DNA of 64,000 bases. Source: Marchantia polymorpha subsp. ruderalis. Its lineage: Eukaryota; Streptophyta; Marchantiopsida; Marchantiales; Marchantiaceae. Position 1 is the stretch's first letter; the number at the start of each line of letters is the position of its first letter. Shown piece by piece: positions 1-64,000 of the stretch. The translations under genes were made by a program, and so were the position numbers. The DNA lies in contig AP031358.1 of assembly GCA_037833965.1 (NCBI GenBank), positions 8,688,001 to 8,752,000 on the forward strand, given 5' to 3'. The notes under the pieces are model-generated. The model did not search any database, was not told the DNA's origin, and worked only from the letters and a program-made list of their open reading frames with translations.

Positions 1-1219
1 ATCAAATTCAGATAAACAAATCATAACTTTATGTACTCATGTTGATGATTGAATCGAAACTGTAAACTATGGAGATTTTGCAGATTAATGAGATTCTGAT
101 TTTAAAATTCTAATGTTGACTTGTATTTAGTCTTCATTTTAAAATATTATATGCATGATTATGCATCGTGACAAGTTTCAAGCTTTGGTATTCACATGAA
201 TTCAAAACTTGAATGTACAGTCAAGTAAGTTTGACTATAAGTTTGCAATGAATGTTATGAGAATTAAAAAATGAAACAAGAAATATGTTAATATATCAAT
301 GACATAATTTTTTATTCTAAACAAAGATATGAATGTCACGTTTGATCAAGTTATGTTTTATTATGTAATTGGTATAATAGATGTTATGAGTTTCTTATAC
401 TTTGAAAAAAAAATTATTGTAAATTCAATGATTTCACAAAAATTTGAATAACAACACATGATGCATTTTGTAATAATCTTATGCTCGTAAATTTGTAGTC
501 ATATTATGTTCAAGAACTAAATGATATGACTTGTATCTAGACATTTAATAATAAATGATGATTAATTTTATCATTATGCATATCAAGTTCAATGTCACAT
601 TAGTCAGATTATATTGATGTAAAAAATTATAACAATCAGCAAAAAATTAAGAAGTGTAACACATTAGAGTTAAAATATATTAATAATATGTATTTTTATG
701 TTTGATGTGAGTACTGTATTTTGACTTACAAATACATAAACACTATCACGATTTCATGTATGAACATCTTAGCTATCATGCATCTTGCTTAAGGTCACAA
801 ATATCTCTAAATGCGGTGAAACTTCCAAGCAAACAAACTTTGATTGCTTTCTAGATTGAAGTACAAATTTTGGATAAACCCGGGGCAAAAATAGCTCAAA
901 TCTAATTATTATTTATACTATAAGGATTAAATTTGGAAAAAACACATGTGGACAAAATTACAAATACTTTTGAAATCTTGATTTGAAGTATATTGGTTCA
1001 AAAACTTTATTCAAAATGTCAATCTTTGATATTTACATTTTTGAATTTTATCTTTTTATAATTTTATTTCCTTGAATGAATTTGTAATTATGTTTTACAT
1101 TTCAATTAAGTATCATAATTGAAAAAAAGACAGATTTGGTATTTTTTAATGAATAATAATGTAAAAGTTATGTGAAATGTGAAATATATTGGTAGATAAA
1201 TTTTGACATTGCGTTTAGA
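1..1219. other. AT-rich DNA without a recognisable gene
   Basis: This stretch is very AT-rich, with many short A and T runs. I see no open frame of note, no RNA gene and no clear terminal repeats. It resembles in base composition the decayed transposon blocks at 19.4-25 kb and 43.4-47 kb, so it may be old transposon sequence, but I could not tie it to a family. Confidence 0.5.
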
Positions 1220-1459
1220 TGGTTGAGGTTAAATTTGGTTAGTGAATAATCTCAATACTAGTTATTTATAGCTAGGTTGGTCGTTGATGTTGGGTATATA
1301 TATCAATGATCCGTGTATTACCAGACAGAACGTTCAATACAATCTCATGATGCACTTCCCTGTGCACGTAACGCCTTTAGAGGGGTAAAACACATTATAT
1401 CTTGTGCCGTATGTTTATCATGATTGCGTGTTTGTGATTCTTGTGATTTTAAACTTACA
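1220..1459 (+). repeat. Left LTR of the Copia-like fossil
   Basis: It aligns along its length with 4469-4708. Shared landmarks are the AGCTATTTATAGCTAGGTTG-type block near 1260, the GTATTACCA block near 1315, the ATGCACTTCCC block near 1350 and the TTGTGATTTT block near its end. It ends in CA, directly before the primer-site-like sequence. The outer boundary is set by matching the TGTTGATGTTAA start of the right copy and is good to a few bases. Confidence 0.7.
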
Positions 1460-3339
1460 ATTGGTTTCAAAGGTTTCAAAAAACAATCCGTGTGCATGTG
1501 ATCGAGGTCAATTGTGAAAACACAAGACTGTTTTTCTGACGTGTGTGTACGCACGTGGTGGACTTTAAGTTCTTTGACTTGTGCAAGTCAAGAAACAGCT
1601 GACTGTTTTTTACTTGTGCATGTTGAGGTTGAGAAACACTGAAGCTGTTTTTTTATTTGTGCAAGTCAAGATTTGTTAACACGGAAACTTTCTATGAAGT
1701 TCTTCAAAAGGAAGTTTGACAAGTTCCAAAATTTTGAAGCACGGAAGTTCTACAAGTTCAAAGATCAGAAATAAATTTGACAAGTTCAAATTTTAGAAGA
1801 TAAACTAAGTTCGATAAGTTTGAAACTTTGAAGTGATGGAATTTCAATGTGACGAACTTCTGAACACGTAACCTTTGCGTAATCAACACTACTTGCAAAA
1901 CACTTGATTTCCAGATAAGCAGAGGCGAGGTGTGAGATTTATCGAGGAGTATTTTGTGTTGAGGGAGCTAGTATAATTAATAGGAAGACGAATATCATAT
2001 GTAAATGATCGAATGAATGAAGAATCAAACGCTATACACGAGGTTTTAAATTGAAGTGACGAGGACGGTCAAGCTGAAAAAGTTGCATCAACATGGTTTT
2101 TTGCAATCTTGGATGTTGTTTTCTGTGTACAAAGAGCATGATCTCCGTGCTCACAAAATCATGAAAATCCCATCCACGACTCATTGGAAAATTCTCATTT
2201 ACCAATGGGAAATTCTTTTTTCATCGATCAAAAATTTCAATGATGTGCTTGCAAAAGGAACATCAGGAGTGCTGGCGAAAAACGCGGGAAGAGAAGCAAA
2301 TTGTCTTCGTCGTCTGACACTTTCTTCCTAGTCTACAAATCCCTCGACAGATGTTTGTTTGAGCGGGGAGACATAGTACATGCTTTGAATTGCAGATCCA
2401 AGTTAGCGACAGATTGGGCCCATATTTCTTCAAAAAATTATCATCCAAGAATCGACAAACCGTTTGAACTCATGGCCAATTTGCGCTTAGGACCATCGTC
2501 AACGGCGCCCTATGAATTGCCATTCATGACGTACTTCATGGTCGCCCGCTCCATCCCTTAGCGCTGCCGAAGTTTTGCCGACTTGTCATCCACTCTTTTG
2601 TTCGTCGTTTTCCCTTGTCCTCCGACAAGATTTTGAGGTTTGGATGCACATACAACATGTGTGGCTTGACACGTTGGCAAGACACATATGCGCGGTTGTA
2701 CACATAAGCATGCCACATATGCACGAATACAGCAAGTGAACATCTGACTAGACTGGGCAAGACACATGGCATGCTGAGAACGAGCCAGACATGTATGACG
2801 CGCGACGAGGCCATACGTGACCAGGACATGCGTGCGTGACGACACGTGCATGCAACACGTGATGAACAGTTTTGAGCAGGTGCAAGCACACATCGGACAG
2901 GCTTGGGTAAAACCGAGTTGGTACAAACACACTAGTCACATGTCGGGCAGTACAAGCACGCTTGTCGGACAGATTTCGTCAAAAGATTATATCCGTCAGA
3001 AAATTCCGTGCATCAAAGAGATAGTATCTGTCCAAGAAAATATTCCGTTTGTATATATTTTGTCTAAAGAAATCTTTGTCAAAATGTAGGTAAATTGAAT
3101 ATCGTTAGAAAGCTCTCGATACGATTTGTGCATCTAAATCATTTTTAAGAACTGATAAGTGATTCAAATGGGAAAAATTGCCGCGGACTCTCCTTTTGTA
3201 TCTAGTTTTTTGACAGGTTGAGATGACAATGCGACAGGTCGGAAGATCTTGATCTAAGAGTACAAGATTATGTGATTTGGCAAAAGTAGGATTATATGCT
3301 ATGTATGGGCTTTAGAAGCCTGTAACATTTTTTGTCGGT

Positions 3340-3372
3340 AGCGATGTTTCTTTCAATGAAAGAAACATCGCT
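3340..3372. repeat. Near-perfect palindrome, 16-bp arms, 1-nt centre
   Basis: Positions 3340-3355 and 3357-3372 are exact reverse complements around a single A at 3356. It lies inside the Copia-like fossil. Transcribed, it would fold into a tight hairpin, though a 1-nt loop would have to open a little. Confidence 0.85.
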
Positions 3373-3524
3373 TTATCATTGAAAGAGGGAAACAACTTTC
3401 AAAATCTACGTATTGACAAGAGAGATTATGAACTCACATATATAGTCATGGAGAAGTTTGATCATTATGTGATTAATGATCTAAAGGTATGTATTGGTGT
3501 AATCTTGAGCATGTGATCGTGAAC

Positions 3525-4000
3525 TCTAATGATTGTCAAGATTGATCATAAATTTTGGTGATTGAGCTTTTCAAGATTGACGATAAACCTTGATGATTAA
3601 GCTTGTCAAGATTGACGATAAACTTTGATGATTGAGCTTGTCAAGATTGACAATAAACTTTGATGATTAAGCTTGTCAAGATTGATTTTAAACTTTGGTG
3701 ATTGAGCTTGTCAAGATTGATACTAAACTTTGGTGATTGAGCTTGTCAGGATTGATACTAAAATTTGGTGATTGAGCTTGTCAAGATTGATACTAAACTT
3801 TGATGATTGAGCTTGTCAAGATTAATACTAAACTTTGATGATTGAGCTTGTCAAGATTGACGGTAAACTGTGATGATTGAGCTAATCAAAATTCACCGTA
3901 AACTCTGATGATTGAGCTAGTCAAGATTGACTGTATACTCTGGTGATTGAGCTATTTAAATTGACGTTAAAATCTATTTATTGAGCTAGTTAAGATTGAC
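3525..4000. repeat. 35-bp minisatellite, about 13 units
   Basis: A unit containing GATTGAGCTTGTCAAGATTGA recurs exactly every 35 bases: the GCTTGTCAAG core starts at 3566, 3601, 3636, 3671, 3706, 3741, 3776, 3811, 3846, then in variant form at 3881, 3916 and 3951. The centre of the array is the most uniform and both edges are diverged. 35 is not a multiple of three, so it is not a protein repeat. It sits just upstream of the RNase H-like remnant of the Copia fossil. Confidence 0.9.
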
Positions 4001-4468
4001 CACAGATTCAATCTACCAGATGCATTGACCAAGGTTATTACTTTAGAGAATTTCAAATGACTATGTGCTACTATGCATGTTGTGCATGGGGAGCACATGT
4101 AGAATTTGCTAGCATAGTATCTGCAGTTGTCTCTTTATATATTATCTCTATCTTGTGACGGTTACGGCTTAGTTCTAATAAACTCTCGTTAAAGAATTGC
4201 CTTGTAATAGTTTTCTTTTTATAACTTACCGCGGAGTAATTATATAGGTTTTGAGTCTTCTATTACGTCTAGACTAGCATATTTTTTGATTAACTCTTTT
4301 TGTTATTACTCTATCATGCAATGGCTATGGCTTAGTTTAGGGTTTAGTTAGTTTAGTTAACTCTTGTGTAAAGAGTTACCTTGTGTTAGGTTTTTGTGTA
4401 GAGCTTACTGCGGAATGATAATACAGGTATAGAGGTTATTGTTTCCTTTAACGAGTTAAGGGGGAGAT

Positions 4469-4708
4469 TGTTGATGTTAACTCCGGTTAAGAAATACCTC
4501 AGGTTCTAGCTATTTATAGCTAGGTTGATCGCCGATGTTGGATATATATAACCAGGGTCTATGTATTACCATACAGAAATTTTAGTGAATCTCACAATGC
4601 ACTTCCCCATGAACGTATCCCCTTTGAACCACGTTACATCTTGTGTTGTTTGTTTACTTTGATTGGGTGTTTGTGATTATCGTGAATTCTTGTGATTTTG
4701 AACTTATA
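4469..4708 (+). repeat. Right LTR of the Copia-like fossil
   Basis: It starts with TGTTGATGTTAA directly after the purine tract GGGGGAGA and aligns with 1220-1459 over the same 240-bp length. The start is well placed by the purine tract. The end is placed by alignment with the left copy. Confidence 0.75.
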
Positions 4709-5185
4709 GATGGCTGTGAGATTATTTGTGTTTTCAATGAATTGTAGTCTAAGTACATAGATTCACTATAACAATTTTTTTTATAAATAAATTTAGGTTT
4801 ATGTGTGCTACATGTACTTCCAATTCTTAAAAAAATAAATTTGTAGTGTGAAAATCTTATAAAGTTTATTTTATCTATAATTTACTATTTTAAGTTACAA
4901 AACCTTTAGACATTTATTTTCATATATACACACATTCACACATTTGAAGCCGGAAAACAGTAGACGGTTTGATGAATTATTGAGCTGACAATTCAGACCT
5001 TGAAATAGATGTTACTAAGCTTGTTCTAATTTTGAAAATATAGAGGATCTTTGTAAGCCAACTGATCTACTAATTCATTTTAGATTTGCATGGTGAAAGT
5101 CAATTTTGACAGGTGAGACAAAGAAGATAGAGGAATTTTTTTCCACTTGTATTCCTATTTTATTGTTTAATTCTCAGCCTTCACT
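4709..5185. other. AT-rich spacer, nothing recognised
   Basis: AT-rich DNA lies between the Copia-like fossil and the 3' tail of the minus-strand LINE. I see no gene, RNA or repeat boundary here. Confidence 0.5.
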
Positions 5186-7904
5186 AAATGGTAAATGGTA
5201 AATGGTAATAGATCAAGCCCAGGGAACCCAAAGGGTCGAAAGGCTGAAAAACACAATACAAGCAACAACCACAAACAAGGGAAAAGACCGCAAAGGCCAA
5301 TCCCTAGCTAGTGCCAAAAGCACTAGAACTGTAACTAATAATGTATCTAATGTAACAACCTAAATCAAAAGGAACTAACTGTAATAAAGAATAGAAATTC
5401 TCTACATCTACATTATGAGCCACTTTAATCTTTACATATCTAGGTACAAGTAAGAAATACATGCTCTTCATCCTCAACTTCTCTTCCATCACATAGCCTA
5501 CAAATACGTTCACTCTTATCAATATTAAGCCAATGTCCTTCCTCAATTCCAAGCCTATGAGATCCAGATCTATGCCTAGCAATTATATGGCGTAAGGATG
5601 TAGAGATTCCTGCAAGTATGTAATCTTGTTCACAATGAACAAGTATAGGATTCACATGAAGTTGATAACACTGCATCTTGGTGCCTCGCTTGCTCCAAAT
5701 AATGTTCAAAAACTACTCCTTCAGACGTTCACGTAGTGCTATAGGTTGCAAGTTCTAGTCGAGTTCCATCACATTCCACCTCAAAGACCAAGTTATCACA
5801 TCTGCTAACCATCCTTTGACACGTGTGGCACTCAAAGCTTGAGGAGGAAGGCGAGAAGGATCAAGAGATCTCACCCTTCTGATGTAAGTGATGGTCAAGT
5901 ATAGAGCTTTAGCCTCTACAAGTAAACAACAAGTTTCTGCAAGAAGAATAACATATGAGGTTTGGTTTCTCACACCCAATTCTTCTTGTCGAAATATCCT
6001 CTACACCCTCTCCACATGCTCCCAACCTGTCTTCTTCTAACTACGACTCCACACTTGGGTCCCATACAATACTACCGGCAAAACTAAGCTTCTAAATAAA
6101 AATTTCCTAAGACTCAAAGACACTAGATGAGCCCTTCTACATTGATTTAACAATGAATATAGAGCTTTGTAACCACCTTCTACTCTCTTTTTTACGCAAA
6201 GTGCCCAACTATAATCATTAGAAAAATCAATGTCTAGATATTTATAACTCTTCAACTCTTCTAATTGTAGATCCTTGTAATAAAAGAAAAACTTAGATCT
6301 AGTGCCCACTATCATGACTTTAGACTTCTCTATATTTACCTCCATCTGATTCTGGGTACAAAAGTTAGCCAAAACGTATGAGTGTTTCTGTAAACTAATT
6401 GCATCACGTGCTAGTAATATGATATCATCTGCATACAAGAGAGCTTTGATAACAACGTTTCCAAGCTTGACACCTTCACTATCACATGCCTCCAACCACT
6501 CTTCGATATCATCTATAAATACTCCAAATAGAGTAGGAGAGAGGGTACAACCTTGAATCATTCCAATGGTACTCAAAACCTCTTCAATTTGAGAAGTGTT
6601 GATCTTGGCTCGAACAGAATGGTATAACGTGGCCACAGTTGTTAGAAGATCTGATGGTACTTCAATGACTTGGAGACTTTTTAATAATAGCTCATGAGGT
6701 TCGGTGTCAAAAGCTTTTTTAAAATCAATGAAGGCGCAAAACAAAGCTTTGCCGTTGCCCTTCGACTTCTTCCATGAAACACGCAAGGCCAAGATATGGT
6801 CAATGATGTTGTATGTGGGGCAAAAACCTGCTTCAAACCGCGCTCTCTTTCGATGAGATTTAGTCCATGTGCTCAACTTTGACTCCATCAATTTGCCAAA
6901 CAACTTGGCAAAAACACTACACACCATGATAGTGCGATAGTTTGTCATCAAGTCCTTCCTTCCTAACTTGTGAATAGGCACAATCTTTCGTAAAGACCAA
7001 GTTGAAGGAAAATCATACATAGCAGCATTCTCTAACGCTTTAATGAGTATCGGTCCAATAACATCCCCTCGCCACTTCAAAAGTTCAATAGAGAGACCAT
7101 CCACATCCTCTGATTTACCATTTGCTAATTTTCTTACTTGAGTCATCACCTCTAATTCAGAAAATAAGCCTGATGTTCCTTCACAAAAAGGCATTGATGC
7201 AGCGTCGGGAACGAAATAAAGCTTTTCAGCAAAGTCAATCAAACTCTTGGGATCAAGAGTAGGTTTAGAAGACCGTACAGCTAACCGTCTCCAAAAGAAT
7301 TTTGGACTCTCCATCAACTCCTTTGTCAAGGATTCCTGCTTCGTACTAAAAAAAAGCTCGTTTCTTAGACTTCACCAAGTCTTTGTAAAGCCTTGTCAAG
7401 ATAAGCCAACTTTGGAGATCCAAAGACTTGTCAACTAATCTCATCCTCGCTTGCTTACAATCTAAGTCAAACCATCCATTGCAAGGAAGCCCCCTAGCTC
7501 TTCGATCCTTGTGTCGCAAAAAGAACTTAGAAGAAGTGTCTTTGAGCAACTTTGTTAGTTGCCCACTTGCTGTATGTGGATCAAGACTCCATGAAGTGTG
7601 GGTCAAAAGGTTTTGAAAATGTAGCATGTAATGCTCTTTCTTACTAGTATCTAAACGAAACTTGGAAGAAGCTAAAACAGAATGGCATGGAAAGAAAGGG
7701 ATTGTTTTGATAACAAGAAAGTAAATAAGAGAGGTGCATGATCTGATTCTGGCTGAGGTTCTAGAATATCAAATTTTGAAATAAGAGAGCTATTAGTGGC
7801 CGAGGATAGAAGATAATCAATAGTGCTAACACTTGTAGAAGAAAAACACGTATTGGAAAGTGATTTGGGAAAGAGCGATACCGTTGAGAACTTTCAAATT
7901 ACAT
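5186..7904 (-). mobile_element. Outer L1-like LINE, 3' half (split by an inserted LINE)
   Basis: On the minus strand this runs from the last part of an APE-type endonuclease (about 7897-7640), through a linker and reverse transcriptase, to a C-terminal Cys/His domain and the 3' end. The 3' end is three copies of the heptamer AAATGGT (plus strand, 5186-5206), that is a (ACCATTT)n tail rather than poly(A). At the right edge it stops in the middle of the endonuclease, exactly where 13110-15705 resumes the same reading, so the two pieces are one element interrupted by the plus-strand LINE at 7905-13109. The ACAT at 7901-7904 is repeated at 13110-13113. The copy is broken by several frame changes and stops and should be dead. 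Confidence 0.88.
5320..7897 (-). pseudogene. LINE ORF2 3' half: endonuclease end, reverse transcriptase, Cys/His C-terminus
   Basis: Minus strand. The first part (7890-7640) carries the end of an APE endonuclease, including the STIDYLLSSATNSS and ESDHAPL blocks, in disrupted form. After a frame change near 7340 a 430-residue open stretch (7329-6037) holds most of a non-LTR reverse transcriptase: NYRTIMV, FIDFKKAFD, QGCTLSPTLFG and the catalytic LLYADDIILLARDA block are all intact. Beyond it the reading continues in pieces (5979-5755, 5709-5440), ending with a C-x2-C ... H-x4-C motif (CRLCDG ... EHVFLTC) like the zinc-binding region found after plant LINE reverse transcriptases. No RNase H domain was seen. 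Stops or frame changes lie near 7340, 6036, 5754 and 5440. It closely resembles the copy at 26211-28180. Confidence 0.87.
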
Positions 7905-8174
7905 AGCTGGGCGCACATACCTGCAAATTTGCAGCCTCAACGGAGCTGCTGTCAAGAAGTTGTCATTTTGAAACTTTGAGTTTAGGGGTTTGAGCATGAA
8001 TCTTGCGGGGGCCATATCTTCTTGCTGGAGGGTCAACAAAAGCTGAGATTTGGTGAGCTTGTTTACAACGGCTGGGCGCACATACTTGCAAATTTTCAGC
8101 TTCAACGGAGCTGTTGTCAAGAATTTTTCATTTCGAAACTTTGAGTTTGTGTAACATCTTGCAAAGTTGGGTTC
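7905..8174 (+). repeat. LINE 5' monomers, about 165 bp, 1.6 copies
   Basis: The block GCTGGGCGCACATAC followed by TGCAAATTT occurs at 7906 and again at 8071, 165 bp apart. The following sequence (CAACGGAGCTG, GTCAAGAA, GAAACTTTGAGTTT) is also repeated. The first unit begins flush at the element's 5' end, and ORF1 starts about 100 bp into the second. These units are related to the half-monomers of the array at 14385-15705. By analogy with rodent L1 they may form the promoter; that is inference. Confidence 0.8.
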
Positions 8175-8912
8175 ATGATGGATTCTGAAAACAAACTTCT
8201 CAATCTTGTGCAAACGGTTTTGGAGGAATTGAAAGTGTTGCGCCAAGAATTTAAGGCACAAAATGTCACCTTGGCTGCTGCAAAGAATGAAATCTGGGAG
8301 TTGAAGATTTCTCACAAAAGTTTTGAGAAGATCATGCTCCAAATCTCTGGATCTGTTGAGAACATCCAAGACAAGGTTGGTTCTCAAGCTTCTACTATTA
8401 CTACTCCTGCTTTGCATGAAGTGGTTGAAACTCTAGAGGTGAAAATGAAATCCTATGCTGAAGCTACCAAGTCTGCTCATATCTCTTTCTGTCAAGAGCA
8501 AGAGATTGAAAAGGCTAATCAATTTGCTTGTATGAAGAATGTAAGGATTTCTGATCTACCTGAATCTGAGAAGGAAGAGGTGAAGAGTGTGGTCACCAAG
8601 TTCTTGACTGAAACACTTGATGTTCCTATTCCGAATTTGGCTCAAGCTTATCGTATTGGCAACAAAGGCACACAACCTCGTGCCATTATTGTTAAGTTTG
8701 TGGATCAAGCTCAACGTGATATGGCTTTAGCTAACAAGGCCATTCTCAAGGAACGGAGGATTTTGTTAGATCCAAATCTTACACCTCTTCAAGTTGAAGC
8801 AAGGAGAAAGAAGCTTGCAAAAGTCAAAGAAGCTCAAGATGCAGGTTTAGTAGCTTATCTACGTGATAGTCAAGCTATTATCACTAAGAGGAGGAGACAA
8901 TCATCAACCTAG
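8175..8912 (+). CDS. LINE ORF1 protein, L1-type (coiled coil, RRM-like, C-terminal domain)
   Basis: An uninterrupted frame of 245 codons. Residues 6-70 show leucine/isoleucine spacing typical of a coiled coil, suiting trimer formation as in animal L1 ORF1p. Residues about 118-190 fit the RRM-like domain: it opens with NVRISDLPESE, has QAYRIG near 157-162 and PRAIIVKFVD near 168-177. Residues 195-240 fit the C-terminal RNA-binding domain (LTPLQVEARRKK). No CCHC zinc knuckle is visible, which is notable because many plant LINE ORF1 proteins have one. The family coats the LINE RNA and acts as a chaperone during target-primed reverse transcription. The start ATGATGG directly follows the 5' monomers. 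ORF1 is open although ORF2 in the same element is broken. It could still be non-functional; expression is unknown. Confidence 0.85.
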   Translation: MMDSENKLLNLVQTVLEELKVLRQEFKAQNVTLAAAKNEIWELKISHKSFEKIMLQISGSVENIQDKVGSQASTITTPALHEVVETLEVKMKSYAEATKSAHISFCQEQEIEKANQFACMKNVRISDLPESEKEEVKSVVTKFLTETLDVPIPNLAQAYRIGNKGTQPRAIIVKFVDQAQRDMALANKAILKERRILLDPNLTPLQVEARRKKLAKVKEAQDAGLVAYLRDSQAIITKRRRQSST

Positions 8913-8936
8913 CAATCCAAGAGGTTGAGGGTGTTG

Positions 8937-11900
8937 ATGTGGAACATAAGAGACCTATCTACAACTAAGTATGTGAGTGCACATCCGATTTGGAAGATGG
9001 CGGACATCCTCAACATTGTTGAGACTTGGGAGCATGAAAGTAATGTTATTGGAGAGATACAAGGGTTTACTCTGGTGGGATCTACTTGAAACCATAGAAA
9101 TCGACAAGCAGGAAGAGGCTTTGGAGGCATTGCTACTTTCATCAGATCTGAACTTCTTCCTATGATACATTTGGAAAGCCAAGATATAGGGATCCAATAT
9201 CATTGGCTTCGTCTTGGATTGATTGGAGGATCTTACAGTTATTTGGCAGTTTGTTACTTTGCACCATTATCCATGCAGATCTACTCCACAAGCACTTGCA
9301 ATCAAAGTCAACCATTCCATCGGCTCATAGGAGATGTTCTCAAATATCAAGACAAAGTTGAATTTTTTCTTGTTGGAGATTTCAATGCCCGCATACATTC
9401 TGCTCAATTTACACAATTTGATAATTCCTTGTGTTCTCCCTCTTTTGAAAAAAGTAGAGATAGTTTGTGGTCTAGAGTCTCTTGTGATCCTTGTACAAAT
9501 GATTTGACTGAGCATTTCTTGACTTTTGGAGCCACTTGTAATCTAAAAGTTCTCAATAGTGTTTCTTTCTTTTCCAACTCTCACTCCAATACCTGTTTTT
9601 CCTCTATTGGTGTTAGCACTATAGATTATCTTTTGTCCTCTGCCACTAATAGTTCATTTATCTCAGCGTTTGATATTCTACAGCCTCAACCAGAATCAGA
9701 TCATACACCTCTTTTATTTACTCTTTTGTTGTCAACGTCAATCCCTCTCTCTACATGTCACTATGTTTCTACTTCCCCCAAGTTTTGTTTAGATGCTAGT
9801 AAGAAGCAACTTTATAGTGAACATTTCCAAGACCTCTTGACTCGTACTACTTGGAGCCTTGATCCACATACATCTAGTTTGCAACTAACCAAGTTGCTCA
9901 AAAAACTCTGCTTCTAAGTTCTTTTTGATACATAAGACTAGAAGAGCTAGAGGTCTTCCTTGCAATGGATGGTTTGACTTTGATTGCAAGCAAATGAGTG
10001 CGAGATCACTTGATAAATCCTTGGATCTTCATAATCGGTTGATTATGACAAGACTTTACAAAGACTTGATGAAGTCTAAGAAACAAGCATTTTTGAGGCA
10101 AAAGCAAGAGTGCTTGACAAAGGAAATCTTGGAGAATCCCAAATCCTTTTGGAGGCGGTTGACAGTACGATCTTCTAAACATACTCTTGATCCCAAGTCT
10201 TCGATTTCTTTTGCTGAAAAGCTTTATTGTTTTCCCAATGTTGCATCAATGCCACATTGTGAAGGAAATCTTGGCCTATTTTCAGAAGTTGAAGTGATGA
10301 CTCAACTCAAACAATTGGCAAATGGTAAATGTGAGGATTTGAATGGGCTTTCCATTGAACTTTTCAAGTGGGGAGGAGATGTTATTGGGCCTATACTCAC
10401 GAAAGTGTTAGAGAATGCTGCTATCCATGACTTTCCTTCAACTTGGTCTCTACAGAAGATTGTTCCTATTCACAAATCTGGGAGCAAGGCCTTGATGACA
10501 AACTATCGCACTATCATGGTAGTTAGTATTTTTGCCAAGTTATTTGGCAAATTGATGGAGTCAAAATTGAGCACATGGGTTGAATCTTGTTAGAAGAGAG
10601 CGCGGTTCCAAGCTGGTTTTCGTCCTACATTCAACACTATAGACCATATCTTGGTTTTACGTGTTCTATGGGAGAAATCCAAGGATAATGTAAAAGCTTT
10701 GTTTTGTGCCTTCATTGATTTCAAGAGAGCTTTTGACATAATACCCCGTGAGCTTTTATGGCAAAGATTGCAAACCATTGGAGTACCATCAGATCTGCAA
10801 CCTCCGGGCTGACTCTCACTCAGGTTTACCTCTGATGGCTTTGTGGTAGCGCATCATGGTTCTAGAATACTAGGATTCATCCTCTCACTCATGTCTCAAA
10901 CACCTTTTCTCACAAACTCTCCATGTATCACTCCAACTCACACACAAACTCTCCTCACATCTCTCTCTTCACATAAACGCAAACACACGTGGATACTCCA
11001 AGATACTCAAAAACTTCACTCCTTCATTACTGAAACAAGTCCTCACACATGACTCTCCAAACTTGCTTGAGAGTTGCTACTCTACCTCTCTATTTATACT
11101 ACTTGAGAAGTTACCATAGTAACATGTGGCAATTTCTCCTAACTTACTTTTACCTAGGTAAGTTTGATTAATACTCTCTATGTGGCAACATGCCATTGGC
11201 CTAGCTAAACCTTCTAGAAGTTTCCGGAATCCAAGATTGAGGTGGCGACATGCCATTGTAAGCTTTTAAACTTCTACAAGCTTCTTAGACACTAAGTCAA
11301 CACTAGACTTAGTCAAGCCAATCATCTTTCATACATTTTAGTCTAACCAATCAAATCCAAGCTTTTAGTCAAATATCTAATCCCTTGGAATCTAGATTTT
11401 TTGTATAAGACAAAATAGAAGTGCTCACCTCTCGTAAATACAAAATAGAAGTGCTCACTTCATTCTTCTAGAACTCCGCTAATCATTCCGCCAACTAAAG
11501 ACATTGTAGCTAAACTTAGTTATGACTAAATAAACTTACTTATAACTAACTAGTTTAGTCATAACTAGCTAGACTTAGCTATCCCTTGGCTAATCATCCT
11601 TAATCACTTGACCACTTCTGACACTTGGTACATATGTGCAACACCCGGTCTTATAGATCTCTTAACAGCGGTGGCTACACTATACCACTCAGTTCGGCCC
11701 AAGATCAACACTTCTCAAACCGAAGAGATTATCATCACCATTGAAGTCATTCAAGGTTCTCCTCTCTCTCCTACTCTCTTTGGAGTTTTCATAGATGATA
11801 TAGAAAGGTGGTTGGAGGATTGTGATAGCGAAGGTGTTAAACTTGGAGGCTTTGTCATCAAAGCTCTTTTGTATGCAGATGATGTCATATTACTAGCACG

Positions 11901-13000
11901 TGATGCCATTAGTTTACAAAAACACCTTGACACTTTGGCTAGCTTTTGTACTCAAAAGCAGATGGAAGTCAATTGGAGAAGTCCAAAGTCATTCTTGTGG
12001 GCACTAGATCCAAGTTTTCTTTCTGTTACAAAGGATTAGAGTTGGAACAAGTTAAAAGTTACAAATATTTGAGCATTGATTTCTCATCTGATTATAGTTG
12101 GGCACTTTGTGTGCAAAAGAGGGTAGAAGCTGGTTTCAAAGCTCTATATTCATTGCTAAATAGATGTAGAGGAGCTCATCTAGTATCTTGGAGTCTTAGG
12201 AAATTCTTATTCAGGAGCTTAGTGTTTCCCGTTATCTTATATGGAACACAAGTGTGGGGTCCTGGTTGTAAGAAAACAGGTTGGCAGCGTTTAGAGAGGG
12301 TGCAAAAGATCTTCTTACAAGAAGAATTGGATGTGAGGACCCAAACTTCTTATGCAATTCTTCTTGCGGAAACAGGTTGTCTACCTCTTGAGGCTGAAGC
12401 TCTCTTTTTGACTATCACTTACGTCAAAAGAGTGAGATCTCTTGATGCTTCTCGACTTCCTCTTGAAGCTTTGCGTGCCACACGTCCCAAGGATTGGTTT
12501 GCAGATGTGGTGACTTGGTCTTTGAGGTGGAATGTGACGGAACTCGATTAGGATTTGCAACCTATTTCCCTACGCGAGCGTATTAAGGAGAAATTTCTTA
12601 GCATTATGTGGAGCAGACGAGGCACCAAGATGCAGTTTTATCAACTTCATGTGAATTCTATGCTTGTTTATTGTGAGCAGAAATACTTACTTGCAAAGAT
12701 ATCTACTTTTTTACGTCATATTATTGCTAGACATAGAACAGGATCTCATAGTCTTGAGATTGAAGAATGGCGTTGGTTGAACATTGATAGGAATGAACGT
12801 ATTGTAGTCTATGTGATGGAAGAAAAGTTGAGGATGAAGAGCATGTATTTCTTACTTGTACTAGATATGTAGAGATTAGAGTGGCTTATAAAGTTGTTGT
12901 TGAGAATTTTTATTCTTTGCTTCAGCTTGAGCCTTATGATTTAGGTTGTTACATTAGGGATGTTATTAGTTACCGTTCTAGTGCTTTGAACACTAGCTAG
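8937..13000 (+). pseudogene. LINE ORF2, broken: APE endonuclease, reverse transcriptase, Cys/His C-terminus
   Basis: Starts 24 bp after the ORF1 stop, with MWNIRDLSTTKYVSAHP, the usual beginning of an APE-type endonuclease. The catalytic blocks GDFNAR (about 9375), STIDYLLSS (about 9615) and SDHTPL (about 9697) are present. The reverse transcriptase follows: NYRTIMV near 10500, FIDFKRAFD near 10712, then an 858-bp insertion (10797-11654), then SPLSPTLFG near 11765 and LLYADDVILLARDA near 11866. The C-terminus ends in fragments carrying the same Cys/His region as the other copies, with a last stop at 12998-13000. Disruptions seen: stops at 9087, 10591 and 12549, and frame changes near 9905, 11966 and 12810, besides the insertion. 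It cannot make a full protein. Confidence 0.88.
10797..11654. mobile_element. Unclassified 858-bp insertion in the inner LINE
   Basis: The reverse transcriptase reading stops after PSDL at 10796 and resumes with DLLTAVATLYHSV at 11655. The six bases AGATCT flank both sides (10791-10796 and 11655-11660). The ends, GCAACCTCCGGG on the left and ACCCGGTCTTAT on the right, share only a short CCGGG-type block. On the plus strand near 10839-10860 the sequence resembles a Pol III A box (TGGCTTTGTGGTAGCGC), followed by a weak B-box-like GGTTCTAGAAT. Read on the minus strand, TGTTGCACAT near the right end could be an LTR start. So a SINE-like element, a solo LTR and a DNA transposon all remain possible. 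It has no coding content beyond a short 69-codon frame. Confidence 0.7.
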
Positions 13001-13109
13001 GGGGTTCTTTTGGTTCTCTCCTTGTTTGGAGTTGGATTTTTTGTATTGTGTTATTTAGCCTTTTGACCCTTAGGGTTCCACAGGCTTGATCTATTTACCA
13101 TTCCATTCC

Positions 13110-13737
13110 ACATGTGGCTCCAAAGGTTAGAATGTGTTCGATCAAAGGATTTGTACAAGTATTAGAAGAGTTTCTAGACCACATACTATCTTCAAGTTCT
13201 TCAAAGGAGGTAAAAGTCAAGATATCACCAACTTGGGTAACTTATGCACAAACTATTCGAGCATTGAATACTCCAACCAGAAAAACTTCACCTTTGCTTT
13301 GGTAATTGAGAACATCTCCTATAAGTCAATGGAATGGTTGACTCCGATTGCAAGCGCGTGTCGAGTAGATATGCATGGACAATGGTGCAAAGTAACAAAT
13401 AGCCAAATAACTATAAGATTTTCCAACCAATCCAAGACAAAGCCAATGATATTGACCTCCAATATCCTGACCTTCTAGATGTATAAGAGGTAGAAATTGA
13501 GATTGATGAAAGAATCAATACCGCCATAGCCTCTTCCTGCACGTTGACTTCTATGGTTTCAAGTGGATCCCATCAAAGTAAATCCTAGTATCTCTTCAAT
13601 AGTGTTGCTCTCATGTTTCCACGTCTCCACAATGTTGATGATGTCCGCCATCTTCCAAATCGGATTAGCACTCACATACTTTGTTGTAGAAAGAACTCTA
13701 ATATTTTACATTAACACCCTCAAGCTCTTGGATTGCT
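13110..13737 (-). pseudogene. LINE ORF2 endonuclease, N-terminal part (outer LINE)
   Basis: On the minus strand this matches the inner LINE endonuclease from its start (an NIR.LSTTKYVSA block near 13690) to FGATC at 13110, where the inner LINE is inserted. It is scattered over different frames, with several stops and frame changes, so it is dead. The endonuclease continues at 7897 on the other side of the inserted element. Confidence 0.82.
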
Positions 13738-13739
13738 AT

Positions 13740-14343
13740 GTTTTGGGATCTAACCAAATCCTACGTCCTTTTAATACAACTTTGTTGGCTAAAGCTGTAT
13801 CACATTGAGTTTGATCATTAAACTTAACTATGATGGCTCAAGGTTGGATTCCTATGGTTCCAATGCTAAAAGCTTGAGCCACATCCGGATTAGGAACATC
13901 AAGTGTTTCAACCAAAAATTTGGTGACAACACTCTTCACCTCTTTCTTCTCAGATTCAGGTAGATCAGAAATTCTCACATTCTTTCTACGAAAAAATTGA
14001 TTAGTCTTTTCAATCTCTTGCTTTTGATAGAAAGAGATATGAGCAGACTTAGTGGCTTCAACATAAGATTCAATCTTCATCTCAAGACTTTCAACCACTT
14101 CATGCAATCTAGGAGTAACAACAGTAGAAGCTTGAGAACCAACTTTCTCCTGAATATCCTCTACGTTTTCTGAAATATCAACCTTGATCTTTTCAAAACT
14201 TTTCTAGGAGAGCTTCAACTCTCGAATTTCATATTGAGCTACAATTAAAGTTGAACTCTTTCCTTGAATTCTGCACGAAGTACTTTCAATACTTCCATAA
14301 CCTTTTGCAGAAGATTGAGTATCAAATTGTTTTAAGACGCCAT
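13740..14343 (-). pseudogene. LINE ORF1, broken and internally deleted (outer LINE)
   Basis: Minus strand. An open piece at 14107-13838 reads HEVVESLEMKIESYVEATKS, then NVRISDLPESEKKEVKSVVT, clearly homologous to residues 81-140 onward of the intact ORF1 at 8175-8912. Upstream, 14343-14110 matches the coiled-coil part with stops. At the 3' side the reading passes from ...RIWLDP directly to the sequence just before ORF2. About 130 bp matching 8779-8910 of the inner copy is missing, which removes the C-terminal RNA-binding domain and the ORF1 stop region. Confidence 0.82.
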
Positions 14344-14384
14344 CATGTGAATGCCTCTCAAAAACTCGAGACTAAAATATGTTT

Positions 14385-15705
14385 CAACTTCAACCTCCGA
14401 ATTGCGTTTAGTCTCAAACTATCGCTTGTGTTCCCTGCCCAGCTTCAAGCTTCCACAAAGTTTCAGGTACAAAGCAAACTCCAGCCCGAAGTTATGGCCC
14501 CTACAAGATTCAGCATTCCTCGCGTTCGGCCTTAGATTTTGCAGGCTCGTGCGCCCTGCCAAGTTTCAGCGTGCTACAAAGTTTCAGCTCCATATCACTC
14601 CCAACCTCGAAGAAACAGCTCTCGGAAGAATCTCTTGCCCTCAAATCTTGAAACTCAAAATTGGACGCACTCTGACTCTTGAACTCTGTTCAATCTGAAA
14701 ATTGACAGGCTTGAGCGCCCTGCCCAATGTTACAATGTCACGAAATTTCAGCCTTTGTTCACACACAAGCCCGAAGTTACTGTCCTTGCAAAATTTGGCC
14801 TCCCCTCTCAAAAAGCTCAGATCTCCAAGACACGTCAATTTCTCGCTTTGAATGGCATTCGGCTTGAGATTTTGCAAGCTTGTGTGCCCTACCTAGCTTT
14901 AGCTCCAGATCACTCCCAACCTCAAAGAAACAGCTCCCGAAAGAATCTTTTGCCCTCAAATCTTGAAACTCAAAGCTTGAAACTCAAAATTGGACGCACT
15001 TTGACTCTTGAACTCCGTTCAATCTTAAAATTGACAGGCTTGAGCGCCCTGCCCGTCACAATGCCACGAAATTTCAGCCTCCGATCACACACGAGCCTGA
15101 AGTTACGGCCCCTGCAAAATTCGGCCTCCCCTCTTAAAAAGCTCATATCTCCAAGACACGTCAACTTCTCGCTTTGAATGGCGTTCGGCCTGAGATTTTG
15201 CAAGCTCGTGCGCCCTGCCTAGCTTCAGCTTTAGATCACTCCCAACTTCAAAGAAACAGCTCCCGAAAGAATCTTTTGCCCTCAAATCTTGAAATTCAAA
15301 GCTCGAAACTCAAAATTGGACGCACTTTGACTCTCGAACTTCGTTCAATATGAAAATTGACAGGCTTGAGCGCCCTGCCCAACGTCACAATGCCACAAAA
15401 TTTCAGCCTCCGTTCACACTTGAGCCCGAAGTTACGACCCTTGCAAGATTCGGCCTTCCCTCTCAAAAAGCTCAGATCTCCAAGACACGTCAACTTCTCG
15501 CTCTAAATGGCGTTCGGCTTGAGATTTTGCAGTCTCGTGCGCACTTCCCAGCTTCAGTGCGCCACAAAGTTTCAGCTACACATCACTCCCAACCTCGAAG
15601 AAATAGCTCACGAAAAAATCTTTTGCCCTCAAATCTTGAAATTCAAAGCTCGAAACTCTAAATTGAACGTATTTTGATTTTGAAACTATGTCCGATCTGG
15701 AAATA
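14385..15705 (-). repeat. LINE 5' monomer array: about 164-bp units paired as about 327-bp dimers
   Basis: The block GCGCCCTGCC or a variant occurs at 14551, 14715, 14882, 15044, 15210, 15370 and 15539, spaced 164, 167, 162, 166, 160 and 169 bp. Alternate units are more alike: CAAGACACGTCAA occurs at 14826, 15152 and 15481, and GACAGGCTTGAGCGCC at 14704, 15033 and 15359, spaced 326-329 bp. So there are about eight half-units forming about four dimers, upstream of ORF1 of the minus-strand LINE. The inner LINE has simple 165-bp units of the same kind. Short frames here are accidental. Confidence 0.9.
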
Positions 15706-17325
15706 AGAACTACTTTCGAGTAAGCAGCAATGTACGAAACACAAGGTACACATTTAAATGATACTTAATGCCAAAGTTTACTTTTGCTTTTAGTAATCCC
15801 ATGGTAAAGATAATCCCATGTAGTGAACCTGTATTTGACATGCGTGTTCGGCATACACTTTGTAACTGGCCAATAAAGAGGCGACAAGGTAGGTAGAAGG
15901 GGCAATCGGGAGAGTCAAGTAGAGCCATCTAACTAGTCAGATCCTTGGTCGTAATAATGTCATCAGGGTCCATATGAACTTCAGTACTTTCCAGCTGGTT
16001 CTCTATATTAATGGTCTGCTTGGTACCATGAAAGTCTTTACTTGACCAAGAATGTTTTAAGCTAAGATAACCTGTCTTCGGACAACTTTCAGGAAGTAGG
16101 CTTCTTGGTCACTTTCTGAACATTCCGAGTGATGTGTCGAAGTATTGTATGTTAAACTTCTGTTGACCTTTCTCACCTTTCCTTGGGTGGATACTGAATG
16201 TGAATACTTATGCATTTAAGTATTCTTACACATCAAACGCCTATGTCCGTTTCCAGTGTCACCTGAAAACGCTGTAGATGAGTTTCATGGGGATTCTAAG
16301 CGTATAGTACAATCGAACGGAATCTGTCATTATGGTCGTTGATCTTAAAACTGGAAAAAAACAAAATACATATGCTTGCGAGTTGTTCCTGTGCATCCCC
16401 AACATCTGGATTACCTCTAGTTTTCAGCGTGTGCGCGCAAGCACATGTGTCAGGAAGCAGTTTAATCATCATGTCCGGTTACACTAAAAACCGCATCGGG
16501 AAATTCATGCATATACCTAAAATGAAAATACATTTAGACACAAACCAGGTAATTGAGAAAACATCAGGCAGCTACTAGATACCGATACAATAGCGTCTGA
16601 GAGATTGTAAGTGTGCTTCCCATGATGACAACGTAAGCGAATGCAAGTCACGAACAGCTCAAGATTCGACTGGTGTACTGTCACATAAGTATAAAAAAAT
16701 ACATATCCCAGAATTTGAATATGCTCCTAGCCTGATGCTTCACTTGCAGACGATTCAAATTAGTGCACTGGTGAATACGGGGCCTAGGGAAATAAACGGA
16801 AATTCATCTGACAAATAAAGTGAAGAACAGTAGCTTCGAATTTGTGACAAGTCCCTGTTACGAGGTTAAACTTCGGATTTCCAGATCCACTAAAATAATG
16901 AGAGAAACATTACAGAGCGGACATGCTCAATACTTCGAAAACGTGAACCCATGCTCTACACGCCAGATAACAGAGCACGAAGAAAGTCCGCTACATCCAT
17001 CCAAACCCGTTTTCAACTCCCCTAAGGATGCGACGTCTGCTCGACCAGCATGCAGATTTCTCACCAGACCAAGAACCACTAAGCGATCCTGTACACCCAA
17101 CCATGCAGATCATGTGTATAGATATATATGTATTCTTTCTTTTCATGTCCCATCTGTCGGACCTGTAAAGGACTCTTCAAACGGAATCTAAAACAACCGA
17201 TTCATAAATTCTACATCCAACCCGCGAATAAACCTCCTTCCCGTACTGAGAGAGGGCGAGTTCATATGGATCACAGAGTACCCTACAGTCTGGGATAAAA
17301 AATAGCAGTTGTAAACAACTGTTTC
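15706..17325. other. Intergenic DNA downstream of the profilin gene
   Basis: Mixed-composition DNA between the LINE 5' end and the profilin stop. It should contain the profilin 3' untranslated region (minus strand, just below 17326). I recognise no other gene. Frames of up to 123 codons here resemble nothing I know. Confidence 0.5.
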
Positions 17326-18733
17326 TCATATTCCCTGTTCAATCAGGTAGTCACCCATCCTCTCCACAATAACGTTGCATTCTGGACCTTTCGTTGGTTC
17401 CTTGTATATACCAATCACCAAAGCGCTGTTTGTCCGCTTGATGGTCACTCCAGTTTGTTGCTGAAATGAGCACAGAGAGAGTAAAATTAAGAAAACGTTC
17501 AACGTACACTTGTAAAGGGAAAATATACACCAATGCTCGAAAACAAGATCACCACATGAAACGCTGGAATTCAAAGTGCTGAGTACCCTCTTTCCTCGAA
17601 TGACCTGACCAGCTTCACCCTGAATGACCATGTACTTGAGTCCTCCCAAATACAAACCAGCCTGTGCAAGCTGACCATTATCCACCATTCCTTTCACGAC
17701 GTTGTCGATCTCATTGTCCTTCAGCTGCGATAACACAAGTTCAAATCGGTGTCTTAGATGCTGCCTGGTAAATTATTTAAATAAGAAATCCGTGCCCGCA
17801 CGAGTTCAAAAAAGATACTAACAGCCAAGGCCCGGAGCTTTAACAACTAAATTAGGATAAATCTCTTTCTCGAAATTCGAGACGGGCTTAGCCTGAAGGC
17901 GAAACATCGGTCCAATTTTGAGGTCGACTAATCGTCCGAACCAAAGAACGACATCTACCCTTCACACTTAGATCACGAATATGCGTTGTCTGTACAAGGA
18001 TGTAGCAGCCTACTGGCGAAGCACTTCATCTGACACACGTGAAGAGCTAGAAGCTAGAATGCAGAGTGAAAGCAACACGGAGCACGGGATATGTAGTGTT
18101 CAGGGATCGACATGCCCGTAAATTGAAAATGACAAGCACGATGCAGAGGAGCTGAAGATCGACAAATTTGAACAAAGCTATCCGAACCCTAGTGGCCGAT
18201 CCTCACTGATCACAAACAACCAACAAACGTACAAATCCACCTCATGAACCGATCATCTCTCCTAGCCTCGATCACAATACAATTGAGTCAAATTCCAGTG
18301 TTTGTGCTATCCACAAACGGGGAATTCGTACAATCGCTACGTGTATGGCGACAGAACAATTCTCAATCGGTGCGGGAAGGCGAGATCAGAAAATATGACT
18401 ATCGATCAATTATATCTAATTCTGGAGAATTAGATAAAATTTATCGGACAATTGACAGACTCGATCTGCAACATCCATGGGTCAAAAATCGACCAAAGAG
18501 TACGTTGACTTGGTCCAGCGGAATGCATAAAACTTCGGAATAACACGCCAACCATCACACGAGCATTAGCGAGCGATTAGGCAAGCGATAACGACGGAAG
18601 TAATCACCTCGGGAAATTCAGCGCTCTGCGCCCAGACGTTGCCATCCTGCCCGATGATGGCCGCGCCTACCAGCCTGCGGCCGGGTTCGATTTCGAGCAT
18701 CAGGTGATCGTCCACATACGATTGCCACGACAT
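17326..18733 (-). CDS. PRF: Profilin (three exons)
   Basis: Minus strand, join of 18733-18608, 17724-17587 and 17460-17326, giving 132 residues, the usual plant profilin length (131-134). Both introns (883 and 126 bp) are GT-AG and sit where plant profilin introns usually sit: after FPE in exon 1 and after GKR in exon 2. Exon 1 opens with the profilin signature [12 protein letters not shown] and has [13 protein letters not shown]. Exon 2 has [20 protein letters not shown]. Exon 3 ends [14 protein letters not shown]3, Y6, W34 and Y126 correspond to the aromatic poly-proline binding surface of the family. Profilin binds actin monomers, poly-proline proteins such as formins, and phosphoinositides in the cytosol. 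AQAGLYLGG replaces the common AP-TGLHLGG, a mild divergence. The frame is intact, so it is probably functional. Confidence 0.96.
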
Positions 18734-20330
18734 GGTTCCCGACCTCTGCTAGATCTCCCGACAACGGGCGTTCAGAAGGAAGTTGCTCAACTCCGGCCGA
18801 AGAATGAATCTGGCGTCTTACTCCTCTTCTTAGACCTTGTGCTTCGTCGCTCGGAACCTCTGCTCTATGGCCGGAAAGAACACGAGCAACAGCACACTTG
18901 CTTCCGAGCAATCCGACCGTCCCAGCGTACAACCTTTTAGCCTCTCCCTACTTCTTCTCTACTCTCCCTCTAGACTACCGCGGAAGAGGAGGCGTTAGGG
19001 CAAGCTGCTGAGTTGGATGATCACGATCATATTGCTCTTGACCTTCCTCTTCCACCGCACCAGATAATATTTTTCCCCTCGTTTTAATTCCCTCCGTGAA
19101 TCTATGACGCGGAAATGGGAGAAGAGTATGTAATTTGTTTGTTTCCACATCCGAAATAGAATTTTAGTAATGGTGTTTCTTGAGGGAACCGCTACCTTAT
19201 CGGCTGAACTAGTGCATTGGAAATAACCGCATTTCATCTGGTTTAGCACAAAGAGAGGAAAAGCTGCTACGTTTACGTGTAACATTTGTCTCCGGAAGTT
19301 TGAATATTCCAAGGCGGAAATTTTTTCGAGTTGTGTTTGAAAGAAATCATGCAAGATACAGAGTTGTACATTATATAATGGCATGACTAATAGTGTGTTT
19401 TAAAAAGTGTCAAAATATTAAATGTTCAAACATCTTTTTAAAATGATTTTTTTAATGTAATTTTAATAAACTCATTCAGCTTGAGTATATTATACAAGTT
19501 GTTTATATCTTTATATCTACATTCTCTAAATAAAAATAAAATTTTCAAAATTTCAAACCAAACAAAAATTGCAAAAAAAATTATTTTATGAGAAACTATT
19601 TTCAAGATATATACAACATATGGTTTTTTTTTTATAAACTTTTTTTTTTACACATGTTATCATTGTTTACATGACGATAGAACTAAAGATATGCAAATAT
19701 GATCAGTTAATCAAGAAAAATGATATTAGACTGAATTTGAAACCTAAATCCGCAAATACATCAGTACCTTATTGTTATTTTTCACATAAATATAATTTTA
19801 ATAAATATTTTTTCAAAAGAAATTTTATCCGAAAATTTCTTGTTTATCTTTGAACAAAACATCAACAAGAAAATATATCAAGATTGTACAAACAAAATAT
19901 TCCAAAAATAAAATATAAGCAATCCAATTGATTTAGGAATTTATAAATTTGAGAAATCTGAAATAGAATATTAAATAAATTTCAAAGATCTTAAATTTAA
20001 AATTCTAATTTTTTATACAGTATAAAATTTAATTTTTACAATTTGATGATATCTTATTAATGCATCAACTTTTCATAATTTTACTCAATATTGAAAGTGT
20101 GAACATGTATTAACAACATAATCTTTACATTATATGCAGATCCAAGCATTAACCATCAATCCTAGTTACATAACATTCATATGTAGCAAACATATTCAAT
20201 TTTTTTCAATAACATTATATGAAAATAAAATTCAAAAAATGAACTAATATATAATGACCTTATGAAAACTTGTAAAATTTACACACAATACAGGTATTGC
20301 TAATCTTGATTTCAATTATTCAAACAACTG
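18734..20330. other. Upstream region of the profilin gene, then AT-rich DNA
   Basis: 18734-19000 is GC-richer, lies just upstream of the profilin start on the minus strand and is probably its 5' untranslated region and core promoter. A minus-strand frame from 18932 overlaps the profilin start out of frame and would be an overlapping upstream ORF if transcription begins above it. From about 19400 composition drops sharply to AT-rich DNA with no recognised gene. Confidence 0.5.
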
Positions 20331-21710
20331 ATGCAGACAATACACACAGCACGTACATAGCAGACAGACGACCAAAGAAGTAACGTGATTCTACACTGTG
20401 AACTATGCCCACTCTATCACACACAAAAAAAAAATTCTAAAAAAAGCTTAATTGTGTCTTAGAAAGCTTCGATCAGCTCTCTTTACAGCAAGAGACTAAT
20501 TAGTTAAACTAATCAAGGTTGAACTAAGTAGTGTTAGAGTGAACCAAGATCTAAGTTAACTCCTAGCAATCCTCCCTTAATTCATGTCTTGGGTACTATA
20601 TTCTCCATAATCTACATAATTACTCTAAATATTAAAAAAAATCTAACATTAGTACCATTCTAAAACTAAAGTTTGTTATGAGTTAACATTGGCTAGTCTA
20701 ATCATAATCAGTTGAGCTAGTGAGTCTTTCACTATGTAAGAAAATTGACCGAAGTGTTCAATGACACAAACTTAGAGAATCTGAATAAAGTATATGTGTT
20801 TTCATGGACGTAATTTCACTAAGATGAACCATGTATTTTTTATGTTAGTTGGGATGGTGTGATCTTTCCTTGTGAAGAAATCATGTGTGTTAGTATTTTA
20901 GTTTGCATTACAAATGATAACAAAGTGTAAAATGTTTAATGCATTTGATATAAGTTTTAAGAGTGAAAATAGGATTGAGGTTTGTATGTTTGCTTTCATA
21001 ATGACTGAAAACCTCACCACTACCATGTTTAAAGTCTATATACAGATTCCAATTCTCTCGTTTGTTGTACTTTTTTGAAAGGTCTCAGACGTTTGCATCT
21101 TTTTATGCATTTTCAGTTTTAATACTTAAATACATTAGGATCTCTACTGTCATTCCATCTTTTTATCAATAAATGAATTGGAGGTTGCATGATTTTATGA
21201 AGCATCATTGAGAATTCTTCAAAAATACTCAATCTTTTAATTCTAATTGACTATTGTAGACGATCACTTTGATCCATGAAGTATGTTGATGATTCTACTT
21301 GACAAGAGTTGTGACTATAACATCAAATAACAACTTGAAATTAAAATCCATGTGGTGAAAAAAATTAGCAAGCAAAGGTACTTAGTTGAAGAAGTATACA
21401 CAAAATTTAATAAAAAACAACTATTCTTCAACTCATAATCTTACAAAGTATAGTGGCGCTAAGAATTTTATGATGATTGTTTTTGGAAATTCCAACATGG
21501 TACTGGTGATAATCACGACCATCAATTAGTAAAAATATTTACTTTGATATAATTCTTGTGTAGAAGATGATATCATGTAGTTAGGCTTTATGTAGTTTGT
21601 AAGAATATTGTTAGTGGATGTGTTTTTTTGATAAATCCATATCATTAATAATATGTGATATAGATGAAGTAGATTTTGAAGAGCATAATAGTTGTTTGCT
21701 ATAATATCAT

Positions 21711-21729
21711 GGGTTTAGGGTTTAGGGTT
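21711..21729 (+). repeat. Short interstitial telomere-type repeat
   Basis: GGGTTTAGGGTTTAGGGTTA holds two and a half TTTAGGG units, the common plant telomere motif. It is too short to mean much; it may be chance in AT-rich DNA or a repair scar. Confidence 0.5.
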
Positions 21730-23051
21730 ACTTGCTAATATCGGATTTGTAGACTTTATGCAGGACATGTAATATTTATTCATCTATTTTTTTTTTAAAT
21801 CATTATGGTAAGACTAAAGATGATAATAGCATGTGTTAAATTTGAAGTAAATAAAATCTTATTCTAACAAAGAAGCTCAAATTTTTCTCATAAATTTGAT
21901 TAAATTATTGCTATGAATAATGAGACGTTAATGCTAATTAATACCAAGGCGTGAAAGTTAATGAAACTTACAACCTTTGATTGATGGCAAATAGGTATAT
22001 AAGCTAAAGTACACTTGGTAGATGAGACTGATAGGTATATAAATTGAAATATAATCAAATAAATGACAAAAGTAGAATCTTCAAGATAAAATTTGTTGCT
22101 ACAATTTTCACAAAAAGGATACATAAAAATTATAATAAAACTTTTTCATTTGTAGAAAAATATGTTATAATTTGACTGATATATAACTTGCTCCAATGAT
22201 TATAATACTTATAAATCATATTAATGAATTAACAAATATTTATACCTAAATTATGAAATATACATAAGACAAGCAATTAGTTTTGAAAAAAAATTCAAGT
22301 AGTTTTGATTTGAATGTGTCTCATCTATGTGTACACATGAATAAGTTAAATAAAAAATATTTGATTTCATTATTTTAAGATTTTATGTAAATGATATGCT
22401 CATTTGGGCAAAAGATAAATCCAATATTAATACATGAAAGAATAAACCTAGGTATGTCCAGGAAGATGTTGAGCATAAATGTTCATATGTATTTGGATAG
22501 ATTAATATAAGATCAAATCATATACATTCTATGTGTGTTTGACAAATTTGATATGATAATATCCAAAGTAATTTGTACTATTTTGACATCATATCTTTTA
22601 ATATTCTGATGCTCAATGTTGAATCTGCGTTAGACTAACTCGATTGTTGAATATTGATAAAATCTAGACAAAAAATAATCTATAAGAAAATATATGTTCA
22701 AATTTTATGATTGATGCATTGTTTTGAAATTTATTTTGCAAAAAGTTCTTAGCTTTTCCAAACAACAGAAGTCAAACATGTAGCGATATCAAAAGAAACA
22801 AATAAAACTATTTAGTTGAATAGATTTATCACTAAAATGACTCTATGACAAGATGTTAGCAATTTTCATTGCGATAAGTAGAAAGCATTACATTTCATAG
22901 TAAATCGAGTGATGTTTAACAAAACTTATCATATTTACATGACATATTATTTGATCAAAGATGTAATTATTGATTAAAAAAATTTAATTAGTCGAAATTT
23001 AAACCTGATCAATTCAGCTCATGCATTGATAAAAAAATCTTATTTCAATGT

Positions 23052-23088
23052 AAAGTAGCCCTATGTTTTTAAAACATAGGGCTACTTT
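23052..23088. repeat. Perfect palindrome, 18-bp arms, 1-nt centre
   Basis: 23052-23069 and 23071-23088 are exact reverse complements around one T at 23070. It lies in AT-rich Copia-like debris, but its arms contain a GCCCTATG core unlike the surroundings. It has the same build as the palindrome at 3340-3372. Confidence 0.9.
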
Positions 23089-23449
23089 GCAGATTTTGCA
23101 TAAAAAATACAATTAGGATTTACAAAAAATATTATTATCTTTATATTTGAATCTATTTTATCAAGTTTTGGCTGCAACTTACTTTTAATGAGTATTTAAT
23201 ATGATTTGTGTCAATTTCTATTTTAGGATAAAGGAAATATTAAATTTACAATTTCAAAACATAAGTCAGGAAGTTAATTCAAATCTTGATTAACTTTGAT
23301 TCATGCTATCATGATTAATGCAGCTAGTTAGTCTATTCTTATATAAAAAAACTAACTCTTGATGACACAAATTAAAAGATCTGATTAAAGTACTCCAATT
23401 CATATGGATGTAATCATATTTACATAACTCGCATATTATATTAAGAATA

Positions 23450-23638
23450 AGCATGTTCTCGGGCCATCATAGAAACATAATCTAAACGATCAAAATAAGG
23501 TAAAGCTTGAAGATACGTTTTATACTCAATTCATTTTTCTGTGCCTCTATGGAGTAATCCAATATGCGGTTCCGCGCGTTCTACCATTTCTCCATTGATT
23601 TCCAATACTAATCGTAAAACACCATGAGCAGCAAGATG
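23450..23638 (-). pseudogene. nad7: Mitochondrial nad7 fragment in nuclear DNA (NUMT)
   Basis: On the minus strand about 62 codons read as NADH dehydrogenase subunit 7: [53 protein letters not shown] and MMAREHAYS follow in order. This is about residues 19-83 of plant Nad7, the quinone-site subunit of complex I. One in-frame TGA replaces the leucine codon after GTEK, and the reading ends abruptly on both sides in AT-rich DNA, so it is a non-functional scrap. It crosses the positions of two group II introns that many plant mitochondrial nad7 genes carry, without any intron. Either the donor genome lacks them or the copy came from spliced RNA. The less AT-rich composition stands out from the surroundings. 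Confidence 0.93.
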
Positions 23639-24130
23639 TTAATTGTGATAGTGTATAATATTCTTCTATAATGATGTATGATATCTTTTTAAGATAAGTA
23701 TGTGTGTCAAATTTTCATAACAAGGTTCACTTGAACTGTGATTAAGTCTATAATATAATATAATAAAACCACATATATAGAGCTTATGTATTTAGATTAT
23801 ATACACAAAGCAAGTAGATTACTTTTCTTGTACCTATATGCAAAACTTGCAATATGGCACAATATTTTGAAGTACACTTCAAATAAATCACTTTCGTAAA
23901 AACATCAATAGTTTTGATATTAGTCTAATCATTTCATCATACTAAGTGATCTAACAAAATTAAGTTTGATGTCAATGTGTTATATATTATTGTACTTTAC
24001 ACAATTCACAACTAGATGTAAAGCATTTCACCTATCATCATGAAGATTCATAATGTTATAAAATTAGCTCATTTTGATAAAGAAATTTTTAAATATTTAT
24101 TTGAAATAAATAAATAAATATTTAAAATAT

Positions 24131-24780
24131 TAAATTTCCATAAATAAGTCTATTTATGTACTATTAAAAAATTAATATACTAAATTTATCTTAAAATTCA
24201 TTATATTTTAATACCAAAATCAGAAAATATTTTAAATTATCTTTGATTTCAAGAAATTAAATTCATGTATAAATAATTTTTTTTCCCATGGATAAATTGT
24301 ATGAATTTGTTTAATCTTTTTTCTTGAAAAAAAGTACATTTGAAATGATAAATCTTTATAAATTTGCATTCAAAATGTTACATAGATGAAATAAAAACTT
24401 CTATAATTTTTTTTGAAAGAAATTTTTTATATCATTTAATTTATATAGATTTTGAATGCAAAAAAGTAAATCTCTAGTTATGACAATGGACATAACTTAC
24501 TCTCGTGTCTATAATATATATAAGTTCAAGTGCACTATTTGAATCATTGTAATTCTTGGAAGTTTAACAGATTTATTTATAAATTTTTATATCATATATG
24601 GAATATTTTCCCCATTTGAAACTGTGAAACAAATATACTTAACTATATGAAACAATACAGAATCAAAATGTGACATATATATATATCTCTTTTCATACAG
24701 GATCTCAATAGTTGCATGATTTTCTTACAACTTTCTTCGTACATTACACTGTGATGAAATTGGATATATATATATATATA
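24131..24780. other. AT-rich DNA with a TA microsatellite
   Basis: Extremely AT-rich, no gene seen. It ends in a (TA)n tract (about 24764-24787), whose end served as the target site of the element at 24791. Confidence 0.55.
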
Positions 24781-24790
24781 TATATATCTT

Positions 24791-24874
24791 GAGATATTTG
24801 CTTGATGGGACCCCATCAAGAACATATTTGCTTGATAGGATCCATCAAGTTTTGTTTTACCTAATGGAACCCCA
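24791..24874 (+). repeat. Left terminal inverted repeat of the Mutator-like element
   Basis: 84 bp matching the reverse complement of 25322-25405 with 7 mismatches. Confidence 0.92.
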
Positions 24875-25321
24875 ACGACGGCACACGTCAGATTGTTTTA
24901 GTATGAACACACGGTGAGTTCGTGAGTCTTCTACATTACTAGACCCTCGTCTAAGGAGACACTTGAACTGTATAGTGGAAGACTCCATCTCACGCCGCTT
25001 GCTTGGGGAAGACATGGTGCTACTTCCGACAATACGCCCGCACAACAATTACAGGTTTGGCAATCAGCAAACATAAAATCTCCTCAAACCTCGGTGACAA
25101 CTCTTCTACTCACGCCTTACGATCGCTCTCAGGCCAACTAAACTCGGACCAACGACAACGCCTCGCTCACGAACCCTAACTCGTGAATGATCTGCTCACA
25201 GAGTCAATTTACACAAAAATCTAGCGCGAATCAAGAGAATTTTGGCGCAGGCAGGGGCAGCTGAAGAATGAAGTCCTGATATTAGAACATTTACTAGAGC
25301 TCATCGACGACACACCGTCCG

Positions 25322-25405
25322 TGGGGTCCCATCGGGTAAAACGAAACTTGATGGATCCCATCAAGCAAATATGTTCTTGATGTGGTCACATCAAGCAAAT
25401 ATCTC
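25322..25405 (-). repeat. Right terminal inverted repeat of the Mutator-like element
   Basis: 84 bp matching the reverse complement of 24791-24874. The 10-bp target duplication follows directly at 25406-25415. Confidence 0.92.
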
Positions 25406-25415
25406 TATATATCTT

Positions 25416-26210
25416 TGATTGATGTTTATTAATATTTTCATCTACAGATATGAGCTTTTAGGTTATTTATATTCTATAAAATTCCATATATATATATATA
25501 TAACGAGGTATTTCAATAATCCCAATCTTATTTTGAAAAGTAGAATAATATTTATATAATATTCTAGGAAAAATAAAATTAGGATTTGTAAGTAATTTGG
25601 TCAATAACACATCATCAATTGCAGATTTTCTTGTTTTGTTCATTATTATGTGCTTGAACAATTTAGCCTTCATTTAGACTTTTCATTCGAGATACAACAG
25701 TATTGAAGTGCACAGAATAATTTGTCAAAAGCTATCATCAGATGGTGGTCTAGCAGATGAATGAAATGAAATGAGTACATGAATTCGGAAGGTTTAGGAA
25801 ATTTTTGCGGCATATGCTTTGTATTGCACAAGTACGTTTGTCCGTTTTGTGTAGGACATAATCTGCTACTAGTTCGAGTTGGTAAAACCTCGCTCTTCCT
25901 TCCTTCGGTTTCCGAAGTCCAGTTCAAGAAATTATTAGATGAGATATGTCTAAGATATTTGTGTATGAATAGATGCACGTACTAGCCCGTATGTTGATAC
26001 TGATCCTTGTGAATCATTCCGACTTGCCGTCCTGGCATGTTGCGGACCTGTCTCTCCAAGCTACGACAACGATGAATTTGTCACCATATTTAGTAATTTT
26101 TATCTAAAGGTTGAGGAATGTCATGTCGCCGTCGATTGCATTTAATCACTATTATTTTAGTTGACCTGTTAGGTCTCCGTGAATGCACAAATACAAGCTG
26201 CTCTCTTTCG
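25416..26210. other. Spacer between the Mutator-like element and a LINE
   Basis: AT-rich at first, then mixed composition from about 25700. Overlapping frames of 68 and 102 codons near 25670-25985 resemble nothing known. The LINE similarity starts abruptly at 26211. Confidence 0.5.
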
Positions 26211-28069
26211 TTTTCTGAATCAGAGGTGATGACTCAAGTCAGAAAATTAGCAAATGGTAAATCGGAGGATTTGAATGGTCTCTCTATTGAACTTTTGAAG
26301 TGGGGAGGAGATTTTATTGGACCAAGACTCACCAAAGCGTTAGAGAATGCTGCTATGTATGGTTTTCCTTTAGCTTGGTCATTACGGAAGATTGTGCCTA
26401 TTCACAAGTCAGAAAGGAAGGACTTGGTGACAAACTATCGCACTGTCATGGTGGGTAGTGTTTTTGCCAAGTTGTTTGGCAAATTGGTGGAATCAAAGTT
26501 GAGCACATGGACTGAATCTCATCGAAAGAGAGCACGGTTTCAAGCAGGCTTTTGCCCCACATACAACACCATTGACCATATATTGGCTTTGTGTGTTTTA
26601 TGATAGAAGTCGAAGGGCAACTGCAAAGCTTTGTTTAGCGACTTCATTGATTTTAAGAAAGCTTTTGACACCGTACCTCGTGAGCTATTATGGGAAAGGC
26701 TGCAAGTCATTGTAGTACCATCAGATCTTCTAGCAGTTGTGGCCACGCTTTACCAATCTGTTCGAGCCAAGATCAACACTTCTCAAACTGAAGAGGTTTT
26801 GAGTACCACTGGAGTGATTCAAGGTTGTACTCTCTCTCCTACTCTATTTGGAGTTTTTATAGATGATATCAAATAGTGGTTGGAGGCATGTGATAGTGAA
26901 GGTGTCAAGCTTGGAAACTTTGTTATCAAAGCTCTCTTGTATGGAGATGATATCATATTACTAGCACGTGATGCAATTAGTTTACAGAAACACCTATACA
27001 CTTTGGCTAGCTTTTGTACCCAGAATCAGATGAAGGTAAATATAGAGAAGTCCAAAGTCATGATTGTGAGCACTAGATCCAAGTTTTCTTTCTATTACCA
27101 GTATCTACAATTAGAAGAGGTGAAGAGTTATAAATATCTAGGCATTGATTTTTCTAATGATTATAGTTGGGCACTTTGTGTGCAAAAGAGAGTAGAAGCT
27201 GGTTACAAATCTCTATATTCATTGCTAAATCGGTGTAGAAGGGCTCATCTTGTGTCTTGGAGTCTTCGGAAATTTTTATTGAGAAGCTTAGTGTTGCCGG
27301 TAGTATTGTATGGAACCCAAGTGTGGAGTCCTGGTTGTAAGAAGACAGGTTGGGAGCGTGTGGAGAGAGTGCAGAAGATATTTCTACAAGAAGAATTGGA
27401 TGTGAGAAACCAAACCTCATATGCTATTCTTCTTGCGGAAAAATGTGTTTACCTCTAGAGGCTGAAGCTCTATACTTGACCATCACTTACATCACAAGGG
27501 TAAGATCTCTTGATGCTTCTCGCCTTCCTCCTCAGGCTTTGAGTGCCACACGTGCCAAAGGATGGTTAGCGGATGTTATTACTTGGTCTTTGAGGTGGAA
27601 TGTGACGGAATGCGATTGGAACCTACAACCTATAGCACTACGTGAACGTCTAAAGGAGGACTTTATGAATATTATTTGGAGCAAGCGCACCACCAAGATG
27701 CAGTTTTATCAACTTCATGTGAATCCTATGCTTGTTTATTGTGAACAGGATTACCTACTTGCAGGAATCTCTATGTACTTACGCCATATTATTGCTAGGC
27801 ATAGAACTGGATCTCATAGGCTTGGAATTGAGGAAGTACGTTGGCTTAATATTGATAGGAGTGAACGTATTTGTAGGCTATGTGATGGAAGAGAAGTTGA
27901 GTATGAAGAGCATGTATTTCTTACTTGTACTAGATATACAGAGATTAGAGTGACTCATAATATAGATGTAGAGAATTTTTATTCTTTGTTACAGTTATTT
28001 ACTTTTGATTTAGGTTGTTATATTAGGGACATTATTAGTTATTGTTCTAGTGCTCTTGGCACTAGCTAG
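26211..28069 (+). pseudogene. LINE ORF2 fragment: reverse transcriptase and Cys/His C-terminus
   Basis: Reverse transcriptase blocks in order: NYRTVMV (about 26431), FIDFKKAFD (about 26643), QGCTLSPTLFG (about 26820) and LLYGDDIILLARDA (about 26934). The catalytic motif is YGDD, where the other two copies have YADD. The C-terminus carries CRLCDG ... EHVFLTC, the Cys/His motif, and ends with a stop at 28067-28069. Disruptions: stops at 26601 and 26874, and a one-base loss near 27440. The endonuclease and ORF1 are absent by truncation. It is dead, but fairly young to judge from how little is broken. Confidence 0.9.
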
Positions 28070-28180
28070 GGATTGGACTTTGGGGTCTTTTCCCTTGTTT
28101 GTGTTTGCTGTAGCTTGTATTGTGTTTTTCAGCCTTTTGACCCTTTGGGTCCCCAGTCTTGATCTATTGCCATTTACCAT
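26211..28180 (+). mobile_element. 5'-truncated L1-like LINE
   Basis: Starts inside ORF2, just before the reverse transcriptase (FSESEVMTQVRKLANGK), and runs to a 3' end reading GATCTATTGCCATTTACCAT, matching the 3' ends of the other two LINE copies. 5' truncation is usual for LINE insertions. By eye the DNA is very close to the outer LINE (minus strand, 5186-7904) and more distant from the inner one, so it belongs to the same subfamily as the outer LINE. No target duplication was recognised. Confidence 0.9.
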
Positions 28181-28706
28181 CTTCCCTTGAAGTCATGATG
28201 GGGTCTTCCAATATTTTTTCTATACTTGGCCCCTTTCTAACTTTATGAAGGGACTTGATATGAGTTTTTAAAGAGAGATTGGACACAAAGTTACGGAAAC
28301 TTGTTATATACCTGCTGATTTCCGCCTTCATGAGAAAGTCAACCTGGCCTTGGAATTTTGATCATCCTCGCTTATGTTATATCTGGTGGGCAGAAGGATG
28401 TATATTTCCGTGTAGGAGAACTGCATGAAGACGTATATCTGTGGTACAGTAGGGTCTGTACCACAGTCAATATTAGACCAGCGAGTCGCTGGCAGCGACC
28501 CTTGTCCTTGTGCTCAGGAAAACCATCCGCAGGATTGCTGCCCCGCTGGTGAAGAGATTCGACCGGTCACCGGAATCCCGGAAACCGGATACCGGCGATC
28601 GGACCCTGCTGGGGACGTGGGCTGCGGTGATGATCATTTTTGTCGTGGAAACGCAGACACTGTCAAATGTATATTGCGAAACTGACACCTGGGGATCAGC
28701 GCAGCC
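28181..28706 (+). other. Presumed promoter and 5' leader of the transporter gene
   Basis: Between the LINE 3' end and the transporter start. GC content rises towards 28480-28700, which is probably leader sequence. An inverted repeat (28439-28448 with 28457-28466, 10-bp arms, 8-nt loop) lies here. No other gene seen. Confidence 0.4.
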
Positions 28707-30669
28707 ATGACGAATTTGCTGAATGCAGGCGTTGGAGTTGCACCTCCAATTTACACTTTTCTTCTTCCTAGAGCTGCCATCACGATCAATGGGAACTTAA
28801 AAGATATCGGCAAGTCAACATTTTTAAGCACGAGAGCGAGAACGAACGTGAGAAATGAGTTCGTGGCGCTGCAGAGAAGCTTGAAAGTCCTGGCGTCGTC
28901 CAAGAGTAGGAATTGCCCAGACCCGAGTCTCGGTCCTGGTCCGAGAAATTATGAAGAAAAGTCTCTGCTCAAGGACGATCAAGAAGAGAAGAGATGGGGA
29001 GCCGCGAGAAGCGTTCCCCATGAATCGGGAGATATTTCTCGAAATGATGCGGTAGCTCAACCTCAAGCTCTCTCGCTGGCGGAGGATGAAGAGCTTCCCG
29101 AGAGAGCTTTCAGAAAGGTCGGGAGGCGTAACGAAAATGTATCATCTTCCGAGAGAAGAAGGGTTGACGTCGACTTTGAAGAACACGAGGATGCAGAGAG
29201 AGGAGGAGATTCACAAGCTGAGGATTTTCGGACTTTGGTATCGGCGATGGGGCTGATCATGGGGACTGCAGTTGGGCCGGGCATTTTGGGCTTACCAGCA
29301 GCCACATTGCCCTCAGGACTGCAGGCCTCGACGATAATGATCATCGGAGCGTGGGCGTATGTGACGTCGTCTATTCTACTCGTTGCGGAAATCAGTTGCG
29401 CCGTGATGGCAGAGAGAGGCGTGAAGGAAGTGAGTTTCACGGGCTTGGTCGAGCACACACTGGGCTTCGGTGGAGCTCGGGCAGCAGCAGTGGTGTATGC
29501 TTCCCTCAACTACGCTCTCCTGGTAGCATGTGTAGCTGGATTGGGTTCCATTCTTCATGGTTGGGTACCTTTGCCTGCAGCTTTGTGGAGCTCAGCGAGT
29601 GCAGCAGTGGTGGGTGGGATAGTGGGATTTGGTTCCTTTAAGAGTCTGGATCGAGTCAACCGAGCCTTGTGCGGGTTGATGCTGGCAGCCATCACTTCCC
29701 TGGTTGCCATTGGCGTGTACGCAGGAAAATTCATGCTGGTCAATTCTGGTGCCACTTCTGTCTTCTCTTACAGTTCCGTACTCTCAGCAGTGCCGGTGAC
29801 AGTGCTCACTCTGGGGTTCCATGTGATCACTCCGGTGATCTGTAAACTACTCGGAGGGAGGCCTGAAGAGGCACGCAAAGCCATTCTCTTGGGAGGAGCA
29901 GTGCCTCTGGCGATGGTGCTGGCTTGGAATGGAGTGATTCTCAGTTTAGCTCCGTATACATCCCGTGCTCTAGATCCAATAAAGCTTCTGTTGTCTCTGA
30001 ACCGATCTGCTGCTCCGGCAGTTCAAGCTTTCGCCTTTGCTGCTCTTGGTACTACTCTGATCGGCTATGCTGTCAGCTTCCCGAAACAGCTTTCTGATAC
30101 AGGTCGGATTTTCAGCCAAGGAGCTCGACGAGAATTTGAGAGCAAGGAGGGAGAAGATGGAAAGAAGTTGTTTGCAGAAATTCAGCCACTCTTGTGGTCT
30201 CTTTGCCCTCCCACCATAGCCGCCGTGCTCTGGCCTACAGCCTTTGCTTCCGCACTTGATTTTGCGGGTGTTTATGCCAACTGCTTCCTCTTTGGGATCC
30301 TGCCTCCTGTCATGGCCTGGAGATACCGCTATCATCTGTCCGATCAGTACGTCGTTACAATTATCAAATTTAGTCTATGTTGCGTGAGTCTATCATTGAT
30401 GTATATGAACTCATTTGATGAAAACTTCCCATTTGTATTGAATAATAGTAGTGTCTACTCTTAAAATCTTTATTTTTTTTTCTTGAAGTCCTCCTTCAAG
30501 GAACGTTAGAGTCCTGTTCCCTTTAACACTCACTGCAGCTAATATGATACCATAAATTTACAGGGCCGATGTGTTATCGAGAAACAAGCAGTTGGTTCCG
30601 GGAGGCAAGTTGCCTCTGATCTTGCTGTTCGGAATTTCCATTTTACTCGGCATTAGACCCAGAATATAA
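28707..30669 (+). CDS. Tryptophan/tyrosine-permease-like amino-acid transporter
   Basis: Join of 28707-30346 and 30564-30669, 581 residues. The 217-bp intron has a GTACGT donor and a TTACAG acceptor and interrupts codon 547. Without splicing the frame would run into an unrelated tail. Residues about 176-577 form a polytopic membrane domain with about eleven hydrophobic segments. The first carries MGTAVGPGILGLPAAT, the unwound-helix motif of the aromatic amino acid permease family (Trp_Tyr_perm). Exon 2 adds the last segment (LPLILLFGISILLGI). Plants have such proteins; their substrates are poorly known. The first 175 residues are not membrane-like: 1-60 are rich in Ser, Thr and Arg and poor in acidic residues, as in a plastid transit peptide, and 80-172 are strongly charged. 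Plastid targeting is inference. The frame looks intact. Confidence 0.9.
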
Positions 30670-33179
30670 TACTCATGGCTTCCCAATAAGCGGACTTGCC
30701 AACCTTGAGCACGATCGAGGGACCAAATGCTCTATTTTCCCGGGGTCTGGTACTCGTGGAATTCTTGACTTCGTGAAGCCAAGGTATGTGTCCTTCATTT
30801 GTCCCGTAGGAGGTATTTTTGCTATAGAATTACAGTTCTTGAAGTTCTATCATATATTACACTCTCTCCATAAACTCTTTCACGTCACCAGTAGATTGTA
30901 GGCTGACGACCTGAGCTATAATTGTAATTCTAAGACTATGCTGCTAAGCAACCAAACTGGCCATCTCGCTGTCATCGCTGGCATTTAAGTTTCTCTATGG
31001 CCCACATAATTCATGTGTGTTATCAGGACGTTAGTCAGCTGCAGATGGCTAAGCTGTTAAATTTTTTTTGGGCAAATAGCTCGAGTCTTTCTATTTCCCG
31101 TCCTGTTGTAGTCCATACAATGAGCACACAATTTGAGTCACGGCTTTATCGATAAATTCTGTGAGAAATTTATAGACAGTTTTTATCCCTAACGAGGAAA
31201 TGTGCTGACTGGTTGATAAGGACATCCTTCCCACTTAGCTGGCGAACACACAACATTACGGAGGCTCTCTTAGCAAAGTGTAATTGTCAGTATATTTTTG
31301 GCGTGTGGTTTGATTTGGTTTGACGTGTTAGTTTGCGTAGGCGAGATCATTCATCTCGTCACAATCACGAGTTTGGTCGAAAACTTATCATACCCGAGTA
31401 AATTTTTCTTGCTTCCGTAAGATTTTGAAGTTTTTCATGCATTTTTCTTTACTTATTATCCAACCCCGCATGTCTCCAGAACACGATCACCTCTTCTATT
31501 TCGACGTTGACATAAGGATGTAGCTGCTGCTTTTTTGCACATTTTGGAGGCTATTTAGAATTGCGCACATCGGGTTGATTTCTGACGTACTGAGTGAAGG
31601 TTTTCAGTGCAGAGGGAAGAATGAGAACCAAGGTGGAAAATATCTTGATGACAAGCAAGAACCGCCTTGAAGCATTCTGTCGTCTCCTGAATGTTATGAA
31701 ACTGCGTCAAAACTTGTCAGATCCGAGGAGAATGCCATGAACCATGCCAGCTGAAGTCTGCAGGTCTGACGACGTCGTGAAACAGGTGTTTTATCTTTTG
31801 TCGCTCTTATATTCAGAACGATAGATGCAAAAGAGGAAGAAGCAGTCAAAGATGACAGAGTGTCCAGTAAAGGTCTTCGTTTGAGGTAGCGATCTTTTGC
31901 AATACTCTGTGCGCACGCGATCAGGTTCAGCTCATAAGCCTACGATTCAAAAAACCCCTGTGGTCTGTATTTGTAGATAGATAGAGATTCAGGGTTTACG
32001 TTAGCTGAGATTAGCGTCTCCTTTAGTTTATGGATCAAGGTCTGTTCTGTTACCCCCTTAGGCAAGAACTATATCAACAAAAAATTATTGATCATTCAGA
32101 AGATAACGATTTATCGAGGAAAATAGGTTTAACGTACGTAAGTCATTGGGACCCAAAGTTAGCAATGCAACTACTTGACACTTGACTGGAAACTAAATTG
32201 AATTGATGCTCAAATTGAAGGTTCTCAAGGTCATATTCTTCTCATGAGAATTAAAAAAATTTCCTCCCCATAATAGGCTAGAACTTAACGCTTCTGGTAT
32301 CGTCATTGTTTTGCCTCCCCGGGGACATTAAACTAACTGCATCGCATTAAACTTTCTTCGCCTGTCTGTAGTCTCCTTTCATCTAGGTGTTGATTCACGA
32401 TCCTTGAATTGCCATATCTTGTAGAAGGAACAAATCCATCCCACTCCTGGACTCTAAAAGGATGATTTGGGAGGAATCGTGTCAGGGCATTTCTGCACAT
32501 AAACCGAATACAGTACCACGTTCATAGCACTTCGAATACTGTTTCAGCACTCTTCTGTCTCCAACATTGTATCATTTAAAGTTCTTCCTTGCTCCTTATT
32601 AGTCAATGTTTAGATCGACAAATTGCGAGAAGTGATCCACAATCCTGATCATATACCCCGCCTGCATTGATGCTAACATTCTTCTGATGATGTTGTAAAA
32701 ATGACCACACTACTCGTTGAACACTACTCATTAGGTGCGACATTCATTTGGGCTATTTCATTCCATCATCGACTCATCCAGAAGTCGAGAACTCTCAGAC
32801 ACTGCTGTTGTGTTGATTCACACAACCAAGTTCTGTAAGGTAACACAAAAGTCTCATCTTCACATCAGGAAGAAAACAGCTCACTTATGAACCAAAATTG
32901 CGAGCTGGCATGGAATAGTACATAATACAAGAAACTACTTCTTAATCTCAGCACAAGATTCCTCCTCCCAATTCATTAAGGTTGAAATAGATTTTTAGCG
33001 GTGGGCACGGTTATGAAGAAGGGAGCCCTTCAGCTTATGCAATGTCCAAGCCTTACATCACTACTCGTTCCACGGTTCCCTGGTCATCATTTAGTTTTTA
33101 TTGAATACAGTTAGTGTGATAATTAAAACTGGTTTTTGCTACGTGCGCATTTAATAGAACCCATCTTCATATTTCGATC
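30670..33179. other. Downstream region of the transporter gene, no gene recognised
   Basis: The first few hundred bases should be the 3' untranslated region of the transporter. Near 31610-31738 a short 39-codon frame beginning MRTKVENILMTSKN follows a TTTTCAG-like acceptor. It could be an untranslated 3' exon or chance. I see nothing else supportable. Confidence 0.45.
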
Positions 33180-33224
33180 AGATCTAGCAGCAGGCAGATC
33201 CAAAGTCTGCCTCCTGCTAGATCT
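33180..33224. repeat. Inverted repeat, 19-bp arms, 7-nt loop
   Basis: 33180-33198 and 33206-33224 are reverse complements with one mismatch. The core is CTAGCAG(C/G)AGGCAGA. It would form a strong stem if transcribed. Confidence 0.88.
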
Positions 33225-36200
33225 GTAAGCTCACTAAACCTTGGCTCCACTGTTTCAGGGGCTTGTGCTCTCGTGGCTAATTTTACAAGACTTGGTGCAA
33301 TACCACCCCGTAATTCTCAATACGTTCTGAAACTAGCAAGATCAAGTACATTATAGACTGTCCATCACCAGAACCCTTGTACCGAAGCTCACTTACTCCT
33401 GACGTGTTGCCTAATTTTGTGAGAGAGAGTGCTGGAAACATTCCTCACTACGACGATGACGATTAATAGTCATGCGAGCAGAGGAGAACGTGGCCATCAT
33501 GGGTCGGTATTGTACCTCTTTACTCACCACCACCAGCTCAAGAAACCAAAGGTTTCCTTTTAAAAATGGACACGGTATGCATCTCACTCGCTCCCTCGAG
33601 GCCCGAACTGTTTCAGCCACTTTCGTAAACAGTGATGGCAATGAAAGCTTTGGCTCTTGAAACGGCGAAGGAAATCATAATGTCCAGAAAGGTTACGTTC
33701 GGAGTAGTTATAAGTTCACTGTTTTCATGAGACCTGCTCTGGAGAGCATTGATCGCCCATTACTTGAATATGGATTTGCCTCAGGAACGAACAGCGATCG
33801 AAGAGTTCAAGCTCTCTGTTCGTTAGAAAATTTGATTGTCGTCGACAAGGAATCAGAATCAAGAAACTTTCGACTCCGAATGTGCTCACCGGCAGACAGT
33901 AATCTTTATGAGTTGGCATGAGTTATTTCCAACTTGAGCTCGAGTGGTATTGAGCTTGGACTGGTCGGTCAAACTGCTTGACTCCCTCTGTAAGAACCGG
34001 AATGCGGTGGAGGAGGAACAGGACCACTGTAAGTAATTAGGGATCTCAATGGGAGCAATTGGAGCACTTCTCTGCGTGTTTCTTGCACTTTCTCATCGCT
34101 TTCCTGTTCAAAAAACTTGTACACTATGGGTGATTGCAGACAGACAATTGTTTTCTTAAAATACAGCGAAAGGATTTGGATATATGTCGATGAAGTACAT
34201 CAACTAATCGGATCGTGCGCGTTGGGAGGGTTTGCTGCTGGAGCATGCAGACAGAGGCGTCATGAATGATTCCTCAGAATGTATCTATATTCATGTTGTA
34301 TTCAGTGATTGAGAGCTCTGAGTTTCGTTCACTTCCTCTCCAGTTTTCACTTTCCTGATCTATTTGTCAGCTTACACTCCATTGCTAGGAGGCCAATTCC
34401 TCCAATGATGTTTTTTCAGGGTAAGTCAGACGATATATTCTCGTTTCGGCTGGAGCTCTTCACCAGCACTTTTTACTTGTTTGGATCACTTTGTGATGTT
34501 GTCTGATTCAAGAGTTAGAATGGCGGTTCTGATGTCTGGTACAGCGGTGAGCTTTGTGATTGTATCTTCAGCCTCTGACGATAATACTCACCAAGAAGTT
34601 GAAAAATCTCACATTAAGAAACTTATCTTTTGACTGATATGTTAATTATATGTAGTTCACAAATAAGATGATAATTGCGCAGCCTTTTCTGCTATGCAAT
34701 CCTCTTCCCGTCGTTGAACGTTGCCGTCCGTCAATTCTCATATCCTAGTTCTACGAACCCGTATGCTTTTCGCACTTGGATTCATCAACTTTTAACAACT
34801 CACGTTAATGTACATAAAGCAAGGAAGATCAACAATACGCTTTGCTTCAAAGTGTTCACTAGCAATATAAACCCTTCGTACTAATAAAATCCACTGCCTT
34901 GAAAGCTATGGTTGTACTATCAAGTGGGTGCAGATGGTGAGAAAATGACATCTAATGTTTAGGGCAAAAGGAGCTTTTCTTGCGCTAACCTCTTGTGCGT
35001 GCGTGCGTGCGTGAGCAGTAGGCAGGTCATATGAATTCTCTGACGTGTGACCAATCTGGGCTCTCACAGGTGTCATCCATTATTCCTAAACTTTCTATGT
35101 GGCACCAAAGATTCGTGGTTAATCCAGTTTTTTACACCATGTCTGACTTACGTAGTGTCTTCACATATGACAATGATGTGGTAAAAACTTGCACACATGT
35201 CAGTCCAAGCACTACCGTAGAGGCATACAATATGATATGAAAAATGAGTGAACACTCCACTCACAGCACACTTAGGTGAGAACGACACTTGTGTTTTCAG
35301 TTGCTTGTACGAGTAAGATAACGTGTAAAATCCAACAGACGAAACTCTCATGGAAACTTTTCCGGAAACCCGAACAGCCTAACAAATAAACTTACCTCCA
35401 TTCTCGTCTCTTGCTTTTCATTAAATCAATAGAGCATGGAGAAACCAACCGTTCCAACGAGGCTGCGTGATGTAGATTGAGGCCGACCAGTGCACACTGA
35501 AGATTCGGCTGGAAAGCGTCATTATTCAGGCGTGATATGCGTCCAATCTTTTTGGCAAAATTTATCGTTTGGAAAAGTTTGCGATCTCTAGCCTTAAGAT
35601 TACGACAAGATTACGACAAGAGAATTTTGGAAAGCGATGAGAGTTCACATGTGAAGGTTCCTGGTCAACCTTCATATGCGGAAAAGATGATTTTTATCTT
35701 TTGTATTATTCCAGTTCCAGCAACATTAGGCCTCTTCTGAATAATGCTTGCAAGAAGATGTGCTTACTTCCATTTCTTTGCAGTGATCAAAGTGAAGGTG
35801 ACGATAATTTACTTTCATTTTTATGTCATTTTGTTGTTTGGTTTTGGCTCACAAGAAGTCTTCGGATGATCCTTGTGATTATGCCTTAACTTTTAATCGG
35901 AAATTATCATTCAAATGCATACTGATGTGGTTGTAATTGAAGATATCGTATAACCTTTAAAGCTTAGTATTCAGAAGATCAATTTCTGATCACGAGATTA
36001 CCATCCAATCAATAAACTCCGGAATAATAGACTCTCATTTGCTTCCTGCTGTGACAACTTACTCCCGATTCACAAATGGTTGATAGAAGGAAGTTACCGT
36101 GTGTCTGTGCATTTCTTAGTAATAAAAATGCTGAAGTTAACTGCTGCTTTGTTAATAGTTGTCATAATATAGAATGGAGTATACTCCTCGATCCTACATA

Positions 36201-37031
36201 TCAACAAGGAAGAGGAGAGCTGAATCACCGCTATGCTTTATCCTGGGTTAAATATCGTCAGGATCATGTTAGGCAAACCAGTCATAAACGATATACAGAG
36301 GTTCATTCTGAAACTTCCGACCGTACCGTATCACGATAGAGCAAAGGCTAGCAATATGTCAACCTTCTACTCATACTTGGGGTGTTGACTTTTGGTGTCA
36401 TGTCCGTGGTGAGGGGAAACAAAGTCCAGATGCCTGCTGCGTAGGTATGGGGAAGAAAGTGGTACGTTTCGTCTAGTAACATGGCCTTGCGTCTTGGTGT
36501 GGGTTGGATTTTCTCGATGAAGATTTTCTGAGACTCGCCATCTTGGCATTTACCAGCTCGACTTTCTAGCAATGTGGATGGATGGAGATTCTCCAGCGCT
36601 CTCTGCCCGACATATAATATATTATATCGAGTGGCGAGACTTCTCCATTTATTTTCGACCATATCACAAGCAAGCTCAGTAATCAATCAGTCGTGTGTAC
36701 TACAAACCTTGGTCTAGTGACTCTAGTCCATCGTTTGAATGCGAGGAACCAGCAAGGAAACTCCGGAATAGTTTTCCGACCATCCTTTGCCTCTCGCTCC
36801 CACTTCTTTTGTGGATAAGTGCAAGTGATTTTACTGAATGTCACTTTCTTCTTGACGATTTTTGACGTTTTTCTTGATGATATCTTGCAAGACATGTTTA
36901 AGGTAACTTGATGGAAACTTGCGGCTGGAACACAAGACTTCTATTACATTTCCACTTTATCCGGAGAACCGGAGGATTGCGGTATTTAACGGGACTGGCC
37001 ATGCGTTGTGTTAGCAATATTTAAGATGAAA

Positions 37032-37035
<4 letters not shown>
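33225..37035. other. No gene recognised
   Basis: Mixed-composition DNA. Frames of up to about 110 codons (for example minus 36686-36348) match nothing I know and show no domain. Small features: a (TGCG)n run at 34994-35012 and an 11-bp tandem duplication near 35598-35620. Confidence 0.45.

Positions 37036-37098
<63 letters not shown>
37036..37098. repeat. (TA)n microsatellite
   Basis: About 31 uninterrupted TA units. Confidence 0.98.
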
Positions 37099-37099
<1 letters not shown>

Positions 37100-38145
37100 T
37101 TCTTCTTTGTTACAGACTTGAACATGTGATTGGGACATGATAATTCAAGCAAGAAAAGGCCATGAGATCACATTCTGATTTAATACCTGCACATATCCAG
37201 GTACCAAAAATCGAATCGACTTATATCTCCTAATCAATTTATCACGTATCAAAATATAATTGAGAATATTCTTCCAGTTTCGCTTACAGTTATATGAGTA
37301 AGATTAAAACCAAATTCAGCTTACATAAAATACATATAAGAAATTCAAACCGATAGCAAAAATGAGTTAATCTGGAGACACATGGAATTCAACTTTAGCA
37401 TATTAAACTAGAGGCAGACTGTCTCCAAGGAGATCAAAACTCAACTGACATCTTCAAAATGAAGGGAAAGAGGACGATGACTTGGATCAAACTGCACCAC
37501 ACTCCACAGAACGAGATTCGAATATAGGAACAAAACGAGAATGGAAAGGAAGAAGCAGCAGCTTCTGTGTAGGGAGGAATGTTTCTTGGAAATGAGGGGT
37601 TTTCTAGTTTCGAAAAATTCCAGTCATCATGAGGTGATGCAAGGAAAGGTTGAAAAAGTTTGGGGCACTGTAATGCAAGACAAGTGAGGTGATAAGAAGC
37701 GAAGGTGCAAGTCCAAGTGAAGAGTGGAGGGAGGGGCTGGAACGGGACACAGGGAGGCACATCACCTCATTCATGTGAGTCGCTCGAGAGTTCCTCGCTC
37801 GTTCCATAACATTTATTGTTGGGATTGTGCGACAGGCATGCAGACAGACAGATAGACTCACGTCGAGTTCATCTCATGAATCAACCACTCACTCACTCAC
37901 TCGGTTGGAAGATTTCCATCTTGCACGTTTTGCAAGTGCAGTGCAATTTCCCGAATTCGTTTGGTGGGTTGTGGTACACCCTCTCTTCAAGCCCAAGCCC
38001 CTGCTACTGGTATTGCCTGTTCTGCCCAAGGCAAGCCTACTCCCATATCTTCGCCCGCCCTTCCTTTCCCTTTAGCCACATTCTCAATCAAGCGCAGAAC
38101 CTTTCCGACACGTGGAGACGATGGTCCTTATGAGGTTTTCCACAT
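37099..38145. other. No gene recognised
   Basis: Several overlapping frames of 60-108 codons on both strands (37434-38149) arise because this stretch is C/T-rich and poor in stops. Their translations are low-complexity and frames on opposite strands compete, so I do not call a gene. Confidence 0.45.
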
Positions 38146-38384
38146 ATAGCCGCTCCTTTCTGTGAATAATCTAAGAGTATCTATAAATCTGCGAAAAGAA
38201 GTATGTCTTGAATTCAACTGAAGACTGGGGGCTCCTTTCTGAAAATAAACTTCTGAACGTGCAAATCTATGTGAGACATCTTTACAATTGAATGTACCGA
38301 AAGGCAGTGGATCCTTTAAGCCCGTAGGTCTTCACATCGTTTTTTATTTCAGTGGGCCCCATAAACAAATTTAATAATTTTTCA

Positions 38385-38425
<41 letters not shown>

Positions 38426-38720
38426 GATAAGTAATGCACTTGAATATACCAGCAGATGGGGCTCACCCAGTTCACGGGCTACCGTTTATATAGCCGTTTA
38501 CCATTTACATAGCCGACTATCTTAATATGAAAATTAGTCGGAGAAGGTGGTTGATATCGTTGTATGAGAATAACCTGACATATTCTTATATCTGTGAAGA
38601 AAAGAGCAGTTGATTTTCCAAGGACGGGGATCTTTTTCGTGAATAATTAAAAACTATGTGTGATCATCTCTGTGAATAGCAGTACACTTGAATTGCCAGA
38701 TGATGGCTCCTTCCTGGGAA
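38146..38720. repeat. Diverged tandem repeat, about 79-bp units
   Basis: Blocks like GGCTCCTTTCTG(T)GAATAA, followed some 40 bp later by CACTTGAATT, recur: at about 38150 and 38229 (79 bp apart) and again at about 38627 and 38706 (79 bp apart), with degraded units between. The array is interrupted by an (AT)n tract at 38387-38422. It is old. Confidence 0.6.
38387..38422. repeat. (AT)n microsatellite
   Basis: About 18 AT units, inside the diverged 79-bp repeat array. Confidence 0.97.
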
Positions 38721-41700
38721 CTGTTGGGGAGAGCAGAGGCCTTAAATCTGGTGGGGCAAGAGGAGACAGAGGTACTAGCAGGGAGGGAGTAGGGGGCGAA
38801 CGCCGCTGCGTTTTGTTGAACCACGTTTAGGCAACACGCGATGCCTCTGTTCACCGTGTACGGGCTGTAAGCGCCTAGACTAGGAACTGTAATAGTGCAA
38901 GCAACTACTCCGGTCAAACGTTGGTTAGTTAGACATTACAGCATTTGTTGAAAGTAAAATTGTGTTTTCTGGGTATCCTCCAATTTCTCGTCAGTAGACA
39001 GAACCTTAGCTATGGTTAGGTCCAATCATTTTGGGTTACCAACAAGCTATGGGAACCCAGCTCAGTCGAGTACTGTATGTGTGGTCAACAATACTATATG
39101 GGTTCGAATAAACTTAGTCAGATGATTGAAAAAGATTCGGTTGTATGATTCACAGATACTCGATTTTTCCTCTGCGTTTCTGGATAATAAATCATCTAGA
39201 AGCGCAAGGTTACATTATTTTTAAGAAATAAGTACATATTCGAGATCAATGGTTTTTTCTTGAAAAAAATTGTGATATGTTATGAACTAACTCAACCACT
39301 ACTGACCCGAAATCCTCTACCTAAATATCAGCAACGCAGTTCTTGAACAAAATATTACTAATATCATATAATTAAGCATGAACTATGAGATGAAATATGA
39401 TCAATCATTAATTTGAACGTTGACCTTACAATATTGTAATTTGAAACAGAGAAGAATCATCTTTTAGAAGAAAAGGGAAGAAATTTTTTATCATAACCAG
39501 ATTCTGGATAAAAACAAAACATAACAAAACAAAAGGGACTCCCTGTAATTGGCTGCCGATTCAAGTCTGCATGGTGAACATGTACGCCGTTCGATTTCCA
39601 GTCAAGAGATTTGACTTCTATTGCTCTGGCAAAGAGATTCCAAGTATTTTCTTTATAGCCTAGGTCGGATCCATGTCAATTAACTCAATGCACGCAGTTC
39701 GCGTACATGCGAATTTCATGCTGAAATTTAATGAGACTTACTCACCCACGAGATGCCAGTGAAGCTTTCCTCTTTATGTCCCTCTGTTTCTGTCTCAAAT
39801 GATGCACTCCTGGTAATTATAAAAAAATAATTTGCTGGAAGGAGAGGAAGACACTCATGTAATAAATTTAAGAAACGGACTTCTCTATACAAGATCATGA
39901 CTACCCGAGGATTGAACACTCTTGTCCGATAATAACTTACACTGGTTTCCTGTTGGAAAGAGATTTCATTCGAACCTCACGGCTATACGAAATTGGGTGT
40001 TCAAAGCCTCATAACGTCATGATGTTTGCATTGGAAATTTATGGTCATACACCGCAAGGAGATACAATTTACATCTCATCGCTATTTAAGTATCGGCTCT
40101 CTGATTGCCTCCTTCTTCACTCATGAAGTTTTCATCGGAAATTTACAGTCATATGCATCATGAAGTTTGACTAGCTTTGACCGTCCTTTACCCTCGACCA
40201 GATTTTCTGAGTGGCATGATTGGAAACTATTCAGGTATTTATCAGTCGGCTAACTTATTCTGCACGGAGCGCAAGCGTATAATTTCGGGCCTCGCTGCAC
40301 AAATGAACATTTTATCGAAAGACGGAAGAGAGCAGCAGGAGACGTAGAGGAGGGTCTGGACTTCGCCCGTTCACCTATCGGCGAAAAGGCAAGCATTCTC
40401 TCAGAACCCTAGAACCGCGGGGGAGGGAAAAGAGACGGGCTGCTGCCATCGCCTAGACCGCTTGAAACGACCCGAGGGCGTGGGGCGCGGGACGATCAAG
40501 AAAGCAGCCGAGCTTGGTAGGTGGAGAAATTCAACATGGTTTTTGAATTTCAAGGTTAATTTCTTACCATGCGAGGAGTTTTTTATGATTACCAGGTTGA
40601 CCCAGCGTAGAGGCAGTTCCGACTATTCAAAGTAAAACCCTGGCATAGACTCTTTCACCAGCTTGTAATATTAGAAAAAGATGCACCAGACTTTTACTTC
40701 TAAGCAAATGAGCATGGATTTCCACCCTTTATGCATACATCTTTATCCTCCGAGTTTTCCTTTTTCCTTTTAGCATTTCAACGCACTATGTGTCTTATGA
40801 TTTTTCGTAAGAGGAATGAATGATTTTGTCATATCAGCAAACATACCAAGGTCCAGTGCTCAAGCCTACTTTCTATTATGTCGAAATTTATGTAGACTTA
40901 TTTTCAAAATATTCTCATATAAATTACAGTTGATTCCAAACACTTCAAAAGAAATTTCAAGTTAGAATATGCCCCAAAAATACTGTTTTTTATAAACTTA
41001 ATCCTTTTCTTATCAATTCAAAAATTATTACTTATAAACATGAAGAGATTGCATGAAGATTTTCAGTGAATAGTACATTGGTTTGAGGTGAAATGCTCAA
41101 TAAAGCCAGTGAATCCCGATTCTTTCAATTTGAATATTTGCAGAAAGAAATATTTTGAAATTAATATGAATAGAAATTGCAAAACGGGCATTATCTTTGG
41201 TTGAAGGCTCTTTTCTAAATGATTCAATAGAGAAGGGTATGTATGTTAAACTTATGACGGAGAGCGCTAATTCTATATTATAAGATATTATCTTTAAAAT
41301 ATTTAATACTAAAAAACTACTCATTAAATAATCTCTAGGAAAAGAAAAGCATTTCTTTAAAATTTCAAGCTAATGTAATGATATATAGTAAAAAATTTGG
41401 ATTTCTGAAATCCCCTTACAATCTTAGTTATTACTCATAAAATGTCATATCAAATAGGATGTGCCATCAGCATAACATGAGGTTTCAATTTCTGGTGCAT
41501 TTTACTTAAACTTCAACGAGTTATTAATAAATGCAAAGCTTGCAGATTAATCTTCACATTTGTAAATAGATATATACAATGTTATGTTTGCAGATGGGCG
41601 TTTCTATCTTCACTTACACGATGATTGCGATTTAGTCGAAGTAAAGCTCAAGAAATTTAGAAAATTTGATACCAATTGAATAATTACCTTAACTATCTCC

Positions 41701-43336
41701 AGTATAATAATATAAAGTTCTGCGGTTGGACCTCGTCCCATCGCGTTGTTGATGTTGGCTTCAGAGAAGCATATAAATACTTTTTTCTTCCCAAAGATTC
41801 CTTTCTAGTGCACGTAACCCGGCTTTGCAGGAAAAGAATTCTACTGTACCTCGATTTACCGAGAAATTGACCGTTCGACAGCAGGAGCTCACAAGAATAA
41901 CGATTTTGGCTTTTATTTCTTTCGCGAAAAACATCGGTAGTGCTGCAACTTTCCCACATCAAATATCAGATTTATTATATTAAATCTGATTCGAAATAAT
42001 CTCATGACAGGAATTTATTACTGTACCAAGAGGGGAAAAAAGCTGCAGGTACGGCACAGTCCGTGTCTCTGTCTCTCTGTCCTGCGCTGCCCGTACGCTA
42101 TTCTTATCTTGTTGCCTTGCATAGAATTAAATGGTTCTCACTGAACCCTACGGGAAGCTACCGGGGCAAAGGCCGGGGGCAGACCGACCAACCTGCCCGG
42201 TCCCTAATCAAAAAACAAGTATTAACAAGTTTAAGTTAAGCTGTCTAGAATAGTAAGTTCCATGCTAAACGACATCCGACGGTCCAATAAAAGTTCAAAT
42301 CCTGTCTATTAGCAACTTCCCAACTCTGGTAAAAGGTGATGAAGTCAATTGGATTTTCTAGCTCGACACGTCATCGGGGACCAAGCTGCCAGTCAAAATA
42401 CTCACTCTCAAGTCTTCCTGCGTCATGGCTCCACGGGTCTCCGCTGCTGCCAGAGGCCTGAAGGGAAGGAGGAGAGAGGAGAGAAGGATGGGAAACCGGC
42501 AATGCAGCCCTGTCTACTCTGTGCCGGCTTGTGCCCCGGTCGAGGACAGCCGGTGACCAGCTACATCGTGCTGCTTGGAAGAGCCAGATTCGCCTGCAAG
42601 ATATCCTGAAGGTCGAGATTCTTTGGCTTCCCAAGGACCCTGCAGTGTCGGGGATTTTGAGTGATTGACTGTGGAGACTGCGCACGTAAAGCGACAGTCG
42701 AGATGTTCACTACTCCAACCGACGGCGACCCTCTCTATACGGACTGTATAACATGCAGATCTTCATCCTGATTTATACGTCATATATATACAGTTTTTAT
42801 ACATGGGGATGAAACCCACACATTGCATCGTAGGCCCCTCACTTTCATACATACACTGACTATTCAGCTTCTCAAGTTTGTTCAGCTCACTCACTGTCGG
42901 AAGGCAACCGACGGGAAGCGAGCAAACCACGGCATAAGGAAGACCTGAGGTTGTCCCAATTGTCAACGTCCGGTGAGTAATTATGGGCCGCTAATGAATC
43001 AACAGTGGAGAGCGCTCTGTAATAATATTCCCTGTCGAATGCATCATTGTCACAGTGTTCACAATGATCCTTCTGAAGATCTACGAGTCGAATCGAAGGC
43101 TGTTGCCGTCCCAAGCAATGCCGTCATCCTTCAAATGGAGTATTCGATGACGTGGCTGGTGTGACTACTGTGGTTGCGGGTCATGGTCTGCATTTGTGGA
43201 ATGTGCCAAAATTTATGCGGTTTACATCTCCAGCAGATGAAAGTTTTGGCCTGGAGCGTTAAAGCTGAGTGGTGCGGCAGACCTTTGTCACGGAATCTTA
43301 CCCTAACACTTGTTCGGGACGTGGCACATTCTAACT
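38721..43336. other. No gene recognised; includes a GC-rich patch at 40260-40530
   Basis: The patch at about 40260-40530 is clearly GC-richer than its surroundings (GGGGGAGGGAAAAGAGACGG, GGGCGTGGGGCGCGGGACG). It could be a promoter, a leader exon or a transposon scrap, but no frame or signal decides. A small inverted repeat, 10-bp arms, lies near 41966-41991. 40600-41650 is AT-rich. A minus-strand frame at 38917-38654 (87 codons) has a CC pair but no convincing family match. Confidence 0.45.
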
Positions 43337-43362
43337 TTATGTATCTAGCTATAGATACATAA
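43337..43362. repeat. Inverted repeat, 11-bp arms, 4-nt loop
   Basis: 43337-43347 (TTATGTATCTA) and 43352-43362 are exact reverse complements. Confidence 0.8.
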
Positions 43363-43630
43363 ATTTTGAATTCCAAATTTGGTGCGTGAGTTTCATCAGT
43401 CATTCCCACAAATGTCACAACGGGTTCACAAAGTGAATAGTGGCCACGAATAATTCAACGATAGATTAAAGCTCATTTCTCACTCTATATTAGCTCACGC
43501 CATGAAATTTTCTGATGGTATTTTATCTTTTTTATCTGATATACATTATTTTTACAAAAATTAATAAAATTTCTATATAATGTGGATGAATCTCAATGAT
43601 ACATATTCATCCAATCAATAATGATAAATA

Positions 43631-43848
43631 TGTTATGCAATAAAACTGAGATTGCACAAACAAACGCAGACTATGAAAATACGTGGTTGGCTATGTTAAA
43701 CTACATTCACAGCAAAACAAGTCTTTCACTAATAAAAGCCTAATTTGTATCATTCATAGTTTTTGCTAGTTCTTTTAAGACAGTTCCATCTAGCTAAGAT
43801 TAAACCCTTAGGAGTTGAAGAAGACATGAGTAAACTCTTAATAATATC
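43631..43848 (-). repeat. 3' LTR of the minus-strand Copia-like fossil
   Basis: It aligns with 46238-46457. Landmarks are CCTAATTTGTATCAT near 43741 and TTTTTGCTAGTTCTTTTA near 43759. The inner end is set by the purine tract at about 43849. Confidence 0.62.
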
Positions 43849-46237
43849 CCCTTAATTCATGTCTTGTGAAAAGTAACATCCAACCTACATAATTACTATT
43901 CACTATTCTAAAATATAATGTTCTAAAAACTAAAACTAACTAAAATTCAATTGTAGCCAAAACATGATAAAGTAAGTAAGCAGGAGTATATATATATAGT
44001 TTAAAAAATTGCAAACTAAATTCTCCGTATTTTTTAAATGAAAAATTTACAAAATAATACAATATAGTCTAAAAATTAATTTAAGAAATTTATTTCGATC
44101 AGTGCATGAGCTGAATTGAATTTGATATCAATCTTAAAATGCTCAAATTTCTGAATAAAAATACATTGATAATAAACAAGGTCTGATATTAACGTGTTTT
44201 ATTTTGTTGTTTTATCATTTGATTTGTAGCAAGATATAACACACTTTAACTACCACGATGAAGATTGACAAACTAATATTTTAGTTACATCTTAGTAATA
44301 AGCATATTCAATCAAATAGTTTATTTTCTTACTTTTACTATCATTTCATGTCAATCTTCTATTGTGGATTAAGGTACACACTTTTAAACAGAAGAGTGGT
44401 AATTAATTTATAAACTACCAAGTCTAAACACATATTCAATAATAGATTTTTTTCTTCTTTAAAACTTGTTCATAGTCACATCAACATGGACTAATAAGAA
44501 TTTGCCATTGTCTATCAAAAGATCAAACTAAAATTCAAAATCCTTAGTACTCTTTAGGTAGTTGAAAATCTATCACAACTACCGAAGTCCCTGTTTGCAA
44601 ATTTTACATGTCTGTTTTCATATTTAAAACAATATAAGTTTTGTGTATACTATTAAATTCATGAGGTTATTCATTGCTGTTTTATAGTTAATGGATGACA
44701 TATTATTTTTATGACATTTATATAATATTAAGGCACAAAAATTTTGAAATGAAATGTCAAAAAGGTTTATATTACTTTAGAATTATCATGTTAAAGTTTT
44801 CAAGTACAGCTTGAATGTACTTGCATTGATTTGTCTATCAAATTATTTTACTACTTAGGAGCTTTCTTCCATCCATAAAATTATTTTAAAAACCTACAAA
44901 CCAACCTTTTGAACAAAAATTTTTCAAAAACAATCAATATTTTCAAGTAGTTTTTTTCTCCTGACAGTTTTTGTTTTTTGTTTTTTGAATATCACTCTAG
45001 TTGTCTTTTGTGTAAAATTCTAATTTAGACCACAAGATCAAGTTTATATTTGTAATTTTCAGCTTGTCTTTGATTCATCTTTTCTTGAGCATATTATCAT
45101 GTTCATCGTATTGCACATGCAGTACGATGATTATGTCAAATTTTGGTTCACAAGACTTTATGATCGCCACTTTTTCAAGTAAAACACTTGAGTTTTTCTT
45201 TTGTTACGTTTTTTATGAATGATTCTTTATTTGACTCATATGAAAAAACTCGTAAGTACTTAATAATGAGTAGAAAATGATATTTTTCTGTCTTTATTCT
45301 AATAATTTTGCTAATATTTTATTGTTAAAATATGGCAACAACATGTGGCTTAGCAGCAAAGATGAAGAGAGATGTGGACGTGATCGAAGTTACTATTGGC
45401 GAGCTTCCAGTCTCTTAGTACATTTTTCAAGATCAAAACTTTGGTTTATGTTGTTATCAAGAATATTTGTGCCAAGCAGATTTTGTGATTGATCACAGCG
45501 TCATACATCTTTTTTGTCAGCGGCACTAAAATTAACATTAGATTCATTGTCGCAAAATAGCCCGATGATATGGATCTAGGGTTGTTGAAGACATATAAAA
45601 TAGACATAACTCTCTTCAAGAGGTGCACATGATGTTTTGAGAAAAAAACATTTACAAAAAGACAGTATTTTGCAATCAAAAGTCAAGCTTGAATTCGGCT
45701 ATGGATAGGTTTGTTGTTCGATTCTTGGAAAAACCAAGATATGCAACACTAACGCACGGAATATCTTGGAATATCTTGCAATATCTTGCAAAACAGCTCC
45801 TGAAGCTCACATGCTCCAAGAGACAAAAAGAAGACAAATATAAAACTCTTCTTATGAAAAGTGCTGTGGAAAATGACAAGGAGTTGAGCAAGTTGCTCAT
45901 AAATGTGAAGATTGCCAATTATGTTAATTTACAAATTATTCATTATGTGTTGCTGCTGAAAAAATCATGAAAACATGTTAACTCGCTTCTGAAATAAAGG
46001 GGTATATTTTTGCTTGATTTAGAAAGTGACAATGTCTATAAGATCAATCTCAAAGAATCCAGTTTTAAATTATCACAAGCCATCCAAATAAGGTTTTTTC
46101 ACAAATATTGTCCACGTATTCTAAAGTAGAGAGTCATTAGTCAGAATCTTTTGCGGAAAAAGCTCTACGCAGAAATCATACTATGTGACATTTTTATTGT
46201 TCCAAACTACATTACAATTATATCCTCAGATATCAAT

Positions 46238-46457
46238 TGTTACAAAGAATGACAAAAATAGTTGAAATCGCATCAATACACATGCGGCATTCAAAATGTG
46301 TGATTAGCCATTGAGAGATAAATTCACAGAAACTAAAAAATTTATAGACCGATAAAATCCTAATTTATATCATCAAGAACTTTTGCTAGTTCTCTTATAT
46401 AGTGAAATCATAATTTAGGTTAAAAAACCTAAATTAAGAAAAGTCATGAGTTCAGTT
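46238..46457 (-). repeat. 5' LTR of the minus-strand Copia-like fossil
   Basis: It aligns with 43631-43848. Landmarks are CCTAATTTATATCAT near 46358 and CTTTTGCTAGTTCTCTTA near 46380. It contains a 10-bp-arm inverted repeat (46412-46421 and 46426-46435) not present in the other LTR. Boundaries are approximate. Confidence 0.6.
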
Positions 46458-46616
46458 CTAGTAAAAAAAAGTAGTATATAAACTTAAAGATGAGTATAGA
46501 TCGTTGAATGAATTACAAGAGTAATTATGTTAACATGGATTTCTGCTATGAAACAACAATAAATGATATCTTAATGGTTTTCATAAGGATATTTCTTACT
46601 AAGTCATTAGTTTTTC

Positions 46617-46647
<31 letters not shown>

Positions 46648-48299
46648 AAAGACATCACTTTCTGCAATCAACAAAGCAAATATTTGAACTTTTCTGCATT
46701 GAGATGATCAATTATTAAGATACATCTAGCACTTTATCCAATGTATCAATATATTTTCAGTCATCTCCACAAGTCAGTATTTTAGGGATCACATTTCATC
46801 AAAATGAAGATTTTATACAAAAAATATAGATGGAATGAAAACGCAATATTCATATATATTCATCCAATTTTTATTCCTGAAATAAGAAAATTTCTTACCT
46901 TTTTAAGATACACAACTTTCAACAATAAATATTTGTACGGTACAATAAATTCAAGTAAATCGATACATATTGAGCTGATTATGTCAAGCAAGAATTCTTG
47001 TTTGGCTCCACAATTGATGGAAATGCTCCTCGAGCCAGTAATATCTCCAGTATTCTCTATTCTTCTGTTCAAGAATGGACAATAAAATGGGAGTGACGAT
47101 GATCTCTAGCAGGCTTGGAAATGCTTGTCGTTCTCTCCCTCTCGCCGTCCACCAACAGACACAATTGGAATTAACTACACGACCTCGCATGCACTGAACG
47201 ATTCTACGCGTCTACTTGTAAATATCATGGATTAACTCCACACTCCACGAAACCCAATTCAAATGATCGATCGTGGTCAAATGAAAGCGAGTTACAGTAG
47301 TAAGTACGGGAAATTGAAAAATAATCCACATTACAATATAAAAATTATAAACAACTCTGCTTTATAACTCGAAGACATACCTACATATTAATGTGACTGA
47401 GTATCTGGAAACAGTAAACTTCACTCTTGTGCTGCCTAGTGAATCATAATGAGTCTAGTTATGTATCCAAAGGGGATGCATGTTGGTCCTAAGAAGAAAT
47501 TTCTTTTCCACAGTCGGTAATAAGTTCATCATAGTAAGTGAGAACTGTTAAAAGTAACTTGAAAATGACATTGCAATCAAGAGGTTTACCATTCACCGGA
47601 AGTAAATTACATGGAAATGGACTGTCTAATTCAAAATCAACACTACTTTAAACATAGTACCCTAAGCTTGATGCGATGTACCATCAAGTTTCCCCTTTAC
47701 TGTAATTAAATGTTTCTCCACCATGTGGATATTTGTTACAGCTTTGATATTTCAATCATATCTCAAACCGAAGTGAAGTAGTGGAGTCTCACTAAAAGAT
47801 TCTGGCGTGAGGAGAAGCAGGAAATAGACCAGTTCAATGCATGATTCTGAGAGAAAATGCATAATGCCTATGACTGTGATCGACAACAAAGGAATAATTA
47901 AAATGTAGAAACTAAAATAACGAAAAGTATCGGAAGACACATCATATTGTACGTGGATGACGCAAAAGGAATAAGATACATCACCCCTGAGTTTCCCCAT
48001 GTCACTATTATTACAAAAACCAAAGGTGCAAAATAGCGCAGACCATTTTGCTATTCTAGTGGAGATTTAGATGACCTGCCTACATCAGAGCATGCATGGA
48101 CTCCTGAGAATTATGGGAGACGTGTGAGTTACACCCAGATGGCAAGATTTTTTTTAAGAAACAAAAAGCGAAGGCTAAGATGTATATATGACACGTAGGG
48201 CCAAAGTCAGAGTAGATTGCTTTCAACTCTCGTATATAAACCTTGAGTCCAAAGTACTTACGATGAATAACCCACATTTTACTCAAAAATTAGTTGTTT
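46458..48299. other. No gene recognised
   Basis: AT-rich up to about 47000, with an (AT)n tract at about 46617-46642, then mixed. Frames of up to 93 codons are unrecognised. Confidence 0.45.
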
Positions 48300-49000
48300 A
48301 GTGGTATACTCTTCCTGGTACAGGCGACCTTACCTGATGTCTTTTACAAACCGCCGACGGAGTCAAAATGGCAAGGACGACCCTGATCTTTTTGGGGACG
48401 GACAACTACAGCTCCGGCTCTGCACGGTTCAAGCCTCCAGAGGCGGCCAGTCCTGATTCGGAACGGGGATGACCCGATGAAGACGACCCGGATGGAAGGG
48501 ACCTATACCGTTGTGAGGGAGAGAAGAAGCGGATTTATTAGCCACCTAACTATAGTTGCCGTACTATCCGTCCGCCCCATCACGTCGCTGGTCACCTGAC
48601 CAGTATCTCTGAGGTTCCCGGTGAGAGTACCCCAATCGACCGGCCTGTCTTGTCCTGTTGTCGGGCTGCGTTGCCACCATGGTGAGATTGTAGAACGAAC
48701 TCGTTGGAGGTGTTCGGACTCTGGAACTTTACTCACCAGTGGTCAAAGCCCCGGTCAAAGACGAGGGAACTTTAACAGAACTGGCGACGCGGAACAGATG
48801 GGACAAATAGGACCAGCCGAATTTGTTATTGTGAGGTATTTACCCGTCCCCGTGGTTCCCGCCGGTGAATTCACGGCCGCGCCGGCTTGGGCAGCCGTCT
48901 CGCATTGCTTCTCGTGATTCCCGACGTTCGTTCCAGCCGCAATGACTCGGCATCTATGCAATACGGACGAAGTACGATCATCCGCAATAAGTCCTAGGCG
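48300..49000. other. GC-rich stretch of unknown nature
   Basis: Markedly GC-richer than both sides. Frames on both strands (plus 48621-48917, 98 codons; minus 48961-48755, 68 codons) are unrecognised and overlap each other. It may be an exon or promoter of an unseen gene, or a transposon scrap. Nothing in it decides. Confidence 0.35.
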
Positions 49001-50131
49001 TAATCTTCGTTAGTAATCATCGTCAAAACAGCTCCCGATGAATCTCATCGAACGCCTGCTGTGATGAGCATTTTAGCGAAGTTGTGTTCTAAACATTTCT
49101 GAGCTCCAAGTACCAGTACGAAACGACTACTCTGCTTTCCTTGTGCTCACTTCTTCATAATTGGTATGATCTACGAGAATGGAACATTAGAATAATCTGT
49201 TGAGTAATGCAATGTTTCGATTTATCAAAACATTAATGTGCAATTCATATGTCATCCATTTACCATATTGAATTAAAATTTCGATAGTTTTAGTTCAGAT
49301 ATACACGATTTTCTTGTCAAATATATTCTCTTCTAATAAAAAGTAGCAATCTGTAACCATAGAAAATAAACTAAGTTTATAAAAAACTCCTCATGGTTTC
49401 AATTGCATACTTTCCCTATTAATATGATGATTATAAGAAATAAAACTTATACTTTGTTCAATTCTGAATATTATTGAATTTTTTATCTATTGAATTATCA
49501 CATATTTCAATATTCTCTGATTATTAGATTTTTTTTGCCAGAATAAGGTCAATATTTGATATTTTTATTCAATTCGATTTAAGAATTTTAAATTACATCG
49601 AATACAAAACCGAGATAATAGACATATTTATTATTCCTACGTTAATTTAATTATTTTAAGAGACACGCAGAAATATTTTTTTAAAATACGAGTTGATGTA
49701 TATACTATAAGAAGACGGGTGAATCGACCGCCTGTATATCGTGACAAATGATGTGGATTAGATCCGGAGATAAAACATGCTTTGAGACAAGACAGCCAGT
49801 CATATTTTACAATCATTTAAATGATTTTGAATAATAAGTCTCGGCAATGACTCGTAGTGTTCACTGTAAACAAATTTGCTACTGTTTCAACAATGATTCA
49901 ACTACACATTTTTCAAATGGTGGTTCAAGGGTAACTTGCACTATAAACCCCAAAACGGTCACTTAGAAGGCTAGATCAACCCCGACTGTATTCTCTCCCG
50001 GCTGACGGCATAGGTACACCGTTGGTGTGTCACCGTCGAAACGCGAAACCTCTAGCATTTCTTGTGATACACTCGAATTGGCGACGGCGGATCAGGCGAG
50101 CTCGGATATTTGGCGAGTGATTTCCTGCATT
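49001..50131. other. No gene recognised
   Basis: 49180-49700 is AT-rich and featureless. The rest is mixed. No signals seen. Confidence 0.45.
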
Positions 50132-50155
50132 CAAGCTTATGCTAGCATAAGCTTG
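50132..50155. repeat. Perfect 24-bp palindrome with no spacer
   Basis: CAAGCTTATGCT is followed directly by its exact reverse complement. It includes HindIII-type AAGCTT cores on both sides. Confidence 0.95.
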
Positions 50156-53100
50156 CCGATTGCAAGGGGCAGGTCATTGTTTTACTGTACTCACTGCTTT
50201 GAGGGATGGGGCGGGGCTTCGAATTTTGATTAGTTGAGAGAAATAGTATGAGAGGAACTGGTTACCAGCAGAGTCGGTTATAGTCACATCTACGTTCCAA
50301 GCTGTTCCAAGCTGCGATCAATGAGCCGACTCGGGGGATTACTTCTGACTCTTTTCATCTGAACCCGATGCCGAACATTCGATAACGCTGTGTTTCTGAG
50401 TTATAACTGACTCAAATGTTGGTCTCTAGAGTTTTAATGAAGACAAAAATCGAAAAGTAATACATTCATTTCGAAATAGTTGCACCGAATTGTGTGGTGA
50501 GACTCAGTTGTTTCAAAATCTCTGTAAGAAATTCTAAACAAGCGTACACTCCGTTGGCTTTATCAAAATTCCCCTGATGAGCTAGATCTCCCGTCCCACA
50601 CCAATTCCGTCTGAACATAGATTTAAAGCAGCAATTTCGCGTAGTAACTGGAGGAGGAAGAGTCCATGAGGACGTGTGACTATAGCAGCTCAATTGGTGA
50701 GTCGACACCGCTGGAGATTATGAGCAAATTATACTCACCCGTCCACACTGTCAACATAACAAGATCCTCGTCGCCTGTCACCTGTACTGGGCCGCATATA
50801 CTCTAGCCACTAAATTTGGTTGTGTCAGCATGATGGTACTGTGTTGTGACCAAATTTTAGTTTCTATTCGATGACTGTATTGCTTGTTCTGTGCGTCACA
50901 TCTGAGTCCCGTATGGAGTGTTGGATCCACTATAGCCGCACTTCTGCCTTTCAGTTTGACGGCGTTTGAGCTGTTGGGTGTGACCTTCTGTCGAGGTCGA
51001 AAGTCTGCTTATCAGACCCTCACAAGTGTAGAGCTAAATTGGCGGATCAGATATTTCCTTCGATTGAGCTTCGGAAGAGATCACTGCCGTGAGTGTACAT
51101 GATGGAAGAAGTCACCAGATGAAAGGTAGAAGAAGTGTTGTGGCACGTCGAAAACCAACTATGACAAAGGATAATGTAACACATCATCTGCTACTGCTAT
51201 AATTGATGTGGTGTTTTACCTCTTCAGAGATGAAGCAAAGTTTCGTTCAATTTTGAAAATGGCTGCACAGTCTCGAGATCCATAATCTGCTTGAATAAGC
51301 TTCAAATTTCCTCGTTTATTCCTTCTAAAAAAAGTAAGGAGCTAGTTTAAGTTTTCCAAGTATTCCCGCAGAAGGATGCAGCGGCAGCTGCAGCAGCATC
51401 GTTTCAGTGGTTGCTGCTTCGTTTTAACTTTGAATTTGCAAACAGTCGAACTCGATCTGGAGCAGCGGCTGGAGAAAAATTTCGGATTCAGAAATTATTA
51501 CTGATTTGAGGGGAAGTGGGGTGAGCGCCAGGCAAGGCGAGGGCAGCGACGGGCAATTGCACTCTACCATGGATTCTTTTCGACTTCGGGTGTGCCTGAG
51601 CCCGAGCTCGTTACAGGGGGCCGGACAATTGCTGCGCCCTGTGCGATTGATGGTGATCTCGCATATTGACTGGAGGGTAGTGTGAATGGGGTAATGTGGT
51701 GGTCTTTGACACGTGTCTCGCATCTACTGACCATGTGTCGAACTTGAATAGTAGAGGGTGCGAGCTCGACGGGTGACTTCAAGCTCGACGGGCGACGGTG
51801 ACAAAGGAAAGACCGTCACGACGGTGACCGTATGCCGTCAGTCCACAGTCATACGATCGAGGTTGTTCTAGCCTGCAGTCTTAGAAGCATGGGCGATGCG
51901 ACGCACATGGCCGCTGGAATAATGGTTCAATGACAAAGTCAGATTGTCTTTAATGTGGTATCCGGATATGTAACATGTCAACCTATGTAGTAGTCATTTA
52001 AAACAAACTCGTTGAGGGGTCTTCCCATGCTTTTTGTTAATTTACTCATTTTACTTTGTATTCGATTCAAACAAAACCACCGCAGAGAAGTATGTCAACA
52101 CTTTATCCCGACTGGAGTGTAGAGCACGAAGATAGCTATACCAACGGGATCTTGTGGACCTCCGAGAGCCTCACAAAAGCATAGGCTTGTCTCTTTGTTG
52201 CATGTCATGAATCCTATAGGAGGGAGAGGAAAGGACGTTCGAGGGCAGCGGAGCTCCTCTTATTGGTGAGGGAGAGATTGTAGCCTGAGCGATGGAATCC
52301 CATTGGGGATCTTTTGAAGATGCCTGTGCTTTTGTCGTCATCTATCCTTCCGTCGGTCAGTGTCATTGGCTCCTATGAGCAACGTCCAGATCAAATCACC
52401 GAGCCTACGATTACTCTAAGCAGTTGATCACCTAGCTTAAATTTACTCCCACCAGCTTAAATTGAAAGGAGTAACTGTCTAAAGCAAGAGATGGTGTGAT
52501 CAAACGCCTGCTTTTACAGTAGCAATCGTCACTATAGATAACATCTTGAACAACTTCTGGACGCTTACTAGTTGTAACCCCGATAGCAATAATTATTATT
52601 GTAAGAAATTGCTTTCGCCGTACACTGAATTTGTTGATGCAATGCAATACGAATACATACCAAAACTCTCCCAAATATTTTTCCGAGGTTTGTAGACTGC
52701 ATCTTGTTTTATATGTGAAATGAAATAATGAAATACGAGGTGAGCTTCGTTGGCTACTGTTACGTCTATCGACCTGCCGGGCCTCCAGTATGACTTGGGA
52801 ATAACTGCTTAAGTTATGCTATTGCCATCTATTTGATTTAATATCAGGAGTTACAAGTACTATTGCTTGTTTATTCATGTTAGTGTGCATAAGTAGCGAT
52901 GGACAAGTTGAGGGATGTAGTAGATAATGTGATTTCTTCCATACTTTGACTCCCGTGGGAACGTTTATCTTGTACAGGCAGCGCTAGGTATTTATATGCT
53001 GTATGCTAAAGTGTAGAAATGCAGTGAATTTGGATAACTGGTAGATAGGCATTTAGATGAGTAGATGAGCTTTTGAGTGTGCATCAAAGACACGTTGCTG

Positions 53101-53943
53101 TCCGTGGTAAGTGATGAAAAGCTATAATCTAGTGCGTTCAGGACCACTTTCATCTGAACGTTTTTTTTTAAACAACATACTTTGTGTTGATTGCAGTGTA
53201 GGTACAGATAAACCTGCTCAATGGAATCGATTGAAAGTGTATCCGTGTTCCAACTTCTATCCGGTACGCGCATGCTGCCACTCATGGAGTGTACTTCTTA
53301 ATTGGACTCTCGTGGAAACTGAAAAATCAATTAGCTGGAAAAGAGGAGTTCGTCACGCTGATCGATAGCACAAGATCCACACGATCCGATATACAGCATG
53401 CCTGCCATGGACACCAACAAGAGTATTGCCGTATTTATTCGTACCTGAGTGAAACCGAGATCTTTGCATGAGATTACACCTCTCTTCGTTTCACTAATCC
53501 ATGCGATAACTGGAAAGGTTGCAAGGACGCGCTAGATGGCATTGAATGAGAGGCTTATATTCTAATCATCACAATTAGCGTTTCTCACATGTTGTGGCGA
53601 CTTTGCACTTCGGGCTGCATCGCCTTTTGAGTCCAACAAACAATTAGCCTTGTCACTTGGTTGACAAATTTAAGGGTAGATATAGGAGCTCATGACAGTT
53701 TCTGACATGAGATTCAAGAATGCTATGTGGGTGAAAAAGGAAATATTTGGCACTTTTTGCCTTGGAAGATTCTTAAGGAGAAACGTGGGCCTTAATTTAT
53801 ATGCAGGTCAAGATATGCCACAAATGATCTCTCCTTGGCTTAAAGAGCAGATTTCTGATGCGAGACATGCAGAATATAAGAGAACTGTGGAAAATAAGAA
53901 TGTTCCTTTTTCAACAAGTGTGATAAATGCTACAATTATCCAG
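50156..53943. other. No gene recognised
   Basis: Mixed DNA. Frames of 60-99 codons on both strands (for example minus 50708-50466, minus 51723-51424, plus 53692-53964) are unrecognised. The plus frame 53692-53964 (90 codons) ends inside the left arm of the palindrome at 53944, so its C-terminus is palindrome sequence. I see no reason to call it real. Confidence 0.45.
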
Positions 53944-53993
53944 TGGCCGCTTTTGGCAATGTGAGTATGTACTCACATTGCCGAAAGCGGCCA
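53944..53993. repeat. Near-perfect palindrome, 24-bp arms, 2-nt centre
   Basis: 53944-53967 and 53970-53993 are reverse complements with one mismatch, around TG. The arms contain TGGCCGCTTTTGGCAATG. As RNA the mismatch would be a G-U pair, so the stem would be unbroken. A T-run follows the right arm. It is the longest palindrome in the window. Confidence 0.95.
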
Positions 53994-56900
53994 TTTTTTG
54001 GTTGTTTTGTCTTTCCTTGTTAACGTAGAAAGAAGTGTTCAACATATTACGTACGTATTCAGAATACAATGCATCACCATGACGATCTGATGCACAGTCA
54101 TGTTAGTTAAATATAGATAAACTACCGGGTTGCAACGAGATTACTCTCTACAGAATTAAAAATCACTGGTGGATTGTTATCCAATGTATCCCACGATCTC
54201 AAGTCTTAACTGGGTCTTACCATAGTTTTTGCAATAATTTCCCCTCTCCCAATAAACTTGTTTAGATAAATGTCTTTTATGCGCACTAAATTTAGTTTTT
54301 TCATGGAAATTAATTGTGTTGTTTACAACAACTGGATTTCGATTATACCACTTCTATCCTCGAGACTATTCTCGAGGATACAATCACTTGACTTCTCAAT
54401 CTGGATCACATTTTCGAGTATGAGTCAAGAGAGGTTATAAGTTTCCAAGTACTGAGTTTGTTACGTTGTCTTGTATGGAATTCCTGCAAACAGGATGTGA
54501 ATCTACTCATTCTGTATTTCAAAAACTAATGGTAGTCTTAGAGCTCTCGACTGTCATGATTAGTCGTCCTCGGGAGCTATCCACCACATGGCCCGAAATG
54601 CGACATGTAACTGCTGCTTTGGCAATCCAATACACATTGCACTTTCATATGGCAGTCATTTATTCTATTACAAGAACCTATCTGACCTTCAGTGATGCAA
54701 GCTCGACGGACGTCACTTCTGTGTGTGATTTATCTGTCTAATATCAAAGTCACCCCAACACAGTATTCTCTGTGTGTGTGTCAAAAGTCTCGCGTGCTCC
54801 AGTTCTCTAGATGCCTTTGTGAACATCTGAAAGGTTAGCATGGCACAAAACACATAATCAATGATTGAACCCAGAGACAAAACGCATAAGTCTATGGATT
54901 TATCATAGGCAGCATGATGGCAACGGATATAAGGTTTGGGTTTAGATGGAAACCAGTGGACTGGACCCAAACCCAGTACTGATTTCATCCTCGTCGTATA
55001 TTCTGTACCGCTGTATCGTAGATTGGAAGAAGCTGGATCATCATTCCCACATTTCCAATTTTTATTTCTTATTGGCCAGAGGAAAAGAACTGAAAAGTGT
55101 ACAAGATACATATCCGGGCGGGCGAAGTCACATGGAACGGAAGAGTGCAGTTTTACGTCATCTGTACGTACTGCGTGCGAGGCTATACGTTTCCCGATGA
55201 CGCGTCTGCGATCATCGGCGCAATCTCGGGAGGTAGAGCAGCAGAGCTACGGAGGAGTAGGCGCGGCAGCAGATATGGCGCCCGGCCATGTATGCGGGGA
55301 CGCACGCACGTTGGCGGCCAGATGAACGCATCCCCATGACGGACCTGCCGAGCAAAACTCGTTTCAGCAGAGAAGAGAAGTTGTTCAGACACAGCCAGCA
55401 AGCCTCTTTCGCGTGAGCTTAAATCCGTTATATGGCAGGTTTCCGGCTCCCTCGAGGACGACGACGCATAACGTTGGTGCAACTTTTTACATCTGTCCTC
55501 CCCACGATGAAGTAACTTGGGTTATTACCACTTGAACATTAAATAAACCATCGTTCATTTTCGAGAAGCATTCAGTAGCAGTAGAAAAAAATTTATGCTC
55601 CGGAACAGGAGGTAAGTTTTCAGGTGGCGGTAGAGACTCCGGTGCCTAGGCAAGTCCTCACCTGCTTGTCCTTGTTAGGCTGTGAACATCTTATTTGATA
55701 AAAAATTTAAATGGAATCTTGAAGTTTGAAAGCATTCTAGATACCGCAAAGGAGAAGGAAATCAGTAATGATAGATGGAAAAATGTCCAAGCACTTCCAT
55801 AGTATAACCTCTCACTGCAATAAAATGGAAGTGAAATTGTCCCGATTAATTATCTTAATTTTGCAGTTCCCTTGCAGTGCATTACGGCTGAGAAACTGTT
55901 ACAAAGGTGTTATACCCGTGTAATCAAATTAAAGCAAGATGAGCTGGCAAACACCACTACTGTTTTGGGATTAGTGGGCTGGAGACTAATCTCGTTGCTG
56001 TGATGATCGGAGCCCGCCACAGAACAAAGGCGAGACAAGAGAGCTCAGCATCCACTCTGTCCGGTCATTTATCTTCTCCGGTACAGATGAAGTTGGGGGA
56101 GAACGTCGTTCGAGACTCGAGATATGGTTGTTTCAACCTGGTCTTTAGTGATACAGTACTTTGCGCGGTCATACGTAGTTAATGCCACAGTCAGTCTGCA
56201 GAAGTGGCATCTTTCACTCGTGGACTGCTTGTCTGTTGTTCTCTCTTGTCTAAGAAAGAGATTAAATTAATTGAGCAACGATTTTTGATTACTATGCTGC
56301 TTATTGCTCGCGGACGGTGAAGCCACTGATTCATTGATTCTTTGGTTGTATCGAGGAAACAGAATCAAATTGGAAAATTCTGCTGAGGGAAATCGCGATT
56401 CGGAAACTAAACTAACGGGTTCAGGCTTTAGTGTTCAACGTTTGTTAGTGACAAGTTTTGAACACATTTTCCCAAATCTACATGTGTAAGTTCTGGAAAG
56501 AATCGGGAAAGATTCGTCCTTTTCTTGTTACACATTCCAACCGTAGTCACTACACTACCAGTAAGAAGTGCATAGGAAGCGTTGGCAACAAATCTGAAAA
56601 TCGTCAGGAACACAGAACTCTCAAACCAAGACAGTCAATGACCTTAAGAATGTTCACAAACTTGTCGAATGTACAAGACCAGCAAGAAACTGTTGAATCA
56701 CACATGTAGCTCTTATGCCATACGGCTAGGACTCTATGACACTCATAACCAATCTTGTGATGGACAATCGAATTATACCACCTGAAACGCAGGGTGGTGA
56801 TGTTATCCAGCTAAAGCTTAGTAAGGGTGGTCAACAACTACTTTAAACTACTAACTGATGCTTCCATACACCTCAATGACACAAAAAATAAAGCCGCTGT

Positions 56901-59720
56901 GCATTTTCTCTGTGACTGTTTTGAGGACTGCATCTATTGTGAGGTGACTATGGCTTTTCTCTGGTTTTGACTTCCAAAATGATCATATCAAAAGAAGGCA
57001 GAAGGCTGTTTGGAAGAAGAAGGATCGTTTGACCTTTCAGTTGGATAAGATTGTAAGATCATTTGTATGAGTTTCTCACCACATGTCTTCTCACCAGGCC
57101 TCTGTCAATAGTCCAGGAGTTAAGTCAGCTGAAAATACGTTCAAAACCCAGTGAAATCAGTTCGTTATGCACCTTTCACATGCTTGAATTAAAGCTCGCG
57201 AGTTGTTAGGATGTAAAAACCAAGTTTGAGACAGATTCATATATTACCACCATGTTGTCATATGTTGGAACACCGTGTTTGACCATCATTTACGTTTGAA
57301 CTCTAGGTAGAATGTGGAGATTGATTGGCTCGTATTGAAGACTTTCATCGAATGGGGCCTCAGCAGTTTCTGACAAATATCTAGTCAATGAAAGGCCACC
57401 TAATGCATACTTTCATCGTAACTCTCCGTTTCACTTCGTTGTGGATTACTTAGCAATTTTCGAGAGTGAATTTCTGTAGATGTTACCAACTGCTCAATAT
57501 ATGCTGGAAGCTTGACTTGAAAACACATTGAAACCGACGTGAAGTTGAAGTTATACGGAATACTTACAAGCAATGGTGTAGTTATTATGAAAGAGACCCC
57601 GATCCAACCTGGCCCTCTTTCATCTCTCTAGGACTGCATCCCAGAAACAAACCTGCTGCGGGTATCGAGACATATGGACAGGTAGAACAGCTGCTTCATT
57701 TGTGTGTGCCTCCAACCTTTTCCTGTTTGTTCTCCTTGTTTCCGCTCCTGTCTTACACGTGTCTCCTTCACATATTTCGACAAATGGGTGCATCTTTTTC
57801 GATCTTTCCCCGCAAGTGCGATATACATATACGTGAGACTGTCATGCCCTTATCCTTGCCAAATCTGCTCTCACATGTGGCCATGACCTGCTTTCATGCT
57901 GATTAGGTGAAAATGAGAATCCTTTGATATTGCCTATGTCGTGAGAAACTCGTACTCTTTGGAGTGTCAACTTAATAACTTGTACTCGAGCTATGGATGA
58001 AGATGCCGGTCCTCAGCGAAATTGTGATGAATTATGATTACCTGTTCACCATGGGATACTTCTCTCCATGTCCTTACAGAGGAAATTATTATCGACATAG
58101 AGCTTTTTGCAGATTCTGAAAATGACTTTGGATGAGTCTTTCGCTAATTAAAATGTGTTCGTATTTGAGGACTTAATTACCCTTATTTTGAGAAAAGGCA
58201 TATTTTTTCAAGGTCTCCAGCTACAAATGTCTTATCAACATCTACGATGAAAAATATATGTATATGTATATGTGCCACCGTATGATACTACAGTTAGAAT
58301 CAAATCAGCGGAACTGATCTGACAAGAACGAAAAGAGTTCGATACTCTGACTTATCTCGGATATTATCATGACAACTAGTATATTCAGTCTAAGTATTGA
58401 TAGGCTCTTCCTCTGGGTGAAGGTTGCAGATCTTTCCATAAAAAATTCCTTCTCACATTTCAAACACCTCAAGAGATCGTTGTTTGTATGCTTTCTATAA
58501 CCATGGCGATACGGAATGACAGTCTCATGCATTCAGATTCGGGACTCCATGACAATTCATCAACCAACTACATGATGGCGAGAAAATTCTCCAGCTTATA
58601 GAACTGGTCAAAATTTCCTGTTTGTGTTGACTCATTGTAATCAAGTGCTCACCTTACTTTGATTTCTCATTAATCTTCAATAAGAAAGATGTTAAATTCA
58701 CCAATAGGAGAACAAATCATTCAACTTTAAGGTTGGAGTACCTATCAAGACAAAGTGAAATTCCATGCATGAAGCATCCTCTGTCAAAACAGACCAGTCT
58801 CAGATTAAGAAAAAAGGCTTTTACAGTACTCTGCAAACCTTTCAGGTAACACTTTTGAGGAGGTAACATTGTAGTCTTAGCTCCTGTGTATGACATTAAA
58901 TGTATTGTACATCAAGTAATCGATGGTCACCAGGACAAGTCGTACAATTAGAGAGCAAATTAATTGGGGCTAAAATTCAGTTGAGAAAGTAATCTCGGAC
59001 GGGGATGCCGTGGTAGGTCAAATATCTAACCAATGAGCCCGAGAGTTCAGACCGGAGAGTGAAGGCAAGAAAACTATGGTAATGTACAGTACGGTCGTGT
59101 ACAGTATTTCCGTATACAAAAATACATTTCAAACGTCTTGTCTTTCCGTAGTGTCTTCCACTACAGTCGTCTGTCACTGTAAGTAAAAGTACTTTAATTC
59201 AAGCTCTCTCCAGGAACTCGATCTTTTCCGGTCGTTCGATCGGTCGATAAGTCCAGATTCAGAAGTCACGTCGTGTCGTGCTTGACTAGCACCATGACGT
59301 CGGCCTGACTTGTCAGTTAGTCGTGACTCGCTTTTAACGTTGAAGTCAAGATTGATCACCGCCGGGCTCAGGCAATGGCATTATTATGTTACATTTCCAT
59401 GGCCGAACATGGGGGCGCTCAATCTTAGTGTTGTATGCCACTTCTGAGACAATTGCCTAATTTTCGTCGCTAATATGGTTTTGGATTTGGATGTTAGCGA
59501 ATGGATTTAGTGATAGCATTGACAATCTAGCTTCTTTAAATCGGATGTGTTATGTCTACTCAGAATCACTTCAGCTCCTTCGCTAAGATATATGTTGCTG
59601 GGATCAATCTGGACTTACTGTGGCTGAATAAACTTCTCAAAAATTAGTGGAGTTTGAATGTCATTTGTCAACTTCGTTTATAATCGATGCCTCCTGTGGA
59701 CGTAGCTGTCTTTCATAGCT
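53994..59720. other. No gene recognised
   Basis: Mixed DNA with many short frames, none recognised. A small inverted repeat lies at 54355-54380 (11-bp arms, 4-nt loop, core CCTCGAGA). Near 55100-55340 the sequence is GC-richer, with competing frames on both strands (plus 54936-55325, minus 55482-55183), possibly an exon, but no family fits. Confidence 0.45.
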
Positions 59721-59792
59721 ACTTTCTTCGACTCAAATTTTGCTAAGAGGGAAGCGACTTTCTTCGACTCAAATTTTGCTAAGAGGGAAGCG
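59721..59792. repeat. Perfect tandem duplication of 36 bp
   Basis: 59721-59756 and 59757-59792 are identical. Perfect identity suggests a recent slip or repair event. Confidence 0.97.
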
Positions 59793-62700
59793 ATATTTAA
59801 AAGCTAACGAAAGTTAATCTCCGATACACGAGAGCACAGAATCGTTAGTCTTCCTCATAAATATGGGAATGAGTCTGGACATCCGTAGAAGAGCGGAACC
59901 GATCTTCACCGATCGAGACAAGCTTGGAAGGCAACAAAGGCATGAGTTATTGACAAGAGTTAAGACTCGCAAAGACTTGAACAATGAAGTAAGCATGTAA
60001 AGTCACTGCTGGTTCACATCAACACACAGGGTTTGAAAAACGCGCTTGTGTCAGATTGTCACCAGAAATGCTATCGAGATTGTCTTTCACTCTAGTTCCT
60101 GAACATAGAGACTTCCTCTCAAATGGCACCTCCGGGACCCACCAAAGCTGCATGCTTGCTTGCTCCACGAGGTAAAGACATGTTTTGGTGCGGAAGACAG
60201 AACGTTGCTAGGTGCTGCTTCTCTACGTATGTTGGCTTCGTGCAGACATCCATGAAGACGAGTATCTTGACCGTGAAATGGCAACCTAGGCATGCATACA
60301 CGGAGTCCTCGTTTAACTGAATCTCAATTCAGTGGTAAATTCCAGTGCCAGAGATTGCCACATAGCACCCACTTTCCACGTTGTGTTCAGAAGTGGAGAA
60401 ATCTTCGTACAATGGAGCAAGCGTTCCTCCGAAGTCTAAAGTGGGTTAGAAACCCGAAACTGCGGAGAATCTTACGAAAGTGGATGCAAGGCGGTGGGCT
60501 ATGTAATCAGGAAAACGAGTCCCCCAGAACCATGTTACTCCACCACATGGTATTTATGTTGGTTTCCATCTTTCAACTTTTCATGCTGCGTGCGTTTTCT
60601 TAAACCTAATGCCGACATCGTGCTTATCAGATTTCCGTATCAGTGAGCTGAGCTTTCAGATGTTGCCGACGGTTCCATGTTGTCAATATTTTCTCTATAT
60701 AAATAACATATGTGCATAATTTTGTATTTGATACATTTTAATTCATCATTTGAATTTATGACTAGTTCTAAGACGATACTCTTGGGCTGCAAAGAGGATT
60801 CGGTTTCAGAATTAGACAACTTATACCTTTTTTTAATGTGGAAATGTGAAAGATTGATAATGTTTGAAAATGAATAAAGCTTAGAAAGAGTTCTGAATTT
60901 TAGGGAGATAATCAATTCTAGTATGCATCAAAGATTCCCATATGAGAAGGAGTCAAGATGTAGCCAAAAGAAGAGCAAGACCCCCTTATGATGAATTTTT
61001 TGAGAAATTATCTGCGAAATATCAATGTTCAAGGTTTTCGTGTACTATAGTTGATTGTCTGTTGATATGCATGGAGTTATGGCAAAAAGAAATCTTTCTT
61101 GCTAATTAATGTGAAAAGATGTTAACAGAAACTACTCGTCTGGGTGATATAGCCATTAAGAAATAGTGAATTTTTTATATGAATGTACTTTTTTTCAGCC
61201 TATTCCAATATCTACTTTTAAAGTTATTTTCAATATTTATGCATTGTAACGCAATACATTCTACATAATATCCAAACTTTAGTTGAAAACCAACTATGAT
61301 ACTACATTATGCACTAGCATACAAATAAACCACTAAGAAAGGAAAGGATTAAAAAATACAAACATCTCACGCTTCTTTGTCCATTGGATCGCAGCTCAAC
61401 CTATTGAGCGGTGAGTTAACACATTTAGATTCTGCATTGCTTGCTCAAAGCAGCCAATAATATGAAAATTATCATAAGAACCTGTTGTTGAAAATAATAA
61501 TCTGATTGAGCTGTTAATCTTTCCTAAGATACAATCGATATACCCGAAAACATTTGACATTGAGTATCCGTGATAGCATCGATATTTCTACAAAAGAAAT
61601 ATTGATTCTATCGCAATCCTTACTCAATTGCTTTTTCAAATGAACAATAACCCCTTGCGAGGTGAAGAGACCAATAAACACATAACATGATGGATAAATT
61701 GCCGCTTTAAGCAACCCCCGAGAGAAAAATGAAATTGCAGAACTCACGAAGGGAAATAATAAAGACAATGAGCATTCCAGGATGTATCTACTCAGCTTGC
61801 AATGTAAACTCCCATCCCATATGTAGTACCAGGGAGAGAGTGAACCCTTTTCAAGTGGTCAAGATGAGGTAAGTCGATTTGAATTTTCCTCTAGTCGACG
61901 CGGCCTGACTCGTTCGAGCCGGAAGTGAGTCGCGACGAAGAAGCTCCGACGCCCGTGGCGTCGCATCCATCGTCGGCGACACTTCCCTCGTCACGATCAT
62001 AAAATAAATCTACTCATAAGAGCAACGAAGACGTTCTACTCGTGGAGGATGTTTACACCGAGCGCAGCGTAATTAGATGTATGAGCGTTCCGCGATGCTG
62101 CACCGTCACGTCACATCTGCACGGACGAGCTCCCTTCCGCTTCCGTAAGAGACACGGCAAGGTCACGCACACCGTTCGTGCCCTCTGTGAAAGTGAAGAA
62201 AATCCAACCCAGTCCGAGGTCTCAAGACTCAAGATGTTGCTCGCACGTACCGTCCTTCACCCAATCCGAAGGCGCTGAGCCCCTTCGTGTGACTACGGAC
62301 AGACCGAGGCACAGATTCTTCGCTCTGCTTCGGTACTGCAGTCTTGCACTCTAGTCCTAGTTCAGTTCGTCCGGCCCGGGTCCGAACCTCATGTCCAAAC
62401 CCCACCACTTGTTTTCAAGCTCGACTTTGCAGTCCCACTTTCTGTTTCCCTACAAACCACGCAAGCGGTCGTTTCCGCTCGCACCAATCCTCGCCCATGT
62501 TTCATCGGATTAAGAACCTGACATAAACCGCCCGGAAAATCTGATGGCAGTATTTGTACACAGCAAAAATAAAATAGAATTACGTGTCAGTCTCCAATCC
62601 AGCACTACGGCCCTTGTCATCAGATGGTGTACTGGCTTGTGTGTCGCGTAATCTCATTTTAGTGTCCAGTGACACAATTCTCGTCTCTGGTCCAGTCAGT

Positions 62701-64000
62701 TGCTCTCTCAGTTGCTGGTCATTTGCAAGTCTTGCAGTTTAGGATATAGACAAAATATTACTGTACTTCAATGGTGACTATGTCGGAAATATTCCTCGCT
62801 AAAGACGACGACATTCAACGTTGATTGAATCAACGGGACGTCATCCGACCAATCGAAACAGATTCCACCATTTGGTATTTGTTCCTCCCAACGAAGTTTA
62901 AATATCTGACTAATTATCTGGAACTAAACCGTACCTATTCCACTTTCTTCTACTTCATAAACACTTCAACTTGACCCCCTTCAGTTCCTTCACTTTACGT
63001 GGATAGAAGGCAGTAGGATGTTCCAGTTAAGCCTATTAGGATGTTCTATATGAGTGTTTACAAAGATATATAAGGATTTTCGTACACAAACACAAGGAGC
63101 CAAAAAGCTCACTCTTATTTTGTAAAGAACTGTAGGTACCACCTTAGAGTTCTCGTGTCAAATTTCCTTAACTTTGAGGCCGGATATCAAAATCCAGCAA
63201 TAGTGACCACAAGCATGCATTTGCTCAGTGGGTGGTCGAGTGAGTTGATTCTTGACCATGTATCAAAATGCATCTGGTTTCCAACCAGGTTCAAGCGAAA
63301 CATGCATTGGAAGAGATTAGAGACATGGAGATGGTGGTGGTAGAGGAAGACAACGATTCCATCTGTCCTTTACTGTACTAGCAATGGAATTGGGAAATAC
63401 TCGATATGATCATGTACCGGCTTCTCAAGAGTTGTGGGCATCTTAGTGATAGCAGAGTAAGACATCGAGTCGATGATCTCATTTCCTGGGGACATGAAAT
63501 GTGACATCGCAGGTTCGGCTTGATAATGTGAAACTTTCGATCTTACACTTCAGGTCCATGTTCACGGGAAACCTTTCATATGTTCCTGAAGAAGGTTTTG
63601 CATTTTGTTGAAGGATATATAAGATCACACGACATATCACACCAACGATAATCACACCCAAATGGACTTATGGATGCAATTTGTTGGAAAATTCACTCCC
63701 GTCAGCCATACGGTAAATCGTGAATATGTGTCCATAAGCACGCAGTGAATCCTCGGGTACGGGCACTATGTGTTTGCTTACCTCTAGAGTCATTGAAGCC
63801 TTTGTAGATGGATTGCTGGGGCAGCTCCAGTGGTATGGTATCTAAGAACATGCTCGAATGTCACCAACATTTGCAAGAAAGGTTCGGTGGCTTGGTCACA
63901 ACACATCCCAACATCTTGTCGTAAACAACTCATATGTATGGAAAGAAGACTTTGTTAAAAAACGGGGGAATTTACGACCACATGATGAAGATCTAACTTT
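59793..64000. other. No gene recognised
   Basis: Mixed DNA, AT-rich near 60640-61500. GC-richer patches at 61890-62000 and 62040-62480 hold frames of 78 and 60 codons on the plus strand that I do not recognise. The window ends in unannotated sequence. Confidence 0.45.

What the first reader, a model, noticed from the sequence alone, without database searches (positions are those of the whole stretch)
7905..15705. Plant LINE with tandem 5' monomers in two arrangements
The outer LINE has about eight units of about 164 bp upstream of ORF1, whose alternate members match best, so they form dimers of about 327 bp. The inner LINE has simple 165-bp units. Monomeric 5' promoter arrays are well known from rodent L1 but I do not know them as a feature of plant LINEs. 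The dimer build suggests that a single-unit array diverged and was then re-amplified in pairs.
Basis: partly seen in the sequence, partly recalled or inferred. Interest (0 to 1): 0.72.

Follow-up and report, generated by a model that had tools for sequence, protein, structure and literature searches.

The report
Liverwort LINE with tandem 5' monomers
A plant "copy-and-paste" genetic element, most likely from the liverwort Marchantia, carries a row of short repeats in front of its first gene, as mouse LINE-1 does, and many such elements pile up in one region of each chromosome that is probably the centromere.

Summary
Observation confirmed. The outer LINE (minus strand) has 1,357 bp of ~164-bp units 5' of ORF1, built as A-B dimers (period 326). 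The inner LINE, nested in it, has 1.6 simple 165-bp units. The arrays belong to the elements: 30 of 30 loci chosen on ORF1 alone have array sequence at the ORF1 boundary (only 39 bp in one); 42 of 55 listed 165-bp arrays and 35 of 40 listed A-B arrays have ORF1 downstream on the same strand. Some arm copies carry arrays too, so they travel with the element. A third subfamily has 181-bp units. Units 165, A, B and 181a are homologous, so the array predates the subfamilies, and a diverged pair was re-amplified as the dimer. The genome looks like Marchantia polymorpha (inferred). LINE hits gather in one region per contig; on contig 9, 93% of 22.5 kb sampled over ~325 kb is LINE (74% body, 19% array). 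Most likely the units are a monomeric promoter, as in mouse L1 (inferred; no RNA data). The paper searches showed no plant LINE with such arrays; the key Marchantia paper was not held. Bolder, untested: these arrays supply the tandem part of Marchantia centromeres.

The parts
14348..15704 (-). 5' monomer array of the outer LINE, A-B dimers of ~326 bp (units 15704-15545 A, 15544-15376 B, 15375-15216 A, 15215-15050 B, 15049-14890 A, 14889-14721 B, 14720-14557 A-like, 14556-14436 truncated and unclassed, 14435-14348 remainder)
13743..14347 (-). ORF1 of the outer LINE (frame broken); 90-91% to the 39 other ORF1 matches listed
13110..13742 (-). start of ORF2 of the outer LINE, cut by the inner LINE
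   Evidence: matches inner LINE 8906-9539
5187..7903 (-). rest of ORF2 (reverse transcriptase) and 3' end of the outer LINE, ending in TTTACCA-type repeats
   Evidence: (RVT_1, 2.5e-26)
7906..8173 (+). 5' array of the inner LINE, about 1.6 simple 165-bp units
8175..8912 (+). ORF1 of the inner LINE, open, 245 aa
8913..10796 (+). ORF2, first part (weak endonuclease match), inner LINE
10797..11654 (+). 858-bp insert that splits ORF2 of the inner LINE
   Evidence: absent from the outer and the third copy
11655..13109 (+). ORF2, last part, and 3' end of the inner LINE
26211..28188 (+). third, 5'-truncated copy of the same LINE group in the window

Best explanation
The arrays are the LINE's own 5' region. 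Each of the three subfamilies seen carries tandem units (165 bp; A+B dimers of 326-348 bp; 181 bp) joined to ORF1. Most likely each unit holds promoter and start-site elements, so a copy cut short during reverse transcription still keeps a promoter, as proposed for mouse L1 monomers. Unit number changes by 5' truncation and by duplication or unequal exchange within the array; in one lineage a diverged pair of units became the new repeat. Shown: structure, linkage to ORF1, near-constant register, homology of units, variable unit number, local homogenisation. Inferred: promoter activity, its benefit, and the exchange mechanism.
For: Array at ORF1 in 30 of 30 ORF1-selected loci. Of 55 exact 165-bp-unit arrays in the listed places, 42 have ORF1 downstream, all 42 within 4 bp of 386+165n bp; control on the upstream side 6 of 55. 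Of 40 listed A-B arrays, 35 have ORF1 downstream (27 within 20 bp of 436+348n); control 2 of 40. Third subfamily: 181a units, then 5-6 181b units, then ORF1 (L091, L094). Consensus units 165, 174A, 174B and 181a are all homologous to one another (z 8.1-15.9). Copies far from the clusters carry arrays with ORF1: this window (C9:8.7 Mb), L054 (C3:0.75 Mb), L066 (C4:2.69 Mb), L023 (C5:4.5 Mb). Array type goes with ORF1 group on the tree: the 25 165-type rows form one clade, support 1.0. Array 5' ends show no preferred phase (26 lengths, KS p 0.63). Units within a copy are more alike than under permuted labels (0.955 vs 0.939, p 0.0002).
Against: No transcription data. 13 of 55 and 5 of 40 listed arrays show no ORF1 motif; two of these have ORF1 by alignment (L054, L010), others may be detached, e.g. 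C4:19.87 Mb with seven units. 8 of 35 A-B arrays are off the simple register. 181b is weakly linked: z 2.2 to 165, 4.6 to 174B, 5.5 to 181a, 7.2 to 174A, while a reverse-complement control reached 4.1. Support for the 348 clade is 0.50 and the three 181 rows do not form a clade as rooted on one of them. The 165-type loci L039-L068 were chosen with a 268-bp array query, so their having arrays is no test and their shortest lengths are set by it. Array ends can also be cut by nested insertions rather than truncation.
Confidence: 0.75

Rival explanations
1. The units are a pre-existing centromeric satellite into which LINEs insert, or which a LINE captured once; they have no role for the element.
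For: Unit size is nucleosomal; LINE and array hits gather in one region per contig. Some arrays behave like a satellite: 6.26 kb at C9:10694158-10700420 with a 2,162-bp block repeated at 98.3% over 3.7 kb against ~96% between neighbouring dimers.
Against: Register to ORF1 and same-strand linkage; arrays carried into chromosome arms; different but related unit types in each ORF1 subfamily. Capture of one ancestral unit long ago is not excluded.
Confidence: 0.1
2. The arrays act mainly at the chromosome: nucleosome-sized units favour CENH3 chromatin or homologous exchange and so keep the LINE in centromeres; promoter action is secondary.
For: Units of 165, ~174 and 181 bp; the C9 cluster sample is 93% LINE; 45 of 100 listed A-B-type ORF1 motifs lie in 1.16% of the genome, the clusters being drawn from related hits; 81 of 100 listed shared ORF1 motifs lie in the clusters of C1-C4.
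Against: No CENH3 data here; 55 of 100 listed A-B-type ORF1 motifs lie outside the clusters; poplar and sunflower centromeric LINEs reach centromeres with no monomer arrays mentioned in the passages seen.
Confidence: 0.12
3. The repeats are an accident of local duplication at each locus, without function.
For: Local homogenisation and block duplication do occur.
Against: Arrays in 30 of 30 ORF1-selected loci and related units in three subfamilies.
Confidence: 0.03

Closest known systems
Mouse L1Md monomeric 5' UTR (PMC6454616, abstract and passages seen)
   Same: Tandem ~200-bp units in the 5' UTR, variable number per copy, several unit types; very long arrays ascribed there to unequal crossing-over
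   Different: Units here 165-181 bp; one lineage uses a fixed A-B dimer, another a 181a/181b order; host is a plant; elements cluster in one region per contig; promoter activity untested; no sequence comparison with mouse units was made
Horse-lineage L1 5' UTR with tandem repeats (PMC5872511, passages seen)
   Same: Tandem repeats inside an L1 5' UTR, copy number changes between families
   Different: About two or three repeats there; up to about 18 dimers here
Celine, centromeric LINE of poplar (PMC11288735, passages seen) and HaCEN-LINE of sunflower (PMC4628103, abstract and passages seen)
   Same: Plant LINE concentrated in centromeres; Celine copies mostly inserted into other elements
   Different: Celine example has a 635-bp 5' UTR, no tandem units mentioned in the passages seen; the sunflower 187-bp tandem repeat is described as a separate sequence on one chromosome pair
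Zepp / ZeppL L1 elements of green algae (PMC8226300 and PMC3446292, abstracts and passages seen)
   Same: L1-type LINEs in nested clusters, one per chromosome, taken as centromeres
   Different: Zepp arrays are said to be mostly 3' ends owing to 5' truncation; no 5' monomers mentioned in the passages seen
M. polymorpha centromere-bordering LINE family and 162-bp satellite (Montgomery 2020, not held; known here only from passages in PMC9516144 and PMC12885004)
   Same: A LINE family concentrated at Marchantia centromeres; a repeat of similar unit length
   Different: Neither the LINE nor the satellite sequence was available, so identity with the elements and the 165/348/181-bp units is untested

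Membership tests
LINE (non-LTR retrotransposon, L1-like) | Reverse transcriptase domain | tested here: met
   RVT_1 PF00078, 2.5e-26, in 6037-7329 minus
LINE (non-LTR retrotransposon, L1-like) | AP-type endonuclease | tested here: inconclusive
   PF14529, E 2.6e-05, 24.5 bits, below the curated 27.4
LINE (non-LTR retrotransposon, L1-like) | L1-type ORF1 protein | tested here: inconclusive
   No Pfam hit up to E 1; no convincing PDB match, best E 0.015; model mean pLDDT 49, not used
LINE (non-LTR retrotransposon, L1-like) | Poly-A 3' tail | tested here: not met
   Outer copy ends in TTTACCA-type repeats, inner copy in a related short tail. Many LINE groups have simple-repeat tails (recalled), so I file it as a LINE, not firmly as L1
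LINE with monomeric 5' promoter (mouse L1 kind) | Tandem units directly 5' of ORF1 in copies that reach ORF1 | tested here: met
   30 of 30 ORF1-selected loci, one with 39 bp only
LINE with monomeric 5' promoter (mouse L1 kind) | Variable number of units, 5' ends at any phase | tested here: met
   26 arrays of 268-888 bp, KS p 0.63; lower bound set by the 268-bp query
LINE with monomeric 5' promoter (mouse L1 kind) | Units drive transcription | not testable with these tools
   No expression data
Centromeric LINE | One cluster per chromosome, nested copies | tested here: met
   Positions; 93% of the C9 sample is LINE. On C1 only 165-type hits were listed
Centromeric LINE | CENH3 occupancy | not testable with these tools
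   No ChIP data; centromere identity is inferred from the one-cluster pattern
Free satellite DNA | Arrays independent of any element | tested here: not met
   As the rule: 42 of 55 and 35 of 40 listed arrays have ORF1 downstream; a minority may be detached

The most novel reading that the evidence does not exclude
The tandem-repeat part of the Marchantia centromere, including the reported 162-bp satellite, is the 5' promoter arrays of these LINEs, expanded in place into satellite-like blocks. The plant's centromeres would then be built and refreshed by one LINE superfamily that supplies both bodies and satellites, caught while a promoter turns into a satellite.
Probability: 0.3. Interest if true: 0.8.

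Novelty: new variant of a known kind. Interest (0 to 1): 0.6.

Why it matters
It would show that monomeric 5' arrays arose in plant LINEs as well as in rodent L1. That makes the question of why such arrays evolve testable in a haploid, easily transformed model plant. Because the arrays travel with a LINE that fills the presumed centromeres, it also gives a concrete route from retrotransposon promoter to centromeric satellite.

Tried and rejected
Raw self-match by lag without gaps did not show the inner array. A search for another satellite in the C9 cluster: 15 samples of 1.5 kb at 10.41-10.735 Mb all hold LINE sequence (the last only 23%), and TRF found no tandem repeat there other than LINE units, apart from one 23-bp repeat of 2.4 copies. 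Five samples outside had no LINE. This does not exclude a 162-bp satellite elsewhere. Structure of ORF1: mean pLDDT 49, rejected, no fold search made. ORF1 in the PDB: no convincing match. Target-site duplication: no shared word of 5 or more bases for the outer copy by script; ACAT at 7901-7904 and 13110-13113 for the inner copy, read by eye from the printed flanks, weak. Papers: searches; no plant LINE with 5' monomers was seen in the listings or in the passages read. Montgomery 2020 is not held, so it may already describe part of this. The species is inferred from assembly size and contig number, not from a marker.

Rows dropped before counts: (165-bp units) used 27 of 30 loci, leaving out L049, L057 and L058 as duplicates. 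(dimers) used 26 of 30, leaving out L009 (the window), L020, L026 and L029. (tree) used 24 of the 30 165-type loci (without L039, L049, L057, L058, L060, L061) and 27 of the 30 348-type loci (without L009, L020, L029), plus two window rows and three 181 rows. (lengths) used 26 of 30, without L049, L057, L058 and L061. One search used three of the outer array's units. The motif lists show the first 100 of 297, 571, 267 and 103 places, exact ones first, so the adjacency counts cover only those.

Full report
What is there. Window 5187-15704 holds two nested LINEs. The outer one is on the minus strand: 15704-13110 and 7903-5187. The inner one is on the plus strand, 7906-13109, and is itself split by an 858-bp insert at 10797-11654. 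The outer LINE has 1,357 bp of repeats between 15704 and its ORF1 (14347). The inner one has 268 bp before its ORF1 (8174).

Unit structure. TRF gives period 326 for the outer array. Cut at a common landmark, its units are about 160-169 bp and alternate units match best (A-A 0.67-0.93, B-B 0.86-0.88, A-B 0.55-0.62; shuffled pair, max of 200, 0.53). The truncated 121-bp unit and the 88-bp remainder next to ORF1 are not classed. The inner array is 1.6 units of 165 bp with 91% between the two partial copies.

Host. The window lies at C9:8688001-8752000 of a 241,466,482-bp genome in 9 contigs. C3-C9 are 24-33 Mb each; with a hit at 30.38 Mb on C2, C1 can be at most 6.8 Mb by subtraction. M. polymorpha Tak-2 v7.1 has 9 sequences (chr1-8, chrU) and 241,484,302 bp (PMC13078153, section 5 read). 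I take the host to be M. polymorpha or a close relative and C1 to be a sex chromosome; no marker was tested.

Is it part of the LINE? A search with ORF1 alone (605 bp, no array) gave 40 scored matches of 572 candidates, 30 with DNA. All 30, the window copy included, have array sequence at the ORF1 boundary: 29 of 544 bp or more, ten of them running as A-B array to the edge of the DNA held, and L026 with 39 bp. L019/L020 and L028/L029 are pairs 131,730 bp apart and not independent. Of the eight loci brought in by the array query, six show ORF1; L005 and L008 lie inside the long array at C9:10.694-10.700 Mb, whose ORF1 is at 10693559-10694159. The 30 loci chosen with the inner array have 165-bp units before ORF1, but that sample was chosen for arrays. 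Genome counts with at most 1 mismatch: shared ORF1 motif 297, 165-bp unit motif 571, A-unit motif 267, A-B-type ORF1 motif 103, 181a motif 565; reversed controls 0. In the 100 listed places of each, 42 of 55 165-bp arrays have the ORF1 motif downstream on the same strand, all 42 at 386+165n bp (within 4 bp); on the upstream side it is 6 of 55. For A-B arrays it is 35 of 40, 27 of them within 20 bp of 436+348n and 8 off register, against 2 of 40 upstream. Arrays without a motif hit include copies whose ORF1 is present but diverged (L054, L010) and perhaps detached arrays. Copies in the arms carry arrays as well, so the array moves with the element.

Three subfamilies. On a tree of ORF1 the 25 165-type rows form one clade (support 1.0), the 27 348-type rows one clade (support 0.50), and the window's outer copy sits beside the latter (0.56 together), about 0.106 substitutions per site from its nearest. 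The three rows of a third group, one of them used as root, do not form a clade there, so its unity rests on its array. That group has 181-bp units in a fixed order: 181a (variable number), then 5 or 6 of 181b, then ORF1 (L091, L094, with L079 and L093 consistent). Consensus units 165, 174A, 174B and 181a are all homologous to one another (z 8.1-15.9 against dinucleotide shuffles). 181b is linked to 174A (z 7.2), 181a (5.5) and 174B (4.6), not clearly to 165 (2.2); the highest reverse-complement control was 4.1, so the 181b links are weak. In the unit tree two window A units join 174A (1.00) and one window B unit joins 174B (0.98), so the dimer predates the split of the window copy from the young 348-bp family. 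The order in which 165, A and B arose is not resolved (support 0.16).

How arrays change. Unit number per 165-type copy runs from about 1.5 to 5.2, the low end set by the query, and array 5' ends show no preferred phase (KS p 0.63, 26 arrays). Units inside one copy are more alike than under permuted labels (0.955 against 0.939, p 0.0002, 62 units in 27 copies). Dimers lean the same way (0.967 within, 0.946-0.949 between, 55 dimers; not permuted). One array at C9:10694158-10700420 has about 18 dimers and a 2,162-bp block that recurs at 98.3% over 3.7 kb, more alike than neighbouring dimers at about 96%. Satellites are thought to grow this way (established knowledge, recalled).

Where they are. 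Hits gather at one region per contig (C1 3.4, C2 14.2, C3 15.1, C4 20.0, C5 16.0, C6 12.8, C7 12.0, C8 12.9, C9 10.6 Mb). C1 shows this for the 165 type only: no exact A-unit, A-B-type ORF1 or 181a motif is listed on C1. Of listed shared ORF1 motifs on C1-C4, 81 of 100 are inside the clusters. Of listed A-B-type ORF1 motifs, 45 of 100 are inside clusters making up 1.16% of the genome, and 35 of the other 55 lie within 3 Mb. The cluster limits were drawn from related hits, so these figures describe, they do not test. On C9, 15 samples over 10.41-10.735 Mb are 93% LINE, 74% body and 19% array, the last sample only 23%; five samples outside have none. One cluster per chromosome suggests centromeres. 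A review says that Marchantia centromeres are bordered by a LINE family (PMC9516144, passage), and another paper that they consist of a 162-bp satellite flanked by a LINE family (PMC12885004, passage), both citing Montgomery 2020. I could not compare that satellite.

Interpretation. The simplest reading is a monomeric 5' region like that of mouse L1, where monomers are reported to act additively on transcription and to help promoters survive truncation (PMC6454616, passages). Promoter function here is inferred. The bolder reading, that these arrays are the tandem part of the centromere, is open.

Limits. No RNA, no CENH3, no second species. Only about 300 kb of the genome could be read, so the adjacency counts rest on positions of short motifs. 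ORF1 type stays undetermined by Pfam, PDB and structure prediction.

Noticed in passing
window 3533-4000: Tandem array of a 35-bp unit, 13.4 copies, 87% matches.
   Followed up: no
window 10797-11654: 858-bp insert in ORF2 of the inner LINE; not classified.
   Followed up: no
C9:10429190-10472481 and C9:10560920-10604211: LINE matches recur at an offset of 131,730 bp (e.g. 10471881 and 10603611), pointing to a large duplication inside the presumed centromere.
   Followed up: partly
L069/L070, C9:10694158-10700420: LINE 5' array of about 18 dimers with a 2,162-bp higher-order block.
   Followed up: yes
contig C1 of G000: The smallest contig, presumably a sex chromosome, lists 165-type LINE motifs but no exact motif of the A-B or 181a type.
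   Followed up: no
window 5187-5210 and L076: 3' tail of the outer LINE is a TTTACCA-type repeat, not poly-A; the same repeat sits inside a 165-bp unit array in L076.
   Followed up: partly
window 28707-30464: Open frame of 585 aa on the plus strand after the third LINE copy, not examined.
   Followed up: no
window 17326-17772: Minus-strand frame that reads like plant profilin (recognised by eye, recalled, not tested).
   Followed up: no
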